Of a stretch of DNA of 64,000 nt, positions 1 through 64,000 are shown piece by piece. Origin of the DNA: Isoptericola luteus (GTDB taxonomy: Bacteria; Actinomycetota; Actinomycetes; Actinomycetales; Cellulomonadaceae); NCBI RefSeq assembly GCF_020297055.1, contig NZ_JAIXCQ010000003.1, positions 126,691-190,690 on the forward strand. The letters are read 5' to 3'. The position numbers and the translations under genes were made by a program. The first letter of the stretch is position 1, and each line of letters opens with the position of its first letter. The notes under the pieces were generated by a model. It was not told the DNA's origin. It ran no database searches and saw nothing but the letters and a program-made list of their open reading frames with translations.

Positions 1-347
<347 letters not shown>

Positions 348-914
348 ATGGTCGATGGCGGTATGGACACGACGGACACCGCAACGACCGACCACCCGAC
401 CGACAGCACGACGCTCGAGCTGACCGTCCGGCCACCGACGACGGCGGACGGGGGCGCCATGTGGCGCCTCGCCCGCGACTCGGGGACCCTGGACCTCAAC
501 ACCTCCTACGCCTACCTCCTGCTCGCGACGCACTTCGCCGACACGTGCAGGGTGGCGTTCGCCGGCGACGACGCGGTCGGCTTCGTGGCCGCCTACCGGC
601 TCCCGCAGGATCCGAGCGCCCTCTTCGTGTGGCAGGTCGCCGTCGACGAGCGGCTCCGCGGCCGGCGTGTCGCAGCGCGGCTGCTCGACGCGGCCGTCGA
701 CGAGACCGACGGCATCACCCGGCTCGAGACCACCGTGACCACGGACAACGCCGCCTCGCGGCGTCTGTTCAGCCGCTGGGCGCAGCGGCGCGGCGCCGCG
801 CTCACCGAGCGCGAGGGCTTCACCGCCGCGCACTTCCCGGACGGGCACGACGCCGAGCCCCTGCTCGTCATCGAGCCGCTGGTGCCGCTCGCCGGCGCCG
901 ATCCCGGGCACTGA
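348..914 (+). CDS. ectA: L-2,4-diaminobutyrate N-acetyltransferase
   Basis: Acetylates L-2,4-diaminobutyrate to N-gamma-acetyldiaminobutyrate, the second step of ectoine synthesis in the cytosol. The 188-aa protein is a single GNAT domain. The EctA signature LDLNTSYAYLLLATHF is at about residues 48-63 and the acetyl-CoA loop RLRGRRVA at 102-109, followed by the conserved TTDNAASRRLF stretch. It is the first gene of an ectABC cluster. Two ATGs, at 348 and 363, are possible and neither has a strong Shine-Dalgarno; a -10-like TATGGT at 347-352 would fit a leaderless start at 363. The function is clear; the start is not. Confidence 0.93.
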   Translation: MVDGGMDTTDTATTDHPTDSTTLELTVRPPTTADGGAMWRLARDSGTLDLNTSYAYLLLATHFADTCRVAFAGDDAVGFVAAYRLPQDPSALFVWQVAVDERLRGRRVAARLLDAAVDETDGITRLETTVTTDNAASRRLFSRWAQRRGAALTEREGFTAAHFPDGHDAEPLLVIEPLVPLAGADPGH

Positions 915-932
915 CCCACCTTCCTTCCTGAC

Positions 933-951
933 GGCGCCCGTCCTGGGCGCC
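933..951 (+). terminator. intercistronic hairpin between ectA and ectB
   Basis: Perfect 7-bp inverted repeat GGCGCCC / GGGCGCC with a 5-nt loop just after the ectA stop. It lies inside an operon-like cluster, so it may be a partial terminator or a 3'-end stabiliser that sets the ectA:ectBC ratio. There is no T-tract. Confidence 0.4.
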
Positions 952-1052
952 CTCACGACTCGGGCTGCGCCGGTTCGGCGCGCAGGTGACGACGCAGCCC
1001 ACCCCTCTCCCATCACCGCACCGGCGCGCACCACCCCATAGGAGGGTCCTTC

Positions 1053-2381
1053 GTGACCACCCCGACCGTCCCGATGACCGAGGCCGACGCCGCTGACGAC
1101 CCGACCGGTTTCACAGCGCTCGAGTCCGAGGTCCGCAGCTACTCCCGAGCCTGGCCCGTGGTGTTCGACCGTGCCCAGGGCTCCACCGTGTACGCGGAGG
1201 ACGGCACCGCGTACCTCGACTTCTTCGCCGGCGCGGGGTCCCTCAACTACGGGCACAACGAGCCGCGGCTCAAGCAGGTGCTGGTCGACTACCTCATGGA
1301 CGACCGCATGGTGCACACCCTGGACATGCTGACGACGGCGCGCCGGGAGTTCCTCGAGACGTTCCGCGACCACGTGCTCGCCCCGCGGGGCCTGGACCAC
1401 AAGGTCGTCTTCCCCGGCCCGGGCGGTGCCAACGCCGTCGAGGCCGCGCTCAAGCTGGCGCGCAAGGTGACGGGCCGCGAGTCCGTCATCAACTTCACCA
1501 ACGCGTTCCACGGCATGACCCTGGGCGCGCTGTCCGTCACCGGCAACTCCATGAAGCGCGGCGGCGCCGGCATCCCGCTGGTGCACGCCACCCCCATGCC
1601 GTACGACGACTACTTCGACGGCGACGTCCCCGACTTCGTCTACCTCGAGCGGCTGCTCGAGGACGGGGGCAGCGGTCTCAACGAGCCGGCCGCCGTCATC
1701 GTGGAGACGGTGCAGGGCGAGGGCGGCATCAACGCGGCGCGCGCCGAGTGGCTCCGCGGCCTCGCGGACCTGTGCAAGCGCCACGGCATCCTGCTCATCC
1801 TCGACGACATCCAGATGGGCTGCGGCCGCACGGGCGGGTTCTTCTCGTTCGAGGAGGCCGGCATCGTCCCGGACATCATCTGCCTGTCGAAGTCGATCTC
1901 CGGCTACGGCCTGCCGATGGCCCTGACCCTGGTGCGCCCCGACCTCGACATCTGGGAGCCGGGCGAGCACAACGGCACGTTCCGCGGGTTCGCCCCGGCG
2001 TTCGCCACCGCGTCGGAGGCACTGCGCCTGTTCTGGTCGGACGACACGCTCGAGAAGGAGACCCTGCGCAAGGGTGCCTTCATCGAGGCGCACTTCAACT
2101 CGCTCGTCGCGCGCTACGGCGACGACCAGATGGTCGCGAAGGGCCGAGGCCTGGCGCGCGGGCTGCAGCTGTCCGACGGCGAGCTCGCCGACCGCGTGAC
2201 CACCGAGGCGTTCGAGCGCGGGCTGCTGCTGGAGACGTCCGGCCCGCGGGGCGAGGTGGTCAAGCTCCTGCCGCCGCTGACGATCACCGACGACGAGCTG
2301 CAGCGCGGGCTGAAGATCCTCAGCGAGTCCGTCGGCGCCGTCCTGACCCCCCTCGCCCCCTACACGAAGGAGGACGCATGA
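1053..2381 (+). CDS. ectB: diaminobutyrate-2-oxoglutarate transaminase
   Basis: PLP-dependent class III aminotransferase that makes L-2,4-diaminobutyrate from aspartate-4-semialdehyde with glutamate as amino donor, the first committed step to ectoine. The 442-aa length is normal. Visible marks are [16 protein letters not shown] (residues ~121-136), the cofactor-binding [12 protein letters not shown] (251-262) and the Schiff-base lysine K280 in [10 protein letters not shown]. The GTG start at 1053 is supported by AGGAGGG at 1040-1046. It overlaps ectC by ATGA, so the two are translationally coupled. Confidence 0.96.
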
Positions 2382-2782
2382 TCGTCCGCAACCTCGACGA
2401 GATCACCGACACCGACGCCGACGTCAAGAGCGAGAACTGGCGCTCCAAGCGCATCGTCCTCGCCAAGGAGGGCGTCGGGTTCTCGGTGCACGAGACGACC
2501 CTCTACGCGGGCACGGAGAGCTTCTTCTGGTACGCGAACCACATCGAGGCGGTGTTCATCACCTCGGGCGAGGGCGAGATCGAGGACCTCGCCACCGGTG
2601 AGGTGCACCAGCTGCGGCCCGGGTCGCTGTACCTGCTGAACGACCACGACAAGCACAAGGTGCGCCCGCGCACCGAGATCACGTGCGTCTGCGTCTTCAA
2701 CCCGCCGGTCACCGGCCGCGAGGTCCACGACGAGAACGGCGTCTACCCGCTCGTCACCGAGCCGGAGACCGCCACCGTCTGA
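2378..2782 (+). CDS. ectC: L-ectoine synthase
   Basis: Cupin-fold enzyme that cyclises N-gamma-acetyldiaminobutyrate to ectoine. It is 134 aa. The residues described as iron ligands in EctC (Glu57, Tyr85, His93) are at exactly those positions here, in HIEAV, SLYLL and DKHKV. The start codon overlaps the ectB stop (ATGA). No ectD hydroxylase or lysC-type kinase follows: the next gene is convergent and separated by a long hairpin. The operon should therefore yield ectoine, not hydroxyectoine, unless ectD lies elsewhere. Confidence 0.96.
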
Positions 2783-2803
2783 CGGCGCCCCGCGCCCCTC
2801 GAG

Positions 2804-2869
2804 ACGTGGTGAGCGGACGGCATGCCCTGTGACCGGTCGGTCACAGGACATGCCGTCCGCTCACCACGT
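2804..2869. terminator. long hairpin between convergent ectC and sigma gene
   Basis: Inverted repeat with 31-bp arms (2804-2834 and 2839-2869), one mismatch and a 4-nt loop. It is symmetric, so it can stop transcription from both sides. The right arm contains the stop codon and last codons of the convergent sigma-factor gene. There is no T-tract, as is usual in such GC-rich genomes. Confidence 0.8.
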
Positions 2870-4135
2870 TGTCAGGGCGGCCAGGCGGCGACGCAGCAGG
2901 CGGCGGTCGCCCTCGCGGTCGACCACGTCGAGCGCGGCCCGCAGAGCGGCGGCGGCCTGGTCGGGCCGGCCCGCCCGGGCGAGCAGCTCCGCCCGGACGG
3001 CGGGCAGCAGGTGGTAGCCCACGAGCGCCGGCTCCTCGGCGAGGTCGTCGATCGCGGCGAGCCCGGCCGCAGGCCCGTGGACCTCGGCGAGGGCGACGGC
3101 GCGGTTGAGCGCCACCACGGGCGACGGCGTCATCGCCAGCAGCACGTCGTAGAGCGCGAGCACCTCGGCCCAGTCCGTCGCGGCGGCCGTGGGCGCCCGG
3201 CAGTGCAGGGCCGCGATCGCCGCCTGCACCTGGTACGGCCCGGGCCGCCCGACGGCGAGGGCCGTGTCCAGCTCGCGCAGCCCGTCGGCGATCTCGTCGT
3301 CCCGCCAGAGCGACCGGTCCTGCTCGGCGAGCGTGCTCGTCGTGCCGTCGGGGCCGCTGCGGGCGTCGCGACGGGCGTGCTGCAGGAGCAGCAGCGCGAG
3401 CAGCCCGCGCACCTCCGGCTCGTCGGGCAGCAACCGCGTCGCGAGCCGCACCAGTCGTACCGCGTCGTCGGCCAGGGCTCGGCGCTCGACTCCCCCGGCG
3501 ACGTCGTGGGCGGGCTCCGCCCAGGCGTCGTAACCCTCGGTGAACAGCAGGTACAGGACGACCAGGACGTCGGCGGTGCGCTCGCCCCGCAGTGCCGGCG
3601 GCGGCACGCGGAACGTGATGCCGGTGGCACGGATGCGCCGCTTGGCCCGCACCAGGCGCTGCGCCATCGTGGCCTCCGGGACGAGGAACGCCCGCGCCAC
3701 CTGGGCCGTGGTCATGCCGGTGAGCGAGCGGAGCGTCAGGGCGACCCGCCCCTCGAGCGGCAGCGCAGGGTGGCAGCAGGTGTACAGCAGCCGCAGCAGG
3801 TCACCGTCGGGGTCGCTCGGGCCGTCGTCAGGGGCGGCATCCTGGAGCGGGGCCTGGAGCGGGGCCGCGAGCCGGGCCGCCGTCGCGGTCTTCTCGCTCT
3901 CCGTCCGGCGGCGGCGCAGCACGTCGATCGCGTGCCGGCGCGCCGTCGTCGTGAGCCACGCGCCCGGAGCGTCGGGGACGCCGTCGCGCACCCACGTGCG
4001 CAGCGCGGTCGCGAACGCCTCCTGCGCCGACTCCTCGGCCAGGTCCAGGTCGCCGGTGCTGCGCGCCACCGCACCGAGGACGCGCCCCCACTCGCTGCGG
4101 AACGCGTCCTCGGCGGCGGCGGCCGCCGCCGTCAC
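2861..4135 (-). CDS. ECF42-type RNA polymerase sigma factor with C-terminal extension
   Basis: A 424-aa sigma-70 family protein. Region 2 is near the N-terminus (EESAQEAFATALRTW, then WLTTTARRHAIDVLRRRR), and region 4 with its helix-turn-helix lies near residues 125-175 (LTGMTTAQVARAFLVPEATM). About 230 residues of helical TPR-like extension (DUF6596) follow. This architecture and the linkage to DGPF/YCII genes define the ECF42 group. There is no anti-sigma gene; in this group the C-terminal extension is thought to matter for activity. GTG at 4135 overlaps the upstream YCII stop (GTGA). The last codons lie in the terminator hairpin. A second such module is at 18302-20091. Confidence 0.88.
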   Translation of the reverse strand: MTAAAAAAEDAFRSEWGRVLGAVARSTGDLDLAEESAQEAFATALRTWVRDGVPDAPGAWLTTTARRHAIDVLRRRRTESEKTATAARLAAPLQAPLQDAAPDDGPSDPDGDLLRLLYTCCHPALPLEGRVALTLRSLTGMTTAQVARAFLVPEATMAQRLVRAKRRIRATGITFRVPPPALRGERTADVLVVLYLLFTEGYDAWAEPAHDVAGGVERRALADDAVRLVRLATRLLPDEPEVRGLLALLLLQHARRDARSGPDGTTSTLAEQDRSLWRDDEIADGLRELDTALAVGRPGPYQVQAAIAALHCRAPTAAATDWAEVLALYDVLLAMTPSPVVALNRAVALAEVHGPAAGLAAIDDLAEEPALVGYHLLPAVRAELLARAGRPDQAAAALRAALDVVDREGDRRLLRRRLAALTTW

Positions 4136-4476
4136 TCCGCCCCGGCCTCCTCGGTCGGCCAGAACGGGTGCACCTCGACGGTCCCGCCGCCCCACGAACC
4201 GGGGTGCTCCGCGGCGATCGCGAGCGCCGCGGCGAGGTCGGGGGCCTCGACGACGTCGAACCCGCCGATCACCTCCTTCGCCTCGGCGAACGGCCCGTCG
4301 GTCACCACGGTCCGCCCGCCCGACACCCGCACCTGGCGGACGTCCGCGGCGGGCCGCAGCCGCTCCCCCAGCACGCGCGAGCCGTCGGCGTCGTGCCGGC
4401 GCACCCAGTCCTCGATGTCCGCGTCGGGCCCACGGTCGGGCGTGTCGGGCTCCCGCACCAGGAAGAGGTACCGCAT
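4132..4476 (-). CDS. YCII-related (DGPF) protein
   Basis: Small ferredoxin-like-fold protein of 114 aa carrying the family motif VTDGPF followed by AEAKEVIGGFDVVE. It is typically encoded just upstream of ECF42 sigma factors. The biochemical role is unknown; related YCII proteins have been suggested to be small enzymes or ligand binders. I chose ATG 4476 over GTG 4479 because it makes a TGATG junction with the preceding gene. The downstream sigma gene overlaps it by GTGA, so the four genes 5059-2861 form one operon. It is a paralogue of the next gene upstream. Confidence 0.85.
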   Translation of the reverse strand: MRYLFLVREPDTPDRGPDADIEDWVRRHDADGSRVLGERLRPAADVRQVRVSGGRTVVTDGPFAEAKEVIGGFDVVEAPDLAAALAIAAEHPGSWGGGTVEVHPFWPTEEAGAE

Positions 4477-4889
4477 CACGCGCCGCCCTTCCCCGCGCCG
4501 GCGGGTTCGCCGCCGGCCGTGACATCGCCGCCGGCCGCATCAGCGACCTCGAGGGGCCAGAACGGCCGGAGCTCGATCGCGCCCGCGTAGGCCATCGGGT
4601 GCTCGGACGCGATGGCGATCGCGGTGTCCAGGTCCGGCGCGTCCAACACGTCGAACCCGCCGATGGCCTCCTTGGTCTCGGAGTACGGGCCGTCGGTGAC
4701 GACGACGCGCCCGCCCCGCACCCGCACGCCGACGGCGTCCTCCGGGGGGCGCAGGCGGTCGCCCAGCACGGCGGCGCCGCTGCCGTAGTGACGGTCCACC
4801 CAGTCCTCGATGCGGGGCACGCCGTCCGTGCCCTCGCTGCCCACCTCGGCGTCGTCCGGCGTGCTCAGCACCAGCATCAGGTAGCGCAT
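4476..4889 (-). CDS. YCII-related (DGPF) protein, second copy
   Basis: A 137-aa paralogue of the neighbouring YCII protein. It has MRYLMLV at the start, VTDGPYSETKEAIGGFDVLD in the middle, and a short Gly/Ala-rich tail (about residues 115-137) that its partner lacks. Its ATG overlaps the stop of a 56-aa ORF (TGATG) and its stop overlaps the next YCII start, so all are translationally coupled. The tandem copies probably arose by duplication. Function unknown; likely partner or target of the ECF42 sigma factor at the operon's end. Confidence 0.85.
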   Translation of the reverse strand: MRYLMLVLSTPDDAEVGSEGTDGVPRIEDWVDRHYGSGAAVLGDRLRPPEDAVGVRVRGGRVVVTDGPYSETKEAIGGFDVLDAPDLDTAIAIASEHPMAYAGAIELRPFWPLEVADAAGGDVTAGGEPAGAGKGGA

Positions 4890-5059
4890 CAGTCCTCCTG
4901 GGTCCCGGTCGTCGTGGGCCGGCGGAGCACCATCGGCCCGTAGAACGCCACGTCGGCGGCCTCGATGCCGTCGCCGACGACGCGCCCGTCACGGTAGCCG
5001 CCGCGCCAGCCCGGCCGCACGATGCGGTCGGCATCCAGGATCGCTTCCAGAAAGCTCAT
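4889..5059 (-). CDS. small unknown protein, first gene of the DGPF/ECF42 operon
   Basis: A 56-aa ORF (MSFLEAILDADRIV... ending TGTQED). The ATG at 5059 is preceded on the coding strand by AGGAGGGAAGGGG, a good Shine-Dalgarno region, and the stop overlaps the YCII start as TGATG. Coupling and RBS argue that it is real. It is soluble-looking, without a membrane segment or Cys, and rich in Gly/Arg/Asp in the middle (GWRGGYRDGRVVGDG). I do not recognise the family. Confidence 0.65.
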   Translation of the reverse strand: MSFLEAILDADRIVRPGWRGGYRDGRVVGDGIEAADVAFYGPMVLRRPTTTGTQED

Positions 5060-5161
5060 CGCGCACCCCTTCCCTCCTGCACGGCCCGTGCGGCCGTGTC
5101 ATCAGGACGACGAACGGGGAGCGACCGGATCGACACCTCGCCGCTCACGAAGACAAAGAGC

Positions 5162-6382
5162 TCAGGCGACGTCGAAGCCGGCGCCTCGCAGCTTGTCGAC
5201 GACCGCGGTGCAGTGCTCCAGCCCCTTGGTCTCGAGCTGGACGTTCACGAGCACCTGCGACACCGTCAGGGACGTGTCCGTCCGGGTGTGCTCCACCTGC
5301 ACGATGTTGGCTCCCGTGCCGGCGATGGTGTCGAGCAGGACGGCGAGGGAGCCCGGCCTGTCGTCGATACGCACGTGCAGCTGCAGGTACCGGCCGGCGG
5401 CCACCAGGCCGTGCTGCACCACCCGCACGAGCAGGAGCGGGTCGATGTTGCCGCCGGTGAGGACCGGGACGACGGTGCCCGGCAGCGACCCCGGCTCGGC
5501 GGCCACCACGGCCGCGACCCCCGCCGCCCCCGACGGCTCGACGATCTGCTTGCCCCGCTCCGCGACGAGCAGCAGCGCGCGGGACATCTGCTCCTCGGAG
5601 ACGGTGCGGACCTCCACGCCGAGGCGCACCAGCACCTCGAACGGCACGTCGCCCGGGGTCCCGATGGCGATGCCGTCCGCCATGGTCGTGCCGAGGGACG
5701 CGGACAGCGGGCGGCCGGCCGCGAGCGACGCCGGGTACGCCGCGGCGGACTCGGCCTGGACGCCGATGACCCGCACGTGCGGCGCGGCCTCGGCGAGCAC
5801 GGTGGCGATGCCCGCCACCAGGCCACCGCCGCCGAGCGGCACGACGACCGTGCCGACGTCGGGCACCTGCTCCAGGATCTCGAGCGCGACCGTGCCCTGC
5901 CCGGTGACGACGTCCAGGTGGTCGAACGGGTGGATGAGGGTGCGTCCGGAGCGGGCGGCCTCGGCCCGGGCCGCGACCAGCGCCTCGTCGACGCTGGTGC
6001 CCACCTGGCGCACCTCGGCGCCGTAACCGCGCGTGGCGACGAGCTTGGGCACCGACGCGTCGGTCGGCATGTACACGATGGCGTGGATGCCGAGCATCTG
6101 CGCCGCGAGCGCCACGCCCTGGGCGTGGTTGCCGGCGCTGGCGGCGACCACGCCGCGTGCCTTCTCCTCGTCCGACATGCGGCTCAGTCGCGTGTACGCG
6201 CCGCGGATCTTGAACGACCCGGCGCGCTGGAGGTTCTCGCACTTGAGGACGACGGGCGCCCCGGCGATCTCGGACGCGGCGCGGAACGGCTCGATCGGCG
6301 TCCTGGTGATGACGCCGTCCAGCAGCCGGGCCGCGGCCCGCACGTCGTCGAGGGTGACTCGGTCGATCGGGGGGTGGTCCAC
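5162..6382 (-). CDS. ilvA: threonine ammonia-lyase (biosynthetic-type, with ACT domain)
   Basis: PLP enzyme converting threonine to 2-oxobutanoate and ammonia, feeding isoleucine synthesis. The 406-aa protein has the fold-type II catalytic lysine K58 in GSFKIRGA, the glycine-rich phosphate loop PLGGGGLVAG near residue 185, and one C-terminal ACT domain (~325-406) beginning RYLQLHVRIDDRPGSLAVLL. Length and the single ACT match the short threonine dehydratase type common in actinobacteria. It starts at GTG 6382, 2 bp after the stop of the permease gene, so the two are probably co-transcribed. The stop lies near the start of the divergent-facing block at 5059. Confidence 0.93.
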   Translation of the reverse strand: MDHPPIDRVTLDDVRAAARLLDGVITRTPIEPFRAASEIAGAPVVLKCENLQRAGSFKIRGAYTRLSRMSDEEKARGVVAASAGNHAQGVALAAQMLGIHAIVYMPTDASVPKLVATRGYGAEVRQVGTSVDEALVAARAEAARSGRTLIHPFDHLDVVTGQGTVALEILEQVPDVGTVVVPLGGGGLVAGIATVLAEAAPHVRVIGVQAESAAAYPASLAAGRPLSASLGTTMADGIAIGTPGDVPFEVLVRLGVEVRTVSEEQMSRALLLVAERGKQIVEPSGAAGVAAVVAAEPGSLPGTVVPVLTGGNIDPLLLVRVVQHGLVAAGRYLQLHVRIDDRPGSLAVLLDTIAGTGANIVQVEHTRTDTSLTVSQVLVNVQLETKGLEHCTAVVDKLRGAGFDVA

Positions 6383-6384
6383 TA

Positions 6385-7632
6385 CTACCTGTTCTCTCCT
6401 GGGTTGCCCGCGTCAGGGGCGGGCGCGGCAGCGGCGCCGTCCCGAGGGCCCGCCGTGTCGCCCGGCGCGTCGCCGCGCGACGTCGACCGCCCTGACCAGA
6501 GCAGGGTACCGGGCAGCTGGGGTCTTCTCCGGAGCAGCGGCAGATGGTCCTCGGTGCCGAGCTCGGGGAACTTGTCGTGGCCGTGCAGGTAGAGCAGCAC
6601 GGTGTTGAGCACGGCAGCGACCGGCACGGCGAACAGCGCCCCGACGATCCCCGCGGCCAGCGAGCCCGCCGCCACCACGAGCACCACGGCCACGGGGTGC
6701 AGCGACACGGCGTGACCCATGAGGAACGGCTGCAGGATGTGGCTCTCCGCCTGCTGCACCAGCAGCACGATGCCGAGCATGATCAGGGCGGCGACCCAGC
6801 CGTTGGCCACGAGCACGACGGCGGTGGCGATCGCGCCGGTGACGATCGCGCCGATGATCGGCACGAACGACCCGATGAAGACGAGGACGCCGATCGGCAG
6901 CGCGAGCGCCGGGACGAAGAACGCAGAGCCGACCCCGATGCCGACGGCGTCGACGAAGGCCACGAGGATCTGCGTGCGCACGTAGGCGGACAGCGTGACC
7001 AGGCCGCGACGGCCCGCCTGGTGCACGGGCTCGCGGGCCCCCACGGGCAGCAGGTTGACCAGCCAGGTCCAGATGCTGCGGCCGTCGAGCAGGAAGAAGA
7101 TCGTGCAGAACAGCGCGATGAGCGCCCCCACGAGGACGTGCCCCACGGTCGTGGCGGCGCCCAGGGCGCCGGAGACCAGGCCGGAGCCCGCCACGGCGGA
7201 GTCCTGCAGCTGCTGCCCATACTCGGAGATCTGCTTGGAGTCCAGGCTCAGCGGGCCTTCGGCGAGCCAGGTGGTGAACTGCTCGAAACCGGCGACCGCC
7301 TGGTCGGCAAGGTCCTGGAAGCCCCCCACGATCGACCGGCCGGCGAGCGTGATCAGGGCGCCGACCAGCACGATGAGGCCCACGACCGCGATGGCCGTGG
7401 CGAGGCCCCGCCGCACGTGCCAGCGCTCCAGCGTCCGGCGCGCCGGCGCGAGCAGGACGGTGAGCAGCAGCGCGATGGCCACCGGCACGACGATCGTCTT
7501 GAGGACCGCCAGCAGCCACAGCACCCCGGCGACGGCCGCGGCGATGAGCAGCAGCCGCCAGGACCACCCGGCCGCGGCACGGACGCTTCGCGGCACGGTC
7601 TCTTCGCCCGAGGACGTCGTTGGTGCGTTCAC
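6385..7632 (-). CDS. AI-2E family (PerM/TqsA-like) transporter
   Basis: Polytopic membrane protein of 415 aa with about eight predicted membrane segments. Two lie near the N-terminus (residues ~25-70) and the rest form the conserved C-terminal half, with the family signature FIGSFVPIIGAIVTGAIAT and the LLVQQAESHILQPFLMG segment. Members export small solutes (AI-2, Na+/H+ in some); the substrate cannot be read here. A charged Pro/Ala-rich cytosolic tail follows residue ~370. I chose GTG 7632, preceded by AAGG; a later start is possible. It is directly upstream of ilvA. Confidence 0.85.
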   Translation of the reverse strand: MNAPTTSSGEETVPRSVRAAAGWSWRLLLIAAAVAGVLWLLAVLKTIVVPVAIALLLTVLLAPARRTLERWHVRRGLATAIAVVGLIVLVGALITLAGRSIVGGFQDLADQAVAGFEQFTTWLAEGPLSLDSKQISEYGQQLQDSAVAGSGLVSGALGAATTVGHVLVGALIALFCTIFFLLDGRSIWTWLVNLLPVGAREPVHQAGRRGLVTLSAYVRTQILVAFVDAVGIGVGSAFFVPALALPIGVLVFIGSFVPIIGAIVTGAIATAVVLVANGWVAALIMLGIVLLVQQAESHILQPFLMGHAVSLHPVAVVLVVAAGSLAAGIVGALFAVPVAAVLNTVLLYLHGHDKFPELGTEDHLPLLRRRPQLPGTLLWSGRSTSRGDAPGDTAGPRDGAAAAPAPDAGNPGENR

Positions 7633-7670
7633 GTGCCACACCTTAAGCGGCAAGGTCAGGGCGACGCCCG

Positions 7671-8264
7671 TCAGGTGCGGCGCGGCGGGTGCGGGGTCTC
7701 GCCCCGCTCGAGCATGGCGACGTACTTGGCGATGTTGCGGGTGCGTGTCTCCGGCTTCTTCGCCGTCGCCAGGCGGTACAGGATCGCGTACCGGTTCTGG
7801 GACGACAGCGCGGCGAACGCCTCCTGCGCCACCGGGTTCTCCCCGAGCGCCTCCGCCAGCTCCGGCGGCACCTCGATGGTCGCCGGCCCCTGGTACGCCG
7901 CCTCCCAGCGCCCGTCCTCCTGCGCGCGGGCGACCTCCGCCAGGCCGCGAGGCCGCATCCGGCCCTCCTCGGTGAGCCGGCCGACGATCTCCACGTTGCG
8001 TGCCGACCACCGGCTGCGCGACCGGCGCGGGCAGAACCGCTGGAGCATCGTGTCGGCGCCGAGGCCGCGACCCTGCGCGTCGATCCAGCCGCTGCACAGC
8101 GCCTCCGCGAGCGCGGTGGCGTGCGTGAGCGTCGTCGGTGCCGGGCGCCCCTTCTTGGCGAGCACCAGCCACACCCCGTCGGGGCAGGTGTCCTCGTGCT
8201 GGTCGAGCCACGCGCGCCACGCCGCGGCGTCCGGCAGGACCAGCTGGTCCGGGAGGTCTGTCAC
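7671..8264 (-). CDS. YdeI/OmpD-associated (OmdA) family protein
   Basis: Soluble 197-aa protein of the YdeI family: [21 protein letters not shown] at the N-terminus, the core [25 protein letters not shown], and a C-terminal PPELAEAL...[29 protein letters not shown] helix region. In some bacteria relatives are linked to peptide or bacteriocin resistance; the molecular role is unknown. GTG 8264 and GTG 8273 are both possible starts, and neither has a clear RBS. It ends 38 bp before the permease gene and may be co-transcribed with it. It is divergent from msrA. Confidence 0.8.
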
Positions 8265-8411
8265 GTGCGTCACGCTAGCGGACGGCGACCTCGTCGGGCT
8301 CGCGGTTCCGGCAGGCACGCACCGCTCGGAACATCCGGGCCGACGACGCCGTTGCGACTGTCGGGCCCGGAGTGCGCTTCCGGCCCCTGGACGACCTATG
8401 GAGGTAACGCG

Positions 8412-9086
8412 ATGAGCTCGATCTTCGACCAGCTGCTCGGCCGTTCCGGCAGGACCACGATGATCGCGCCCGAGGACGCTCTGCCCGGCCGCGCGTCGCC
8501 GGTGCTGCCCGCCCCGCGCCCGCACACGGTGCTGGGCACGTCGATCACCGGCCCGTGGCCCGTCGGCACGCGCGTGCTCTACCTGGCGATGGGGTGCTTC
8601 TGGGGCGCCGAGGAGATCTACTGGCAGGTCCCCGGCGTCGTGACCACCGCCGTCGGGTACATGGGCGGCGCGACGCCGAACCCGACGTACGAGGAGGTGT
8701 GCAGCGCGCGCACCGGACACGCGGAGACCACGCTCGTGGCGTACGACCCCACGCAGGTCACCGAGGCAGAGCTGCTCAAGCTCTTCTGGGAGCGGCACGA
8801 CCCGACGCAGGGCTACCGGCAGGGCAACGACGTCGGCACCCAGTACCGGTCCGCCGTCTACTGGACCACGCCCGAGCAGGAGCAGGCGGTGCGCGAGACC
8901 GCGGAGACCTACGCCGAGGTGCTCGCCGCGAAGGGCTACGACCCCATCACCACCGAGCTGCGTCCGGCCGCCGAGGCGGGGCCGTTCTACTACGCCGAGG
9001 ACGCCCACCAGGAGTACCTCGACAAGAACCCGCACGGCTACCGGTGCCACGCCACCACGGGCGTCCCGTTCCCCGACGCCGCCTGA
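8412..9086 (+). CDS. msrA: peptide-methionine (S)-S-oxide reductase
   Basis: Reduces methionine-S-sulfoxide in proteins and free methionine in the cytosol. The 224-aa protein contains the catalytic GCFWG motif with nucleophile Cys62, GYMGG and [18 protein letters not shown]; a resolving Cys is likely the one in YRCHATTG near the C-terminus. The ~50-residue N-terminal extension before the core is usual in actinobacterial MsrA. ATG 8412 has the strong RBS GGAGGT. It is convergent with the acyltransferase gene, only 9 bp between stops. Confidence 0.96.
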
Positions 9087-9095
9087 GCCGCGGGC

Positions 9096-10388
9096 TCAGG
9101 GGCGCATGCCGAACGCCCGGCGTGTGACGCGCCAGCGTCGCACGCCGAGGTCGTACACCACCAGCAGGACGGCGGAGGACGCGAGCACGACGACCGCCAG
9201 CTCGACGGCGATCGGGGCCCGCCACGGGACGACGAGCGCGGCCACGCCCACCACGACCGGCTGGTGCAGCACGTACAGCGGGAGGACGGCAGCGAGCAGG
9301 TAGGCGTACGCGCGCCCGCTCGTGCCGGGCCGGTACCCCGCCGCGTCCTCCGCCGCTCCCTGGGCCCCTCCCTCCGCCGCGGAGATCCGCGCGGCCGAGC
9401 GGCGCAGGGCGCGGCGGTCCAGGCCGCCGAGGATCGCGACGACGAACAGCCAGCCCGCGGCGCCGAACAGCGCACGGAAGGCCACGGACGCCCCGGCGTC
9501 GCCGGTGAACGGGTCGGAGCCTGCGGCGTCGGCCGTGAGGAACGCCGCCAGCCCGCCGCCGTACACGACCGCGCCCGCGGCGCCCGCGAGCGCGGCGTCC
9601 CGGCGCAGCACCGCCCGGAGCCGCTCGTCGCCGCCCAGCACGACGCCCCCGGCGAAGAACGCGAGGTAGGTCCAGCGGGGCCAGCCGGCGTACTCCTGCT
9701 CCAGGCCCCCGACCGCGCACACGAGCGCCAGCACCAGGGCCGGGAGCAGGACGGCGCCGCGCGTCCGCACGGCCCGCACCACGCCGTCGTGCCCGCCCGG
9801 GGCCGCCAGCCGCGGAACCACGGCGACCGCGAGCGCCAGCAGCGACGACCACGCGAGCAGCAGCACCACGAACCACAGGTGCCCCGACTCGAAGTGCTCG
9901 CCCTGCACGACGAACGGCGCCTCGGCGAGCTCGACCCGGACGTCGAAGAACCGCGGGTAGAACTCCGGGTAGGACAGGTCGGAGGCGGACCGCGTGCGCT
10001 CACGCACCCACACCGGGAACGGCAGCAGCAGCACGGTCGCGACGAGCAGCGGTACCCCGAGCCTCAACAGGCGCTCCCGCACGAACCCCGCCGTCGTCCG
10101 GTGGGCCAGCGAGCGTCGCGCCGCCCAGCCCGAGACCGTGAACAGCGCGGGCATCGCCCACACCACCACCAGGCCCGCGAGCACGGTCGTGACGTCGGTC
10201 GTGGTCTCGTTCTTGACGTAGAAGTCCGGGTCGCTCGCGTCGAACACCAGGGCGGAGTGGAACAGCACGAGCCCCAGCACGACGACCGCCCGCAGCGCGT
10301 CGAGCTCCGGTCGCCGCGCGGGTGCCCGGACGGACCCGTCGGCGGCCGCGCCGGGGACCACGCCGTCCGGTGGCTGCACGACAGCCAT
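9096..10388 (-). CDS. acyltransferase 3 family membrane protein
   Basis: 430-aa integral membrane protein with about ten hydrophobic helices. The N-terminal LDALRAVVVLGLVLFHSALVF stretch, with its His in the first helix, and the following FTVSGWAARRSL are typical of the acyltransferase-3 (OafA/NodX-like) superfamily that O-acylates sugars or other envelope molecules. The acceptor cannot be inferred. A charged loop near residues 325-365 separates the last helices. The ATG at 10388 is preferred. It is divergent from ligB. Confidence 0.8.
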   Translation of the reverse strand: MAVVQPPDGVVPGAAADGSVRAPARRPELDALRAVVVLGLVLFHSALVFDASDPDFYVKNETTTDVTTVLAGLVVVWAMPALFTVSGWAARRSLAHRTTAGFVRERLLRLGVPLLVATVLLLPFPVWVRERTRSASDLSYPEFYPRFFDVRVELAEAPFVVQGEHFESGHLWFVVLLLAWSSLLALAVAVVPRLAAPGGHDGVVRAVRTRGAVLLPALVLALVCAVGGLEQEYAGWPRWTYLAFFAGGVVLGGDERLRAVLRRDAALAGAAGAVVYGGGLAAFLTADAAGSDPFTGDAGASVAFRALFGAAGWLFVVAILGGLDRRALRRSAARISAAEGGAQGAAEDAAGYRPGTSGRAYAYLLAAVLPLYVLHQPVVVGVAALVVPWRAPIAVELAVVVLASSAVLLVVYDLGVRRWRVTRRAFGMRP

Positions 10389-10489
10389 CGTCCTGCACCG
10401 CTCGTCGTGCGAGCAAGAGCCGCCACCGGCCCGGTGTGGCGAGGACCACACGACGCGACGTTGTCGGGTGCCGGTGCGACGATCGACGC

Positions 10490-12013
10490 GTGCTCCTCTC
10501 CGAGGTCGTCACCACGCACGCCGCCGTCGCCGCGACGCGCTCGCGGCTGCGCAAGCGCGAGCTGCTCGCCGGTGCGCTCCGGTCGGCCGACCCGGGCGAC
10601 GAGGTCGAGGTGGTCGCGGCGTTCCTGTCCGGGCGCCCGCGGCAGCGGCGCACCGGGCTCGGATGGCGGACGCTGGCCCGGCTCCCCGCCCCGGCCCTCG
10701 AGCCGTCGCTGAGCCCGCTCGACGTCGACGAGGCGCTGTCGCGGTTCGCCGCGTTCGCGGGCGCGGGCTCGCAGACGGCGCGGTTGGCCGCCGTCGCCGA
10801 GCTGTTCGCGCTGGCCACCGCCGACGAGCAGGACTTCGTACGTCGGCTCGTCCTGGGCGAGCTGCGCCAGGGCGCGCTCGACTCGCTCCTGCTCGACGCG
10901 ATCGCCGCGGCGGCCGAGGTGCCCCTCGCACGGGTACGGCGGGCGGCGATGTTCAGCGCCTACTCCGGGCCCATCGCCCGGGCCGCGCTGGCGGGGGGCG
11001 CGGACGCGCTCGCCGCGTTCCGGCTCGAGCCGGGGCGCCCGGTCCGGCCCATGCTGGCGTCGTCCGCGCCGGACGTCGCGGCCGCGCTCGAGCGGTTCGG
11101 CGGCGCACAGGTCGCCGCCGACACCAAGCTCGACGGCATCCGGGTGCAGGTGCACCGCACCGGGGACGACGTCGCCGTCTTCACCCGCTCGCTGGACGAC
11201 ATCACCGAACGCCTGCCCGAGGTGGTCGCGCTCGCCCGGTCGCTCGACGTGCGCGCGGTCGTGCTCGACGGCGAGGCGCTGCTGCTCGACGACGCCGGCC
11301 GCCCCCGGCCGTTCCAGGACACGGCGGCACGCACCGGCACCCACGAGACGGACGGCGTCACGACCATGCCGCTCACCGTCCGGTTCTTCGACGTGCTGCA
11401 CCACGACGGCACCGACCTGATCGACGCCCCCACCTCCGAGCGGCTGGCGGTGCTGGACGACGTCGTGCCGCCCGACGCGATCGTGCCGCGGCTGTTCTCC
11501 GCCGACCTCGACGACCTCGCGGAGTACTTCACGGCGACCGTCGCCGCCGGCCAGGAAGGCCTGGTGATCAAGGCCCTCGACGCGCCGTACGAGGCCGGGC
11601 GCCGCGGCACCGCGTGGGTGAAGGTCAAGCCGCGGCACACCCTGGACCTCGTCGTGCTCGCCGTCGAGTGGGGCTCCGGGCGCCGGCAGGGGTGGCTGTC
11701 GAACATCTGGCTGGGTGCGCGCGACCCCGCGTCGGGAGACTTCGTGATGCTCGGCAAGACGTTCAAGGGCATGACCGACGAGATGCTCACCTGGCAGACC
11801 GAGCGGTTCCTGGGGCTGGAGACGCACCGCGAGGGGCACGTCGTGCACGTGCGGCCCGAGCAGGTGGTCGAGATCGCCTTCGACGGCGTCCAGCGCTCCA
11901 CCCGCTATCCCGGCGGGATGGCGCTGCGGTTCGCCCGCGTGCTGCGCTACCGCGACGACAAGCCCGCCGCCGAGGCGGACACGCTCGACACCGTGCGAGC
12001 GCTGGGCTCCTGA
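10490..12013 (+). CDS. ligB: ATP-dependent DNA ligase (LigB type)
   Basis: Seals nicks in duplex DNA using ATP. At 507 aa it matches mycobacterial LigB. An N-terminal helical DNA-binding domain (~1-190) is followed by the nucleotidyltransferase domain with motif I TKLDGIRV (adenylated Lys213), motif III FFDVLHHDG, motif IV GLVIK and motif V TAWVKVKP, then an OB-fold domain (~415-507). This is an accessory ligase; the essential NAD-dependent LigA is not in the window. GTG 10490 starts just before the conserved LLSEVVTTHAAVAATRSR. No Ku or LigD partner is nearby. Confidence 0.93.
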   Translation: MLLSEVVTTHAAVAATRSRLRKRELLAGALRSADPGDEVEVVAAFLSGRPRQRRTGLGWRTLARLPAPALEPSLSPLDVDEALSRFAAFAGAGSQTARLAAVAELFALATADEQDFVRRLVLGELRQGALDSLLLDAIAAAAEVPLARVRRAAMFSAYSGPIARAALAGGADALAAFRLEPGRPVRPMLASSAPDVAAALERFGGAQVAADTKLDGIRVQVHRTGDDVAVFTRSLDDITERLPEVVALARSLDVRAVVLDGEALLLDDAGRPRPFQDTAARTGTHETDGVTTMPLTVRFFDVLHHDGTDLIDAPTSERLAVLDDVVPPDAIVPRLFSADLDDLAEYFTATVAAGQEGLVIKALDAPYEAGRRGTAWVKVKPRHTLDLVVLAVEWGSGRRQGWLSNIWLGARDPASGDFVMLGKTFKGMTDEMLTWQTERFLGLETHREGHVVHVRPEQVVEIAFDGVQRSTRYPGGMALRFARVLRYRDDKPAAEADTLDTVRALGS

Positions 12014-12210
12014 GCGAGCCCGGAGCCACGTGGTGGATCCCCACAAGCAACGTCGGCGCCGGTGGTGGGGGCCGCACCAAGACCGTCCTCACCGACAACG
12101 AACGGGGTCGAAGCCAGGAGGTTCTCCACTCGTGACCTGGGGCGTCACGGTCGCTAGCGTCGAGGGGTCGGCGCCCGCCGGCGGCCACAGTCCCCACCGA
12201 GAGGCAGCCC

Positions 12211-12807
12211 GTGACCACGATCGCCCAGCACCCCGCCCTGCTCGCCGACCGGGTGCTCCCCCGGTCGCTCGCCACCGACGCCGGCCTCGTGCTGGGCGGA
12301 GCGGCGATCACCGCCCTCCTCGCCCAGGTCTACGTGCCCCTGCCGCTGGTCCCGATCACCGGTCAGACGATGGCCGTGCTGCTCGTGGGAGCCACGCTCG
12401 GCGCCACCCGCGGCGCGATGTCGATGAGCGTGTACGCGCTGCTCGGCCTGGTCGGGTTCCCGGTCTTCTCCGAAGGATCCAGCGGCATGGCCGTGGTGCT
12501 CGGGCCCACGGGGGGCTACATCGTCGGGTTCGTCCTCGCCGCCGCCCTCGTGGGTCGGCTCGCCGAGCTCCGCTGGGAGCGCACCTTCGCCAAGGCGCTC
12601 CTGACGTTCGTCGCCGGCACCGGCGTCACCTTCCTCGTCGGCCTGCCGTGGCTCGCCGCGGTGGCCGGGCTCGACCTGCAGGCCACGCTGGCGGCGGGTC
12701 TCTTCCCGTTCGTCCTGCCCGGCCTGGTCAAGGCGGCCATCGTCGCCGGGCTCATGCCCCTGGCGTGGAAGGGCGCCGAGGCGATCACCGCGCGCCGGGA
12801 CCGCTGA
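12211..12807 (+). CDS. bioY: biotin transporter BioY (ECF S component)
   Basis: 198-aa membrane protein with six predicted helices. The BioY signature is visible: PLPLVPITGQTMAVLL after helix 1, then GGYIVGFVLAAALVGRLAE. BioY captures biotin either alone or with ECF energy-coupling subunits; no bioM/bioN lies beside it, so it is solitary or shares a general module. Starts at GTG 12211. The 197-bp upstream gap has no clear BirA/BioQ operator that I can recognise. The end is followed by a hairpin. Confidence 0.93.
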   Translation: MTTIAQHPALLADRVLPRSLATDAGLVLGGAAITALLAQVYVPLPLVPITGQTMAVLLVGATLGATRGAMSMSVYALLGLVGFPVFSEGSSGMAVVLGPTGGYIVGFVLAAALVGRLAELRWERTFAKALLTFVAGTGVTFLVGLPWLAAVAGLDLQATLAAGLFPFVLPGLVKAAIVAGLMPLAWKGAEAITARRDR

Positions 12808-12819
12808 GCCGCCGCTGAT

Positions 12820-12859
12820 CCCCACGCCGCCCGACGGCGCGCGGCCGGGCAGCGTGGGG
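12820..12859. terminator. hairpin between convergent bioY and LysR-like gene
   Basis: Arms CCCCACGCCGCCCG (12820-12833) and CGGGCAGCGTGGGG (12846-12859) pair at 13 of 14 positions with a 12-nt loop. A direct repeat of GACCGGCCAGC follows at about 12859-12886. Likely bidirectional terminator. Confidence 0.7.
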
Positions 12860-12894
12860 ACCGGCCAGCGTGGAGACCGGCCAGCAGCCGCCGG

Positions 12895-13830
12895 CTAGCG
12901 ACGGCCGCGGGGCGGCTTGCCGCCGGACCGCATGCCCGGCTTGCCACCGGACCGCCCGCTCGGCGGACGCCCGCGGCCCGCACCTCGCGCCTGCGGCCTG
13001 CCGCCGGGCTGTCCTGCCCGCGGCTCGCGGACCTTCTTCGGCACCGCCGCGGCCGCCGCGGCCGCCTCCTCGGCCCGCGCCCGACCCGCCCGGCCGCGCG
13101 AGCTGTTCGCCGTGCGGCCCCGCACGATGCCGACCAGCTCCTCGACCAGCTCCGAGGTCTCGTCGTCCAACCCGTCCACGAGCCAGCCCAGACCCACCGG
13201 AGCGGTGGGGCCGCCGTCGAGCACGCGGAACGTCACGTCCTTGCGGTGGTGCAGCCGCGCCAGCGACATCGGTACCACGGTGACGCCGACCCCGGTGGCG
13301 ACCAGCGCGATCGCGTCCGCCGTGGTGGCCGGCCGCTCGGGCTGCGTCACCCCACCCGCGCCGTCGTCGTATCCCTCCGGGGCCCGGCCGGGCACGGGGC
13401 CGCCGCCGGCGAACAGGACGTCGTCGAGAGGCAACCACACGACGTCGTCCGCCAGGTCCGCGGGCGCGACCGTCTCGTCCTCGCCCGCGGCGGCCAGCAG
13501 GTGGTCGCGCGAGACCACCACGACCGGCAGCTCGTCGTACAGCGGGATGGCGTGCAGCACATCCGGGTCCACGGGCAGCCGCAGGATCGCCGCGTCCGCG
13601 CGTCGCTCGGCGAGCTCGGCCGCGACGTCGTCGGCGGGCACCTGCACGAGGTCCAGGTAGACGTCCGGCAGCCGGTCCCGCCAGGTCCGCGCCCATTTTC
13701 CGGGGGTGGCGCCCGGCACGTACGCCAGCCGGAACACGCGCCGTCCGTCGTCGCGTGCGGCGTCGGCCGCCCCCTCACCGGTGGCGTCGTCGTCGGCGGG
13801 GAGGTCGGCACCCGTGGGGTCGTCGGTCAC
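12895..13830 (-). CDS. LysR-type effector-binding domain protein without HTH, basic RG-rich tail
   Basis: 311-aa protein. After ~30 acidic residues, residues ~32-225 form a LysR substrate-binding fold (RLAYVPGATPGKWARTWRDR, AILRLPVDPD, the typical ATTADAIALVATGVGVTVVP). There is no N-terminal winged helix. The last ~75 residues are Arg/Gly/Pro/Ala-rich (GGRPQARGAGRGRPP, GGKPGMRSGGKPPRGRR), resembling nucleic-acid-binding RG tails. It starts at GTG 13830 and is divergent from a DUF5997 gene. LysR-like domain proteins beside DUF5997 recur in actinobacteria as far as I recall. The ligand is unknown. Confidence 0.75.
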   Translation of the reverse strand: MTDDPTGADLPADDDATGEGAADAARDDGRRVFRLAYVPGATPGKWARTWRDRLPDVYLDLVQVPADDVAAELAERRADAAILRLPVDPDVLHAIPLYDELPVVVVSRDHLLAAAGEDETVAPADLADDVVWLPLDDVLFAGGGPVPGRAPEGYDDGAGGVTQPERPATTADAIALVATGVGVTVVPMSLARLHHRKDVTFRVLDGGPTAPVGLGWLVDGLDDETSELVEELVGIVRGRTANSSRGRAGRARAEEAAAAAAAVPKKVREPRAGQPGGRPQARGAGRGRPPSGRSGGKPGMRSGGKPPRGRR

Positions 13831-13881
13831 GGGATCAGGCTACGGCGCTGCGGGACGGACGCTCCCGACTACCCTGTACCC

Positions 13882-14289
13882 ATGGCCGGAACCCCCTTCT
13901 CTCAGCAGGTCCTCAAGCCGACGAACGCGGCGAAGAAGCTCGGGGTGTACCTGCCCGCGACACCCTCCGAGTTCCAGGAGCACGGGATCACCCGCGCCCA
14001 GCTCGAAGAGCTCGAGACCGACCCGCCGCAGTGGCTCGCGGACCTGCGCCGCAACGGCCCGCACCCGCGTCCCGTCGTCGCCGGGCGGCTCGGCATCTCC
14101 ATCGCCGGGCTCGCGCGCGGCGGCATCACCGACCCGCTGACCACCGAGCAGATCGACGAGCTGCGCCAGGACCCGCCCGCGTGGCTGGTCACCGAGCGCG
14201 AGGTCGCGGCGAAGGTGCGCGAGGAGGAGGACCGCCTGACCACCCGGGCGGCCGAGCAGGCGCAGCGCGAGGCGCGCAAGGCGCGCTGA
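13882..14289 (+). CDS. DUF5997 family protein
   Basis: 135-aa soluble, mostly helical protein: KPTNAAKKLGVYLPATP at the N-terminus, repeated (I/L)xxLxxDPP(A/Q)WL(A/V) segments at about residues 40-50 and 90-100, and a charged C-terminal helix. I place it in DUF5997; no function is known. The upstream TACCCT at 13869-13874, 8 bp before the ATG, suggests a leaderless transcript. It is divergent from the LysR-like protein with a 51-bp shared promoter region, so the two may be co-regulated. Confidence 0.75.
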   Translation: MAGTPFSQQVLKPTNAAKKLGVYLPATPSEFQEHGITRAQLEELETDPPQWLADLRRNGPHPRPVVAGRLGISIAGLARGGITDPLTTEQIDELRQDPPAWLVTEREVAAKVREEEDRLTTRAAEQAQREARKAR

Positions 14290-14367
14290 CCCCCGCTGAC
14301 CGCCGCTGACCGCGTGGTCCGGCGGCGACTGCGCGCCGCGCAGGGTCGCGTCGGGGAGACTGGTGCC

Positions 14368-15636
14368 GTGCACCCTCACCCCGACCCGTCCGCCACGCCG
14401 CCCGCCACGCCGCCCGCCACGCCGTCCTCGGCCGACCGGCTCGCCGCCGTCCTGGACGCGATGGCCCCCTGGCCGGAGGACGGCTCGCGGCCCGACGGCC
14501 CCGTCGCCGTCGACGCGACCGACCGGCTGCTGCTCGACGAGGCGGCCCCCCTGCTCGCGACGGCCGGGCCCGGCGACGTCGTGGTCCTCGGTGACCGGTT
14601 CGGCGCGCTCACGCTCGGGGCCGTGACCCTCGGCGCCCCGGACGTGCGGTCGTGCGTCGACACCGTCACCGCCGAGGCCGCCGTCGAGCACCACCTGGCC
14701 GACGCCGACCTGCTCGACGTCGCGCGCGGCGGGCGCGAGACCGCCGAGGTCACGCTGCACGACACCCTCGACGAGGAGCTGCTCGCCGGTGCGCGCGTCG
14801 TCCTGCTGCAGCTGCCGCCGTCGCTCGCGGAGCTCACCGAGATCGCGGAGCACGTGGCCCGGTACGCCGCCGACGACGTCACCGTCCTCGCGGGCGGGCG
14901 CGTCAAGCACATGACGCGCACGATGAACGAGGTGCTGGCGGCGTCGTTCACGGACGTGCACGCCACGCTGGCCCGCCAGAAGTCGCGCGCGCTCGTCGCG
15001 ACGGGCGTCCGGCCGGGTGCTCGCGACGCCGCACCGACCTATCCCGCGACCGCGCGGCTGACCGACGCCGAGCTGGTCGACGCGTCCGGGGCACCGTACG
15101 TCGACGTGGTCGCACACGGCGGGGTGTTCGCGGGCACCGGGCTGGACCTGGGCACGCGGTTCCTGCTGACGACGGCCGACCGGTGGCCGGCGCCCGACCG
15201 CGTGCACGACGCCGTCGACCTGGGCAGCGGCTCCGGACTGCTCGCCGCCGTGCTGGCGCTGCGCTACCCCGAGGCCAGGGTCATCGGCGTCGACAGGTCG
15301 GCGGCCGCGACGGCCTCGACGCGTGCGACCGCTCGGGCGAACGCCGTCGGCGACCGCGTGCAGGTGCTGCGCGACGACGCCGGCACCGCCCTGCCCCGCG
15401 CGGGCGCGGACCTGATCCTGCTCAACCCGCCGTTCCACGACCGTGCCGCCGTGCGCACCGACGCCGCCCATAGGATGTTCCGCGCGGCGGGCAAGGCGCT
15501 GCGCCCGGGCGGCGAGCTGTGGTGCGTCTTCAACACGGCGCTGCACTACCGGCAGGCGCTGCAGCGCGACGTCGGGCCCACCGTCCACATCGTCCAGAAC
15601 CCGAAGTTCACGGTCACCCGGTCCCGCCGCCGCTGA
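14368..15636 (+). CDS. class I SAM-dependent methyltransferase (RsmC/RlmG-like)
   Basis: 422-aa protein with two domains. The N-terminal half (~25-210) is a degenerate methyltransferase-like domain. The C-terminal half is catalytic: SAM loop DLGSGSGLLAAVLA (residues ~284-297) and the NPPF motif (353-356) that marks N-methylation of a base exocyclic amine. Together they match RlmG/RsmC, which make m2G in 23S or 16S rRNA; which rRNA cannot be decided. GTG 14368 is preferred. The first residues are Pro/Ala-rich. Confidence 0.85.
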   Translation: MHPHPDPSATPPATPPATPSSADRLAAVLDAMAPWPEDGSRPDGPVAVDATDRLLLDEAAPLLATAGPGDVVVLGDRFGALTLGAVTLGAPDVRSCVDTVTAEAAVEHHLADADLLDVARGGRETAEVTLHDTLDEELLAGARVVLLQLPPSLAELTEIAEHVARYAADDVTVLAGGRVKHMTRTMNEVLAASFTDVHATLARQKSRALVATGVRPGARDAAPTYPATARLTDAELVDASGAPYVDVVAHGGVFAGTGLDLGTRFLLTTADRWPAPDRVHDAVDLGSGSGLLAAVLALRYPEARVIGVDRSAAATASTRATARANAVGDRVQVLRDDAGTALPRAGADLILLNPPFHDRAAVRTDAAHRMFRAAGKALRPGGELWCVFNTALHYRQALQRDVGPTVHIVQNPKFTVTRSRRR

Positions 15637-15649
15637 CCCCCTGAGCGAC

Positions 15650-15713
15650 GCACAGGTGGCCGGCGCCGGTCTGCGGCCTCACGAGGCGGCAGAGCGGTGC
15701 CGACCACCTGTGC
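15650..15713. terminator. inverted repeat between convergent methyltransferase and FKBP genes
   Basis: GCACAGGTGGCCGGC (15650-15664) pairs with GCCGACCACCTGTGC (15699-15713) at 14 of 15 positions around a 34-nt loop that can form a smaller inner stem. Likely bidirectional terminator. Confidence 0.65.
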
Positions 15714-15734
15714 GGCGATCGGAGGCGGTGCGGG

Positions 15735-16136
15735 TCAGCGCACGTCGACCACGTCGACGACGAAGACGAGCGTCGCACCGCCCGGGATGCCGGCCTGCGG
15801 AACGCCGCGCTGGCCGTAGCCGTGCTCGGCCGGGATGGACAGCAGCACGCGGTCGCCCACGTTGCGGCCCACGAGACCCTTGTCCCAGCCGCCGATGACG
15901 GCGCCGACGCCGATCGGGAAGTCGATGGTGGCGCCGCGGTCGTACGAGTTGTCGAAGACGCCGCCGCCCCAGGTCTGGCCGAGGTAGTTCACGACGATGG
16001 TGCGGCCGGCGTCGACCACCGGGCCCGTGCCCTCCTCAAGCACCTGCACCTGCAGGCCGGCGGGCGCGTCGGGGGTGGGGAACGTGATCTCAGGCTTGTC
16101 GCCAAAGCTGCCGGTGGCGGTGGGGAGCGTGGTCAC
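15735..16136 (-). CDS. FKBP-type peptidyl-prolyl cis-trans isomerase
   Basis: 133-aa single FKBP domain: GPVVDAGRTIVVNYLGQTWGGGVFDNSYDRG, then the pocket residues IGGWDKGLVG and IPAEHGYGQRG, ending VFVVDVVDV (all family landmarks; each shown in part). There is no signal peptide, so it should act in the cytosol on proline bonds. GTG start at 16136. Monocistronic, convergent with the methyltransferase. Confidence 0.94.
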   Translation of the reverse strand: MTTLPTATGSFGDKPEITFPTPDAPAGLQVQVLEEGTGPVVDAGRTIVVNYLGQTWGGGVFDNSYDRGATIDFPIGVGAVIGGWDKGLVGRNVGDRVLLSIPAEHGYGQRGVPQAGIPGGATLVFVVDVVDVR

Positions 16137-16245
16137 GGAGGTACCTCATCTTCGTCCGGGGGCCGCCGGTTCCCCGGCGGCGGTGCGCCGTCAAGCCTAC
16201 GCGGACACGTCGGCGAGCACGTCGGCGAGCACGCCAGGCGCCACG

Positions 16246-17151
16246 TCAGGCAGCGACGCGCACCGACGTCCGCGCGGCGTCCCGCAGGGCGGCGAGCGCC
16301 GTCCGGACGGGCGGCGTGTCGGCGACGGCGTCCTGCACCAGCGCGTAGATGGACCGCACGGGGACCGGGCGCTCCACCGGGACCGCCACCGTGCCGGGTG
16401 CCGGGTGCGCCGCCCCGAGCGCGGGCAGCACGGTGATGCCGATGCCCGCCGCGACGAAGGCGACGGCCGTCGGATAGTCGTGCGCCTCGACCGCGAACGA
16501 CGGCGCGAAACCCGCCGACCGGCACGCCTCGAGCAGGTTGCGGCGGCACCAGCCCCGCGCGAAGTCGTTGTCGATCCACCGCTCGCCCACCAGCTCGACG
16601 AGCTCGATCTCGGACCGGCCGGCCAGCGGGTGCGTCCGCGGCAGGACGGCGACGTACGGGTCGTCGAGCAGGTGGTGCGCCGTGGTGCCCGCCGCCGCCA
16701 CGAAGCCGGACGAGGCCACGCTGAGCTGCAGGTCGGCTCGCCGCGCGGGGTCGCTCGGGATCTCCTCCGTGAGCTCGAGGTCGAGCCGCACGCCGGGATA
16801 CCCCGCCGTCAGCGCGCTCACCACGGACGGCAGCCAGGCCGCGCCGACGGACGCGAAGTACGCGATGGACAGGCTGCCCGAACGCCCGGAACGCAGGTCC
16901 GCGACGAACGTCTCCACCTCCCCCAGCCGTGCCAGCAGGCCGTCCGCCTGGGCGGCGAGCGCCGTGCCCGCCGCCGTCGGGCGCACGCCCCGTCCGTGCC
17001 GGGCCAGCAGCTGGAGCCCGGTCTCGCGCTGCAGGGCCGTCACGTGCTGGCTCACCGCCGACGGCGTGTAGCCGAGGTTGGCGGCCGCGGCGGCCACCGA
17101 GCCGCTGGCGACGACCGACCGGAAGATGCGGAGCCTGTGGACGTCGATCAT
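16246..17151 (-). CDS. LysR-family transcriptional regulator
   Basis: 301 aa: winged helix at residues ~1-60 (RLRIFRSVVASGSVAAAAAN, YTPSAVSQHV) and a LysR effector domain with IDNDFARGWCRRNL. Transcribed divergently from an EamA exporter with an 85-bp gap containing AT-rich AGTAGATATATGAAC, a likely shared promoter/operator. It probably controls that exporter and itself. The inducer is unknown. Confidence 0.9.
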   Translation of the reverse strand: MIDVHRLRIFRSVVASGSVAAAAANLGYTPSAVSQHVTALQRETGLQLLARHGRGVRPTAAGTALAAQADGLLARLGEVETFVADLRSGRSGSLSIAYFASVGAAWLPSVVSALTAGYPGVRLDLELTEEIPSDPARRADLQLSVASSGFVAAAGTTAHHLLDDPYVAVLPRTHPLAGRSEIELVELVGERWIDNDFARGWCRRNLLEACRSAGFAPSFAVEAHDYPTAVAFVAAGIGITVLPALGAAHPAPGTVAVPVERPVPVRSIYALVQDAVADTPPVRTALAALRDAARTSVRVAA

Positions 17152-17236
17152 GGGTCACGACGTTACAGCGCGACTGAACGATGCAGTAGATATATGAACT
17201 GGTGCTCACGCATGCGGTGGATGGAGGATCGTCGTC

Positions 17237-18166
17237 ATGACAACCATGCCCACGCCCACGCAGCAGGGGACGGCGAGCCCTCGCACCTCCGGCAACGCGC
17301 TCACCGTCATCGCGATGGCGGTCACGGTCGTCCTGTGGGCGTCGGCGTTCGTCGGCATCCGGGCGGTGGGGCACGACCTGGACGCCGGGGCCCTCACCCT
17401 GGGCCGGGTCGCCGTCGGCACGCTCGCGCTCACCGTGATGCTCGGGGTCGTGCACCTGCGCCGCGGCACCCCGGTGCGCCTCCCGCGGGGCCGCGTGCTG
17501 GCGCTCGTCGTCGTGTGGGGCGTGGCGTGGTTCGGCGGGTACAACCTGGCGCTCAACGCCGCCGAGCAGCACCTCGACGCCGGCACCACCGCCCTGCTCG
17601 TCAACCTGGCGCCGATGCTGGTCGCCGTCCTCGCCGGGTTCCTGCTCGGCGAGGGCTTCCCCCGCCGGCTCCTCGTCGGGATGGCCGTGGCGTTCGCGGG
17701 CGTCGTCGTCATCGCCGTCGCGACGTCGGCCGGCCGCTTCGACGCGGTCGGCGTCCTCCTCGGCATCGCCGCTGCCGTGCTCTACGCGGGGGCCGCCACG
17801 CTGCAGAAGCGCCTGCTGCCCCGCCTCGACGCGCTCACCATGACCTGGCTGGGCTGCCTGGCCGGCACGGTCGCGTCGCTGCCGTTCCTCCCGGGGCTGG
17901 TCAGCCAGCTCTCGGTCGCCCCGACGTCGTCCGTGCTGGGCGTGGTCTACCTCGGCATCTTCCCGACGGCGATCGCCTTCAGCACGTGGGGCTACGTGCT
18001 GACGCGCGCCAGCGCCGGCCGCACCGCGGCGTCGACCTACGCCGTGCCCCCGCTGGTGGTGCTGATGTCGTGGGTGCTCCTCGACGAGGTCCCCACGCCG
18101 ATCGTCCTCGGGGGCGGCGTGCTGGCCCTCACCGGCGTCGCCATCGCCACCCTGCGCCGCCGTTAG
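17237..18166 (+). CDS. EamA family (DMT superfamily) exporter
   Basis: 309-aa protein with ten hydrophobic helices in two EamA repeats (about residues 20-150 and 165-305), including LWASAFVGIRAVG in helix 1 and TAIAFSTWGYVLTRASAG near helix 8. Family members export amino acids or other small metabolites. Its neighbour, a divergent LysR regulator, suggests substrate-induced export. ATG 17237 is preceded by GGAGGATCG. Two tandem palindromic repeats follow the stop. Confidence 0.88.
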   Translation: MTTMPTPTQQGTASPRTSGNALTVIAMAVTVVLWASAFVGIRAVGHDLDAGALTLGRVAVGTLALTVMLGVVHLRRGTPVRLPRGRVLALVVVWGVAWFGGYNLALNAAEQHLDAGTTALLVNLAPMLVAVLAGFLLGEGFPRRLLVGMAVAFAGVVVIAVATSAGRFDAVGVLLGIAAAVLYAGAATLQKRLLPRLDALTMTWLGCLAGTVASLPFLPGLVSQLSVAPTSSVLGVVYLGIFPTAIAFSTWGYVLTRASAGRTAASTYAVPPLVVLMSWVLLDEVPTPIVLGGGVLALTGVAIATLRRR

Positions 18167-18174
18167 CCCCCGGG

Positions 18175-18296
18175 CCGGCGAGCTGTCAGGACCAGGTGCA
18201 CCGCACCGTGCACGTGGGCCTGACAACTCCCGAGCCCGGCGAGCTGTCAGGACCAGGTGCACCGCACCGTGCACGTGGGCCTGACAACTCCCGAGC
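18175..18296. repeat. two tandem 61-bp copies of a palindromic element
   Basis: Units 18175-18235 and 18236-18296 are identical in sequence over 61 bp. Each holds an imperfect inverted repeat of about 21-nt arms (AGCTGTCAGGACCAGGTGCAC pairing with the segment ending GGCCTGACAACT, 18 of 21) and a 6-nt loop, so the pair can form two hairpins in a row. It lies between the convergent EamA and sigma-factor genes, where a terminator is expected. Confidence 0.85.
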
Positions 18297-18301
18297 GCGG
18301 C

Positions 18302-19660
18302 TCAGAGTGCAGCGGCCTTGCGCACCAGCACGCCGCGCTCGCGCTCGTTCTCGCACAGGCTCGCGGCGAGCTCCAGCTCACGGCGGGCCTCGGGCGCACG
18401 CCCCAGCCGCGCCAGCAGCTCTCCGCGCACGGACGGCAGCAGGTAGGACCCGCGCAGCGCGTCGCGCGCGACCAGGTCGTCGACGAGCGGCAGGGCCGCG
18501 GCCGGGCCGTGCGCCATCGAGACGGCCACCGCGCGGTTGAGCTCCACGACCGGCGACGGCGCCACCCGGCCCAGTGCCTCGTACAGCACGACGATGCGGT
18601 CCCAGTCGGTGCCCGGCACCGACGGCGCCACGTCGTGCTGCTCCGCGATGGCGGCCTGCAGACCGTACGGCCCGAGGCCCCTGCCGACGGCCACCGCCCG
18701 CGCCAGGGCGGCCCGCCCCCGCTGGATCGCGGACCGGTCCCACCGCCGACGGTTCTGGTCGGTGAGGAGGATCGGCTCGCCGTCCGGCCCGGTGCGCGCC
18801 GGGAACCGCGCGGCCGTGAGCTCGAGCAACGCCAGGAGCCCTTGCGCCTCGGGCTCGTCAGGGGCGAGCCTCGTGAGCACGCGCGCGAGCCGGATCGCCT
18901 CGGACGCGAGGTCGGTGCGCATCCACTCGGACCCGCCGGACGCCGTCGACCCCTCGGTGAAGATCAGGTACAGCACGTTGAGGACGGAGCCGAGCCGCTC
19001 GGCGCGGTCCTGCGCGGCGGGCACCTCGAACGGCACGCGCGCGGCCGCGAGCGTCTTCTTCGCCCGCGTGATGCGCGCCTGCACGGTGGGCACCGGGACC
19101 AGGAACGCCCGCGCGATCTCCTCGCTGCTCAGGCCACCCACGACCCGCAGCGTCAGCGCCACCCGTGCCTCCTTGGACAGCACCGGGTGGCAGGCGACGA
19201 ACAGGAGCGCGAGTCGGTCGTCGCCGATGCGGTCCGGGTCCCACAGCAGGTCGGGATGGTCGTCGGCGCGTGCCGCCGAGCCCGGCCCTCCGGTGACGAC
19301 GCCGCCCTCCCCGAGATCGCGGGCGAGGGCTGCGTAGCGCTCGTCGCGCCCGGCACGGCGCCGGAACGCGTCGATCGCCCGACGCCGCCCGGTCGCCAGC
19401 AGCCACGCGGTGGGGTCACGCGGGACCCCGTCGCGCGGCCAGGCGACCAGCGCCTCCGCGAGCGCCTCGGACGCGACGTCCTCGGCGAGCGCGAAGTCGT
19501 TCGTGTACCGGGCGAGGGCACCGACGATCCGGCTGGACTCGATGCGCCACACCGCCTCGACGGCGCGACGGGAGGCCGCGTCGTCGACGACGCGACCTCC
19601 CTCGTCCGGGTCAGGCCCGGAGGCCGGCTGCGCAGTGCTCACGACGCTCACGACGCTCAC
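18302..19660 (-). CDS. ECF42-type RNA polymerase sigma factor with C-terminal extension
   Basis: 452-aa sigma factor of the same architecture as the one at 2861: region 2 (~30-100, WLLATGRRRAIDAFRRR), region 4 HTH (~165-215, GGLSSEEIARAFLVPVPTVQARITRAK) and a ~235-residue TPR-like extension (DUF6596; NVLYLIFTEG, SPVVELNRAVAVSMAHGP). GTG at 19660 overlaps the stop of the upstream DGPF gene (GTGA); GTGs at 19651 and 19642 are alternatives in a tandem GTGAGCGTC repeat. It forms a two-gene DGPF-ECF42 operon. Confidence 0.88.
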   Translation of the reverse strand: MSVVSVVSTAQPASGPDPDEGGRVVDDAASRRAVEAVWRIESSRIVGALARYTNDFALAEDVASEALAEALVAWPRDGVPRDPTAWLLATGRRRAIDAFRRRAGRDERYAALARDLGEGGVVTGGPGSAARADDHPDLLWDPDRIGDDRLALLFVACHPVLSKEARVALTLRVVGGLSSEEIARAFLVPVPTVQARITRAKKTLAAARVPFEVPAAQDRAERLGSVLNVLYLIFTEGSTASGGSEWMRTDLASEAIRLARVLTRLAPDEPEAQGLLALLELTAARFPARTGPDGEPILLTDQNRRRWDRSAIQRGRAALARAVAVGRGLGPYGLQAAIAEQHDVAPSVPGTDWDRIVVLYEALGRVAPSPVVELNRAVAVSMAHGPAAALPLVDDLVARDALRGSYLLPSVRGELLARLGRAPEARRELELAASLCENERERGVLVRKAAAL

Positions 19661-20091
19661 TGGGCGCGCTGCGCCTGCTCCTGCTCCTGGCGCCAGCCCT
19701 CCTCCTTGGCGATCCACTCGTCGTCCTGGGGGAAGTCCTCCGGGCCGTTGATCCGGCGCACCTCGAGCTTGGTGCCGGGGCCGCTGAGCGGGGCACGCTT
19801 GGCCCACTCGATCGCCTCCTCCTTGGTGGCGACGTCGACGATCCAGAAGCCGTTGAACAGCTCCTTGGTCTCGCCGTAGGGGCCGTCGGTGACGACGGGC
19901 GTCTCGGAGGAGAAGTCGACCACCGACCCCTCGGAGGCGTCGGAGAGCCCCTCCCCGGCGGCCAGGACGCCGGCGTCCATCATCGACTCGTTGTAGCGGC
20001 CCATGTCCGCGATGACCTGGGCGAAGTCGAGCTGCTCGTAGGCCGCCGCGCCCTCGTCCGTGGCCCGCATGATCAGCATGTACTTGCTCAT
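19657..20091 (-). CDS. YCII-related (DGPF) protein
   Basis: 144-aa DGPF protein: MSKYMLIMRA at the start, VVTDGPYGETKELFNGFWIVDV in the middle and a charged Glu/Gln-rich tail. It precedes an ECF42 sigma gene with a GTGA overlap. It is less similar to the two DGPF proteins at 4132-4889 than they are to each other, so the two modules are not a recent copy. ATG 20091 follows AGGA. Divergent from the hydrolase operon at 20240. Confidence 0.87.
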   Translation of the reverse strand: MSKYMLIMRATDEGAAAYEQLDFAQVIADMGRYNESMMDAGVLAAGEGLSDASEGSVVDFSSETPVVTDGPYGETKELFNGFWIVDVATKEEAIEWAKRAPLSGPGTKLEVRRINGPEDFPQDDEWIAKEEGWRQEQEQAQRAQ

Positions 20092-20203
20092 CGTCCTGCT
20101 CCCTGTCGTGGTCGCGGTCACCCTTCTGGTGACCTTCTCATCCCCAGGTCGAACGGGGAACCGCGGGATCGACACCGGCCCAGAGCTTTTTTCAGATCCG
20201 CTC

Positions 20204-20232
20204 TTGCACTCTTTGGCTAATGGTGTTAGCTT
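20204..20232 (+). promoter_or_regulatory. promoter with palindromic operator candidate for the hydrolase-TetR operon
   Basis: AT-rich stretch just before the hydrolase ATG. TTGCAC at 20204-20209 and TAGCTT at 20227-20232 (17-bp spacing) resemble -35/-10 boxes. A perfect inverted repeat GCTAA-TGGTG-TTAGC at 20216-20230 overlaps the spacer and -10. As the operon encodes a TetR regulator, it is the obvious candidate operator for autorepression. Confidence 0.5.
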
Positions 20233-20239
20233 CACGGCT

Positions 20240-21091
20240 ATGGATACGACCCGGTACCTCACCCGCCCCGAAGGACGCCTCGCCTACACCGATGCCGGTA
20301 CAGGACCGCTCGTGGTCGCCGTCCCCGGGATGGGCGACCTGCGTTCCACCTACGACGACCTGGTCCCCGCGCTCGTCGCCGCGGGCCACCGCGTGGTCGT
20401 CACCGACCTGCGCGGCCACGGCGACTCCGACACCACCTTCACGACGCACGGGGACGTCGCGACGGGCACCGACCTCCTCGCCCTCGTCGAGCACCTCGAC
20501 GCCGGGCCCGCGGTGCTGGTCGGCAGCTCCATGGGCGGTTCGGCCGCCGTGTGGGCCGCCGCCGAGCGTCCCGACCTGGTGCGCGGGCTGGCCCTCGTCG
20601 CCCCGCACCTGCGCGAGCCGTCCTCGCCGGCGATGATGCGCGTCCACCGCCTGCTGTACCGGGCGGCGTTCGCCCGCCCGTGGGGTGCCGCCGCCTGGTC
20701 CCGGCTCTACACCTCGATGTTCTCCAAGGGGCGCAAGGGGCCCCGGCACACAGAGCACGTGGCCGCGATCCGGCACAGCATGGCCGACCCGGCGCGCCTG
20801 CGCTCCTTCCGCGACCTCGCCCTCGCGCTCGACCACTCCCCCGTCGAGCCGCAGGTGGCCCGGGTCCAGGCCCCCGCGCTCGTCGTCGTCGGCGAGCTGG
20901 ACCCCGACTACTCCGACGCCGCCGTCGCCCTCGCCGAGATGCGCGACGCGCTGGGGGCGCAGGGCGTGCTGGTGCCGGGCGTCGGGCACTACCCCCAGCA
21001 CCAGGCGCCCGACGTCGTGACCCCCGCGGTCCTCGACTTCCTCGCCGGTCTTCCCGTCGCCGTGGCCGACGAGCGGAGCACCCGTGCCTAG
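20240..21091 (+). CDS. alpha/beta hydrolase
   Basis: 283-aa alpha/beta-hydrolase fold protein. Features in order: oxyanion-hole region VVAVPGMGDLRSTYDDL, VTDLRGHGDSD, nucleophile elbow GSSMGG (Ser about residue 98), acid in VVGELDPDY and catalytic His in VPGVGHYPQHQAP near the C-terminus. The substrate is unknown; the cap (~130-190) is rich in Arg/Trp. It overlaps the downstream TetR gene by 8 bp. ATG 20240 fits the promoter candidate just upstream. Confidence 0.88.
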   Translation: MDTTRYLTRPEGRLAYTDAGTGPLVVAVPGMGDLRSTYDDLVPALVAAGHRVVVTDLRGHGDSDTTFTTHGDVATGTDLLALVEHLDAGPAVLVGSSMGGSAAVWAAAERPDLVRGLALVAPHLREPSSPAMMRVHRLLYRAAFARPWGAAAWSRLYTSMFSKGRKGPRHTEHVAAIRHSMADPARLRSFRDLALALDHSPVEPQVARVQAPALVVVGELDPDYSDAAVALAEMRDALGAQGVLVPGVGHYPQHQAPDVVTPAVLDFLAGLPVAVADERSTRA

Positions 21092-21677
21092 GGCCGGACT
21101 GTCCCAGGACGCCGTGGTACGCATCGCCGCCGACCTGGTGGACGCCGGCGGCCCCACCGGGCTCGCCGACCTCACCCTCGCGAAGGTCGCCGCGACCGCA
21201 GGCGTCGCGACGCCCAGCCTCTACAAGCACGTCGGCTCCCTGGCCGCGCTGCGGCGGCACGTGGCGCTCGTGGCCCTCGCGGACCTCACCACCCGCAGCG
21301 CCGCCGTGACGGTCGGGCGCTCCGGCCCGGACGCACTGCGGGCCCTCGCCCGCGAGTGGCGCGCGTTCGCGCGCCAGCGCCCGGGCCTGTACGCCGCCGT
21401 CCAGCTCGCGCCGGACCCGGACGCCCCCGAGGAGGCCGAGCACCGCGCGGCCGCGGCCCGCGTCGTCGCCCTCGTCGCCGCCGTGCTGCACGGTTTCGAC
21501 CTGGCCGACGACCGCATGATCGACGCGATCCGTGCCGTCCGGGCGGGCATCCACGGCTTCGTCGTCCTCGAGCTCGCGGGCGGGTTCCGCCTGCCCGAGG
21601 ACCTCGACCGCAGCTTCGACACGCTGATCGACATGCTGGTGGCCGGCGTCCTGAAGCTGGGGGGCGACGACGCATGA
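21084..21677 (+). CDS. TetR-family transcriptional regulator
   Basis: 197 aa. The N-terminal HTH (residues ~7-55: LTLAKVAATAGVATPSLYKHVGS) is followed by a helical ligand-binding domain with the WHG-type LAREWRAFARQRPGLYAAVQ and GIHGFVVLELAGGF. It starts at GTG 21084 inside the hydrolase gene and overlaps the next gene by ATGA, so the three are one operon. It probably represses this operon through the palindrome at 20216-20230. Ligand unknown. Confidence 0.9.
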   Translation: MPRAGLSQDAVVRIAADLVDAGGPTGLADLTLAKVAATAGVATPSLYKHVGSLAALRRHVALVALADLTTRSAAVTVGRSGPDALRALAREWRAFARQRPGLYAAVQLAPDPDAPEEAEHRAAAARVVALVAAVLHGFDLADDRMIDAIRAVRAGIHGFVVLELAGGFRLPEDLDRSFDTLIDMLVAGVLKLGGDDA

Positions 21678-22345
21678 GCGCCACCCGCTCGGCCCGCTGG
21701 ACGGCCTCGGGAGCCGTCACCGCCGCCGTCCTGCTGCTCCTGTTCCCCGCCCTGCGTCCGTGGCCCGACGAGACGGTCGCGAGCCTCGCGCTCGCCGACG
21801 GTTTCGCGTCCGGCCGCTGGGTCGCCGCGCACCTGTGCGGGATCGCCGGGCTCACGCTGCTCGCACCGACCTTCCTCGGGCTGCGGCAGGTGCTCGCCGC
21901 CCGGTCCACGACGACGGCGCACCGGCCCCCCGGCGTCCGGGCGGCGTCGGCGGCGACCTGGACCGCCTGGGCGGGCGCCGCGCTGTGCGCGCTGTACTTC
22001 GGCGCGGAGACCTTCGGCATCCGCACCGTCGCGCAGGCCGCGCTCCGCGCCGGCGACCCCGCGATGCTGGCCGACGTCGACGTGCTGCGCAACCAGCCGG
22101 TGGCGCTGGCCACGTTCGGTGCCGGGCTCGCGCTCCTCGCGGCGTCGGGCGTCCTCGTCGCCGTCGCCGGGTGGCACGGGCGTGGGCTCCTGCGCTGGGC
22201 CGGGCTCGTCGTCGCCGCGGGGCTCGTGCTGTACCTGCCGCAGTTCTTCGGCCCGCCCGCGGTGCGGGTCGGGCACGGGGTCCTGCTTGCCCTCGGCCTG
22301 CTGGGGCTCGCGCGGGCGGTCGTCCGCGGGCGGCCGCCCAGGTGA
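21674..22345 (+). CDS. predicted membrane protein of unknown function
   Basis: 223-aa protein with about six hydrophobic segments (residues ~10-28, 50-70, 92-112, 138-160, 165-185, 195-215). WAGAALCALYFGAETFGIRTVA and VLYLPQFFGPPAVRVGHG are short conserved-looking stretches; it vaguely resembles DUF4386-like proteins. It is the third gene of the hydrolase-TetR operon (ATGA overlap with tetR). No enzymatic motif is visible. Function unknown; perhaps an envelope sensor or transporter under TetR control. Confidence 0.7.
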   Translation: MSATRSARWTASGAVTAAVLLLLFPALRPWPDETVASLALADGFASGRWVAAHLCGIAGLTLLAPTFLGLRQVLAARSTTTAHRPPGVRAASAATWTAWAGAALCALYFGAETFGIRTVAQAALRAGDPAMLADVDVLRNQPVALATFGAGLALLAASGVLVAVAGWHGRGLLRWAGLVVAAGLVLYLPQFFGPPAVRVGHGVLLALGLLGLARAVVRGRPPR

Positions 22346-22389
22346 CGGAGCCCGCCCGGCCAGGAGACGGGCCCGTGCGGGCACGACGA

Positions 22390-22419
22390 CGGCCGGCCAC
22401 CCCGAGGGGTGACCGGCCG
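22390..22419. terminator. hairpin between convergent operon end and BI-1 gene
   Basis: CGGCCGGCCACC (22390-22401) pairs with GGTGACCGGCCG (22408-22419) at 11 of 12 positions with a 6-nt loop. Bidirectional terminator candidate. Confidence 0.65.
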
Positions 22420-22466
22420 CGTGATCCGGGGTGAGGCCCGGACGTCGCACCGACCCGCGGTGCGGG

Positions 22467-23312
22467 TCAGTCGCTGTTGAAGATCGCCAGGAGGCGCAGG
22501 AACTCCAGGTACAGCCACACGAGGGTGACGACGAGGCCGAAGGCCGCCGTCCAGGCGAACTTCGCCGGCACGCCCTGCTCGACGCCACGCTTGATCGCGT
22601 CGAAGTCGACGATCAGCGACGCGGCGGCCAGGCCGACCGCGAACAGGCCGACGGCGATGCCGAGCACGCCGCCCCGCATGCCCCAGCCGTCAAGCACGCC
22701 CGTCCACGTGAGGACCACGTTGACCAGCGAGAAGACGAGGTAGCCCACCATCGCGATGAGCAGCCAGCGCGTGAACTTCGGGGTGACGCGCACCTTGCCG
22801 GACTTGAACAGGAAGAGCGCGGCGACGAAGGTCGCCATCGTCGCGACGATGGCCTGGAGCACGATCGACGTCAGCGGCGTGCCCGAGCTGCCGACGGCCA
22901 TCTGGGCGAACGCGATGCTGATGCCACCCAGGAACACGCCCTGCGCCACCGTGTAGGCGACGATGAGCGCCGGGCTGGGATTGCGCTTGAACGCGTTGAC
23001 GAGACCGAGCACCAGGCCGGCGATCATGCCGATCGGCCACAGCTGCGGCGCGAAGTTCCACGTCGCCGCCGCGACGACGACGAGCAGCGCGAGCAGCCCG
23101 CCCGTCTTGATGATGACGTCGTCATAGGTGAGGCGCTTGGTGTCGGCGGTGGTGGCCGCCGGCGCGCTGTACATGTTCTCGAGCGACGCGGCGTCCGCGG
23201 CCTGCGTACCGGTGGTTCCGGCCATGTGCCCGTACTGCGGGGCCGTGGCCGTGCCACGGCCCCGGCGGGGCTCGCCGAAGACGTCGCTGTTCCTGAGGAC
23301 GGGGTTGGTCAT
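22467..23312 (-). CDS. Bax inhibitor-1/YccA family membrane protein
   Basis: 281-aa protein: a ~70-residue Gly/Ala/Thr-rich cytosolic N-terminus, then seven hydrophobic helices. The late segment ASLIVDFDAIKRGVEQGVP followed by LVVTLVWLYLEFLRLLAIF is the family hallmark, with the paired Asp thought to be part of the pH/Ca2+ site in BI-1 homologues. The bacterial role is not well defined (ion leak, membrane stress). ATG 23312 has a very strong RBS (AGGAGG). Monocistronic. Confidence 0.9.
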   Translation of the reverse strand: MTNPVLRNSDVFGEPRRGRGTATAPQYGHMAGTTGTQAADAASLENMYSAPAATTADTKRLTYDDVIIKTGGLLALLVVVAAATWNFAPQLWPIGMIAGLVLGLVNAFKRNPSPALIVAYTVAQGVFLGGISIAFAQMAVGSSGTPLTSIVLQAIVATMATFVAALFLFKSGKVRVTPKFTRWLLIAMVGYLVFSLVNVVLTWTGVLDGWGMRGGVLGIAVGLFAVGLAAASLIVDFDAIKRGVEQGVPAKFAWTAAFGLVVTLVWLYLEFLRLLAIFNSD

Positions 23313-23570
23313 GAACTCCTCCTGGTCGCGGCTGCCGGGTGCTCGGCGACGGGTTGTCGCACGCGCAGGGCCGGGTCGCTGGCCGTTGCGATCCATCGTA
23401 ATGAACGCGCCAGGCTCCCGGGACGTTCCCGCGCCCGCGAATCTCTCCCGGCCGCGGCCGGATCACCCGGTCAAACCCGGTGACTGCCCCCGGACCTGCC
23501 GCTAGGCTCGCTACGACCCGTGAGACGCCGACCCGGCCGCCCGACGCGGCGGCCACCCGTGAGGGGCGCC

Positions 23571-24563
23571 ATGATCGAAGCACGTGGCCTGACCAAGCGC
23601 TACAAGGACAAGCTCGCCGTCGACGACGTGTCGTTCGTGGTGCGCCCGGGCGTCGTGACGGGCTTCCTGGGCCCGAACGGGGCCGGCAAGTCCACGACGA
23701 TGCGCATGATCGTGGGCCTGGACCGCCCGACGGCGGGCACCGTCACCGTCAACGGGCAGTCGTACGCCAGGCACCGCGCCCCGCTCGCGGAGGTGGGGGC
23801 GCTGCTGGAGGCCAAGGCCGTCCACCCCGGGCGCAGCGCACGCCAGCACCTGCAGGCCCTCGCCGCCACGCACGGCATCGCGACCAGCCGGGTGGACGAG
23901 GTGATCGACCTCACCGGGCTGACGGCCGTCGCCGGCAAGCGGGTGGGCGGGTTCTCTCTCGGGATGGGCCAGCGGCTCGGGATCGCCGTCGCCCTGCTCG
24001 GCGACCCGCGCACCCTCATCCTCGACGAGCCGGTCAACGGCCTGGACCCCGAGGGCGTGCTGTGGGTGCGCAACCTGGCGAAGCACCTCGCCGGTCAGGG
24101 GCGCACCGTGTTCCTGTCGAGCCACCTCATGAGCGAGGTCGCCCTCACCGCGGACCACGTCATCGTCATCGGCAAGGGCCGGATCCTCGCGGACATGCCC
24201 GTCACGGAGCTGGTCGACGGCGCCTCGCGCCGCACCGTGCGCGTCCGCTCGCCGCAGCAGGGCGACCTCGCGGACGCCCTGCGCCGTGAGGGCGGCGAGG
24301 TCACCGCCGCCGACGACGGCGCGCTCGAGGTCACCGGCCTCGACGCCGCGCAGGTGGGCGAGACCGCGGCCGCGGGCGGCGTCGTCCTGCACGAGCTCAC
24401 GCCCCTGGCTTCGACCCTCGAGGAGGCCTACATGGCCCTGACCGCCGACTCCGTCGAGTACCATGCGGGCGACCTCGCCGACGTCGTCGGCAGCGCCGGC
24501 GGCCCCGCAGGGCGGTCCGCCGGGCCGGACGCCGGCACCCAGGCCGAGGCGGGCACCCGATGA
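23571..24563 (+). CDS. ABC transporter ATP-binding protein (exporter type)
   Basis: 330 aa. Walker A GPNGAGKST at residues 34-42, signature FSLGMGQR, Walker B LILDEPVNGLDPEG and H-loop LSSHLMSEV identify an ABC ATPase of the drug/antibiotic exporter (DrrA-like) family. The C-terminal ~50 residues are Gly/Ala-rich and poorly conserved. ATG 23571 is preceded by GAGGGG. It overlaps the permease gene by ATGA; together they make a two-gene exporter of unknown substrate. Confidence 0.92.
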   Translation: MIEARGLTKRYKDKLAVDDVSFVVRPGVVTGFLGPNGAGKSTTMRMIVGLDRPTAGTVTVNGQSYARHRAPLAEVGALLEAKAVHPGRSARQHLQALAATHGIATSRVDEVIDLTGLTAVAGKRVGGFSLGMGQRLGIAVALLGDPRTLILDEPVNGLDPEGVLWVRNLAKHLAGQGRTVFLSSHLMSEVALTADHVIVIGKGRILADMPVTELVDGASRRTVRVRSPQQGDLADALRREGGEVTAADDGALEVTGLDAAQVGETAAAGGVVLHELTPLASTLEEAYMALTADSVEYHAGDLADVVGSAGGPAGRSAGPDAGTQAEAGTR

Positions 24564-25438
24564 GCGCCGCCGCACCGGCGACCCGGCACGACGGTCCGCC
24601 GTCGACGCCGACCGTCCGTCCCGTGACCTTCCCCCGGGTGCTGCGTTCCGAGTGGATCAAGTTCCGCACGCTGCGCTCCACCGTGTGGACGACGGTGATC
24701 ACGGCCGTCGTCATGGTCGGCTTCGCCCTCATGATGGCGTCGCTCCTGCGGCTCGCCACCGACACCCCCGAGATGGCCGAGGGGATGGCGCAGGACCCGG
24801 GCATGCAGGCGGCCGGCATGACGGGCACCTTCGCGATCACGCTCGGCTACTCGTTCGCCCAGCTCGCCGTCGCGGTGCTCGCCGCGCTCGTCGTGACGAA
24901 CGAGTACTCGACGGGGATGGTCCGCTCCACGTTCGCCGCCGAGCCGCGCCGGCTGCCCACGCTGGGGGCGAAGCTCGTCGTCATCGTCGTGACGGTCGTC
25001 GTCGTGATCACGGTGGCGCTGGCCGTCGCGTACCTCGTGACCCTGCCGATCCTCGACGCGGCGGGCATGAGCGTCGACCTGTCGGACGCCGAGCAGGTCC
25101 GTGCGCTGCTGGGCTGCGTCCTCTACCTGGCGACGGTCGCCGCGTTCTCGCTCGCCGTCGGGACGCTGATGCGCCACTCGGCCGGGGCGATCTTCACGCT
25201 GGTGGCGATCTTCTTCGTGCTCCCGATCATCTTCTCGATCGTCACCGCGGCGTCGGACGCCGTCTGGGCGGAGTGGGTGAACAAGCTGCTGCCGAGCGTC
25301 GCCGGCGAGCGGATCATCTCCACCGGGCCGACGCCCGACACCCTGCTCGAGCCCTGGACGGGCTACGCCGTGCTGGCCGGGTACACCGTGGCGCTGCTCG
25401 TCGCCGCGGCAGTGACCCTCCGGCGCCGCGACGCCTGA
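24560..25438 (+). CDS. ABC transporter permease
   Basis: 292-aa permease with six hydrophobic helices. It begins with FPRVLRSEWIKFRTLRSTVW, the usual cytosolic elbow of the ABC-2 type, and carries SFAQLAVAVLAALVVTNEYSTGMVRSTF with the typical Y-S-T-G-x-(I/V)R motif of ABC-2 exporters. It is translationally coupled to the ATPase gene. The substrate is not deducible; related pairs export lantibiotics, drugs or lipids. Confidence 0.9.
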   Translation: MSAAAPATRHDGPPSTPTVRPVTFPRVLRSEWIKFRTLRSTVWTTVITAVVMVGFALMMASLLRLATDTPEMAEGMAQDPGMQAAGMTGTFAITLGYSFAQLAVAVLAALVVTNEYSTGMVRSTFAAEPRRLPTLGAKLVVIVVTVVVVITVALAVAYLVTLPILDAAGMSVDLSDAEQVRALLGCVLYLATVAAFSLAVGTLMRHSAGAIFTLVAIFFVLPIIFSIVTAASDAVWAEWVNKLLPSVAGERIISTGPTPDTLLEPWTGYAVLAGYTVALLVAAAVTLRRRDA

Positions 25439-25505
25439 GCCGAAGGCCGGGTGGCCGGGCGCGTCCGCGCCCTCGGTCGCCGCGCCTGATCCCCCCGAGA
25501 GAACC

Positions 25506-25569
25506 CGTTGTGAGCGGGCTATTGGCCCTGTTCCCGTAGGGGAACAGGGCCAATAGCCCGCTCACAACG
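25506..25569. terminator. perfect 30-bp-stem hairpin between convergent ABC and RND genes
   Basis: Arms 25506-25535 and 25540-25569 are perfect reverse complements with the 4-nt loop GTAG. The right arm abuts the RND stop codon at 25570. Bidirectional terminator. The right arm's CCCGCTCACAACG plus TCAGGCG (25557-25576) recurs exactly at 36563-36582. Confidence 0.85.
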
Positions 25570-28500
25570 TCAGGCGGGGTCGCTGCTGGCGGCCTTCGAC
25601 TCCGCGAGCCGGGCCTCCACCCGGTCCCGCTCCGCCTTCTCCGCCGCACGGGTCGCAGCCTTCTCCGCCCGTCGGGCGGCGCGGGCCTCCTGCTTCTCCC
25701 GGCGCCGGTCGCGGCGTCGCTCGATCAGCGTGTACAGCACCGGCACCACGAACAACGTGAGCAGCGTCGAGGAGATCAGGCCACCGATGACCACCAGGGC
25801 CAGCGGCTGGCTGATGAACGCCCCGCCACCGGTGAGTCCGACGGCCATCGGCGTCAGCGCGAAGATCGTGGCGAGCGCCGTCATCACGATGGGCCGCAGC
25901 CGCTTGCGCGAGCCCTCGCGCACGGCCTCGTCCAGCGACCGGGGGTGCCCCTTCGCCGGGTCCCGGTACTGGTTGATGAGGTCGATGAGCACGATCGCGT
26001 TCGACACGACGATGCCCACGAGCATCAGCACCCCGATGAGCGCGGGCACGCCCAGCGGGGTGTCCGTGGCCAGCAGCGCCAGCAGCGCGCCCGTCGCCGA
26101 GAACGGCACCGACACCAGCAGGATCAGCGGTTGCACCAGCGAGCCGAACGTCGCCACCATGACGAGGTACACGATCGCGATCGCCGCGAGCAGGGCGAGG
26201 CCGAGGTCGGCGAACGCGTCGGCCTGGTCCGCCGCGACGCCACCGATCTCCACGTTGGCCCCGGCGGGCAGCTCGAGGCCGTCCACCGCCGCGGTGATGT
26301 CGGCGCTGAGCGTGCCGACGTCCTGCGTCTCGGGGGTCACCGAGACGGTCGCCGAGCGCTCGGAATCGGTGCGCGAGATCGACGTCGGGACGTCGACCTT
26401 CTCCACCGCGGCGACGTCGGTGAGCGGGACCATGCCTGCTGCGGTCGGGACCTCGAGGTCCTCGATCTCGGCCTGCGTCGCCGGGGCCTCGCCGGACACC
26501 ACGACCACGTCCGTGGGTCCGTCGCCGAGGTCGACCTCGCCCGCGGTCTGCTCCGGGCTCATGGCGCCCGCCACGATGCCGGAGACCTGCGTCTCCGTGA
26601 GGCCGAGCTCGGCCGCCGCCTCGCGGTCGACCGTCACCTGCACGACCTGCTGCGCGGCGGCGAGGTCGTTGCTGACCTCGGCCACGCCGTCCAGGTCGGT
26701 CACCGCGGCGGTCACCTGGTCGGCGGCGTCCGCGAGCGCGGCCTCGTCGTGCGACGTCACCACCAGGTCGACGCTGGAGCTGCCGAAGCCGCTGTCCCCG
26801 CCGGCGACGCTGACGTCGGTCGTGACGCCGCCGACGAGCGGCTCCACCGCGGCGCGGACCTCCTCCTGCGCGGCGACGCCGTCGGCGTCCGGGTCGAGCG
26901 TGATCGAGAAGCTCGCCGTCGGGGTGGAGCCGCCGCCGAAGAACGCGGCCTGCGCCGCGTCCGCCGTGCCGACGGTGGTCTGCACGCCGGCAACGGCGTC
27001 GACGTCGGCCAGCGCGTCCTCGACCTCCGTGGCGGCGGCGTCCTGCGCCTCCAGGGAGGCACCCGTGGAGAACGTCTGCGTGACGGTGACGGTGTCCTGG
27101 CCGCTGTCGCCGATGAAGTTCGTCTCCAGCCGCGGGACGAGCGCGAGCGTGCCGCCCAGGACGGCGACGGCGACCACCAGGGTCACCCAGGGCAGGCGCA
27201 GCGCGGCGCCCAGCGTGGGCACGTAGGCCCGCTGCCACAGCCCGCGGCGCTCCTTGGCCTCGGCGGCCTCGCGCACCTGCTCGGCCTCGGCCTGCGAGGC
27301 GGCGACCGCCGGCGTCTTGACGAACCAGTACGCGAGCACCGGCACGATCGTCAGGGCCACCACGAGCGAGGCGAGCATCGCGATCGCGACCGTCATCGCG
27401 AACGGCCGGAACAGCTCGCCGACCATGCCGCCGACGAGCGCGATCGGCGCGAACACCGCCACCGTGCAGATGGTGGACGCCGCGATCGCGCCGCCCACCT
27501 CGCGCACGGCCGTGAGGATGGCGGCCTTCTTCTCCTCGCCGTACGACAGGTGCCGCTTGATGTTCTCGATGACGACGATCGCGTCGTCGACGACGCGGCC
27601 GATCGAGATGGTCAGCGCGCCCAGCGTGAGGATGTTGAGCGTGTAGCCCGTGACGTTCATGACGAGGAACGTGGCCGCCAGGGACACCGGGATCGACACC
27701 GCGGAGACCAGCGTGGAGCGCAGCGACATCAGGAAGAACAGGATGACGAGCACCGCGAAGACGAGCCCGAGGCCGCCCTCGGTCGCCAGGCCCTCGATCG
27801 ACTCCTCGATGAACGGCGCCTGGTCGAAGACGACGGCGGTCGTCACGCCCGCGGCGGACAGCTCGCCGGCGAGGTCGTCGAGCGCGTCCTGGACGGCGTG
27901 CGACACCTCGACGGTGTTGCCGTCCGGGGTCTTGGTGATGGCGACGCCGAGCGACGGCTCGCCGTCGAGCCGGGAGAAGGAGGTGGCCTCGACGGGCGCG
28001 ACCTCGACAGTCGCGACGTCCTCGAGGGCGACGGGCTCGGGGGCCTGCGGGACGCGGGGATCCGTGGGCGGCGCCGCCTCCCCGTCACCGGTCTCGCCCG
28101 TCGTGCCACCGGTCGCGTCGCCGGTCGTGTCACCGGCGGTGGCTGCGCCGGCCGCGGCGGCGGCGGCCGGGTCGACGACGAGCGGCAGCGCCCTGAGGTC
28201 CGCGAGGCTGTCGATGCCGGAGCCCGCCTGCACCGAGTAGGTGACGTCGTCGGCCGTGATCGTCCCGGCGGGGAGCACGACGCCGTTGTCCTTGAGGACG
28301 TCGGCGACGTCCTGCGTCGTCAGGCCCGCCTCGGCGAGCTTCTCGGTGTCCACGTCGACCAGGACCTGCTCGGTCTCGCCGCCCGTCACCGCGACGGAGC
28401 GCACGTCGTCGAGGTCCTCGAGCGCGGGCACGACGACGGTCTCCACCGTGTCCGCCAGGTCCGCGGGGTCCAGGGAGTCGTCGGCGCCGGCGGCCGCGAG

Positions 28501-28920
28501 CTGGATGACCGGCAGGTCGTCGAGCGACCCGGTGACCACCTGCGGCTCGACGTCCTCGGGCAGCTGCGACTGCATGCGCGTGATCGCCGTCTGCAGCCGC
28601 TGCGTGGCCGAGTCCATGTCGGTGCCGTACACGAACTGCACCGTGGTCACGGAGCTGCCCGTGGACGCCGTCGAGCCGAGGGACTCGATGCCCTCGACCG
28701 ACTGGGCGGCGGCCTCGATCGGCTCGGTGACGCGCTCCTCGACGACCTCCGGGGAGGCCCCCGGGTACACGGCGACGACCGCCCCGGCGGGCAGCTCGAG
28801 GGACGGGATGAGCTCCTGCTTGAGGGAACCCAGGCTCATCACCCCGAAGACGAGGATCGCCATCGTCGCCAGGGCGACGACGGCGCGGTTCGCCAGGGAC
28901 AGGCGGGCAAGTCGGAACAC
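25570..28920 (-). CDS. RND efflux transporter (AcrB/HAE-1 family)
   Basis: 1116-aa proton-driven exporter. There are 12 membrane helices in two halves, each followed by a large periplasm-type porter region; the proton-relay pair DD is in GRVVDDAIVVIENIKRH, with AcrB-like VFAPIALVGGMVGELFRPFA. A Thr/Gly/Ala-rich insertion (about residues 235-275) sits in the first porter domain, and the C-terminal ~50 residues form a charged Ala/Glu/Arg coil. No membrane-fusion or outer-membrane partner gene is adjacent, as expected for a Gram-positive. I chose GTG 28920 because GGAG lies 5 nt upstream; GTG 28926 would overlap that RBS. Confidence 0.92.
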   Translation of the reverse strand: MFRLARLSLANRAVVALATMAILVFGVMSLGSLKQELIPSLELPAGAVVAVYPGASPEVVEERVTEPIEAAAQSVEGIESLGSTASTGSSVTTVQFVYGTDMDSATQRLQTAITRMQSQLPEDVEPQVVTGSLDDLPVIQLAAAGADDSLDPADLADTVETVVVPALEDLDDVRSVAVTGGETEQVLVDVDTEKLAEAGLTTQDVADVLKDNGVVLPAGTITADDVTYSVQAGSGIDSLADLRALPLVVDPAAAAAAGAATAGDTTGDATGGTTGETGDGEAAPPTDPRVPQAPEPVALEDVATVEVAPVEATSFSRLDGEPSLGVAITKTPDGNTVEVSHAVQDALDDLAGELSAAGVTTAVVFDQAPFIEESIEGLATEGGLGLVFAVLVILFFLMSLRSTLVSAVSIPVSLAATFLVMNVTGYTLNILTLGALTISIGRVVDDAIVVIENIKRHLSYGEEKKAAILTAVREVGGAIAASTICTVAVFAPIALVGGMVGELFRPFAMTVAIAMLASLVVALTIVPVLAYWFVKTPAVAASQAEAEQVREAAEAKERRGLWQRAYVPTLGAALRLPWVTLVVAVAVLGGTLALVPRLETNFIGDSGQDTVTVTQTFSTGASLEAQDAAATEVEDALADVDAVAGVQTTVGTADAAQAAFFGGGSTPTASFSITLDPDADGVAAQEEVRAAVEPLVGGVTTDVSVAGGDSGFGSSSVDLVVTSHDEAALADAADQVTAAVTDLDGVAEVSNDLAAAQQVVQVTVDREAAAELGLTETQVSGIVAGAMSPEQTAGEVDLGDGPTDVVVVSGEAPATQAEIEDLEVPTAAGMVPLTDVAAVEKVDVPTSISRTDSERSATVSVTPETQDVGTLSADITAAVDGLELPAGANVEIGGVAADQADAFADLGLALLAAIAIVYLVMVATFGSLVQPLILLVSVPFSATGALLALLATDTPLGVPALIGVLMLVGIVVSNAIVLIDLINQYRDPAKGHPRSLDEAVREGSRKRLRPIVMTALATIFALTPMAVGLTGGGAFISQPLALVVIGGLISSTLLTLFVVPVLYTLIERRRDRRREKQEARAARRAEKAATRAAEKAERDRVEARLAESKAASSDPA

Positions 28921-29091
28921 GCTCACTCCAGACAGGGCGGTCGGCAGGTCGGGCACGACTCCGCTGTCGTGACGCACGGCAGAACGGACGATACGCCCTC
29001 GAAGTTCCGGTCGCCGCGTCCGCGCGTCCACGGAGCCCTTCGTCACTCCCCGCCCGAGGGGCCACGCCGACACGAGGTCGCCGCCGGCATC

Positions 29092-29106
29092 TCTGCCCTC
29101 GGCAGA
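29092..29106 (+). promoter_or_regulatory. PopR/ClgR operator upstream of clpP pair
   Basis: TCTGCC-CTC-GGCAGA, a perfect 6-3-6 palindrome 57 bp before the first clpP ATG. It equals the motif I recall as the Streptomyces PopR target upstream of clpP3 (TCTGCC-N3-GGCAGA). The half site GGCAGA recurs at 29117-29122. Confidence 0.75.
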
Positions 29107-29162
29107 TGCGCTGCGGGCAGAGAACCCTTCTTTGCCGCCGTCCGACGGCGGACGGTGGGCTC

Positions 29163-29771
29163 ATGAGCACACCACCAGTGACCCAGGCACCCTTCGACGA
29201 CCAGCTCGCCGCCCGGCTGCTCCACCAGCGCATCGTGGTGGTCGGCGGCGAGATCGACGACGCCGTCGCACACCGCGTGGTCGCGCAGCTCCTGCTGCTG
29301 TCCGCCGAGGACCCGCGCGCCGACGTCGCCCTCTACATCAACTCCCCCGGCGGCTCCGTGACGGCAGGGCTCGCCGTCTACGACACGATGCGGCTGCTCC
29401 CGGGCGACGTCGCGACGGTCGGCTTCGGCTTCGCCGCCAGCATGGGCCAGTTCCTGCTGACCGCGGGCACGACGGGCAAGCGGTACTCCCTGCCGCACAC
29501 CCGCGTGATGATGCACCAGCCGTCGGCGGGCATCGGCGGCACCGCCGTCGACATCGCCATCCAGGCAGCAAACCTGGAGCACACCAAGCGCGTCGTGCAC
29601 GAGCTCACGGCGCAGCACACCGGCCGCACCGTCGAGCAGATCACCGCCGACGCCGACCGCGACAGGTGGTTCACCGCGCCCGAGGCGCTCGAGTACGGGC
29701 TGGTGGACCGCATCGTGGAGTCCGTGGACGACGTCCGGCCGTCCGCGGCCGGCCGGAAGGCGGGGCTGTGA
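29163..29771 (+). CDS. clpP: ATP-dependent Clp protease proteolytic subunit (first of pair)
   Basis: 202-aa serine peptidase that forms the ClpP barrel with a AAA+ unfoldase. The triad is readable: Ser in FAASMGQ (~residue 95), His in MMHQPSAG (~120) and Asp in DADRDRWF (~170). [13 protein letters not shown] is the substrate-binding strand. It has no long propeptide. It overlaps the second clpP by TGATG. There is no clpX beside it, and it lies next to a PopR/ClgR-type regulator, so it matches the accessory clpP3-clpP4 operon of Streptomyces rather than the housekeeping pair. Confidence 0.92.
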
Positions 29772-30379
29772 TGACCGGCTACACGATCCCCAGCGTCGTC
29801 GAGCGCACCCCGATGGGCGAGCGCTACTCCGACGTCTTCAGCCGGCTCCTGCGCGAGCGCATCGTGTTCCTCGGCACGGAGGTCGACGACGGCGTCGCGA
29901 ACGTCGTCAACGCGCAGCTGCTGCACCTGGAGTCCGAGGCGCCCGACCAGGAGATCAACCTCTACCTCAACTCCCCCGGCGGCTCCGCCACCGCGATGAC
30001 CGCGATCTACGACACGATGCAGTTCGTGCGCTGCGACGTCGCCACCACGTGCATGGGCCAGGCGGCCTCCGCCGCCGCCGTGCTGCTGGCTGCCGGGACC
30101 CCGGGCCGGCGCTCGATGCTCGAGCACTCCCGGGTGCTGCTGCACCAGCCGTCGGGGCAGGGGCAGGGCACCGTGTCCGACCTCGCGATCCAGGCGCGCG
30201 AGGTGCTGCGCCTGCGGGCCGAGACCGAGTCGCTCCTGGCCCGGCACACCGGCCAGACGGTCGAGCGGCTGCGCGCCGACACCGACCGCGACCTCATCCT
30301 GTCCGCGCACGAGGCCGTGGAGTACGGCGTCGCCGACGCCGTGATCACGTCGCGCAAGCAGCTGGCGTCCGCGGCCTGA
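29771..30379 (+). CDS. clpP: ATP-dependent Clp protease proteolytic subunit (second of pair)
   Basis: 202-aa ClpP paralogue: Ser in [11 protein letters not shown], His in [11 protein letters not shown] and Asp in DTDRDLIL, plus [13 protein letters not shown]. The N-terminal ~20 residues ([24 protein letters not shown]) look like the axial-loop/handle region of the ClpP2/ClpP4 type. It is coupled to the first clpP by one-base overlap and probably forms a mixed heptamer pair with it. Convergent with the regulator gene. Confidence 0.92.
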
Positions 30380-30492
30380 GCGTGCCGCGCGTCGGCCGCG
30401 AAGCTCGGCGGCGCGGTGGGGCCACGAGAGGCGGCGGCACGCGCCGTCGCGGCCGGGCGGTGGTCCGTGGTCCGTGGGCCGCGACCCGCGGC

Positions 30493-30900
30493 TCAGGCAG
30501 CGAGGAGCAGTGCCTCGCGCGGGTCTTGGGCCGTGCGTGACGTGACGGACGCACGGTCCACGACCCGGCGGCCCACCGAGGTGAGCACCCGGACACGGCG
30601 GTCGCCCGCGGCCTGCTGCTCGATCGTGGCCGCGAGCGCGTCGTGCGCCTGGCCGACCAGGTCCACGAGGCGGATGCCCAGCGCCCCGCACACGGCGGCC
30701 AGCACCTCGGACGACGCCTCCTTGCGGCCTCGCTCCACCTCGGACAGGTACGCGGTGGACATCCGGGCGGTGGCCGAGACCTCCTGGAGCGTGCGGCCCT
30801 GACGCAGCCGGGCCCGGCGCAGGATGGCGCCGACGAGGTGGCGCAGCAGGGGCTCGCGCACGTGCTCCGTGCCGGTCTCGACTCGCGTGGGCGTCGTCAT
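30493..30900 (-). CDS. clgR: XRE-family regulator of clp genes (PopR/ClgR-like)
   Basis: 135-aa regulator. The HTH spans about residues 25-75 (LRQGRTLQEVSATARMSTAYLSEVERGRKEASSEVLAAV), close to ClgR/PopR. The C-terminus ends in LLLAA, resembling the two-Ala degron by which PopR and ClgR are degraded by ClpP in Streptomyces. That would give feedback: low Clp activity stabilises the activator and raises clpP. The gene lies 3' of the clpP pair, convergent, as popR does near clpP3P4 as I recall. A matching operator lies 63 bp upstream at 30963. Confidence 0.85.
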   Translation of the reverse strand: MTTPTRVETGTEHVREPLLRHLVGAILRRARLRQGRTLQEVSATARMSTAYLSEVERGRKEASSEVLAAVCGALGIRLVDLVGQAHDALAATIEQQAAGDRRVRVLTSVGRRVVDRASVTSRTAQDPREALLLAA

Positions 30901-30910
30901 GCGGTCGACG

Positions 30911-31843
30911 CTACCCGCGCGGGACGCCGGAGGGCTCGGGCTCGGGCACCGAAGACGGCCGTTCTGCTGACGGCAGAAGGCGCCGGCGCCCGCTCGCCCA
31001 GAGCACCCCGCCGACCACCAGCACGGCGCCCGCGCCCTCCAGGAGGGTGACGCGCTCGCCCAGCACCCACCAGGCCGCCGTCATCCCCACGACGGGCACG
31101 AGCATCGAGAACGGCGCGACGACGCCGGCGGGGTGCCGGGTCATCAGCCACGTCCACACACCTGACCCCGCCACCGTGCCGACGAGCACCGTGTAGGCCA
31201 GCCCCACGAGCGCGCCGACGGCCCCCGGCTCGTCGAACGACGTGAGCGACGCACCGATCCGGTCCGGGCCCTCGACGGCGAGCGCCAGCGCGAGCATGGG
31301 CAGCGGCGGCACCACCGACATCCACAGCGTGAGGCGCAGAGGGCTGGCCGGGCGGGCCTGCCGGTTGCAGACGTTGCCGATCGCCCAGCCGAAGGCACCC
31401 GCCAGCGTGAGCAGGAACGGGATGACGCTCGCGTGCTCGGCTCGCTGCCACGCCACGAGCGTGAGCCCGCCGACGGCGACGAGGATGCCGAGCACCTGCC
31501 GCCCGCTCACCCGCTCGCGCAGGAACGTCGCGCCGAGCAGCACCGTGAACGGCCCCGACATCTGGAGCACCAAGGAGGCCAGCCCCGCGGGCATCCCGGC
31601 CGCCATCCCCCAGTACAGGAACAGGAACTGCAGGGTGCCGAAGCCCAGCCCGTACCCCACCAGCCAGCGCACCGGGACCTGCGGCCACGGCACGAACAGC
31701 ACGGTGGGCACGGCGATGACTGCGAACCGCAGCGCCACCAGGAAGAACGGGGGGAAGTGCGCGAGCGACGCGTCGATCGCGATGAAGTTCAACCCCCACA
31801 TCACGGCGACGAGGACGGCGAGCAGTCGGTGGCGGATCGGCAT
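30911..31843 (-). CDS. EamA family (DMT superfamily) transporter
   Basis: 310-aa ten-helix exporter: AVMWGLNFIAIDASLAHFPP opens helix 1, the mid-region has LQMSGPFTVLLGATFLRERV, and the second repeat ends PFSMLVPVVGMTAAWWVLGERV. This resembles YdcZ/amino-acid exporter (O-acetylserine/cysteine exporter-like) proteins. ATG 31843 is chosen. It is divergent from a LysR gene that probably regulates it. Its stop is 10 bp before the clgR-like start, and its last codons contain the second PopR-like operator. Confidence 0.86.
   Translation of the reverse strand: MPIRHRLLAVLVAVMWGLNFIAIDASLAHFPPFFLVALRFAVIAVPTVLFVPWPQVPVRWLVGYGLGFGTLQFLFLYWGMAAGMPAGLASLVLQMSGPFTVLLGATFLRERVSGRQVLGILVAVGGLTLVAWQRAEHASVIPFLLTLAGAFGWAIGNVCNRQARPASPLRLTLWMSVVPPLPMLALALAVEGPDRIGASLTSFDEPGAVGALVGLAYTVLVGTVAGSGVWTWLMTRHPAGVVAPFSMLVPVVGMTAAWWVLGERVTLLEGAGAVLVVGGVLWASGRRRLLPSAERPSSVPEPEPSGVPRG
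30963..30977 (-). promoter_or_regulatory. second PopR/ClgR-like operator, upstream of the regulator gene
   Basis: TCTGCT-GAC-GGCAGA, one mismatch from the palindrome at 29092, lies 63 bp before the regulator's ATG, inside the 3' end of the EamA coding region. It suggests autoregulation. The outer TT/AA pairs extend the symmetry. Confidence 0.55.
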
Positions 31844-31914
31844 GGACCCAGCGTCGTTCCCCTGGGGTTTCAGGACAAGCAAAATCTCCTGCACTGTCTC
31901 TGTAGCCTGGCTTC

Positions 31915-32856
31915 ATGGACATGCGTCACCTGGAGCTGTTGCGAGAGCTCGCCGACCGCGGCACCATCACCGCCGTCGCCGCGGCCACGCACCGCACCCC
32001 GTCCGCCGTCTCCCAGCAGCTGCGTGCCGCGCAGCGCGAGCTGGGCGCACGGCTCGTGGAGCCCGCGGGGCGCGGGCTGCGCCTCACCGACGCCGGGATG
32101 CTGCTGGCCGACGCCGCCGCGGGCGTCGCGGCCGCCGTCGAGCAGGCGCAGGCGCGGTGGGACGAGTTCCGCGGAGAGCCGGCGGGCGTCGTCTCCGTCG
32201 CGTCCCTGCCCAGCGCGGCGGCATTCCTGCTGCCGGCCGTGATGCGCGACCTCGCCGAGACCGCCATCGAGCTGCGGTGCACCGACACCGACATCGCCGA
32301 GGCCGAGTACGGCGGGCTCACCGCCGACCACGACGTCGTCGTCGCCCACAGCCTCACCAGCGTGCGGCCCGCCGGGACCGACGGCCTCACCGTCGTCCCG
32401 CTCGCCCGCGAGCCCCTCGACATCGCGATGGCCACCCGGCACCCGCTCGCCCGGCGCGACGTCGTGCGGCCGGCCGACCTGGTGGACTGCGACTGGATCG
32501 GCGTCCCGCGCGGCTTCCCGTTCGACACGGTGCTCCAGACCGTCGCGCGCGTCACCGGTGCCGAGCTGCGCGTCACCCAGCGGCTGCGCGACAACCGGCT
32601 CATCGAGGCGCTCGTCGCGGCCGGGGACCACGTCGCCGTCCTGCCCCGGTTCACCACGCCCACCGGCGCGGGGCTGGTGCTCCGGGAGCTGGCGGACGTC
32701 GCGTCCGCGCGGCACGTCTCCGCCGTCCTGCGTCCCGACAGGGCCGAGCGGCTCGCCGTGCGCCACGTCGTCGAGGCGTTCCGGCGCGCCGGGGCCGCGG
32801 CACAGGCCGGCAGGGTGCCCCCGCCCGGGTTCGAACCGGGACTGGACCGGGTTTAA
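31915..32856 (+). CDS. LysR-family transcriptional regulator
   Basis: 313 aa: winged helix ~1-60 (MRHLELLRELADRGTITAV, HRTPSAVSQQLRAAQRELG) and a LysR/ModE-type effector domain. It is divergent from the EamA gene (71-bp gap), the usual exporter-regulator layout. The last ~14 residues (PPPGFEPGLDRV and stop) are encoded on the antisense strand of a tRNA gene; the stop TAA falls in the tRNA anticodon loop. The natural C-terminus may therefore be an accident of the tRNA sequence. Confidence 0.88.
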   Translation: MDMRHLELLRELADRGTITAVAAATHRTPSAVSQQLRAAQRELGARLVEPAGRGLRLTDAGMLLADAAAGVAAAVEQAQARWDEFRGEPAGVVSVASLPSAAAFLLPAVMRDLAETAIELRCTDTDIAEAEYGGLTADHDVVVAHSLTSVRPAGTDGLTVVPLAREPLDIAMATRHPLARRDVVRPADLVDCDWIGVPRGFPFDTVLQTVARVTGAELRVTQRLRDNRLIEALVAAGDHVAVLPRFTTPTGAGLVLRELADVASARHVSAVLRPDRAERLAVRHVVEAFRRAGAAAQAGRVPPPGFEPGLDRV

Positions 32857-32889
32857 GCCGGCTGCCTCTGCCAGTTGGGCTACGGGGGC
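32816..32889 (-). tRNA. tRNA with anticodon UAA, class I cloverleaf (Leu-UAA by anticodon, identity uncertain)
   Basis: A full cloverleaf on the minus strand: acceptor GCCCCCG/CGGGGGC (7 bp), D arm GCC/GGC with GG in the loop, anticodon stem GCCGG/CCGGT around CTTAAAC, 5-nt variable loop, T arm CCCGG-TTCGAAC-CCGGG, discriminator A; CCA is not encoded. The loop gives anticodon UAA (codon UUA, Leu). Bacterial tRNA-Leu normally has a long variable arm; this one does not. It overlaps the 3' end of the LysR gene by 41 bp. Confidence 0.85.
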
Positions 32890-32891
32890 CA

Positions 32892-33092
32892 CGCCGAGAT
32901 AGAGAGGGTCTCACGCCGAGATAGAGAACCTCCCCGCCGAGATAGAGAACCCCGCCGAGACGCAAGGCGGACGAGGCCGCCGCGGCCTCGTCCGCCTCTC
33001 GGTGCCCGCCCTCTATCTCGCGGGTCCGCGTTCTCTATCTCGCGGGTCCGCGCTCTCTATCTCGCGGGTCCGCCCTCTCTATCTCGGCGAGG
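32892..33092. repeat. inverted array of 11-bp iterons around a central palindrome
   Basis: CGAGATAGAGA occurs three times on the left (32895, 32917, 32938) and its complement TCTCTATCTCG four times on the right (33010, with one mismatch, 33032, 33054, 33076), spaced 22 or 21 bp. The centre is a perfect 14-bp-arm palindrome (32966-32979 / 32983-32996). GCGGGTCCGC links the right-hand units. The whole can fold into one large cruciform. It lies between the ndh stop and the tRNA 5' end, so it may act as terminator or protein-binding array. Confidence 0.85.
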
Positions 33093-33100
33093 TGGCCGCC

Positions 33101-34567
33101 TCAGCCCTTCTCGGCGGCGGCCGCCGAGGACTGCGCCTTCTGCTCGACCTTCTCACCGGCGGGCTTCGGGGGCACGGACGCGTTGCGGAACTCGTCGCGC
33201 GGGTCGTGCAGCGACCCGAGCGAGACGATCTCGCGGCCCATGACGAACTGCCCGATCCAGCCGATGAGGATGCGGAGCTTGCGGTTGCCCGTCGGCATGG
33301 CCATCACGTGGTAACCCCGGTGCGCCAGCCACGCGAGCGGGCCGCGGAGCTTGAGGAAGCCGAACAGCTCGGCCACGCCCTTGTACAGGCCGAGCGACGC
33401 GACGACGCCGACGCTCTTGTGCTTGTACTCCACCGGGGCGCTGCCCTGGTACTGGGCGACGATGTTGTCCGCCAGGCGGTTCGCCTCACGGATCGCGTGC
33501 TGGGCGTTCGGGGGGCAGAACTTGCCCGGGTTCAGCAGGTCCGGCACGGCAGCGCAGTCGCCCGCGGCCCAGGCGTCCGGGACGACCTCGTTGATCGAGC
33601 CGTCCTCGTTCGTCGTCGCGACCTGCAGCGTCGCCGAGACGGTGATCCGCCCCATCCGGTCCACGGGGAGGTCGGAGGCGTCCTTGATCACGGGGTTCGC
33701 CTTCACGCCCGCGGTCCACACGATCGTGTCGCTGTCGAACTCGACGCCGGTCGACAGCACCACGTGGCCGTCGACGCACGACGACAGGAACGTGCTGAGG
33801 TGGAACTCGATGCCGCGCTTCTTCATCTCCTCGAGCGCCCACTGCCCCATCGGCTCGGACACCTCCGGCAGGATGCGGCCCGAGCCCTCGACCATCACGA
33901 AGCGCAGGTCCTCGGAGTCGATCGTCGGGTAGTTCCGCGTGGCGTAGCGCGCCATGTCCTCGATCTCGGCGAGGGCCTCGATGCCCGCGAACCCACCGCC
34001 GACGAACGTGAACGTGAGCATCCTCTTGCGCAGGTCCGCGTCCCAGGTGGACGACGCCACGTCCATGCGGTTCAGCACGTGGTTGCGGACCGCGATGGCC
34101 TCCTCCACGTTCTTGAAACCGATCGCCGTCTCCGCCAGGCCCGGGATGGGCAGCGTGCGCGACACGGACCCGAGACCGACGACGAGCTGGTCGTAGGAGA
34201 CCTCGTAGTCCGGCCCCTCCTCAGGGCGGATCGTCACCTTCTTGTCGGCGTGCGCGATGTGCACGACCTTGCCCTGCAGCACGTCGACGCCCTTGAGCGC
34301 CTTGCGGTGCGGGGCGACGACGTCACGGGCGTCGATCGACCCTGCGCCGGCCTCAGGCAGGAACGGGGCGTAGGTCATGTACGGCCGCGGGTCGACGACG
34401 ACGATCGCCGCCTCGCGCTTGGCCAGCTTGCGGCGCAGGCGACGCGCCACGTAGAGGCCGACGGAACCGCCGCCGAGGACGACGACGCGCGGGGTCTTGC
34501 GGGGTCGGGCTGCCGGCGCCGGCGCATCCTGGGCATGGGTGTCCGAAGACAGAACGTTCTGAGGCAT
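33101..34567 (-). CDS. ndh: type II NADH dehydrogenase (NDH-2)
   Basis: 488-aa single-subunit FAD enzyme passing electrons from NADH to menaquinone without proton pumping, at the cytosolic membrane face. The FAD-binding motif VVVLGGGSVGLYVARRL is at ~27-43, the NAD-binding motif FTFVGGGFAGIEALAEIED at ~187-205, and the quinone-site-type AWAAGDCAAVPDL at ~325. The C-terminal amphipathic region is WLAHRGYHVMAMPTGNRK onward. A ~25-residue Ala/Pro-rich N-terminal stretch precedes the core. Monocistronic; the iteron array follows its stop. Confidence 0.94.
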   Translation of the reverse strand: MPQNVLSSDTHAQDAPAPAARPRKTPRVVVLGGGSVGLYVARRLRRKLAKREAAIVVVDPRPYMTYAPFLPEAGAGSIDARDVVAPHRKALKGVDVLQGKVVHIAHADKKVTIRPEEGPDYEVSYDQLVVGLGSVSRTLPIPGLAETAIGFKNVEEAIAVRNHVLNRMDVASSTWDADLRKRMLTFTFVGGGFAGIEALAEIEDMARYATRNYPTIDSEDLRFVMVEGSGRILPEVSEPMGQWALEEMKKRGIEFHLSTFLSSCVDGHVVLSTGVEFDSDTIVWTAGVKANPVIKDASDLPVDRMGRITVSATLQVATTNEDGSINEVVPDAWAAGDCAAVPDLLNPGKFCPPNAQHAIREANRLADNIVAQYQGSAPVEYKHKSVGVVASLGLYKGVAELFGFLKLRGPLAWLAHRGYHVMAMPTGNRKLRILIGWIGQFVMGREIVSLGSLHDPRDEFRNASVPPKPAGEKVEQKAQSSAAAAEKG

Positions 34568-34643
34568 GCACTCAGTCTACGACCGCCTCCACCACTCGCA
34601 GGCGGAAGGTCCACTGTGCGGCCGCTCACCACGGACCGGCCCG

Positions 34644-36122
34644 TCAGCCTGCGGGTTCGACGGCCGTGGCGGTCGTGCGTGCCCCTGGCGCGACGTCCTT
34701 GGACGACGGTGCGGTGGACGCGCCGGACCCGCCGTCACGCTCCGGCGACGAGCCCGCGGACGACTCGTCGGTCGACGTGCCCTTCGCCGTCTCCTCCGGC
34801 TCGTCCTTCGGCGTCTCCTTCGACTCGTCGGTCGGCTTCGACGACGGCTCGGACGACGGGTCGGACGACGGGTCGGACGAGGCCGCGCCCCCGGAGGTGA
34901 ACGATGTCGGCGCCTTGAGGAACGGCCACGGCATGGCCTCGGGCTGCACGCCGACCTGCGGTGCCCACAGGCCGGTGTCGTCGGACCATTCCATGCCGCC
35001 CTCCGGCACCGCGCGCAGCGGGTACACGTTCCAGCGGTCCCGACCGTCGTCGGCCGTCATCGGCCGGAAGTACCAGCTGCCCTGGACGTCGGGCACCGCC
35101 CACGCCTGCTCGCCGCCGCCGTCCGTGACCGTGCGCACGGCGCGGCCGCGGTCGTCGAAGACCTGGACGTCCTTGATCGGGTCACCGTTCGCGTCGTAGA
35201 CGAACAGGTTCGACACCTGCATGCCGTCCACCCAGACCCCGTCCTCGCCCCAGCTGTCGCCGTACGCGACGTTGCGGGCGTCGTCACGGCCCGCGGCGTA
35301 GCCGGCGTCGTACGACCCGCCGCCCGACCACGGGTCCGCCCCCGCCACGGACTCCCGGTACGTCGTGCCGGCGACGGCCGGGACGAGCAGCACGGCGACG
35401 ACCGACGCCGCGACCGTGGCCCGCGGCTGCCAGCTGCCCGGGATCCAGCGGCCACGCGCCCACTGCACGCTCACGAGGGCGCCCAGCGCCATCACCAGCA
35501 GCTCGCCCGCCCCCTCGGGGACCACCGAGGGCCGTCCCCCGCCGAGCACGGTCACGAGGAAGGCCCCCACGATCCAGCCTCGCGCCACCCACCAGAAGGG
35601 TCGGACGTCGCGACCCAGCCCGCGCAGCCGCTCCCACTGCGGCGTGCTCGTGACCGGGCTCCAGGCCCGCTGCCAGCGCTCGGCGAGCCGGGCTCCGCGC
35701 GCGGCGAGCGTGCGGCGCGACCTACGACGCCCGTCGCTCAGGACGCGAGGCGGCAGCCCCGCAGCGGCCCGCAGCTCGGCCGCGTAGGCGTCCGCCGGCC
35801 CGAAGTGCGTCCCGAGGTCGAGCGTGACGTCGTCCTGCGGTGCCCTGCCGACCGCCGTCTCGAGCGGGGCCGTGGCGTCGGCGAGCGCGTCGACGAGGTC
35901 CGCCTCGAGCCCGTCGGTGAGGTCCTCGACGACGTCCGGGCCGAGGTCCGCCAGGTGTAGCCGCACCGCCTGCGCGTAGCCGCGGGCGTGCGCGTCGAGG
36001 ACGGCGCCGAGCGACGGGCGGACGCCGGCGGCCCCGGCGGCGACGGGCTCGGTGGCGCCGGTGTCGGTGCCGGTGCCGGTGCCGGTGCCGGTGTGCGTGG
36101 TGCTGTTGTCGGTGCTGGTCAT
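34644..36122 (-). CDS. PadR-linked membrane protein of unknown function
   Basis: 492-aa protein. The N-terminus has Thr-Gly repeats encoded by CCGGTG hexamers (~36045-36095). Next comes a soluble helical domain with VRLHLADLGPDVVEDLTDGLEADLVDAL, like the HAAS/permease-prefix domains found beside PadR regulators. Three hydrophobic segments follow (residues ~178-255). The second half is extracellular-looking with VSNLFVYDANGDPIKDVQVFDD, and the last ~90 residues are a Ser/Pro/Glu/Lys/Thr-rich tail. It overlaps padR by ATGA. It likely senses or remodels the envelope; function unknown. Confidence 0.75.
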   Translation of the reverse strand: MTSTDNSTTHTGTGTGTGTDTGATEPVAAGAAGVRPSLGAVLDAHARGYAQAVRLHLADLGPDVVEDLTDGLEADLVDALADATAPLETAVGRAPQDDVTLDLGTHFGPADAYAAELRAAAGLPPRVLSDGRRRSRRTLAARGARLAERWQRAWSPVTSTPQWERLRGLGRDVRPFWWVARGWIVGAFLVTVLGGGRPSVVPEGAGELLVMALGALVSVQWARGRWIPGSWQPRATVAASVVAVLLVPAVAGTTYRESVAGADPWSGGGSYDAGYAAGRDDARNVAYGDSWGEDGVWVDGMQVSNLFVYDANGDPIKDVQVFDDRGRAVRTVTDGGGEQAWAVPDVQGSWYFRPMTADDGRDRWNVYPLRAVPEGGMEWSDDTGLWAPQVGVQPEAMPWPFLKAPTSFTSGGAASSDPSSDPSSEPSSKPTDESKETPKDEPEETAKGTSTDESSAGSSPERDGGSGASTAPSSKDVAPGARTTATAVEPAG

Positions 36123-36454
36123 CTCGCGCTCTCGTCCCTGCTCCCGAGGAGGCCGCCGACGGTGCCGGTGAACTCCTGCCACTCCTTGCGCTGGATCGCG
36201 AGCATCTCGCGCCCGTGGGCGGTGATGCCGTAGTACTTGCGGTGCGGGCCCGTCCCGGACGGCACGACGTAGCTGGTCAGCGCCCCCGCGGAGTACAGCC
36301 GGCGCAGCGTGCCGTACACGGAGGCGTCGCCCACCTCCTCGAGCCCGCGGGCACGCAGTCGCCGCACGATGTCGTACCCGTAGCCGTCGTCGTCCTCGAC
36401 GACGGCGAGCACCGCCGCGTCGAGCACCCCTTTGAGCAGCTGTGTGGTGTCCAC
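36119..36454 (-). CDS. PadR-family transcriptional regulator
   Basis: 111-aa PadR winged helix: LLKGVLDAAVLAVVEDDDGYGYDIVRRLRARGL, the recognition part VYGTLRRLYSAGALTSY and the YYGITAHGREMLAIQRKEW wing/helix. It starts at GTG 36454 after GGGAGAGG. It is first gene of a two-gene operon with a membrane protein, the common PadR-HAAS layout. The AT-richer stretch at about 36485-36510 (TAGTGCGCAATGCGTAGTAC) upstream may hold its promoter and operator. Confidence 0.9.
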   Translation of the reverse strand: MDTTQLLKGVLDAAVLAVVEDDDGYGYDIVRRLRARGLEEVGDASVYGTLRRLYSAGALTSYVVPSGTGPHRKYYGITAHGREMLAIQRKEWQEFTGTVGGLLGSRDESAR

Positions 36455-36562
36455 GAACCTCTCCCTCGCTCCTGTGCGAGGAACACTAGTGCGCAATGCG
36501 TAGTACGTCCATCACCCCACGCCCCTCCCGCCGCGGCAGCCGGCGCACCCACCGTCCCACCG

Positions 36563-36582
36563 CCCGCTCACAACGTCAGGCG
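36563..36582. repeat. 20-bp copy of a 3'-end element shared with 25557-25576
   Basis: CCCGCTCACAACGTCAGGCG is identical at 25557-25576 and here, and in both it spans the stop codon and last Ala codon of an unrelated minus-strand gene. Here the matching upstream arm (GTTGTGAGC) is missing, so no hairpin forms. A looser version lies at 2856-2876. Confidence 0.7.
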
Positions 36583-37541
36583 AGGGAGAGCGCGATGCCG
36601 TCGAGGATGTCGGACTCGCTGGTCACGACCTGCGTGAGCTCGCGGCCCTCCGCGGCGACGTCGGCACGCACGCGCGCCACGACCTCCGACCACACGAGCA
36701 CGCCCGCACCGATGACGTCCGCACGCCCGGGGTGCATGAAACCCAGGGCGAGGCGCCGCGCCCGCGACCGGTGCAGGAGGTCGTCGCACGCGGCCAGCAC
36801 CTCCTCGACGCCGAGCACCGCGCCGTGCACCCGCTCGCGCTGGTAGCTCGACAGGCCGAGCGCGTGCGCCGTCGCCGACGTCACCGAGCCGGCGAGGCCG
36901 ACCAGCGTGACGGTCCTGCCGAACGGGACGACCTCACCCGCACGGTCGAGCGCCGCGCGCACGTCGGCCCGGGCCGCGTCCTCCTCGCCCGGCGTGGGCG
37001 GGTCGGAGTGCAGGTGCCGCTCCGTCATCCGCACCGACCCGACGTCCAGGGACAGTACGACGTCGGGCGACGTCGTGCCGAGGACGAGCTCGGTGGACCC
37101 GCCGCCGAGGTCGACGACGAGGTACGGGCCCGCGTGCCGCGCCGCGACGCCGGCGACCGCGCCCCGGAACGACAGCGACGCCTCCTCGTCACCCGAGGCC
37201 ACCTCCGGCTCGACGCCGATCGCCGCGCGGACGCCGTCGGCGAACTCGGCACGGTTGCGGGCGTCGCGCGTGGCGGAGGTGGCGACGAAACGCACCCGCG
37301 TCGCGCCCGTCTCCGCGATGACGCGGGCGTACTCGCGCGACGCGGCGAAGGTGCGCTCCAGCGCCTCGGGAGCCAGCCGGCCCGTGCGGTCGACACCCTG
37401 GCCGAGCCGCACGATCTGCAGCCGGCGGTCGACCTCGACGAGCGTGCCGTCAGGGCCGACGTCGGCGACCAGGAGCCGGATGGAGTTGGTGCCGCAGTCC
37501 ACGGCGGCCACGCGGGTGGTGGGGCGAGATGTCACCGGCAC
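36576..37541 (-). CDS. ppx: Ppx/GppA family exopolyphosphatase
   Basis: 321-aa ASKHA-fold phosphatase hydrolysing polyphosphate or pppGpp. Phosphate-1 loop AAVDCGTNSIRLLVAD at ~13-28; VVDLGGGSTELVLG at ~143-156. It is the short (two-domain) actinobacterial Ppx, without the HD-like C-terminal part. It follows ftsB and DUF501 on the same strand, an order conserved in actinobacteria (eno-ftsB-DUF501-ppx). GTG 37541 is the likely start; GTG 37535 is possible. Confidence 0.92.
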   Translation of the reverse strand: MPVTSRPTTRVAAVDCGTNSIRLLVADVGPDGTLVEVDRRLQIVRLGQGVDRTGRLAPEALERTFAASREYARVIAETGATRVRFVATSATRDARNRAEFADGVRAAIGVEPEVASGDEEASLSFRGAVAGVAARHAGPYLVVDLGGGSTELVLGTTSPDVVLSLDVGSVRMTERHLHSDPPTPGEEDAARADVRAALDRAGEVVPFGRTVTLVGLAGSVTSATAHALGLSSYQRERVHGAVLGVEEVLAACDDLLHRSRARRLALGFMHPGRADVIGAGVLVWSEVVARVRADVAAEGRELTQVVTSESDILDGIALSLA

Positions 37542-37607
37542 ACTTTCTCACTCCCCACCGACGATGCGCTTCCAGCGAGCCGGAGGGCGTGCGGGGCGGA
37601 GGCGGGG

Positions 37608-38135
37608 TCAGCAGCTGCAGCGGTCGGGGCGCCACTGGTCGCGGACCAGCGCGAGCGCCTCGTCGCCCAGCGGGTTGACGCCCGGCCCGGCGGCCAGCGC
37701 GTGCCCCATGAGCACGTGGATGCACTTGACCCGCGTGGGCATGCCGCCCGCGGAGATGCCGTCGATCTCGTCGACGTGCCCCAGCTCCTCGCGCTGCGCG
37801 AGGTAGTGCTCGTGCGCACGCCCGTAGGCGGCGGCGAGCTCCGGGTCCTCACCGATCCGCTCGGTCATCTGCTTCATCACGCCCTCGGCCTCCAGGCGCG
37901 ACGCCGCCGCGACCGCGCCGGGGTGCGTCAGGTAGTACGTCGTCGGGAACGGCGTGCCGTCGGGCAGGCGCGGCGCGGTGCGCACCACGAGCGGGCGGCC
38001 GCACACGCAGCGGGCGGCGATACCGACGACTCCTCGCGGCGTACGACCCAGCTGCTCCGCGAGCACCCCCAGATCACGGTCGGTGACGGCGGTGGGGTCG
38101 TCGGTCGTCGGGTCCACGGCGGGCTGTTCGGTCAC
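37608..38135 (-). CDS. DUF501 family protein
   Basis: 175-aa soluble protein: LGRTPRGVVGIAARCVCGRPLVVRTAPRLPDGTPFPT, then TYYLTHPGAVAAASRLEA and a Cys-containing C-terminus (PTRVKCIHVLMGHALAAGPG..., ending CSC). These are hallmarks of DUF501, found next to ftsB/divIC and ppx in nearly all actinobacteria. Function unknown; the Cys pairs could bind metal. GTG 38135 follows GAGG. It lies 69 bp after ftsB and 66 bp before ppx, probably one transcript. Confidence 0.88.
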   Translation of the reverse strand: MTEQPAVDPTTDDPTAVTDRDLGVLAEQLGRTPRGVVGIAARCVCGRPLVVRTAPRLPDGTPFPTTYYLTHPGAVAAASRLEAEGVMKQMTERIGEDPELAAAYGRAHEHYLAQREELGHVDEIDGISAGGMPTRVKCIHVLMGHALAAGPGVNPLGDEALALVRDQWRPDRCSC

Positions 38136-38204
38136 GGGTTCCTCGGGGCGTTCGGGTGCGGGTCAGCACCCATTGTCCCCCGACCACGACGGCGGGGCCG
38201 CCGG

Positions 38205-38852
38205 TCAGTCGGCCGAGCCGTCGGCGACCTGCACGGACTCCCAGATCGACTGGTACCAGGGCACCGCGCCGCCGCCCGCCGTCCCGACCGGGCCGGCGGT
38301 GACGGCCTCGCCGGTGACGGGGTCGACGTCCTCGGGAGCCACCGTGTCGCCGTCGACCACGCGCCACACCGTGTCCGAAGGCATGACGTAGAAGAGCCGG
38401 GACCGCGCCTGCTCCTCGACGTAGGACCGGTCCTCCCAGCGGCCGAGCTCGACCGTGAGCCGGTCCCGCTCCGCCTCGTGCTGGGCGAGCTCGGTGCGCA
38501 GCCGGTCGAGCTCGGACTCCTGCTGCACCGCGCCGCGTACCGTCGGCAGCACGAGCACCGCGGCCAGGAGCACCACCACGGACAGCACGATGAGCCGGAC
38601 GGTGAGGACCTCGGGCAGCACCAGACCCAGCCTGCTGCGGCGCCTGTCCTCGCGGGCCGGGCCCGGCGGGCGCCGCGGCGCGGTCCGACGACCGGCCGAC
38701 GACGTCGGCGACCTCGGGCTGGACGCCGTCGTCGAGGACTTCGGCTTCGACCTCGGGGTCGAGGAGCCGGACGCCCGCGATCCTCCGCGCGACCCGGAGG
38801 GTCGCGACGCCGGGCGGCGTGACGAGGGTGCGGCGGGGCGGCGGGAGGACAC
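38205..38852 (-). CDS. ftsB: FtsB/DivIC-like septum formation initiator
   Basis: 215-aa bitopic cell-division protein. Residues 1-75 are a Ser/Arg/Pro-rich basic cytosolic tail. One membrane helix (~85-105, LTVRLIVLSVVVLLAAVLVLP) follows, then a coiled coil (ESELDRLRTELAQHEAERDRL) with the conserved RSYVEEQARSRLFYVMPSD. In the divisome it pairs with FtsL to activate FtsWI. The C-terminal ~60 residues are Asp/Gly/Val-rich. GTG 38852 is chosen but the RBS is weak. It is downstream of eno beyond a large hairpin. Confidence 0.88.
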   Translation of the reverse strand: MSSRRPAAPSSRRPASRPSGSRGGSRASGSSTPRSKPKSSTTASSPRSPTSSAGRRTAPRRPPGPAREDRRRSRLGLVLPEVLTVRLIVLSVVVLLAAVLVLPTVRGAVQQESELDRLRTELAQHEAERDRLTVELGRWEDRSYVEEQARSRLFYVMPSDTVWRVVDGDTVAPEDVDPVTGEAVTAGPVGTAGGGAVPWYQSIWESVQVADGSAD

Positions 38853-38912
38853 GCCCTGATTCTGCCGACCGGCCGCGCCCTCGCCCGGGACCGTCGTCGG
38901 CGCGCCCCTCGT

Positions 38913-39005
38913 CCGAGACAGAAGGCGGACCCGCGAGAGAGAAGGAGCTCCGCGCACGATGCGTGCGCGGAGCCCTCTCCACCTCGCGGGTCCGCTCTGT
39001 CTCGG
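38913..39005. terminator. long stem-loop after eno
   Basis: A ~93-bp imperfect palindrome. The inner stem GCTCCGCGCACG / CGTGCGCGGAGC (38947-38958 / 38962-38973) has a 3-nt loop, and the outer arms contain CCGAGACAGA and GCGGACCCGCGAG. The outer sequence CTCGCGGGTCCGC plus TCT-TCTCGG is shared with the array at 32892-33092. It follows the eno stop on the minus strand and probably separates eno from ftsB. Confidence 0.75.
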
Positions 39006-39019
39006 CGCCCGGAAGGGTG

Positions 39020-41222
<2,203 letters not shown>

Positions 41223-41335
41223 CCGAGCGCCCACAGAGCATCGACCGAGCGCCGACCGGCGCCCTCAGGCCGGCGGCAGCTTCTCGCCGGCCATCCGCCG
41301 GACGGGGGCGGGCAGCCGTGCTGCCGGACGACCGG

Positions 41336-44300
41336 TCAGCGCGTCGTCGTCCCCACGGCCGCCGCGGCGGAGACCTCCCCGAGCACGACGGCGTCGATGA
41401 GCTGGCGCGCCCACGTCAGCACCTCGGCGCCGCGCAGCGGACGCCCGCCGATGCGGGCCGTCGTCGGGAACGGCACGAGCACCGCGCGGATGGCGGGCTT
41501 GAGGACGGTGCCCGGGTACAGCCGCTTGAGCCGCAGCTGGGTGGACTCGGCGAGGTCCACCGGCGCGAACCGCACGTACTTGCCCTGGGCGGTGACGTCC
41601 GCGAGGCCCGCGCGCCGGGCGTGGTTGCGGAAGCTCGCGACGTCGAACAGCGCGGAGGCGACGTCGGGGAGCTTGCCGTAGCGGTCGGTCAGCTCGGCGC
41701 GGATCTCCGCGAGCGCCGCGGCGTCGTCGGCCGACGCGATCTTCTTGTACGCCTCGAGGCGCAGCCGCTCGGTGGCGATGTATGTCTCGGGCAGGTGCGC
41801 GTCGACGGGCAGCTCGATGGTGACCTCGGGCTGCTCGGCCTCGCGGTCCCCGCGGAACGCCGCGACGGCCTCGCCGACCATGCGCACGTACAGGTCGAAC
41901 CCGACCCCCGCGATGTGCCCGGACTGCTCACCGCCCAGCAGGTTGCCGGCGCCGCGGATCTCCAGGTCCTTCATGGCGATCTGCATGCCGGCGCCGAGGT
42001 CGGTGTGCGCCGCCATGGTGGACAGGCGGTCGTGCGCGGTGTCGGTGAGCGGGCGCTCCGGCGGGTACAGGAAGTAGGCGTACGCGCGCTCGCGCCCGCG
42101 GCCCACGCGGCCGCGCAGCTGGTGCAGCTGGGACAGGCCGAGCATGTCGGCCCGCTCCAGGATCAGGGTGTTCGCGTTGGAGATGTCGAGGCCCGTCTCG
42201 ATGATCGTGGTGCAGACGAGCACGTCCAGCTCCTTCTCCCAGAAGGCGCGGATCACCTGGTCGAGCTGGTGCTCGCTCATCTTGCCGTGCGCGACGCCGA
42301 CCCGGGCCTCGGGGACGAGCTCGCGCAGCCTGGTGGCCGTGCGGTCGATGGTCTCCACCTTGTTGTGCACGTAGAAGACCTGCCCCTCGCGCAGGAGCTC
42401 GCGCCGCAGGGCGGCCGAGATCTGCTTCTCCTCGTACGCGCCCACGTACGTGAGCACGGGGTGGCGCTCCTCGGGCGGCGTGGCGAGGGTAGACATCTCG
42501 CGGATGCCGGTGACCGCCATCTCGAGCGTCCTCGGGATGGGGGTGGCGCTCATCGCGAGGACGTCCACGTTGGTGCGCAGCTGCTTGAGCGTCTCCTTGT
42601 GCTCGACGCCGAACCGCTGCTCCTCGTCGACGATCACGAGGCCCAGGTCTTTGAACCGGACCGACCCGGTGAGCAGGCGGTGCGTGCCGATGACGATGTC
42701 GACCGTGCCCTTGGCCAGCCCGTCGACCGTCTCCTTGGACTCCTTGTCGGACTGGAACCGGGACAGCGCCCGCACCGTCACGGGGAAGCCGCCGTACCGC
42801 TCGGAGAAGGTGTCGAAGTGCTGCTGCACCAGCAGCGTCGTGGGCACCAGGACGGCCACCTGCTTGCCGTCCTGCACGGCCTTGAACGCCGCCCGGATGG
42901 CGATCTCCGTCTTGCCGTAGCCGACGTCGCCGCACACGAGGCGGTCCATCGGCACGGACTTCTCCATGTCGGCCTTGACCTCGTCGATCGTCACGAGCTG
43001 GTCCGGTGTCTCCACGTACGCGAACGCGTCCTCGAGCTCACGCTGCCAGGGCGTGTCCGGGCCGAACGCGTGCCCCTGCGTGGCCATGCGGGCGGAGTAC
43101 AGGCGGATGAGCTCCCCCGCGATCTCCTTGACGTGCTTGCGTGCCTTCGCCTTCGTGTTCTTCCAGTCCGCGCCGCCCATCTTGGACAGCGACGGCGACT
43201 CCCCGCCCGTGTACTTGGTGACCTGGTCGAGCTGGTCCATGGGCACGAACAGCCGGTCGCCGGGCTGGCCCCGCTTGGAGGACGCGTACTCGATCACGAG
43301 GTACTCGCGCGTTGCCGCGTTCGCCCCCGCGCCGAGCGTGCGCTGCACCATCTCGACGAACCGCCCGACGCCGTGCTGCTCGTGCACGACGAAGTCGCCG
43401 GCCTTGAGCTGCAGCGGGTCGACGACGTTGCGCCGCCGGCTCGGCATCTTGCGCATGTCACGCGTCGTGGAGCCCTGGCGGCCCGTGAGGTCGGACTCGC
43501 TGAACACCGCGAGGCGCAGGTCGGGGGCGACGAACCCCTGGCCCACCAGCGCCGGAGCCACGAGGACGACACCGCCCGTCGGCTCCTCGCCGAGCTCGGC
43601 GACCAGCCGGGCCGCCGTGTCCTCGGCGGAGAGCTGCTCCACCATCCGCTTGGCCGGGCCGTGGCCTTCCGTGGTGAGCACGAGCCGCCAGCCCGCGCGT
43701 TGCAGGGTCTTGACGTCGTCCAGCGCGCGCTGCAGGTCGCCGCGGTAGTGCTCGACGTCGCGCGCGCCGACCGTGAACGTCGTGACGCCGTCGACGTCGG
43801 CGCCCTGCACGACTGCCGTGTCACCGTCGGCCTCGCCCTCCGTCTCGCCCGCGGCGTCGAGCACGAACGACGACAGCGTCCACCAGCCCAGCCCGCGGCG
43901 GGCCGCGACGTCGCGTACCTGCGTGAACGTCTCGAACGACGCGGCGGACAGGTCGATCGGGGCCGCTCCCCCGGCGACCGCGCCGGTCCACGCGGCGGCG
44001 AGGAACTCCTCGGTCGTGGCCACCAGGTCGTGGGCACGGCGCCGGACCCGCTCCGGCTCGTCGATGACCAGCAGCGCGTCGTCGGGCACCAGCTCCAGCA
44101 CCGGCACCATCCGGTCCACGAGCACGGGCGCGAGGGACTCCATGCCCTCGACCGCGACGCCCGCGGCGAGCTTGTCGAGCATCTCGACGGCCCCCGGGAG
44201 CCGCTCCACGAGCGCCCCGGCGCGCTCCCGCACGGTGTCGGTGAGCAGCATCTCGCGGCACGGCGGGGCCCACAGGCCCTGGTCGGCGATCTCCAGCGAC

Positions 44301-44962
44301 CGCTGGTCGGCGATCGCGAACCAGCGGATCTCGGTGACCTCGTCGCCCCAGAACTCGATGCGCAGCGGGTGGTCCTCGGTGGGCGGGAAGACGTCGAGGA
44401 TGCCGCCGCGCACGGCGTACTCCCCGCGGCGCTCCACCATGTCGACGCGCGTGTACGCGGCGGCGGTGAGTCGCTCGGCGACGTCGGTGAGATCCGTCGT
44501 CGTGCCGGTGTGCAGCTCGACCGGAACCAGCTCCCCCAGCCCGTCGACCACCGGCTGCAGCAGCGCCCGCGCCGGCATCACCAGGATCCGTACCGGCCCG
44601 GCCTGGCCGCGCTCGACGGCGGGGTGCGCGAGGCGCCGGAACACCGCGAGCCGCTTCGCCACCGTGTCCGCGCGCGGCGACAGGCGTTCGTGCGGGAGCG
44701 TCTCCCACGCCGGCAGGACGGCGACGTCGTCCGCACGCTCGTCCGGCAGGTAGGCGCGCAGCGACGCGGCCAGCTCGTCCGCCTCTCGACCGGTGGCGGT
44801 GACGACGACGACCGGGCGCCGCTCGGCCGCCGCCGCGAGCAGGGGCGCGCGCACGCCGCGGGGGCCCACGACGTCGACCTCGCCGCGCAGCGCGACGTGC
44901 TCCAGCGCCGCGGCGGCGCCGGGGTCGGAGAGCAGGGCGGGGACGATGCCGGTGAGGTTCAT
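41336..44962 (-). CDS. mfd: transcription-repair coupling factor
   Basis: 1208-aa DNA translocase that displaces stalled RNA polymerase and recruits UvrA. The N-terminal UvrB-like domain has AVLPAWETLPHERLSPR; the RNA-polymerase-interacting domain with FVVHEQHGVGRFVEM is at ~520; helicase motif I GDVGYGKTE at ~680; DEEQ box VIVDEEQRFGVEHKE at ~785; TTIIETGLD and the TRG region QLRGRVGRGRERAYAYFL at ~945; and a C-terminal TRCF domain. ATG 44962 follows AAGGA. The sequence is complete. A TAGTCT -10-like box lies ~150 bp upstream. Confidence 0.97.
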   Translation of the reverse strand: MNLTGIVPALLSDPGAAAALEHVALRGEVDVVGPRGVRAPLLAAAAERRPVVVVTATGREADELAASLRAYLPDERADDVAVLPAWETLPHERLSPRADTVAKRLAVFRRLAHPAVERGQAGPVRILVMPARALLQPVVDGLGELVPVELHTGTTTDLTDVAERLTAAAYTRVDMVERRGEYAVRGGILDVFPPTEDHPLRIEFWGDEVTEIRWFAIADQRSLEIADQGLWAPPCREMLLTDTVRERAGALVERLPGAVEMLDKLAAGVAVEGMESLAPVLVDRMVPVLELVPDDALLVIDEPERVRRRAHDLVATTEEFLAAAWTGAVAGGAAPIDLSAASFETFTQVRDVAARRGLGWWTLSSFVLDAAGETEGEADGDTAVVQGADVDGVTTFTVGARDVEHYRGDLQRALDDVKTLQRAGWRLVLTTEGHGPAKRMVEQLSAEDTAARLVAELGEEPTGGVVLVAPALVGQGFVAPDLRLAVFSESDLTGRQGSTTRDMRKMPSRRRNVVDPLQLKAGDFVVHEQHGVGRFVEMVQRTLGAGANAATREYLVIEYASSKRGQPGDRLFVPMDQLDQVTKYTGGESPSLSKMGGADWKNTKAKARKHVKEIAGELIRLYSARMATQGHAFGPDTPWQRELEDAFAYVETPDQLVTIDEVKADMEKSVPMDRLVCGDVGYGKTEIAIRAAFKAVQDGKQVAVLVPTTLLVQQHFDTFSERYGGFPVTVRALSRFQSDKESKETVDGLAKGTVDIVIGTHRLLTGSVRFKDLGLVIVDEEQRFGVEHKETLKQLRTNVDVLAMSATPIPRTLEMAVTGIREMSTLATPPEERHPVLTYVGAYEEKQISAALRRELLREGQVFYVHNKVETIDRTATRLRELVPEARVGVAHGKMSEHQLDQVIRAFWEKELDVLVCTTIIETGLDISNANTLILERADMLGLSQLHQLRGRVGRGRERAYAYFLYPPERPLTDTAHDRLSTMAAHTDLGAGMQIAMKDLEIRGAGNLLGGEQSGHIAGVGFDLYVRMVGEAVAAFRGDREAEQPEVTIELPVDAHLPETYIATERLRLEAYKKIASADDAAALAEIRAELTDRYGKLPDVASALFDVASFRNHARRAGLADVTAQGKYVRFAPVDLAESTQLRLKRLYPGTVLKPAIRAVLVPFPTTARIGGRPLRGAEVLTWARQLIDAVVLGEVSAAAAVGTTTR

Positions 44963-45188
44963 GCGGGTCCTTCGGGGCGAGGCGGGCGGGCGGTGCAGGG
45001 CTGCGCGCGGGCACGACGACAGGCCCAGCTCACCCCGGGACGCACGTGGTGCCTCGGACCTGTGCGGGCCGGGGCACCGTGCGACCGGCGGGGTGCCGGG
45101 CGTGCTCGCCCAGACTACGCCCGCCCTCCGACACCCGTCGCTGCGGTCGCCGCCGGTCCCTGGGAGGCGGTCTACCTCAGCTGTCACC

Positions 45189-46421
45189 TCAGGGGAGGAA
45201 CGCCTCCGCGTCGTCGGGGACCAGGCTGTCAGGCACCTGGCCGAGCAGGTCCTGGCACGCGGAGGTGTCGCCCACCTGGCACTGGTCGGCCAGACCCTTC
45301 AGCTCGTCGGCCGAGCCCACGGTGCCGGCGAGGTCGCGCAGGTCGTCGAAGGACATCCCGCCGGTGAGGGCCTCCAGGGCGACGCCCGGTACGGAGAGCT
45401 CGAGCTGTGTGAGCTCCTCGGCCTGCGCGAGGGTCCGCTCGATCGCGTCGCCGTACGCGTTCCAGAAGATCATGCCGCCCACCACCACGACGGCCGTGAG
45501 GACCACCTGGACCGACCCGAGCGTCAGACCGGTGGCCGCCATCCCCCGGCCGCCCGTCCCCCGTCGCCGGGTGCGCTCCATGCCGATCCCGCCGAGCACC
45601 ACGGCGAGCACCCCGACCAGCGGCACCACGATGCCCAGCAGCCCGGTGAGCAGCGCCCCGACCGCCGTCGGCTCCGTGCCCCGGCGCGCCGGTCGCTCCC
45701 CCGGCGCCTCCGGCCGCGCCTGCGCCGGCCGCGCCTGCTGGACGTGGGGTCGGGACTGCTGCACCTCGGGCCGGGACTGCTGGGGCCGCGCCTGCTGCAC
45801 CTGCGCCCGGGACCGCTCGAGCTGCGGTTCGGCGCGCTGTGGCGGCTGCGGGCGGGTGTAGTGCGGGCTCGGCTGCCGATCGGGGAACGACGTCGGCTGC
45901 GCCTGGCCGTGCTGCTGGGCCGGCTGCGCCTGGCCGTACGAGGCGGGCTGCTGGAGCTGTCGCGCCGACGGGCGCACCGGCGCGTGCGGCGGCGGCGCGG
46001 CCGTTGCGTACGACGGCCGTCGCTCCGGCGCGCCGGGCACGGGCGCCGGAGCGGGCGCGTCCTGCCGGGTGCGCAGGACCTGCGTCGCCTGGGCCTCCGG
46101 CCGCGCCGCGGGCAGCGTCCGGGCCTGCGGGGGAAGGACCTGCGTCTGCGGCACCTGCGACGAGGCCTGGGCGGAGAGCACCTGTGTCGCCCGGACCCCG
46201 TCATCGGCAGCCGCGCCGCCAGGCACCGCCTGAGCCGAGAGCACCTGCGTCGCGTCACCCTCGGCGAGCACCTGCGTCTGCGGCACGGCGGCCGAGAACA
46301 CATGCGTCGCGTCACCCTCGGCGTCGTGCGCCACGACCTGCGTGTCCTGGCCGGCCGGCAGGACCTCCGTGGGCGGGACGGCGGCGCGTCCGGGATCGTG
46401 CGACGGGCTCGGCTGGGTCAT
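45189..46421 (-). CDS. DUF4190-type membrane protein with TQVL repeats
   Basis: 410 aa. Residues ~18-120 hold eight T-(E/Q/H)-V-(L/V/F) repeats (TEVLPAG, TQVVAHD, THVFSAA, TQVLAEG, TQVLSAQ twice, TQVLPPQ, TQVLRTR). A Gln/Pro/Ala/Arg-rich disordered stretch runs to ~250. Two hydrophobic segments (~255-280, ~295-320) form a DUF4190-like hairpin, and an external C-terminal part has the motif C-x3-GDTSAC-x-DLL. The repeats resemble Ser/Thr-kinase targets read by FHA domains. ATG 46421 has GGGAG upstream. Function unknown. Confidence 0.75.
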   Translation of the reverse strand: MTQPSPSHDPGRAAVPPTEVLPAGQDTQVVAHDAEGDATHVFSAAVPQTQVLAEGDATQVLSAQAVPGGAAADDGVRATQVLSAQASSQVPQTQVLPPQARTLPAARPEAQATQVLRTRQDAPAPAPVPGAPERRPSYATAAPPPHAPVRPSARQLQQPASYGQAQPAQQHGQAQPTSFPDRQPSPHYTRPQPPQRAEPQLERSRAQVQQARPQQSRPEVQQSRPHVQQARPAQARPEAPGERPARRGTEPTAVGALLTGLLGIVVPLVGVLAVVLGGIGMERTRRRGTGGRGMAATGLTLGSVQVVLTAVVVVGGMIFWNAYGDAIERTLAQAEELTQLELSVPGVALEALTGGMSFDDLRDLAGTVGSADELKGLADQCQVGDTSACQDLLGQVPDSLVPDDAEAFLP

Positions 46422-46579
46422 GGATCTCCCGGGTCGATGGCGGAGTACCGATGCTACCGACCCGGTGCACGTGCCGAACAGGCGGTCGACGTCATGGACG
46501 CAGGTCAGAGCCTGCTCTCACGGCGTCGACCGCCTGTGCGGCGCCACCCGGGGGCACGGGTCCGGGTGGTGCGTCGGCC

Positions 46580-49500
46580 CTAGAAGGGCCAGTCGAAGCG
46601 GACCCTCACCACGTCGGAGGTCACGGACACGGGGTCCGCACCGTCGACGTGGGCCGTCACCCTGACGCTGACCTGCTGACCGAGGTCGAACAGCGTGGTG
46701 CGGTAGGTGACGTCGTCCGCGGCCCAGAACCTGCCGAGGCGGATCTCGTGCCCGCCCCGCAGCCACTGGTAGGTGAAGCGGGGCTCGACGGCCTCGCCGT
46801 CGAGCGTCCACGTCCCCGTGGTCGCCGTCAGCCGACCGGCGGGCCAGACGGTCGAACCCTGCACGGTCGGAGCGACGGTGCTGACCAGACCCTCCGGCGC
46901 GGGCGCCACGACGAGCTGCCCCACGCCCCAGCGGGCGGTGGACTGGTAGCCCGTGCCGGTCGGGTCCGCCCAGTCGCGCACCGCGGTGCGAGCCCCGGCC
47001 GTGGCGTCGTTCACCTGGAAGTCGAGGCCGTGGAACGTCCCGGCCCCGCCGGTGCCGAGCAGGTCGATCGCGGCCTCGACCACGTAACCTCCGTCGACCC
47101 GCGCCGTGGCGGAGGTGAGCCGTGCCGCCTGCGCCGCCTCGTCCCCGGTGCCGAACGACGTGACGTTGTCGGCGTTGATCCGGATCTGCGTGTCGACGTC
47201 GCGGTAGGCGCCGTTCTTGGCGTTGCCGGCGTCGAGGAAGATCTCCACCGAGTCCTGCACCCACGGGTCCGAGCCGGTGAGGTCGACCTCGGGGTCAGCC
47301 ACCTCGGCGAGCACGTAGAGGGTGTCGTCGGACCACAGGGTCCGCACGGTGGCGACCGCACCGCCGTCGCCCTCGATCTGCTGGTCGGTGGTCACCGAGC
47401 CGGCCGCCGACCAGGCGTCGTCCACCTCGCCGTCGACCTGGACGGCGGCGGGCGCCTGCGCGACCTCCAGGTAGCTCAGCTCCTCGAGCAGCGTGAGGGT
47501 GCCGAGCGCGCCGGGCGTGTTCCACCCGGACTCGGTGCCGCCGTCCGACACCCGCACGTCCAGGCCGACGGTGTCGCCCTGGGCCGCGCCGCCGGGCAGC
47601 GCGCCGTCCAGCGGCAGGTGCGCGACGACGGTGTACCCGCCGTCCGTCTCGGTGACGACGGCGGTGGCGCCGTCCTGCGCGACGCTCCCGTCGCGACCCA
47701 CCACGACCGCCTGGCCGTCGACGTCGAACGTCACGGCGTCGTCGCCGTCCGCCGTGCCGTCCAGCACGGCGACGTGCGCCGTGAGGTGGTCGGGCGCCCA
47801 GCGGAGCTGGAAGTCGGCGACCCGCTCGCCGGCCGTCGCGCCGCCGGCCGTGATCGTCTGGCGCGGCAGGCGGTCCCACACGGGCGAGCCTGCGGCGTCG
47901 TCGTCGAGCGGCACGTCGCCCGCGAACACGTTCGCCGACTGGAGGCGGGCCGGCAGGTCGCCGTCGACGACGCCGTGGTAGGCGGGCTTGGCCTGCATCC
48001 GGTCGTCGAACAGCAGCGGGGCGCCGCTGTCCGCGCGCCAGGACCGGCCGTCGGTCAGGCCCCAGACCGTGACGGAGAAGAGATCGTCGGCGTGGTCGCG
48101 GAACATCGCGAACGCGTCGCGGAACCAGTAGCCCTGCTCGACGAGGTTCGCGTCCGTCTCCGGGGAGCCGATCGTCACGTCGAGCTCGGTGACCGCCTGG
48201 GTCACGGGGAGGTCGGCGAACCGGTCGAGCGCCGTGGTCAGCGCGCTGACCGGCATCGACAGCGAGACGTGGAACTGGTGGCCCACGCCGTCCACCGGCA
48301 CGCCGCGCTCCAGCAGCCGCTCCACGAGGGCGCGGTACCGGTCCTGCTTGCCCGACTGCTCGGTGTTGTAGTCGTTGATGAAGAGCTTGACCGGCCGGTC
48401 GGCGCCCGTGGCCGCGTGGGTGGTGTTGAACGCCTCGTCGGCGTACTGGAACGCGAGGTCGATGAAGTCCTCGCCGAGGATCCGATACCACTCGGAGCGC
48501 CGCAGCCCGTCGTCGGGGTCGCTCGTCGCGCCGTCGTTGACGACCTCGTTGACGACGTCGAAGGCGGTGACCGGGTTGCCCGCGCCGAACTCGCCGTAGG
48601 TGTCCGCGAGCCAGCCGGCGACGTCGTCGACGTGCGTGCGCAGGCGCTCGCGCAGGATCTCCTGGTCCGTGGCCGACGTCGTGAGCGGCGTCCCGTCGGC
48701 GGCCTGGAAGAACCAGTCCGGTGTCTGGCTGTGCCACACCAGCACGTGCCCGTACACGTCCAGGTCGTTCGCCACGGCGTAGTCCATCAGCGCGACGGCC
48801 TGCGGGTGCGGGCGGAAGCTGCGGTCCTCGTCGTACCAGGCCTCGGGCTTCATGTGGTTCTCGGCCGTGATCTGGTCGAAGTGCCGCAGCAGCAGCTCGG
48901 ACGCGGGGCCCGTGGTCTCGCGGTCGTCGATCGCCACGCCCATCGGGAAGTCGGTGGTGTCCTTGATCGGCAGCAGGTCCTGCACCGGCGACGGCGCGGG
49001 CATCTCGACGACGACGTCGTCCACCAGGAGGTCGCTCGTGTTCGTGGTGTTGTAGTCCGTCTCCAGGTACAGGTACGACTGCTCCGCCTCGGGCACCTGG
49101 AAGGTCGCGGTGACCTGCGTCCAGCCGTCCGCCGTCACGTCGGAGAACTGTGCGAGCGTCGCGTACGACGTCTCGCCGCCCGTGGTGCTCGCCAGGGACA
49201 GCCAGACCGAGTCGGTGGCCTGGCCCGGGGCGAACCGCACCCATGCGGTGAGGTCGTGGGCGGTGCCGGGGGCGAGGACGCCGGTGACGTCGCGCCCGAT
49301 GCCGTCGCCCTGGCTGTCGCGTCCGGTCAGGAGGGCGGACTGCGCCCCGCCGTGGGCGTCGTCCGTCGTCACCTCGACGCTCGGGTCGGTGGCGTCGCCG
49401 GCGCGCGGTCCCCAGCCGTCCAGCCCGGCCTCGAAGTCGGTGCTCAGCACCACCTCCGAGCCGACCGGGTCGGTGCCCGTGACGGCGAGGTCGTCGACGA

Positions 49501-50032
49501 GGAACGACGGGTGCTCCCCGTCGACCGGTGCCGCCTCGACGTAGAGCTGCGCGGCGGTGAGGCCGTCGGGCATCGTGTAGTCGCCGCCGATGCGCACCCA
49601 CTCGCCGGCGGTCGCGTCGACCGCGCCGCCCACCCACGTATAGGCATCGCCGTCGGCGGAGGTCTCCTGGACCGTGAAGTGCAGCGCGGTGGAGCCCTCG
49701 GTCCCCGCGGGGAGCTTGACCCAGGCCTCCACGGCGTAGTCGCTGCCGGGCGTGAGGAGGTCGTCGACGGCCGTCGACGGGCCGTTCCACTCGGCCGTCC
49801 GGCCGGTCACCGCGAGCGCGCCGGCACCGGTGCGTGCGTCGTCAGTGATCTCCAGCGTCACGGCCCCGCGCGGGCCCCAGGGCTCGAACGTCGTGTCGAA
49901 ATCGTTTTCCAACAGGACGGAGCCCGCCCCCGCCGCCATGCTCGCACCCACGACGCCGGTCACCACCGCCCCGCCGCTCATCACGGCGACCGCCGCCGCC
50001 GCGGCGACCGCACCTCTCACCCGCTGCCTCAT
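46580..50032 (-). CDS. secreted modular endo-1,4-beta-xylanase (CBM22-CBM22-GH10-CBM9-CBM9)
   Basis: 1150 aa, secreted: the signal peptide is ~1-36. Two CBM22 xylan-binding domains (~38-187, ~192-343; both contain EN/TDFE...GWGPR starts and VDD(L/V) ends) precede a GH10 barrel (~350-690) with ENHMKPEAWY, DVYGHVLVWHSQTPDW, acid/base Glu496 in FDVVNE and nucleophile Glu616 in VTELD. Two CBM9-type modules (~698-850, ~853-1042) and an Ig-like C-terminal domain (~1050-1150) follow. No SLH or sortase anchor, so it is released. Order and length resemble Thermotoga XynA. A LacI-type operator candidate lies upstream. Confidence 0.93.
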   Translation of the reverse strand: MRQRVRGAVAAAAAVAVMSGGAVVTGVVGASMAAGAGSVLLENDFDTTFEPWGPRGAVTLEITDDARTGAGALAVTGRTAEWNGPSTAVDDLLTPGSDYAVEAWVKLPAGTEGSTALHFTVQETSADGDAYTWVGGAVDATAGEWVRIGGDYTMPDGLTAAQLYVEAAPVDGEHPSFLVDDLAVTGTDPVGSEVVLSTDFEAGLDGWGPRAGDATDPSVEVTTDDAHGGAQSALLTGRDSQGDGIGRDVTGVLAPGTAHDLTAWVRFAPGQATDSVWLSLASTTGGETSYATLAQFSDVTADGWTQVTATFQVPEAEQSYLYLETDYNTTNTSDLLVDDVVVEMPAPSPVQDLLPIKDTTDFPMGVAIDDRETTGPASELLLRHFDQITAENHMKPEAWYDEDRSFRPHPQAVALMDYAVANDLDVYGHVLVWHSQTPDWFFQAADGTPLTTSATDQEILRERLRTHVDDVAGWLADTYGEFGAGNPVTAFDVVNEVVNDGATSDPDDGLRRSEWYRILGEDFIDLAFQYADEAFNTTHAATGADRPVKLFINDYNTEQSGKQDRYRALVERLLERGVPVDGVGHQFHVSLSMPVSALTTALDRFADLPVTQAVTELDVTIGSPETDANLVEQGYWFRDAFAMFRDHADDLFSVTVWGLTDGRSWRADSGAPLLFDDRMQAKPAYHGVVDGDLPARLQSANVFAGDVPLDDDAAGSPVWDRLPRQTITAGGATAGERVADFQLRWAPDHLTAHVAVLDGTADGDDAVTFDVDGQAVVVGRDGSVAQDGATAVVTETDGGYTVVAHLPLDGALPGGAAQGDTVGLDVRVSDGGTESGWNTPGALGTLTLLEELSYLEVAQAPAAVQVDGEVDDAWSAAGSVTTDQQIEGDGGAVATVRTLWSDDTLYVLAEVADPEVDLTGSDPWVQDSVEIFLDAGNAKNGAYRDVDTQIRINADNVTSFGTGDEAAQAARLTSATARVDGGYVVEAAIDLLGTGGAGTFHGLDFQVNDATAGARTAVRDWADPTGTGYQSTARWGVGQLVVAPAPEGLVSTVAPTVQGSTVWPAGRLTATTGTWTLDGEAVEPRFTYQWLRGGHEIRLGRFWAADDVTYRTTLFDLGQQVSVRVTAHVDGADPVSVTSDVVRVRFDWPF

Positions 50033-50137
50033 CGTCGCTCCCTCGCGATCGGTGGGGCCCTGTCGCCGGCTGGAGCCGACCCTCGGGGCCGACGGCACGT
50101 CCGTTGTGCCGCTGGGCGTCAGGCTAGGGGGTGGGCC

Positions 50138-50176
50138 AGATTAGGCGCAACGGTTGAACGAATCGAATACTTTCGA
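50138..50176 (-). promoter_or_regulatory. xylanase promoter with palindromic operator candidate
   Basis: On the minus strand TTCGAT (50167-50162) and TAATCT (50143-50138) with an 18-bp spacer resemble -35/-10. The inverted repeat TCGAA-TACT-TTCGA (50163-50176) overlaps the -35. CGAA...TTCG half sites recall those of LacI-type xylan regulators such as BxlR, although the spacer here is longer. It sits ~106-144 bp before the ATG. Confidence 0.45.
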
Positions 50177-50195
50177 GCTCCACACCGCATCGAGC

Positions 50196-50254
50196 GCCGA
50201 GCACGGGGTCGGCCTCGGTACGGCGTGCCATACCGAGGCGACCCCGTGCTCGGC
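50196..50254. terminator. long hairpin after the DUF4190 gene
   Basis: Arms 50196-50220 and 50231-50254 pair over 24 bp with one bulged G, and the loop itself can pair GGC/GCC. It is downstream of the 50294-50986 gene and upstream of the xylanase promoter, so it isolates the xylanase from read-through. Confidence 0.8.
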
Positions 50255-50293
50255 ACGAGGGTGAACCGACGCACGAGAACGGGCGCGCGAGGG

Positions 50294-50986
50294 CTACTGC
50301 TGGGACTGGGCGAAGTCCTCGTACTCCGAGCCGTACGGCGCGTCCCAGTAGAGCTCCGTGCAGGACGCGGCGTCGCCCTCGGCGCAGGCGTCGTACAGCG
50401 CGTCGAGCTGCGGGTCGTCGCCGTACTGCTGCACGGACGAGTCGTAGGTGCCGGTGCTCAGGTCGTCGAGCACGCCCTGGCGGTCCATCTCGTTGAACAC
50501 CGCGACGCTGAAGATGATGAGCAGCGCCCAGCCGATGATGCTCAGCGCACCCAGCACGATGCCCGCGATCGCCAGCCCCTTGCCCGACTGCCCCGTGCGC
50601 TTGATGCGGTTGAGGCCCACGATGCCCAGGACGATCGGCACGACGGTCATCATGAGCACGCCCGTGACGAGCGCCGCGATGGAGAAGCCGTCGGTGCCCG
50701 CCGACGGCGGCGGGTACTGCCCGTACGGCTGCTGCGGGTTCGCGCCACCGGGGTAGCCCGGCGCCTGCGGGTAGCCGGGCTGCGAGTACGGCTGCTGCTG
50801 CCCCTGCCCGCCCGCGCCCTGCTGGTACGGGTCGGGCTGCTGGTACGGGTCCGCCTGGTACGGGTCCGGCTGCGTCGGCCCGCCGGGGCGGTCGCCGCCC
50901 TGCTGGTACGGGTCGTGCGCGTAGGGGTCGGACCGCGGCGTGGGCGGCTCGTACGGGTCCGGCTGCTTGCTGTCGTCCTGGCTCAT
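50294..50986 (-). CDS. DUF4190-domain membrane protein with DPYQ repeats
   Basis: 230 aa. Residues 1-95 are disordered and rich in Asp-Pro-Tyr-Gln repeats (DPYQQ, DPYQADPYQQ, GYPQAPGYPGG). Two hydrophobic segments (~100-125, ~140-165), with GLNRIKRTGQSGKGLAIAGI between, make the DUF4190 hairpin. The C-terminal ~60 residues are external, with DACAEGDAASCTELYWDAPYGSEYE, a motif seen in many actinobacterial proteins of this type and shared in part with the protein at 45189. Function unknown. Confidence 0.8.
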   Translation of the reverse strand: MSQDDSKQPDPYEPPTPRSDPYAHDPYQQGGDRPGGPTQPDPYQADPYQQPDPYQQGAGGQGQQQPYSQPGYPQAPGYPGGANPQQPYGQYPPPSAGTDGFSIAALVTGVLMMTVVPIVLGIVGLNRIKRTGQSGKGLAIAGIVLGALSIIGWALLIIFSVAVFNEMDRQGVLDDLSTGTYDSSVQQYGDDPQLDALYDACAEGDAASCTELYWDAPYGSEYEDFAQSQQ

Positions 50987-51171
50987 GGCCCGTCTGCTCC
51001 CTCGTCGCCCGTGCTCGTGTCGCGGGGCACCGTCGTGCCCACCAGGGACAACTATGCCCGAACCAGGGCCCTCGTTCCCCCGACTTCACCCGGCGCGGGG
51101 CCCGCGGCCCGTCCCCGGGGACGACGACGGCTGGCATCCTGACGGGACAGGTCGAGCACAGAGGGGGAAGG

Positions 51172-52377
51172 GTGCGCGTACTCGTCGTCGGCGCCGGGAT
51201 CATCGGTCTCGCCACGGCCGCGCGCCTCGCCCGCCGCGGCGACGAGGTCACCGTGGTCGACAAGGAACCGTCGCTCGCGAGCCACCAGACGGGCCGCAAC
51301 TCCGGCGTCGTGCACTCCGGCCTCTACTACGCCCCCGGGAGCCTCAAGGCCCGCCTCGGCACCGCGGGCGCGGCGTCCATGACGAGGTTCGCGGCCGAGC
51401 ACGGCGTCCGGGTCGCCACCACCGGCAAGCTCGTGGTCGCGTCCGACGCCGCGGAGCTGGACCGGCTCGGCGAGCTCGCCCGCCGCGGCGCCGCCAACGG
51501 CGTCCCGGTGCGCGAGGTCAGCCCCGTCGAGGCACGCGAGCACGAGCCGGAGATCGCCTGCGTCGGCGCCCTGCGCGTGGAGACCACCGGGGTGGTGGAC
51601 TACCGCGGCGTGTGCGACGTGCTCGCCGGCCAGGTGCGCGACGCCGGTGGCACCGTGCTGCTGGGCCGCGCGTTCGCCGGCGCCCGCACCGCCGGCGCGG
51701 GAGTGCGGGCCGTCGTCGCGGACGTGACCACCGGCGAGGAGCACGAGCTCGTGGCCGACGCCCTCGTGGTGTGCGGCGGCCTGCACGCCGACCGGCTGGC
51801 CCGTGCCTGCGGCGTCGACCCCGGTGCGCGCATCGTCCCGTTCCGGGGCGAGTACTTCGACCTCGCGCCCGACGCCGCACGCCGGGTGCGCGGCCTCGTG
51901 TACCCCGTGCCCGACGCGCGGTTCCCGTTCCTGGGCGTGCACCTGACCCGCGGCGTGGAGGGGGGCGTGCACGCCGGGCCGAACGCCGTGCTCGCGCTCG
52001 CGCGCGAGGGCTACCGCCGACGCGACGTCTCGCTGCGCGACCTCGCCGACGCCGGCACCTGGCCGGGGCTGTGGCGGCTGGCGGGCCGGAACCTCGTGCC
52101 GGGGGCCCAGGAGGTGGCGCGCTCGCTGTCGCGCACCCTGTTCGCGGCCGCCGTCGCCCGCCTGCTGCCCGGCACCACCGCCGACGACCTGCACCCCGCG
52201 CCCGCCGGCGTGCGCGCCCAGGCGCTGCGGCGCGACGGCGCGCTGGTCGACGACTTCCTGGTGCGCACCGCCCCGCGGCAGGTGCACGTCATCAACGCGC
52301 CGTCGCCCGCCGCGACCGCCGCGCTGGAGATCGCCCGGCACCTCGAGGCCGAGCTGGACCGGGTGCTGGCCGCCTAG
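51172..52377 (+). CDS. lhgO: L-2-hydroxyglutarate oxidase/dehydrogenase
   Basis: 401-aa FAD enzyme oxidising L-2-hydroxyglutarate to 2-oxoglutarate. FAD loop VVGAGIIGLATAARLARRG at ~5-23, then QTGRNSGVVHSGLYYAPGSLKA, the diagnostic LhgO motif, and FRGEYFDL mid-protein; the C-terminus has APSPAATAALEIARHL. GTG 51172 follows GGGGGAAGG. Its 3' end overlaps a convergent glycosyltransferase gene by 86 bp. Probably a housekeeping repair enzyme, unrelated to the lasso cluster that follows. Confidence 0.92.
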   Translation: MRVLVVGAGIIGLATAARLARRGDEVTVVDKEPSLASHQTGRNSGVVHSGLYYAPGSLKARLGTAGAASMTRFAAEHGVRVATTGKLVVASDAAELDRLGELARRGAANGVPVREVSPVEAREHEPEIACVGALRVETTGVVDYRGVCDVLAGQVRDAGGTVLLGRAFAGARTAGAGVRAVVADVTTGEEHELVADALVVCGGLHADRLARACGVDPGARIVPFRGEYFDLAPDAARRVRGLVYPVPDARFPFLGVHLTRGVEGGVHAGPNAVLALAREGYRRRDVSLRDLADAGTWPGLWRLAGRNLVPGAQEVARSLSRTLFAAAVARLLPGTTADDLHPAPAGVRAQALRRDGALVDDFLVRTAPRQVHVINAPSPAATAALEIARHLEAELDRVLAA

Positions 52378-53545
52378 ATCCCGCCACCGAGGCGAAGAGC
52401 TCGCCCAGCCGCGCGGCGACCTCGGCGTCGGTCGCGATCCCCGGGGTCCGGGCCGCGGCGACCGCCAGCCGGCCGCGCAGGCCGTCGTCGTCGCGCAAGC
52501 GGGCGAGGGCTGCCGTGAGGGAGTCGACGTCGCCCTGGTGGAAGACGAGCCCGTTGGCGCCGTCGGTCACCCACTCCGTCGGCCCGCCCGCGTCCGCGAC
52601 GACGGTGGGCCGCCCGAGCGCGAGGTACTGCAGCACGTTCTGACCCAGCGGCTCCGGCCGCAGGGACGCCTGGACGCACACGTCGAGCGAGGCGATCTGG
52701 GCGGCGACGTCGTCCACGTGACCGGTGAGATCGACGCGGTCCGCAACCCGCAGCTCGGCGGCCCGGCGACGCAGCCCGGCCACGTAGCCCTCCTCCCCGA
52801 ACTGGGCGGCACCGACCAGCCGCAGCCGGACGTCGGAGCCCGCGAACGCCCGCGCGAACGCCTCCAGCAGCAGCAGCTGACCCTTCCACGGCGCGAGCCG
52901 CGCGACCATGCCGACCGTGCGGACCGGACCCACCCGGCCGTCGTCGCGACCTTGCGCCGAGAACTCGCCGAGGCCGAGCGGGCTCTGCAGGACGAGCGCC
53001 GGCGTCCCGGGGCGCAGGTAGGGCCGTGCCGTGTCCAGCGTGGCCCGCGAGTTCGCCACCACCGCGTCGGCGCGGGGCAGCACGACACGCTGCAGCGCGA
53101 CCGCCCCGAAGCGCCCCGCACCCTCTGCCGTCACGAGGTCACGAAGATGGACGACGAACGCCTGCTCGCCCCGGCGCACGGCCAGGGCGCCGTACAGCGC
53201 CGCCCGTGAGGTGTTCGCGTGCACGACCTCGGCGGCGCGGAAGGCCGCCGTGGCACGCAGCGCCCGGGCCGTGCCGGCGACCGACGCGAGACCGCCCACC
53301 GCGCGGCGCAGCCCGGCGCCCTCGCCGAGCCCCGCGGGCTGGGCGGGCCCGACCGGGACGACCTCCACGCCGTGGTCGCGCAGACCCGCGAACGGGCCGT
53401 CGTCGCCGTCACCGTCCGACGGGAGGACGACGGTCGGCTCCCAGGGCGCCTGGGCCAGCAGCGTGCGCCGCAGCGCGAGCTCGGCCCCGCCGAACGCTCG
53501 CGAATGGTCGAGGTGGACCACGCTCGGAGGACGACCGCCGACCAT
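52292..53545 (-). CDS. GT4-family glycosyltransferase (lasso-cluster flank)
   Basis: 417-aa GT-B glycosyltransferase. Acceptor domain: VVHLDHSRAFGGAELALRRTLL, then VVHANTSRAALYG. Donor domain: GMVARLAPWKGQLLLLEAF and SLRPEPLGQNVLQYLALGRPTVV, the GT4 E-x7-E-like motif (second Glu replaced by Gln). The last ~35 residues are Arg/Pro-rich and overlap lhgO antisense. I chose ATG 53545 (AGGAG at 7 nt) over 53551. TTTCACCC boxes at 53594-53624 lie upstream. Sugar and acceptor unknown; it could tailor the peptide or an envelope glycan. Confidence 0.85.
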   Translation of the reverse strand: MVGGRPPSVVHLDHSRAFGGAELALRRTLLAQAPWEPTVVLPSDGDGDDGPFAGLRDHGVEVVPVGPAQPAGLGEGAGLRRAVGGLASVAGTARALRATAAFRAAEVVHANTSRAALYGALAVRRGEQAFVVHLRDLVTAEGAGRFGAVALQRVVLPRADAVVANSRATLDTARPYLRPGTPALVLQSPLGLGEFSAQGRDDGRVGPVRTVGMVARLAPWKGQLLLLEAFARAFAGSDVRLRLVGAAQFGEEGYVAGLRRRAAELRVADRVDLTGHVDDVAAQIASLDVCVQASLRPEPLGQNVLQYLALGRPTVVADAGGPTEWVTDGANGLVFHQGDVDSLTAALARLRDDDGLRGRLAVAAARTPGIATDAEVAARLGELFASVAGSRRPAPGPARPRGAGRSPARRSRRATAR

Positions 53546-53593
53546 CACCATTCTCCTGTCGCACAGAAAACTTGGGGTGGCACAAGTTCTTGC

Positions 53594-53624
53594 CGGGTGA
53601 AATGCGCCGGGACCGCGGGTGAAA
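53594..53624 (-). promoter_or_regulatory. TTTCACCC direct repeats upstream of the glycosyltransferase
   Basis: On the minus strand TTTCACCCG occurs twice (complement of CGGGTGAAA at 53594-53602 and 53616-53624), spaced exactly 22 bp. They lie 49-79 bp before the start at 53545 and point in the gene's direction. They match the GTTCACC unit of PHO boxes. Confidence 0.55.
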
Positions 53625-53684
53625 CGGAAAGCCCCCCGCCGACAATGGCGTCCGCGGCATTCACGAGAAGAATGCGCAGGGCGA

Positions 53685-53951
53685 CTACTTGCTCTCGCTC
53701 TCGAGGAGCAGGTCGCGGGAGCGCAGCTGCTCCAGGAAGTCGTCGACGTCACCGGCCGCGCGGGCCTCGTCGATCCCGTACTCGCCGACGAGCGCCGCCA
53801 CCAGGTCGCCGCGCTCCGCCCCGTCGACCAGCACCTTGGCGAGCAGGCTGCCGGCCGCGTTGGTGGTCAGGTAGGCGGAGGTCGAGAGGTCCAGGAGCAC
53901 GAGCTCACCGTCGATCTCCTGCCACGTGACGCCGTCCGACCGCATCTTCAT
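53685..53951 (-). CDS. PqqD-like RRE protein, lasso peptide B1
   Basis: 88-aa PqqD-fold RiPP recognition element: WQEIDGELVLLDLSTSAYLTTNAAGSLLAKVLVDG is the beta-hairpin plus the start of the helix bundle (shown as position ~10-44), followed by EYGIDEARAAGDVDDFLEQLRSRDLL. It should bind the leader of the precursor and hand it to the B2 peptidase. It is transcribed divergently from the precursor with a 185-bp gap. ATG 53951 has AAGGA at 7 nt; ATG 53945 is possible. Confidence 0.88.
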   Translation of the reverse strand: MKMRSDGVTWQEIDGELVLLDLSTSAYLTTNAAGSLLAKVLVDGAERGDLVAALVGEYGIDEARAAGDVDDFLEQLRSRDLLLESESK

Positions 53952-54017
53952 GTCCGCATCCTTCGCTCGCCCGTCACGTCGGCAAACTGATATGCCGCAC
54001 CAACGATCAAAGCACGT

Positions 54018-54068
54018 GTTCACCCGCGCGGACGCCCTCCGGGCGGAGACTTCACCCCCTTTTCAGCC
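54018..54068 (+). promoter_or_regulatory. TTCACCC boxes in the lasso precursor promoter region
   Basis: GTTCACCC (54018-54025) and CTTCACCC (54050-54057) point toward the precursor gene; a degenerate TTTCAGCC lies exactly 11 bp after the second (54061-54068). They are ~70-120 bp before the precursor ATG, within the 185-bp divergent gap, and belong to the motif family of this cluster. The palindrome CACGTG overlaps the first. Confidence 0.5.
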
Positions 54069-54136
54069 ACCGGTGCAGGGGGTCGCGGACCCATACTCAT
54101 GATGTCCATGTAGGAACACACGGAAGGACTTGTCCC

Positions 54137-54256
54137 ATGTACGAGTCACCGCGCATCACCGAGGTCGGCACCGTTCGCGACCTCACCCAGCAGAACCTCT
54201 TCCAGGGCCTCCACGACTCCGACGGCTGGATCCGTGGTGGCGAGAACTACTCCTGA
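54137..54256 (+). CDS. lasso peptide precursor (A)
   Basis: 39-aa peptide. The leader MYESPRITEVGTVRDLTQ has the conserved Y2-x2-P5-x-I7-x3-G11-x5-T17 pattern read by PqqD-like RREs. With Thr17 at the -2 position the core is residues 19-39: Gln19 to Asp27 (QNLFQGLHD) would make a nine-residue ring by an amide between Gln1 and Asp9, and SDGWIRGGENYS the threaded tail with bulky Trp, Tyr, Arg and Ile. The last residue is Ser, the site phosphorylated in kinase-type lasso peptides. ATG 54137 has AAGGA 8 nt upstream. The cyclase GTG lies inside the 3' end. Confidence 0.9.
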   Translation: MYESPRITEVGTVRDLTQQNLFQGLHDSDGWIRGGENYS

Positions 54257-55463
54257 TCTCGGGAGTGCCGCCCGGGGCTCCGTCGAGCCCCGGGCGGTTC
54301 GTCTGTCCGGGCCGGCCGGAGAGCCGTACCACCCCACCCCGCTGGAGGTGGCGTGGTCCTGGCTGCCCGGGGTCGAGCCGGACGCCGCCGTCCGCGCGGT
54401 CCCTCGCGACCCCCTCGACGTGCTCACCGACGTGCTGGCCCCGCACCTGATCGAGGGCCCGTGCTTCGTCGCGTTCTCCGGCGGGCGCGACTCGTCGGCC
54501 GTGCTCGCCGCCGCCGTCCGCGCCGCGCGGACCCTCGGCGCCCCCGACCCGGTGCCCGTGACCCTCACCTACCCGGGACTGCCCGCCACCGACGAGTCGG
54601 ACTGGCAGGAGCTCGTCGTGCGCCACCTGGGCCTGACCCGGTGGCTCCGCCTCGACGCGACCGGGCAGACCGAGATCCTCGGCCCGTCCGCGCGCGAGAG
54701 CCTGAGCCGCCGCGGCCTCCTGTGGCCGGCGACCATGCACACCAAGGACTTCCTGCTGAGCCGGATCGGCCCGGGCACCCTGCTCACGGGCGAGGGCGGC
54801 GACGAGGTCTTCTCCGCCAACCGCGTGCGCCCGTTCGCCGAGCTCGCCTCGCACCGCCGGCCCGACTCCGACCTCGCCCGCAGGTGCGCCCGCGCCCTCC
54901 TGCCCCGCGGCGCCCGCGCGGCCCGCGAGGCCGGCGCGCTGGCGCACGTCGCCCAACCGTGGGTGCACGCCGAGGTCCAGCGGGACCTGCACCACCGGAT
55001 CGCCGCCGACAACGCCACGGAGCCCCTGGCCTGGCACCGGGCCCTCGGCTGGGTCCGCGGGCGGCGCGTCGCCTCCGTGCTCGCCGCCACGCACTCCGCC
55101 ATCGGGCGGGAGCACGGGGTCGACGTCGTCGCCCCCCTGCTCGACCGCGGCTTCCTCGGCGCCCTCGTCGCGCGGCACCGCACGCTCGGGTACCCGTCAC
55201 GGCGGGCGGCCATGCACGAGGTCTTCGGGTCCGTCCTGCCGCGCAGCGTCGTCGAGCGCACCACCAAGGCGTACTTCAACCACGCCTACCTGGCCGACGC
55301 GACACGGACGTTCGCGCAGCAGTGGGACGGCTCAGGAGTGGACGAGGCGCTCGTCGACCCCGCGCTGCTCCGCGCGGAGTGGCTCGCCCCGACGCCGTCG
55401 GGCCTCAGCTCCCTCCTGCTCCAGCAGGCCTGGCTCGCCTCGACCTCGACGAGCCCGCGATGA
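54234..55463 (+). CDS. lasso peptide macrolactam synthetase (C), short asparagine-synthetase form
   Basis: 409 aa. Contains the ATP pyrophosphatase loop SGGRDSSAV (residues 82-90), TGEGGDEVF (185-193), VVAPLLDRGFLGAL and SVVERTTKAYFNHAYL near the end, all typical of the lasso cyclase/asparagine synthetase B domain that adenylates the ring Asp/Glu. Only ~75 residues precede the loop: the ~200-residue glutamine-amidotransferase-like domain of McjC-type cyclases is absent. Start GTG 54234 overlaps the precursor by 23 bp; other starts are further inside. It overlaps the B2 gene by ATGA. Confidence 0.88.
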   Translation: MVARTTPDLGSAARGSVEPRAVRLSGPAGEPYHPTPLEVAWSWLPGVEPDAAVRAVPRDPLDVLTDVLAPHLIEGPCFVAFSGGRDSSAVLAAAVRAARTLGAPDPVPVTLTYPGLPATDESDWQELVVRHLGLTRWLRLDATGQTEILGPSARESLSRRGLLWPATMHTKDFLLSRIGPGTLLTGEGGDEVFSANRVRPFAELASHRRPDSDLARRCARALLPRGARAAREAGALAHVAQPWVHAEVQRDLHHRIAADNATEPLAWHRALGWVRGRRVASVLAATHSAIGREHGVDVVAPLLDRGFLGALVARHRTLGYPSRRAAMHEVFGSVLPRSVVERTTKAYFNHAYLADATRTFAQQWDGSGVDEALVDPALLRAEWLAPTPSGLSSLLLQQAWLASTSTSPR

Positions 55464-55906
55464 CGGCCCGCGACGTGCTCCGCACGCTCCGCGTGACCGA
55501 GCTCCCCGAGCTGCTGCGCAGCACGTTCGTCGCCGCGCGCATGGAGCTGTGGCTGCGTCGCGCCCCGCTCGACGCCGTCGCCGGCCGGATGGGCGCCCGG
55601 CTGTGCCTGCGGGCCGCCCCCGAGACCGGCACCGCCGCGCTGGCGCTCACCGCCGCGGAACGGGCCCGGCTCGGCACGGCGCGGCGCGTCACCCGGCACT
55701 GGCCGTTCGGCGACACCTGCCTGCGGCGCTCCCTCATGACCGCGTACCACCTGCGCGACCGCGAGCCCGAGCTCTACGTCGGGGTCGCCAAGAAGGACGG
55801 CGAGGTCACCGCCCACGCGTGGCTGGTGGTCGACGGCGTCAACCTCGACCCGACCGGGTCGGCACAGTTCCAGACGCTCGAGAAGGCAGGGAGCAGGGCA
55901 CGATGA
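55460..55906 (+). CDS. lasso peptide leader peptidase (B2)
   Basis: 148-aa transglutaminase-like Cys protease that removes the leader. The triad is readable: Cys87 in FGDTCLRRSL, His119 in VTAHAWLVV and Asp130 in NLDPTG. Length and order match B2 (PF13471-type) enzymes that work with a separate PqqD-like B1, here at 53685. It is coupled by ATGA overlaps to the cyclase before it and the kinase after it. Confidence 0.92.
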   Translation: MTARDVLRTLRVTELPELLRSTFVAARMELWLRRAPLDAVAGRMGARLCLRAAPETGTAALALTAAERARLGTARRVTRHWPFGDTCLRRSLMTAYHLRDREPELYVGVAKKDGEVTAHAWLVVDGVNLDPTGSAQFQTLEKAGSRAR

Positions 55907-56907
55907 CGGATCGCCGGATGCTGTACGGGCTCGTCGTCGAGTCCGAGATCGACCTGCACCAGGACCGGGAGGCGCCCCCGGCGGGACCGCCGGACGTCGT
56001 CGTGGTGCGCGGCGACGACGTCGCGACGCTCGAGCCTCCGGACGGCCGGGTCCTCATCCGGCTCGGGGACGACGACGCGCCCCTGTACACGATGGTCGAG
56101 TCGCCGGACGGCGGGTACCTGCTGCGGTTCTTCCACGCCTGCGACGTCGCCGTCTCCGCCGACCTCTCCCGCATGACCGTGTCGCGGCACGTCGACGCCG
56201 TCCCCGGCCTCGAGGCCGTGCTGACGACGGGCGCGGCGCTGGCGTTCCAGCTCTACGCGCGCGGCCTGCTCGTGCTGCACGCGAGCGCCGTCCAGGTGGG
56301 CGACGCCAGCGTGGGCTTCGTGGGGCGCTCCGGGATGGGCAAGTCGACGATGGCGGCCCTGCTGTGCAGCGAGGGCGCGGGCTCCCTCATCACGGACGAC
56401 GTGCTGCGGGTCGACGTCCACGACGGCGAGCACGTGTCGCGTCTCGGGGCGACGGAGCTCCGCCTGCGCAAGGGCGCCGACGAGCTGAGCTCGCGCTTCG
56501 CCACGGGCACCCCGAACCGCCGCACCAGCGCCGACGCGCGACAGATCCTCGCCCCGGGCGCCGGTGCCCGGGACCGGGCCCCGCTGGCCGCCCTGGTCGT
56601 CCCCCTGCCCGACCGGGAGACGCACGAGCTCCGGCTCGAGCCGCTGACGGGCAAGGACGCCCTGCTGACCCTGCTGTCCTACCCGCGGCTGGTCGGCGTC
56701 GTCGACCCGGCGATCTCCACGGCGCAGCTGGCGCTCACCGCCGCCCTCGTCCGGGACGTCCCGGTCGTCGCCGCGCACGTGCCGTGGGGCCCGCCCTTCG
56801 CGCCCGACCTCGGCTCCCGGCTCGCCGAGGGCCTGGAGGCGATCACCGGGCGCCCGCTCGGGCAGCCCGCGCCGGCCCGCGCCGGGGCCGCGGCCTCACT
56901 GGCCTGA
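55903..56907 (+). CDS. HPr-kinase-like lasso peptide kinase
   Basis: 334 aa. The C-terminal half is an HprK/P-loop kinase: LLVLHASAVQVG (~122-133), Walker A GRSGMGKST (141-149) and ITDDVLRVDV (~163-172) with the catalytic Asp pair. The first ~110 residues form the N-terminal domain seen in lasso kinases of the PadeK/ThcoK type, which phosphorylate the C-terminal Ser of the precursor; this precursor ends in Ser. ATGA overlap with B2. Its stop overlaps the convergent ABC gene by 12 bp. Donor may be ATP; undecided from sequence. Confidence 0.88.
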   Translation: MTDRRMLYGLVVESEIDLHQDREAPPAGPPDVVVVRGDDVATLEPPDGRVLIRLGDDDAPLYTMVESPDGGYLLRFFHACDVAVSADLSRMTVSRHVDAVPGLEAVLTTGAALAFQLYARGLLVLHASAVQVGDASVGFVGRSGMGKSTMAALLCSEGAGSLITDDVLRVDVHDGEHVSRLGATELRLRKGADELSSRFATGTPNRRTSADARQILAPGAGARDRAPLAALVVPLPDRETHELRLEPLTGKDALLTLLSYPRLVGVVDPAISTAQLALTAALVRDVPVVAAHVPWGPPFAPDLGSRLAEGLEAITGRPLGQPAPARAGAAASLA

Positions 56908-58800
56908 CGTGAGGTAGGCGCTCGCCTGGAGTGTGAACATCTCGGCGTACTCGCCGCCGAGGGCCATGAGCTCGTCGTGGGTGCCCGACTCCACCACGCG
57001 GCCGCCGGCCATGACGTAGATCCGGTCCGCCGACCGCACGGTCGAGAACCGGTGCGAGATGAACAGGGCGGCCCGGCCCTCGAGCGTGGACCGCAGGGAC
57101 TCGAAGAGCGCATGCTCCGCGCGCGGGTCGAGCGCCGCCGACGGCTCGTCGAGGATGACGAGGGCGGCGTCGCGGTAGAAGGCCCGCGCGATGGCGATGC
57201 GCTGCCACTGCCCGCCGGACAGGTCGCTGCTCTCGGCGAAGAGCTTCGACAGACGGGTGTCGTAGCCGTGCGCGAGGCCGCCGAGCGCGTCGTCGATCCC
57301 CGCTGCCGCCGCGGCCCGGCGCACCCGGGCGTCGACCTGGGCCGCCCCGCCCGCTCCCCCCGCTGTGTCGGCGTCGCCCAGCGCGATGTTCTCCCGTGCG
57401 GAGAACGCGTACCGCACGATGTCCTGGAAGATCACCGCGATGCGCGCACGCAGGTCGGACGGCCGCACGTCGCGGTAGTCCACCCCGCTCCACGTCACGG
57501 TCCCGTCCGACGCCTCGTAGAGCCCGGCGAGCACCTTGGCCGCCGTCGTCTTGCCGGAGCCGTTCTCGCCGACGAGCGCCACGACCTCGCCGGGACCGAC
57601 CCGGACGGAGACGTCGTGCAGCGCGTCCCGTTCCGCCCCGGGGTAGCGGAACGCGACCGTGTCGCAGGCGACCCCCTCGAAGCGGTCGGGCAGCTCGCCG
57701 GTGCCCTCCTGGCTCCGGTCCGACCGGCCGAGCGCCATGAAGGCGTCCACGTCGTCCAGGTAGAGCCCGGACTCGAAGACCTGCTGGACGCCGCCGAGCA
57801 TCGCCTGGATCTGGCCCTGCAGCATCCGGATCGCCACGATGGCGGCGCCCGCTCCGGCGACGCTCACGTCGCCGGACGCGATGAACCACACGAGGACCAG
57901 CATCGTGAGGGTCAGGGTGAGGCCGCTGACCACCTGGCCCAGCACCGTGAGCCGGGCGCGGCGGCCGAGGTGCGCCCGCAGGTCGACGAGGTAGCGGTCG
58001 TAGAGGTCGCGGTAACGGCGGTACAGCCAGCCGGCCGTCTCGAAGGCGCGGACCTCCTTCGCCTCGTCCCTGCCCGTCGCGACCATGTTCACGTAGAACC
58101 GCTCGCGCTGGTTGGGCGTCTGGTCGAGGCTGAACGCGAACTCGAGCCTGCTCTCCCGCCGGCTCGTGAGGAGCAGGGGCGCCGCGCCGACGGCGAGCAG
58201 CGGGAGCAGCAGCGGGTGGATCGCGACGAGTGACGCGCCGACCCCGATGCCGGCGGCCACCGCACCGAAGAACGTGAACAGGCCCTGCGTCACCTGGAAC
58301 GGGCGGGACAGCGCGTTCGACTTGACCCGTTGCAGCCGGTCGAAGAACGCCGGCGACTCGAACCGGTGCAGAGGGACGCCTGTCGCGACCTCCTGGACCT
58401 CCTCGGTCATCACGCGCGCGACCCGCTCGCCCAGGAGCCGCCGCACCATCCCCTGGAGCGCCGTGATGATCGACGTCAGGGCCATGAGGCCGGCGAGCGC
58501 GGCCACGGGCCACACCAGGGTGGTGAACGACTCCCCGCTGCCCGGCAGCGCGATGATGGCGTCGAGCAGGCGGGCGACCACCAGCACCTGGCCCGCGAGC
58601 GCGGCCGCCGCGACGAGCTGCAGCACGACCATCGCGACGAACAGCCCGCGCCCGCTCTGCCACACCAGGGAGGTCGACCGCACGACGAGGCGCCGGAGCC
58701 TCCCGAGCGACTTGCGCTGCGACCTGGCGGCGCGGGCGATCACCGCGGGATCGCTCGGGTCGACCCGGTCGACCGGCTCGGACGTGCGGTGCTGCGCCAT
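56896..58800 (-). CDS. ABC exporter, lasso peptide D
   Basis: 634-aa fused membrane/ATPase half transporter. About six membrane helices (residues ~50-330) are followed by the ATPase with Walker A GENGSGKTT (411-419), Q-loop FQD, signature LSGGQ (527-531), Walker B LVILDEPSAALD (547-558) and H583. No C39 peptidase domain, consistent with leader removal by B2. The usual role is export and self-immunity. It is on the strand opposite the A-C-B2-K genes, tail to tail, with a TTTCACCC box at 58901-58909 upstream. ATG 58800. Confidence 0.9.
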   Translation of the reverse strand: MAQHRTSEPVDRVDPSDPAVIARAARSQRKSLGRLRRLVVRSTSLVWQSGRGLFVAMVVLQLVAAAALAGQVLVVARLLDAIIALPGSGESFTTLVWPVAALAGLMALTSIITALQGMVRRLLGERVARVMTEEVQEVATGVPLHRFESPAFFDRLQRVKSNALSRPFQVTQGLFTFFGAVAAGIGVGASLVAIHPLLLPLLAVGAAPLLLTSRRESRLEFAFSLDQTPNQRERFYVNMVATGRDEAKEVRAFETAGWLYRRYRDLYDRYLVDLRAHLGRRARLTVLGQVVSGLTLTLTMLVLVWFIASGDVSVAGAGAAIVAIRMLQGQIQAMLGGVQQVFESGLYLDDVDAFMALGRSDRSQEGTGELPDRFEGVACDTVAFRYPGAERDALHDVSVRVGPGEVVALVGENGSGKTTAAKVLAGLYEASDGTVTWSGVDYRDVRPSDLRARIAVIFQDIVRYAFSARENIALGDADTAGGAGGAAQVDARVRRAAAAAGIDDALGGLAHGYDTRLSKLFAESSDLSGGQWQRIAIARAFYRDAALVILDEPSAALDPRAEHALFESLRSTLEGRAALFISHRFSTVRSADRIYVMAGGRVVESGTHDELMALGGEYAEMFTLQASAYLTSGQ

Positions 58801-58900
58801 CGTCGCTCCATCACTTGCTGCGGACCGCCATGCTCGCTGACCACGGTATCCGCGCACGGCGCGGCGCGAGCCGTGCGAGCGGGCGATCCTGCGCCACCGG

Positions 58901-58909
58901 CGGGTGAAA
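58901..58909 (-). promoter_or_regulatory. TTTCACCCG box upstream of the ABC exporter
   Basis: CGGGTGAAA on the plus strand reads TTTCACCCG toward the exporter gene, 101 bp before its ATG. A single copy; no 11-bp partner is visible. It also lies 89 bp before the divergent PAP2 gene. Confidence 0.4.
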
Positions 58910-58997
58910 GTCGCCGCACGGCCCACGCGCGCTCGACGGCGTGGCGCACGAACGGTCATCATCGAGCCACGGACCCTCGGAGGCGAAGGAGGCCCTC

Positions 58998-59675
58998 GTG
59001 CACGCTGCATGGCCTCGCTCGGTCCACTACCGCGGCGCGCACTGGGCGCTGGTGGCCGCCGGCAGCGTGGCCGCCGTCGCCGTCCTGTACCTCGGGCTGG
59101 TCGTCTGGGAGACGGGCCAGCGGATCGACCACGGCGTCTACCTCGCCGTCCTGCGGACCGGGCCCGTGCTGGGACCCGTGGCCGGCGTCGTGCGGCCGTA
59201 CGCCCCGCAGGTGCTGCTGGTCGCCGCAGCGGTGCTCACGGTGCTCGCCCTGCGCCGCGGCCGCGTGCGCGCCGTGGTCGCGAGCGTGCTCGTGGTGCTG
59301 CTGTCGGTGCTGGCGACCTGGACCGTGCGCGACCTGCTGCCGCGCCCCGCCTACGGCCTCGACACCTTCGCCGAGAACGGCTTCCCCAGCGGCCACGTCG
59401 CGGCCGCGCTGTCGCTCGCGGTCGCGTGCGTCCTGATGTGGCCGTCGCCCGACCGTCGGCTCCCCGCAGTGGTGGGCGGCGGCGTGGCGGGCGCGACGGC
59501 GCTGGCGTCCGTCGTCGTGCACGCCCACCTGCCCGTGGACGTGGTCGGCGCCCCGTTCGTGGTGGTCGCGGTGTGCTGCGCGGTGCTCTGGGTGGTGCGA
59601 CCGCTCGAGGCGACCGCGGAGCTCAGCCGCCCGGGCCCGGGGCGAGCCGGGCGAAGTACTCCGCCCGGGCGGTGA
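58998..59675 (+). CDS. PAP2-superfamily membrane phosphatase
   Basis: 225 aa with six hydrophobic helices. The PAP2 signature is present as NGFPSGHVAAALS (motif 2, residues ~125-137) and VVVHAHLPVDVVG (motif 3, ~175-187). Such enzymes dephosphorylate lipid pyrophosphates or phosphatidate on the outer face. GTG 58998 is supported by AAGGAGG 5 nt upstream; GTG 58941 has none. It overlaps the convergent nucleotidyltransferase by 53 bp. It lies between lasso-cluster genes, but a role there is only conjecture. Confidence 0.85.
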   Translation: MHAAWPRSVHYRGAHWALVAAGSVAAVAVLYLGLVVWETGQRIDHGVYLAVLRTGPVLGPVAGVVRPYAPQVLLVAAAVLTVLALRRGRVRAVVASVLVVLLSVLATWTVRDLLPRPAYGLDTFAENGFPSGHVAAALSLAVACVLMWPSPDRRLPAVVGGGVAGATALASVVVHAHLPVDVVGAPFVVVAVCCAVLWVVRPLEATAELSRPGPGRAGRSTPPGR

Positions 59676-60819
59676 CGTCCGCGACGTCGCGCTGCAGCGG
59701 CCGCTCGGGGCTCCCGTCGGTGCCGCGCGCACGGTGCTGCCGCCCGACGCGGCGAGCACGCAGCGTGTACGCGAGGAGGCAGGCGGCGCTGGCCGCGGTG
59801 CCGGGCCGTGCCGCGCCGTAGACGTTCCCGCCGAGCCGGTCGTCCCCCGGCAGCCCGGGGAACGGGTGGTCGCGGTCCCGCCGTCGGGCGAGCGAGCCCC
59901 AGGCTCCGCGGCGCGCGCGGTCGAACGACGTGCCGTGCGGCAGCTCGAGCCCGACCGTCCGCACCGCGCGGTCCAGGACGAGGGCGACCGGGACGGTCGT
60001 CCGGGCGGCCGCGGCACGGCGCGCGAGCTCGTCCCAGTCGAACCCCGGGTCCTGGACGGCGTAGCGGACGTCGGCGAGCCACATGAGCCGGTTCGCGCCG
60101 TCCTGGGCCGCGTGGAACGCGACGTGGTGCACGGTGTCCACAGGGTCGAACGTCGGCATCGTGACCCCTGGCGCGATCGTCACGGGACGCGCCCGGCGCA
60201 GCATCCCGGCCATGTCCACCGGGAACTGACGGCGCAGCCGCTCGGGCACCGCGACGTGCCAGTGCAGGTCCAGGTGGGTGCCGTGCCGCGCCGTCATGGC
60301 GATCTCGGCGCGCATGCTCCTGCGGAGCTCGGGCCAGTTGCGGTCGAGCTGCTCGCCGCCGGTGGACAGCACCACCCGGATCGCCTCCTCGAACCGCGCG
60401 GCGTCCACGAAGAGGTCCAGGTCGTAGTACTCGCGCATGTCGGGCGAGGGCCAGACGACGGAGGCCAGGACGGGTCCCTTGGCCACCGCCCACGGGATGC
60501 CGGCCGCGTCGAGCGCGGCACCGGTGACCTTGAGGTCCTCGACGGCGCGCAGGTGACGCAGGGTCTGCGCGTGGCGTGCGGCGCCGAGCCCGGCGAGCCA
60601 GGGGTCCGGCGCGTCCGCCGCCGCGAGCGACCTCGCCATCGCCGGGGTGACCCGGTGCAGCACCCCGGCGGCGAGGACCCGGCCCAGGTCCTCGGCGAAC
60701 AGCTCGTCCGGGGCGTCGTGCGGCCGGCCCGCCGCGGCGTCCACCAGCAGGCGCGCGAGCGGACGCAGCCCGAGGGGGGCCGTGGCGCGGCCGGCACGGG
60801 TGGGAGCGCGCAGGGACAT
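59623..60819 (-). CDS. nucleotidyltransferase-family protein of lasso kinase clusters
   Basis: 398 aa, of the uncharacterised nucleotidyltransferase family (PF14907-type): helical N-terminus with LVDAAAGRPHD, then the active-site block WAVAKGPVLASVVWPSPDMREYYDLDLFVD (about 113-142) with the paired Asp, followed by HLDLHWHV and DTVHHVAFHAAQDGANRL. Homologues sit beside HprK-like kinases in lasso clusters; in pseudomycoidin such a protein modifies the phosphorylated C-terminus, as I recall. It could add a sugar or nucleotide to the Ser phosphate here. ATG 60819. TTTCACCC repeats lie just upstream. Confidence 0.8.
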   Translation of the reverse strand: MSLRAPTRAGRATAPLGLRPLARLLVDAAAGRPHDAPDELFAEDLGRVLAAGVLHRVTPAMARSLAAADAPDPWLAGLGAARHAQTLRHLRAVEDLKVTGAALDAAGIPWAVAKGPVLASVVWPSPDMREYYDLDLFVDAARFEEAIRVVLSTGGEQLDRNWPELRRSMRAEIAMTARHGTHLDLHWHVAVPERLRRQFPVDMAGMLRRARPVTIAPGVTMPTFDPVDTVHHVAFHAAQDGANRLMWLADVRYAVQDPGFDWDELARRAAAARTTVPVALVLDRAVRTVGLELPHGTSFDRARRGAWGSLARRRDRDHPFPGLPGDDRLGGNVYGAARPGTAASAACLLAYTLRARRVGRQHRARGTDGSPERPLQRDVADVTARAEYFARLAPGPGG

Positions 60820-60867
60820 GGGACGAGCATGCCCCGTCCCGTGGACGGCCGACCGCCGTCGCGCGGG

Positions 60868-60890
60868 TTTTCACCCTGGCGTCACCCGGC
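60868..60890. promoter_or_regulatory. TCACCC direct repeat, 11-bp spaced, near the nucleotidyltransferase start
   Basis: TTTCACCCTGG (60869-60879) is followed directly by CGTCACCCGGC (60880-60890): two 11-nt units, as in PHO boxes. They lie 49-71 bp before the nucleotidyltransferase ATG but in the opposite orientation, and at the 3' end of the preceding glycosyltransferase. Confidence 0.5.
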
Positions 60891-60900
60891 CGGGGCGGCG

Positions 60901-62040
60901 TCACCGGGCGGGGACGCCCGCTGCCCCGTAGAGCTTCGCGTAGCGGTCGCCGACGGCTCGCCAGGTGTAGGCCCCGACGGCCTGCCCGCCGGTCTCGCCC
61001 AGGCGACGGGCGAGGGCGTCGTCATCGAGCACCCGGCAGATCGCGGCGGCAAGTGCCGGCGTGTCCGCCGGGTCGACGAGCAGGCCGTTCTCGCCGTCGG
61101 CGACGAACTCCGGCGGGCCGCCGCGGGTGGTCGCGACGACGGGCACCCCGGCGCGCCAGGCCTCCAGCACGACGATGCCGAACGACTCGACACGGCTCGG
61201 CACGACGACGAGCGCGGCGGACCGCATCGCGGTCACCACCTCGGGGCGGGAGAGCCGCCCCGGCAGCACGACCCGCTCGCGCAGGCCGAGCTCGTCGGCA
61301 CGACGGCGCAGGCCCTCGCGGTCGGGGCCGTCGCCGGCGATCACGAGCGAGACCCCGCCGGGGTCGGCGTGCGCGTACGCGTCGACGAGCAGGTCGAACC
61401 CCTTGACCCCCACCATGCGGCCCACGGCGAGCACGTAGCGCCCGGGCAGCCAGGCGGGCCGCGGGGCGGCCGGTTCCGCGGGGTCGATGCCGTTGGGCAC
61501 GACGACGCCGCCCCCCGGCGTGAGACCGAAGCGGCGCACCAGGTCGTCGAGGGTGTACCGCGACGGCCCGGTCACGGCGGCGGCGCGGCGCAGCGAGCGC
61601 CGCAGCGCGGACGCGAGCAGCCGCGAGCGGTCGAAGACGCCGTGCGCGTCGGCGAACGTCTCGCCGTGCGAGCTGAGCACGAGCGGCACACCCGCGCGCC
61701 GGGCGGCCAGGTCCGCCCAGGGCCCGTTGGGCCCGTAGCAGTGCACGTGCACGACGTCGGGCCGGTCCGCGCGCGCGGCGGCCCGCCAGGCGCGCAGGGC
61801 GCCCGGGGCACCGGCGGCGAACCGGGCGAGCGCGCCGAGGTCGCGCGCCGGCATCGGGCACGGGAGGTAGCGCAGCCCGATGCCGTCGACCTCGTCGGGC
61901 GTCTCGTCCCCCTGGTCGACGGCCCACACGACCACGTGGTGCCCGCGGCGGCGCAGGTCGCGGGCCACGTGGAGCACGTGCTCCTCGACCCCGCCGAAGC
62001 GCGGCAGGAAGCTGCTCGTCACGAGCGCGACGCGGACCAT
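60901..62040 (-). CDS. GT4-family glycosyltransferase
   Basis: 379-aa GT-B enzyme: VTSSFLPRFGGVEEHVLHVARDLRRRGHHV at the start, VHCYGPNGPWADLAARRAGVP, SSHGETFADAHG, then donor-site VAVGRMVGVKGFDLLVDAY and SRVESFGIVVLEAWRAGVPVV with the E-x7-E motif. Closest in look to PimB/mannosyl or glycogen-type GT4 enzymes. ATG 62040 has the strong RBS AGGAGG. It runs into the nucleotidyltransferase gene (81 bp apart). Possible acceptor: envelope glycan or the modified lasso peptide. Confidence 0.9.
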   Translation of the reverse strand: MVRVALVTSSFLPRFGGVEEHVLHVARDLRRRGHHVVVWAVDQGDETPDEVDGIGLRYLPCPMPARDLGALARFAAGAPGALRAWRAAARADRPDVVHVHCYGPNGPWADLAARRAGVPLVLSSHGETFADAHGVFDRSRLLASALRRSLRRAAAVTGPSRYTLDDLVRRFGLTPGGGVVVPNGIDPAEPAAPRPAWLPGRYVLAVGRMVGVKGFDLLVDAYAHADPGGVSLVIAGDGPDREGLRRRADELGLRERVVLPGRLSRPEVVTAMRSAALVVVPSRVESFGIVVLEAWRAGVPVVATTRGGPPEFVADGENGLLVDPADTPALAAAICRVLDDDALARRLGETGGQAVGAYTWRAVGDRYAKLYGAAGVPAR

Positions 62041-62102
62041 GCAGCCCCCCTCCTGACCGGTGCACGGCCCGCAGATCATACGTAGCCCGGCGGCGGACCC
62101 GC

Positions 62103-62128
62103 CGGGTGAAGTCCGCCCGGTTCACCCG
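62103..62128. promoter_or_regulatory. inverted TTCACCC pair between divergent glycosyltransferase genes
   Basis: CGGGTGAA (62103-62110) and TTCACCCG (62121-62128) form an inverted repeat with a 10-bp spacer in the 175-bp divergent gap. Each copy points toward one of the two flanking glycosyltransferase genes, 63 and 88-95 bp from their starts. Confidence 0.55.
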
Positions 62129-62215
62129 CCGCTCGCCCTGGCCGTGGCGGGCCGCCGGGTCAGAATGGCCGGACGACCGGGCACCACGGTGGGACCGCAC
62201 GACGGACGGAGCAGC

Positions 62216-63271
62216 ATGGCACGACTGACGCTGGCGACGGTCGCCGTGGGCACGCCGATGGGTCAGCAGGTGTACGAGCGCGAGGTCGCGGCCCGGGCCG
62301 CGGGCGCACTGGGCGGCGACGTCGAGGTGACCCGCTCGGTCACGCGGTCGCTGCGCTCACCGCTGCCGGGGACGGCGCGCCTGCCGCACCGGCTGCTGCA
62401 CGACGCCCCCACGGGGCTGCGCCGGGTCGTGGGCGCCGCCATGTACCGCGGCGCCGACGTGGTGCACCGGATGGGCCTGTCCCTGCCGCCGGCCCGCGTG
62501 CCGGAGATCGTGACCGTGCACGACACGGTGGCGTGGCGGTTCCCGGACGAGTCCCGGCCCGAGACGTTCGCCGCGGCGGAGCTGCGGCGGGCGCGGGCGG
62601 TGGTCTCGGTGTCGCAGTTCGCGGCGGACGACGTCGCCGAGCGCCTGGGCCTGGAGCACGTGCACGTCATCCACAACGGTGTGGACGAGCGCCTGCTGGG
62701 TGCCCGCCCGGCGACGGCGGAACGGCTGCGCGAGCTGGGGGTCGAGGGCCCGTACGTGCTGCACGCCGGCGGCTCCTCGACGCGGAAGAACCTCGAAGCG
62801 CTGGCCGCCGCGTGGCCCAAGGTGCGCTCCCGCTTCCCCGACGTGTCGCTGGTGCTCGCCGGGCCGCCGTCGCCGCGGCGCGACCGGCTCTTCGGCCCCC
62901 TCGACGGCGCGGTCCGCGTCGGGCGCGTCCCGGACGAGGACGTCGCGGGCCTGCTCGCCGCGGCGTCCGCCGTCGTGGTGCCGTCCGTGTACGAGGGGTT
63001 CGGCCTCCCAGCCCTGGAGGGCCTCGCCGTCGGGACGCCGGTGGTCGCGGCGGCCCGGTCGTCGCTGCCCGAGGTGTGCGGGGACGCCGCGGTGCTCGTG
63101 GAGCCCGACGGCCCCTCGATCGCGGAGGGCCTCGAGCACGTGCTCACCGGCGGCGCCGAGGTGGACCTCCTCGTCGCGCGCGGCCGCGAACGCGCCGCAC
63201 GCTTCACCTGGGACGCGACGGCCGCCGCGCACGCCCGCCTGTGGCGTGCCGTGCTCGACGGCCGCCAGTGA
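62216..63271 (+). CDS. GT4-family glycosyltransferase
   Basis: 351-aa GT-B enzyme with LPPARVPEIVTVHDTVAWRFPD and VSVSQFAADDVAERLG in the acceptor half, HNGVDERLLG at the hinge, and HAGGSSTRKNLEALAAAWPKV plus PSVYEGFGLPALEGLAVGTPVV with the E-x7-E motif in the donor half. It resembles mannosyltransferases of the GT4 group (short, acting on polyisoprenyl-linked sugars). ATG 62216. Divergent from the other GT4 gene with a shared TTCACCC inverted pair. It is the last gene before the base composition changes. Confidence 0.9.
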   Translation: MARLTLATVAVGTPMGQQVYEREVAARAAGALGGDVEVTRSVTRSLRSPLPGTARLPHRLLHDAPTGLRRVVGAAMYRGADVVHRMGLSLPPARVPEIVTVHDTVAWRFPDESRPETFAAAELRRARAVVSVSQFAADDVAERLGLEHVHVIHNGVDERLLGARPATAERLRELGVEGPYVLHAGGSSTRKNLEALAAAWPKVRSRFPDVSLVLAGPPSPRRDRLFGPLDGAVRVGRVPDEDVAGLLAAASAVVVPSVYEGFGLPALEGLAVGTPVVAAARSSLPEVCGDAAVLVEPDGPSIAEGLEHVLTGGAEVDLLVARGRERAARFTWDATAAAHARLWRAVLDGRQ

Positions 63272-63349
63272 ACAGTTCCGGTGACACGACCATCGCCGGG
63301 GGATCGGCGATTTCAGGGCTGGCCCTTGTACCAGCACGGTTCTAGATTG

Positions 63350-63392
63350 TCCAACAAGCGAAAGCCCGTCAGACGGGACGAGAGTTGTTGGA
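63350..63392 (+). promoter_or_regulatory. nested inverted repeats before the terminal gene
   Basis: TCCAACAA (63350-63357) pairs with TTGTTGGA (63385-63392), and inside them lies the palindrome CCCGTC-A-GACGGG (63365-63377). The outer right arm overlaps the RBS (GGAGGG) of the following ORF. It could be an operator for autoregulation or a leader hairpin controlling translation. Confidence 0.45.
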
Positions 63393-63398
63393 GGGCCG

Positions 63399-64000
63399 AT
63401 GGCCGTTGACGTGGTGGATCTCTTGCGGGAGCTCGACTTCACCATCGCCGAAGGAGCCTCACCTGACTCCTGGTTGCTTCGTGCACCCGACGGCGCGTCT
63501 TTCGAGGTCTCGCTGCCATCACCGGTACCGCGCCTCGACGCCCACGCAACACGCCACCTCGTCGCTCACCAACGGGCCGGACGAAGGATCCTCGCCGTCG
63601 GCGAGTCCGTCACCGAGAGGGTGTTGCAGCGCGCGGTGAAAGGACAGATCGACATCCTCACCGCAAGCCCCGCCAGGCTCGTCCACGCCGGTGTCACCTA
63701 TACGGCGGAGGAAGACCCCGACCTGCAGCAAGCCAGACCGGCGACGAAACGACCGGCCTGGACGCGCTGGGCGGTCGAGCGCTATCTTCTGCTTGCTGCG
63801 GAGCCAGCGCGCCAGTCGCTTATCGCGAGCGTCCTCGGCACCAGCCAGCAGTCCGTCTCCAACGCCGCCCGCCATCTCGCGGGTCTGGTCGCCGATCACG
63901 GCGACGGACTCATCGTCACGGATCGGGCCGGCCTGCTGGAGCACTGGCGCGACGAATACGCGGGCCCCGGGGGCCAGGAGTTCGGGTGGTACAGCCTGGA
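63399..64000 (+). CDS. winged-helix protein, partial (runs off window); possible AbiEi-like antitoxin
   Basis: ATG 63399 opens a frame of at least 200 codons with no stop. RBS GGAGGG just upstream. The N-terminal ~100 residues have a possible nuclease-like fold (RRILAVGESVTERVLQRA, then DILTASPARLVHAG). RPAWTRWAVERYLLLAAEPARQ and LGTSQQSVSNAARHLAGLVAD at ~115-160 look like a winged helix, followed by LLEHWRDEYAGPGGQEFGWYSL. It recalls uncharacterised actinobacterial regulators, some annotated as type IV AbiEi antitoxins; this is a weak assignment. Third-position GC is lower than in neighbours, suggesting horizontal origin. Confidence 0.7.
   Translation, partial: MAVDVVDLLRELDFTIAEGASPDSWLLRAPDGASFEVSLPSPVPRLDAHATRHLVAHQRAGRRILAVGESVTERVLQRAVKGQIDILTASPARLVHAGVTYTAEEDPDLQQARPATKRPAWTRWAVERYLLLAAEPARQSLIASVLGTSQQSVSNAARHLAGLVADHGDGLIVTDRAGLLEHWRDEYAGPGGQEFGWYSL

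Follow-up and report, generated by a model that had tools for sequence, protein, structure and literature searches.

A helix-phased TTCACCC element before lasso peptide and exopolysaccharide genes suggests a cell-surface regulon shared by Isoptericola and allies

Asymmetric DNA sites that are bound by a monomer, with the permitted orientation set by the distance from the promoter, are typical of MarA/SoxS/Rob-type regulators. Mycobacterial PhoP governs envelope components rather than phosphate, and a 22-bp spacing is known for SARPs. In Streptomyces, the PHO box consists of direct repeats of GTTCACCC (PMC7244524). According to the respective sources, mycobacterial PhoP requires a strict 4-bp spacer, equivalent to an 11-bp period (PMC4832192), and SARP repeats are placed 8 bp upstream of the −10 element (PMC7040171).

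Here, a 64,000-nucleotide stretch of the Isoptericola luteus genome (the window) was compared with related genomes. Judged by sequence comparison, TTCACCC, or better (T)TTCACCC, is likely to be the binding unit of one putative activator running a cell-surface regulon in Isoptericola and allies. The window contains 14 copies of TTCACCC versus 3.3 expected, a number reached in none of 100 shuffles. By our own gene calls, ten copies lie in the 1131 intergenic bases of the block from 50200 to 62200 (Table 1), versus none in the 5083 intergenic bases before 50200, where none of the four copies is intergenic. The eight copies listed in an earlier sequence-only reading all exist, that at 62121 (+) exactly and seven of them one base further right, and both of its close pairs are correct, the 22-bp pair at 53595/53617 as well as the 11-bp pair formed by TTCACCC at 60870 and GTCACCC at 60881. 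The two isolated coding copies that it placed elsewhere are also real (11180 and 25275), but four more were missing from its list (coding, 11616 and 41007; intergenic, 50259 (−) and 51085 (+)). As it proposed, copies point toward genes: nine of ten block copies, including seven of its eight, face the next gene within 400 bp, the exception being 60870, which faces away. Several copies lie between divergent genes, so that orientation alone is weak evidence. The element, which had been tied to the lasso block, is indeed present there but not confined to it: it extends beyond the window into an adjoining exopolysaccharide cluster and is found again at other places on the contig, which, like the window, is enriched for TTCACCC.

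Table 1. Elements, −10 hexamers and genes of the block; all gene starts and −10 hexamers are predicted
Feature	Position	Strand	Context	Basis
TTCACCC	50259..50265	−	Intergenic; no gene start within 200 bp; absent from sequence-only list	
TTCACCC	51085..51091	+	Intergenic, upstream of gene 51172-52377; absent from sequence-only list; no −10-like hexamer at allowed offset	
FAD-dependent oxidoreductase-like gene	51172..52377			By eye
Glycosyltransferase (GT group 1)	52292..53545	−	Presumed target	Pfam
TTCACCC	53595..53601	−	Proximal unit of 22-bp pair, faces glycosyltransferase 52292-53545; no −10-like hexamer at allowed offset	
TTCACCC	53617..53623	−	Distal unit of 22-bp pair	
Lasso B1, PqqD-like	53685..53951	−	Between two box groups	Pfam; NCBIfam lasso_PqqD_Strm 52.6 bits, below cut-off 70
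TTCACCC	54019..54025	+	Distal unit, lasso precursor promoter; 32 bp to next unit	
TTCACCC	54051..54057	+	Middle unit, lasso precursor promoter; 41 bp from CATACT	
TTCAGCC	54062..54068	+	Degenerate third unit, 11 bp further; 30 bp from CATACT	
CATACT	54092..54097	+	Predicted −10, lasso precursor operon	
Lasso precursor, 39 aa	54138..54257	+	Presumed target	ORF; precursor-like ORFs at same place in relatives; no family match
Lasso cyclase, Asn_synthase family	54348..55463	+		Pfam
Lasso B2 protease	55460..55906	+		NCBIfam NF033537 above cut-off
HprK-like kinase candidate	55903..56907	+		Weak, all below cut-off: Hpr_kinase_C 5e-4, HprK_rel_B 5e-5
ABC transporter	56896..58800	−	Presumed target	Pfam
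TACCGT	58843..58848	−	Predicted −10, ABC transporter gene	
TTCACCC	58902..58908	−	Faces ABC transporter; 60 bp from TACCGT	
PAP2-family membrane phosphatase	58998..59675	+		Pfam
Nucleotidyltransferase NTP_transf_5	59623..60819	−	Presumed target	Pfam
CATGCT	60826..60831	−	Predicted −10, NTP_transf_5 gene	
TTCACCC	60870..60876	+	GGGTGAA toward NTP_transf_5 gene 59623-60819; 45 bp from CATGCT; followed by GTCACCC at 60881	
Glycosyltransferase	60901..62040	−	Presumed target	Pfam
TATGAT	62075..62080	−	Predicted −10, glycosyltransferase 60901-62040	
TTCACCC	62104..62110	−	Faces glycosyltransferase 60901-62040; 30 bp from TATGAT	
TTCACCC	62121..62127	+	Faces glycosyltransferase 62216-63271; 40 bp from CAGAAT	
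CAGAAT	62161..62166	+	Predicted −10, glycosyltransferase 62216-63271	
Glycosyltransferase	62216..63271	+	Presumed target	Pfam

All 18 genomes that represent the genus (Isoptericola with its allies) contain the unit, and 86 of their 122 TTCACCC pairs fall at 5 of 31 possible offsets, namely 11 (n = 11), 12 (n = 25), 21 (n = 21), 22 (n = 21), and 32 bp (n = 8). These favoured offsets (11/12, 21/22, and 32) place the units on one face of the DNA. Because 12 and 21 can be divided by 3, repeats within coding sequence could contribute to the peaks at these two offsets; among the fetched loci, phased clusters are intergenic in 85 of 89 distinct cases, and of 30 loci examined in genomes outside the genus, 13 lie in coding sequence. 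The base preceding TTCACCC in these arrays is T in 81 and G in 35 of 171 units. Inverted pairs, few as they are to judge from, have no favoured spacing, and a third, middle unit within 22-bp pairs, sought by eye, was seen only at C20:346076. By Pfam and NCBIfam assignments, the targets are the exopolysaccharide priming transferase, glycosyltransferases, sugar-nucleotide genes, lasso clusters, and secreted proteins.

Distances to a −10-like hexamer also have preferred values. In 61 gene-facing cases, TANNNT occurs six times at 29 bp, six times at 40 bp, and never more than twice at another offset; among the 64 cases in reversed orientation, with GGGTGAA facing the gene, it occurs 10 times at 45 bp, 14 times at 46 bp, and at most twice elsewhere. 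The peaks at 29, 40, and 45/46 bp draw on 4, 4, and 11 gene families, and they include orthologous promoters, with 12 of 25 reversed ones belonging to the same transferase. Across 320 TTCACCC copies, a −10-like hexamer was found 15 times at 61 bp, 15 times at 40 bp, and 17 times each at 45 and 46 bp, versus at most 3 at any offset for nine 7-mers with permuted letters, each present in 11 to 193 copies. In most promoters the favoured offsets lack a TANNNT, which is present at 28-29 or 39-41 bp in 16 of 61 facing cases and at 45/46 bp in 24 of 64 reversed ones. Of 21 held-out copies in intergenic DNA of the window's contig, 2 fit the strictest rule (p = 0.03 versus random positions) and 6 to 8 fit looser rules (p = 1e-4 to 2e-4); both the looser hexamer and the set of allowed offsets were chosen after the contig's own sites were known. 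In the window, a hexamer is missing from every allowed offset for the 22-bp pair (53595/53617) and for the copies at 50259 and 51085. In three relatives AATACT lies at 40 bp, comparable to the CATACT of the lasso precursor operon.

The adjacency of precursor, B1, B2, and cyclase genes identifies 53685-58800 as a lasso peptide cluster, in which B1 was assigned by Pfam PqqD (the lasso model scored below its cut-off) and the precursor by position and homologues. B1 and the transporter are on the strand opposite to the precursor, and the candidate for the HprK-like kinase that would mark a phosphorylating cluster has only sub-cut-off HprK matches. Lasso relatives were gathered with B1 as the query of genome contigs; the cyclase, used as a query of the same kind, found no relative. 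In a motif-independent search for lasso loci, all nine from Isoptericola and Krasilnikoviella carry the TTCACCC element, and 10 of 28 loci, one of them from Cellulosimicrobium, have no intergenic TTCACCC within 3.5 kb.

The computed part of the resulting model comprises the units, their phasing, the preferred −10-like distances, the neighbouring genes, conservation, and the difference from the PHO box. The site is probably that of an activator rather than a repressor, and a single protein probably acts at all boxes. Monomers of this putative activator would occupy a single unit or several, all on the same face of the helix, and would contact RNA polymerase from set stations, 29, 40, or 61/62 bp from the −10 element when facing the gene or, with the unit turned round, 45/46 and about 58 bp from it. 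Predicted regulon members would include the exopolysaccharide priming sugar transferase, glycosyltransferases, sugar-nucleotide genes, secreted proteins, and lasso peptide clusters. Literature searches with TTCACC or TTTCACCC/GGGTGAAA, and others on the biological context, gave no regulon of this kind evident by title among the matches listed, which is weak evidence of absence.

Several known regulators could be imagined to read these boxes. The target set of mycobacterial PhoP is the envelope, resembling that of the arrays, and its close homologue in this genome, a second PhoP-like response regulator (C20:366228-366962, L310), might be the activator, although this appears unlikely. Mycobacterial PhoP is the best PDB match of L310 (E = 1.9e-87), and of the six base-contacting helix residues named in PMC4832192 five are identical and the sixth is changed from Val to Ile; the site described there, TCACAGC, has TCAC in common with TTCACCC. 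However, the motifs diverge after TCAC (CC versus AG), array spacings of 12, 21, 22, and 32 bp dominate rather than a strict 4-bp spacer between 7-bp motifs, and no box lies within 220 bp upstream of the L310 gene. None of the 11 Trans_reg_C proteins of the genome has a box pair within that distance upstream; single upstream copies were found at two of their genes, a regX3/phoP-type gene (L305) at −188 and an mtrA-type gene (L307) at −136. The copy at L307 is a lone GGGTGAA with no [TC]ANNNT 20-89 bp behind it.

Still less probable is that the boxes are PHO boxes of the phosphate regulator PhoP/RegX3, through which low phosphate would induce phosphate-poor surface polymers together with lasso genes. 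The TTCAC core is common to both elements, a phytase-like gene carries a 22-bp pair in four loci/genomes (phytase-like and GDPD domains were found in the single tested target, L119), one PstS-like gene (L171) has the mixed-type box GTTCACCCGGCATTCACCC, and GTTCACCC at 11 bp is also the box of pstS-like genes in other Micrococcales (L276 by Pfam, L281 by eye). However, pstS of this genome is preceded by a PHO box of its own, and all 15 pstS promoters of the genus have GTTCAY-N5-GTTCAY with an 11-bp spacing, a G before both units, and the −10 element at 37 bp. By comparison, G precedes 35 of 171 array units versus 15 of 15 pstS second units (Fisher p = 5e-10), an offset of 11 bp accounts for only 11 of 122 array pairs versus 75 at 12, 21, 22, and 32 bp, and the array −10 peaks lie at 29/40/61 or 45/46 bp, with one of 61 facing cases at the 37 bp of pstS. 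Even the phytase-like genes keep the array register, with TATGTG, TATGGG, or CATGGG at 40 bp (by eye). Scanning for GTTCAY-N5-GTTCAY, which demands the G and the 11 bp by design, gave 49 hits in 18 genomes and none in the control, with 10 at Pit and 10 at PstS-like genes among 30 examined loci. Array targets are mostly surface-polymer and lasso genes, the exceptions being the phytase-like/GDPD gene (four loci) and the one PstS-like gene. What survives of the earlier regulatory proposal is a shared direct-repeat element on one helix face before lasso and glycosyltransferase genes; its identification as a phosphate PhoP box is not supported, the element differing from the pstS box.

A SARP/AfsR-type regulator, also a reader of TCA-containing heptamer repeats, is very improbable. 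In PMC7040171, SARP sites are given as repeated heptamers separated by 4 bp, and AfsR also binds the GTTCACC region; however, the favoured array unit closest to the −10 element has its end 22 bp before it rather than the 8 bp reported there, spacings of 12, 21, and 32 bp do not fit, and none of the 11 Trans_reg_C proteins is SARP-like by inspection. Finally, mere abundance of TTCACCC in a GC-rich genome, through chance or codon usage, has a negligible probability: TTC and ACC are favoured codons, 37 of 67 copies in the contig piece are coding, and the genome-wide excess (403 versus 130 for the reversed word) recurs in 57 of 58 genomes searched, this one included, so that the raw excess proves nothing and was dropped as evidence, but the block copies are intergenic, and codon usage does not account for the phasing along the helix, the conservation at promoters of orthologous genes, or the favoured distances to the −10 element.

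The putative surface-regulon activator may, as a more tentative extension, be a new master activator of the cell surface in actinobacteria. Its asymmetric site of 7-8 bp would be used in a two-orientation, helix-phased promoter code (facing, 29/40/61; reversed, 45/46/58) and would turn lasso clusters on together with exopolysaccharide synthesis. Such co-activation would suggest that these lasso peptides serve surface or biofilm physiology, not a separate antibiotic programme. What began as a motif seen in one window has become a proposed genus-wide regulon that can be tested and has promoter rules precise to the base pair, in which lasso peptides and exopolysaccharide have a common control element and the tempting PhoP label has been removed as unsupported. 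If these rules hold, finding one activator could turn on silent lasso clusters, and the exopolysaccharide transferase promoter, with its two GGGTGAA units, is a ready bait for the putative activator.

Among known systems, the Streptomyces PHO box and its counterpart in the genus (at pstS, Pit, and Na/Pi genes) are like the arrays in the TTCAC core, the direct repeats, and a site upstream of the −10 element, whereas the PHO box of the genus differs in the G before the core, the 11-bp spacing, the pstS −10 element at 37 bp, and its phosphate transporter targets. The mycobacterial PhoP repeat TCACAGC-N4-TCACAGC shares the TCAC core and direct repeats but has a strict 4-bp spacer and a different second half. 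SARP/AfsR repeats resemble the arrays in their heptamers, multiples of about 11 bp, and link to secondary metabolites, but are placed 8 bp from the −10 element. MarA/SoxS/Rob-type sites differ from the arrays in sequence and phylum and are alike in grammar only.

The window contains 14 copies of the 7-mer TTCACCC, where 3.3 would be expected, and none of 100 shuffles contained 14 or more. All eight copies reported by the sequence-only reading are present, one exactly as placed and seven displaced by one base. Genes were called with our own script over 410 kb of contig C20, which bears the window (the window plus fetched stretches). Between 50200 and 62200, all 10 copies fall in the 1131 bases of intergenic sequence; ahead of 50200, the window has four coding copies and none in its 5083 intergenic bases. 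Of the 67 copies on the 410-kb piece, 30 lie between genes (3.9 expected), although intergenic sequence makes up only 10%; the reversed control word is intergenic in 7 of 17 copies. One of the 30 lies inside the signal peptide of pstS, whose start was miscalled, and was excluded from subsequent tallies. When intergenic 7-mers are ranked by z-score, only AGATAGAG-type words of one repeat family and poly-C stand above TTCACCC. An intergenic repeat other than TTCACCC, (CGC)CGAGATAGAGA, with direct copies ~21-22 bp apart in the window and elsewhere on C20, outranks all other intergenic words of the contig apart from poly-C runs.

Positions of TTCACCC copies and associated features (window coordinates unless prefixed C20; match, -10-like hexamer within the wider offset set)
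Feature	Position	Strand	Remark
TTCACCC copy	50259		no match
TTCACCC copy	51085		no match
TTCACCC copy	53595		no match
TTCACCC copy	53617		no match
Lasso B1 (PqqD-like)	53685-53951	-
TTCACCC copy	54019		no match; distal in an array with matching nearer units
TTCACCC copy	54051		match
Lasso precursor	54138..54257	+
TTCACCC copy	58902		match
TTCACCC copy	60870		match
TTCACCC copy	62104		match
TTCACCC copy	62121		match
(CGC)CGAGATAGAGA repeat	~32897-32960		direct copies
(CGC)CGAGATAGAGA repeat	C20:82623		direct copies
(CGC)CGAGATAGAGA repeat	C20:159587		direct copies
Dense TTCACCC zone	C20:176.9-219.1 kb		from window 50.2 kb to ~28 kb beyond window end
TTCACCC copy	C20:396341		inside pstS signal peptide

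Intergenic copies are concentrated in one dense zone (16 copies in 3552 intergenic bases versus 13 in 37387 elsewhere, with bounds picked after the data were seen). This zone comprises the lasso cluster together with a glycosyltransferase and polysaccharide cluster (gene names beyond the window were read from the sequence by eye), so TTCACCC marks the surface-polymer region, within which the lasso cluster lies. The lasso promoters do carry the box, as proposed, but it is not confined to them and extends into the polysaccharide cluster past the window.

Among 18 genomes of Isoptericola and allies (the genus set, including the window's genome), TTCACCC-N(1-31)-TTCACCC yielded 122 pairs, with at least one in every genome, as compared to six for the reversed word. 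Five of the 31 possible offsets, namely 11 (11 pairs), 12 (25), 21 (21), 22 (21), and 32 (8), account for 86 of the 122, although coding repeats could inflate 12 and 21, since both are multiples of three. The offsets are non-random and place the units on one face of the helix. Loci fetched for such pairs, four of them from other genera of the family, contain 89 distinct phased clusters, 85 of which are intergenic by our own caller. The strict 22-bp pair was found in 14 of 38 genomes searched (the window's own included) and 4 of 21 genera, all in one family; outside it, 13 of 30 examined pair loci are coding.

Among 128 target entries, an exopolysaccharide priming transferase is the most common neighbor of these arrays, with 18 entries from 14 loci; its representative scores above the TIGR03025 cut-off. 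Other targets, each identified from one representative, are DUF2530, epimerase, PAP2 phosphatase, lasso B1, WbsX glycosyltransferase, GDP-mannose dehydratase, phytase-like/GDPD, pectate lyase, MHYT, and secreted proteins; lasso precursors were assigned by position. Box-to-gene assignments are often ambiguous, because 48 of the 85 boxes lie between divergent genes, 17 point away, and 5 have no gene near, leaving 15 that face a single gene. Four loci (L112, L116, L119, L127) carry a conserved 22-bp pair at a phytase-like gene, whose neighbor looks by eye like an MFS-type transporter; a domain search of the L119 protein, truncated by the locus end, placed a phytase-like domain before a GDPD domain in one chain. 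Outside the family, TTCACCC repeats upstream of a pyruvyl transferase gene, a gene for an SdrD_B surface protein, and, at a distance of 615 bp, a sugar transferase gene hint at a wider regulon in Micrococcales. Two loci from another family of the order, L287 and L289, have three to four TTCACCC/TCACCC units with an 11-bp period before secreted proteins; the former carries an SdrD_B domain, and the latter looks similar.

To examine the promoter register, the sequence following the nearest unit was searched for a -10-like hexamer, TANNNT. For 61 facing units (TTCACCC reading toward the gene), TANNNT occurs at 29 bp (6) and 40 bp (6), and for 64 reversed units (GGGTGAA reading toward the gene) at 45 bp (10) and 46 bp (14), with at most two at any other offset; most cases have no TANNNT at these offsets, in many probably because the box serves the other divergent gene. 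Four, four, and eleven gene families underlie the peaks at 29, 40, and 45/46, with the same transferase contributing 12 of 25 reversed promoters. A gene-independent tally of 320 distinct copies, from loci picked for pairs and including orthologues, peaked at 61 (15), 40 (15), 39 (8), and 29 (7) facing and at 46 (17), 45 (17), and 58 (11) reversed, against an average of 1.6 for each offset; no offset exceeded 3 for any of nine permuted 7-mers (11 to 193 copies). In a held-out set of 21 unpaired intergenic copies on C20, TANNNT lies exactly at 29/40/61 or reversed 45/46 in 2, compared with a 1.2% rate for intergenic positions drawn at random (p = 0.03), and [TC]ANNNT in 6 (p = 1e-4); a wider offset set, picked after these sites were seen, matches 8 (p = 2e-4).

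The B1 protein, used as a motif-independent query, retrieved 28 lasso loci with named organisms. All nine Isoptericola/Krasilnikoviella loci have TTCACCC within 150 bp of B1, at an allowed distance from a -10-like hexamer, although the data overlap, since eight come from genus-set genomes. Among the other 19, three Actinotalea, two Occultella, and one Luteimicrobium locus (the last a weak fit) also have a box with fitting hexamer, in several cases more than 1 kb from B1; three have copies, none fitting; and 10, some truncated by contig ends, lack any intergenic copy within 3.5 kb (three Microbacterium, Gryllotalpicola, Propionicicella, Cellulosimicrobium, Georgenia, one Occultella, and two MAGs). 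The box is therefore a feature of the lineage rather than of lasso clusters generally. In the window, precursor, cyclase, and B2 share one strand and B1 occupies the other, and the divergent B1/precursor layout is common to several relatives. A second lasso-like precursor type (MYQRPTIAVVGSVRGMT...QACKYG...; L120, L130, L172) diverges from an ABC transporter with which it shares a 21/22-bp pair, with -10-like hexamers 40/41 bp away toward the transporter and 45 bp away toward the precursor; AATACT or AACACT at 40/41 in relatives' lasso precursor and transporter promoters fell outside the TANNNT tally.

Taken together, TTCACCC units are most likely binding sites of one putative regulator, whose upstream stations suggest activation. 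Monomers would occupy units on the same helix face, in stations spaced by roughly one turn, from which they would contact RNA polymerase; the reversed site (45/46) would be offset by about half a turn, as would be expected of an asymmetric monomer. Such units may instead mediate repression.

The PhoP sites and phosphate coupling suggested by the sequence-only reading are not supported. The genus has a clear PHO regulon comprising pstS, Pit, and a Na/Pi cotransporter (L253 and orthologues), and its very conserved pstS promoter serves as an internal Pho control: GTTCAY-N5-GTTCAY, with TANNNT 37 bp from the second TTCAY, is present in 15 of 15, and the TTCACCC arrays differ from it in preceding base, spacing, and register to the -10. 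In the window's genome, a RegX3/PhoP-type gene lies directly upstream of pstS, with GTTCACTCGTCGTTCACCT between the two. Scanning the 18 genomes for the PHO pattern gave 49 matches (control, 0); all 30 loci examined are intergenic, with 10 at Pit transporters, 10 at PstS-like genes (nine by sequence check, L245 by position), and one (L256) adjoining a Na/Pi cotransporter, and one locus (L270) doubles as a TTCACCC array. In favor of a phosphate link, phytase-like genes bear a TTCACCC pair in four loci, albeit in the array register, judging by a -10-like hexamer seen by eye 40 bp away; one PstS-like gene (L171) has a mixed-type box, and in two genomes from other families (L276, L281), GTTCACCC repeats spaced by 11 bp accompany pstS-like genes.

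With respect to the predicted activator, 11 Trans_reg_C proteins of the window's genome were inspected: a box pair precedes none of their genes, and a single copy precedes two. The best-motivated candidate is the protein of locus L310. Mycobacterial PhoP needs a strict 11-bp period, which counts against L310 as the reader of these arrays, although L310 is its close homologue, with a nearly identical recognition helix.
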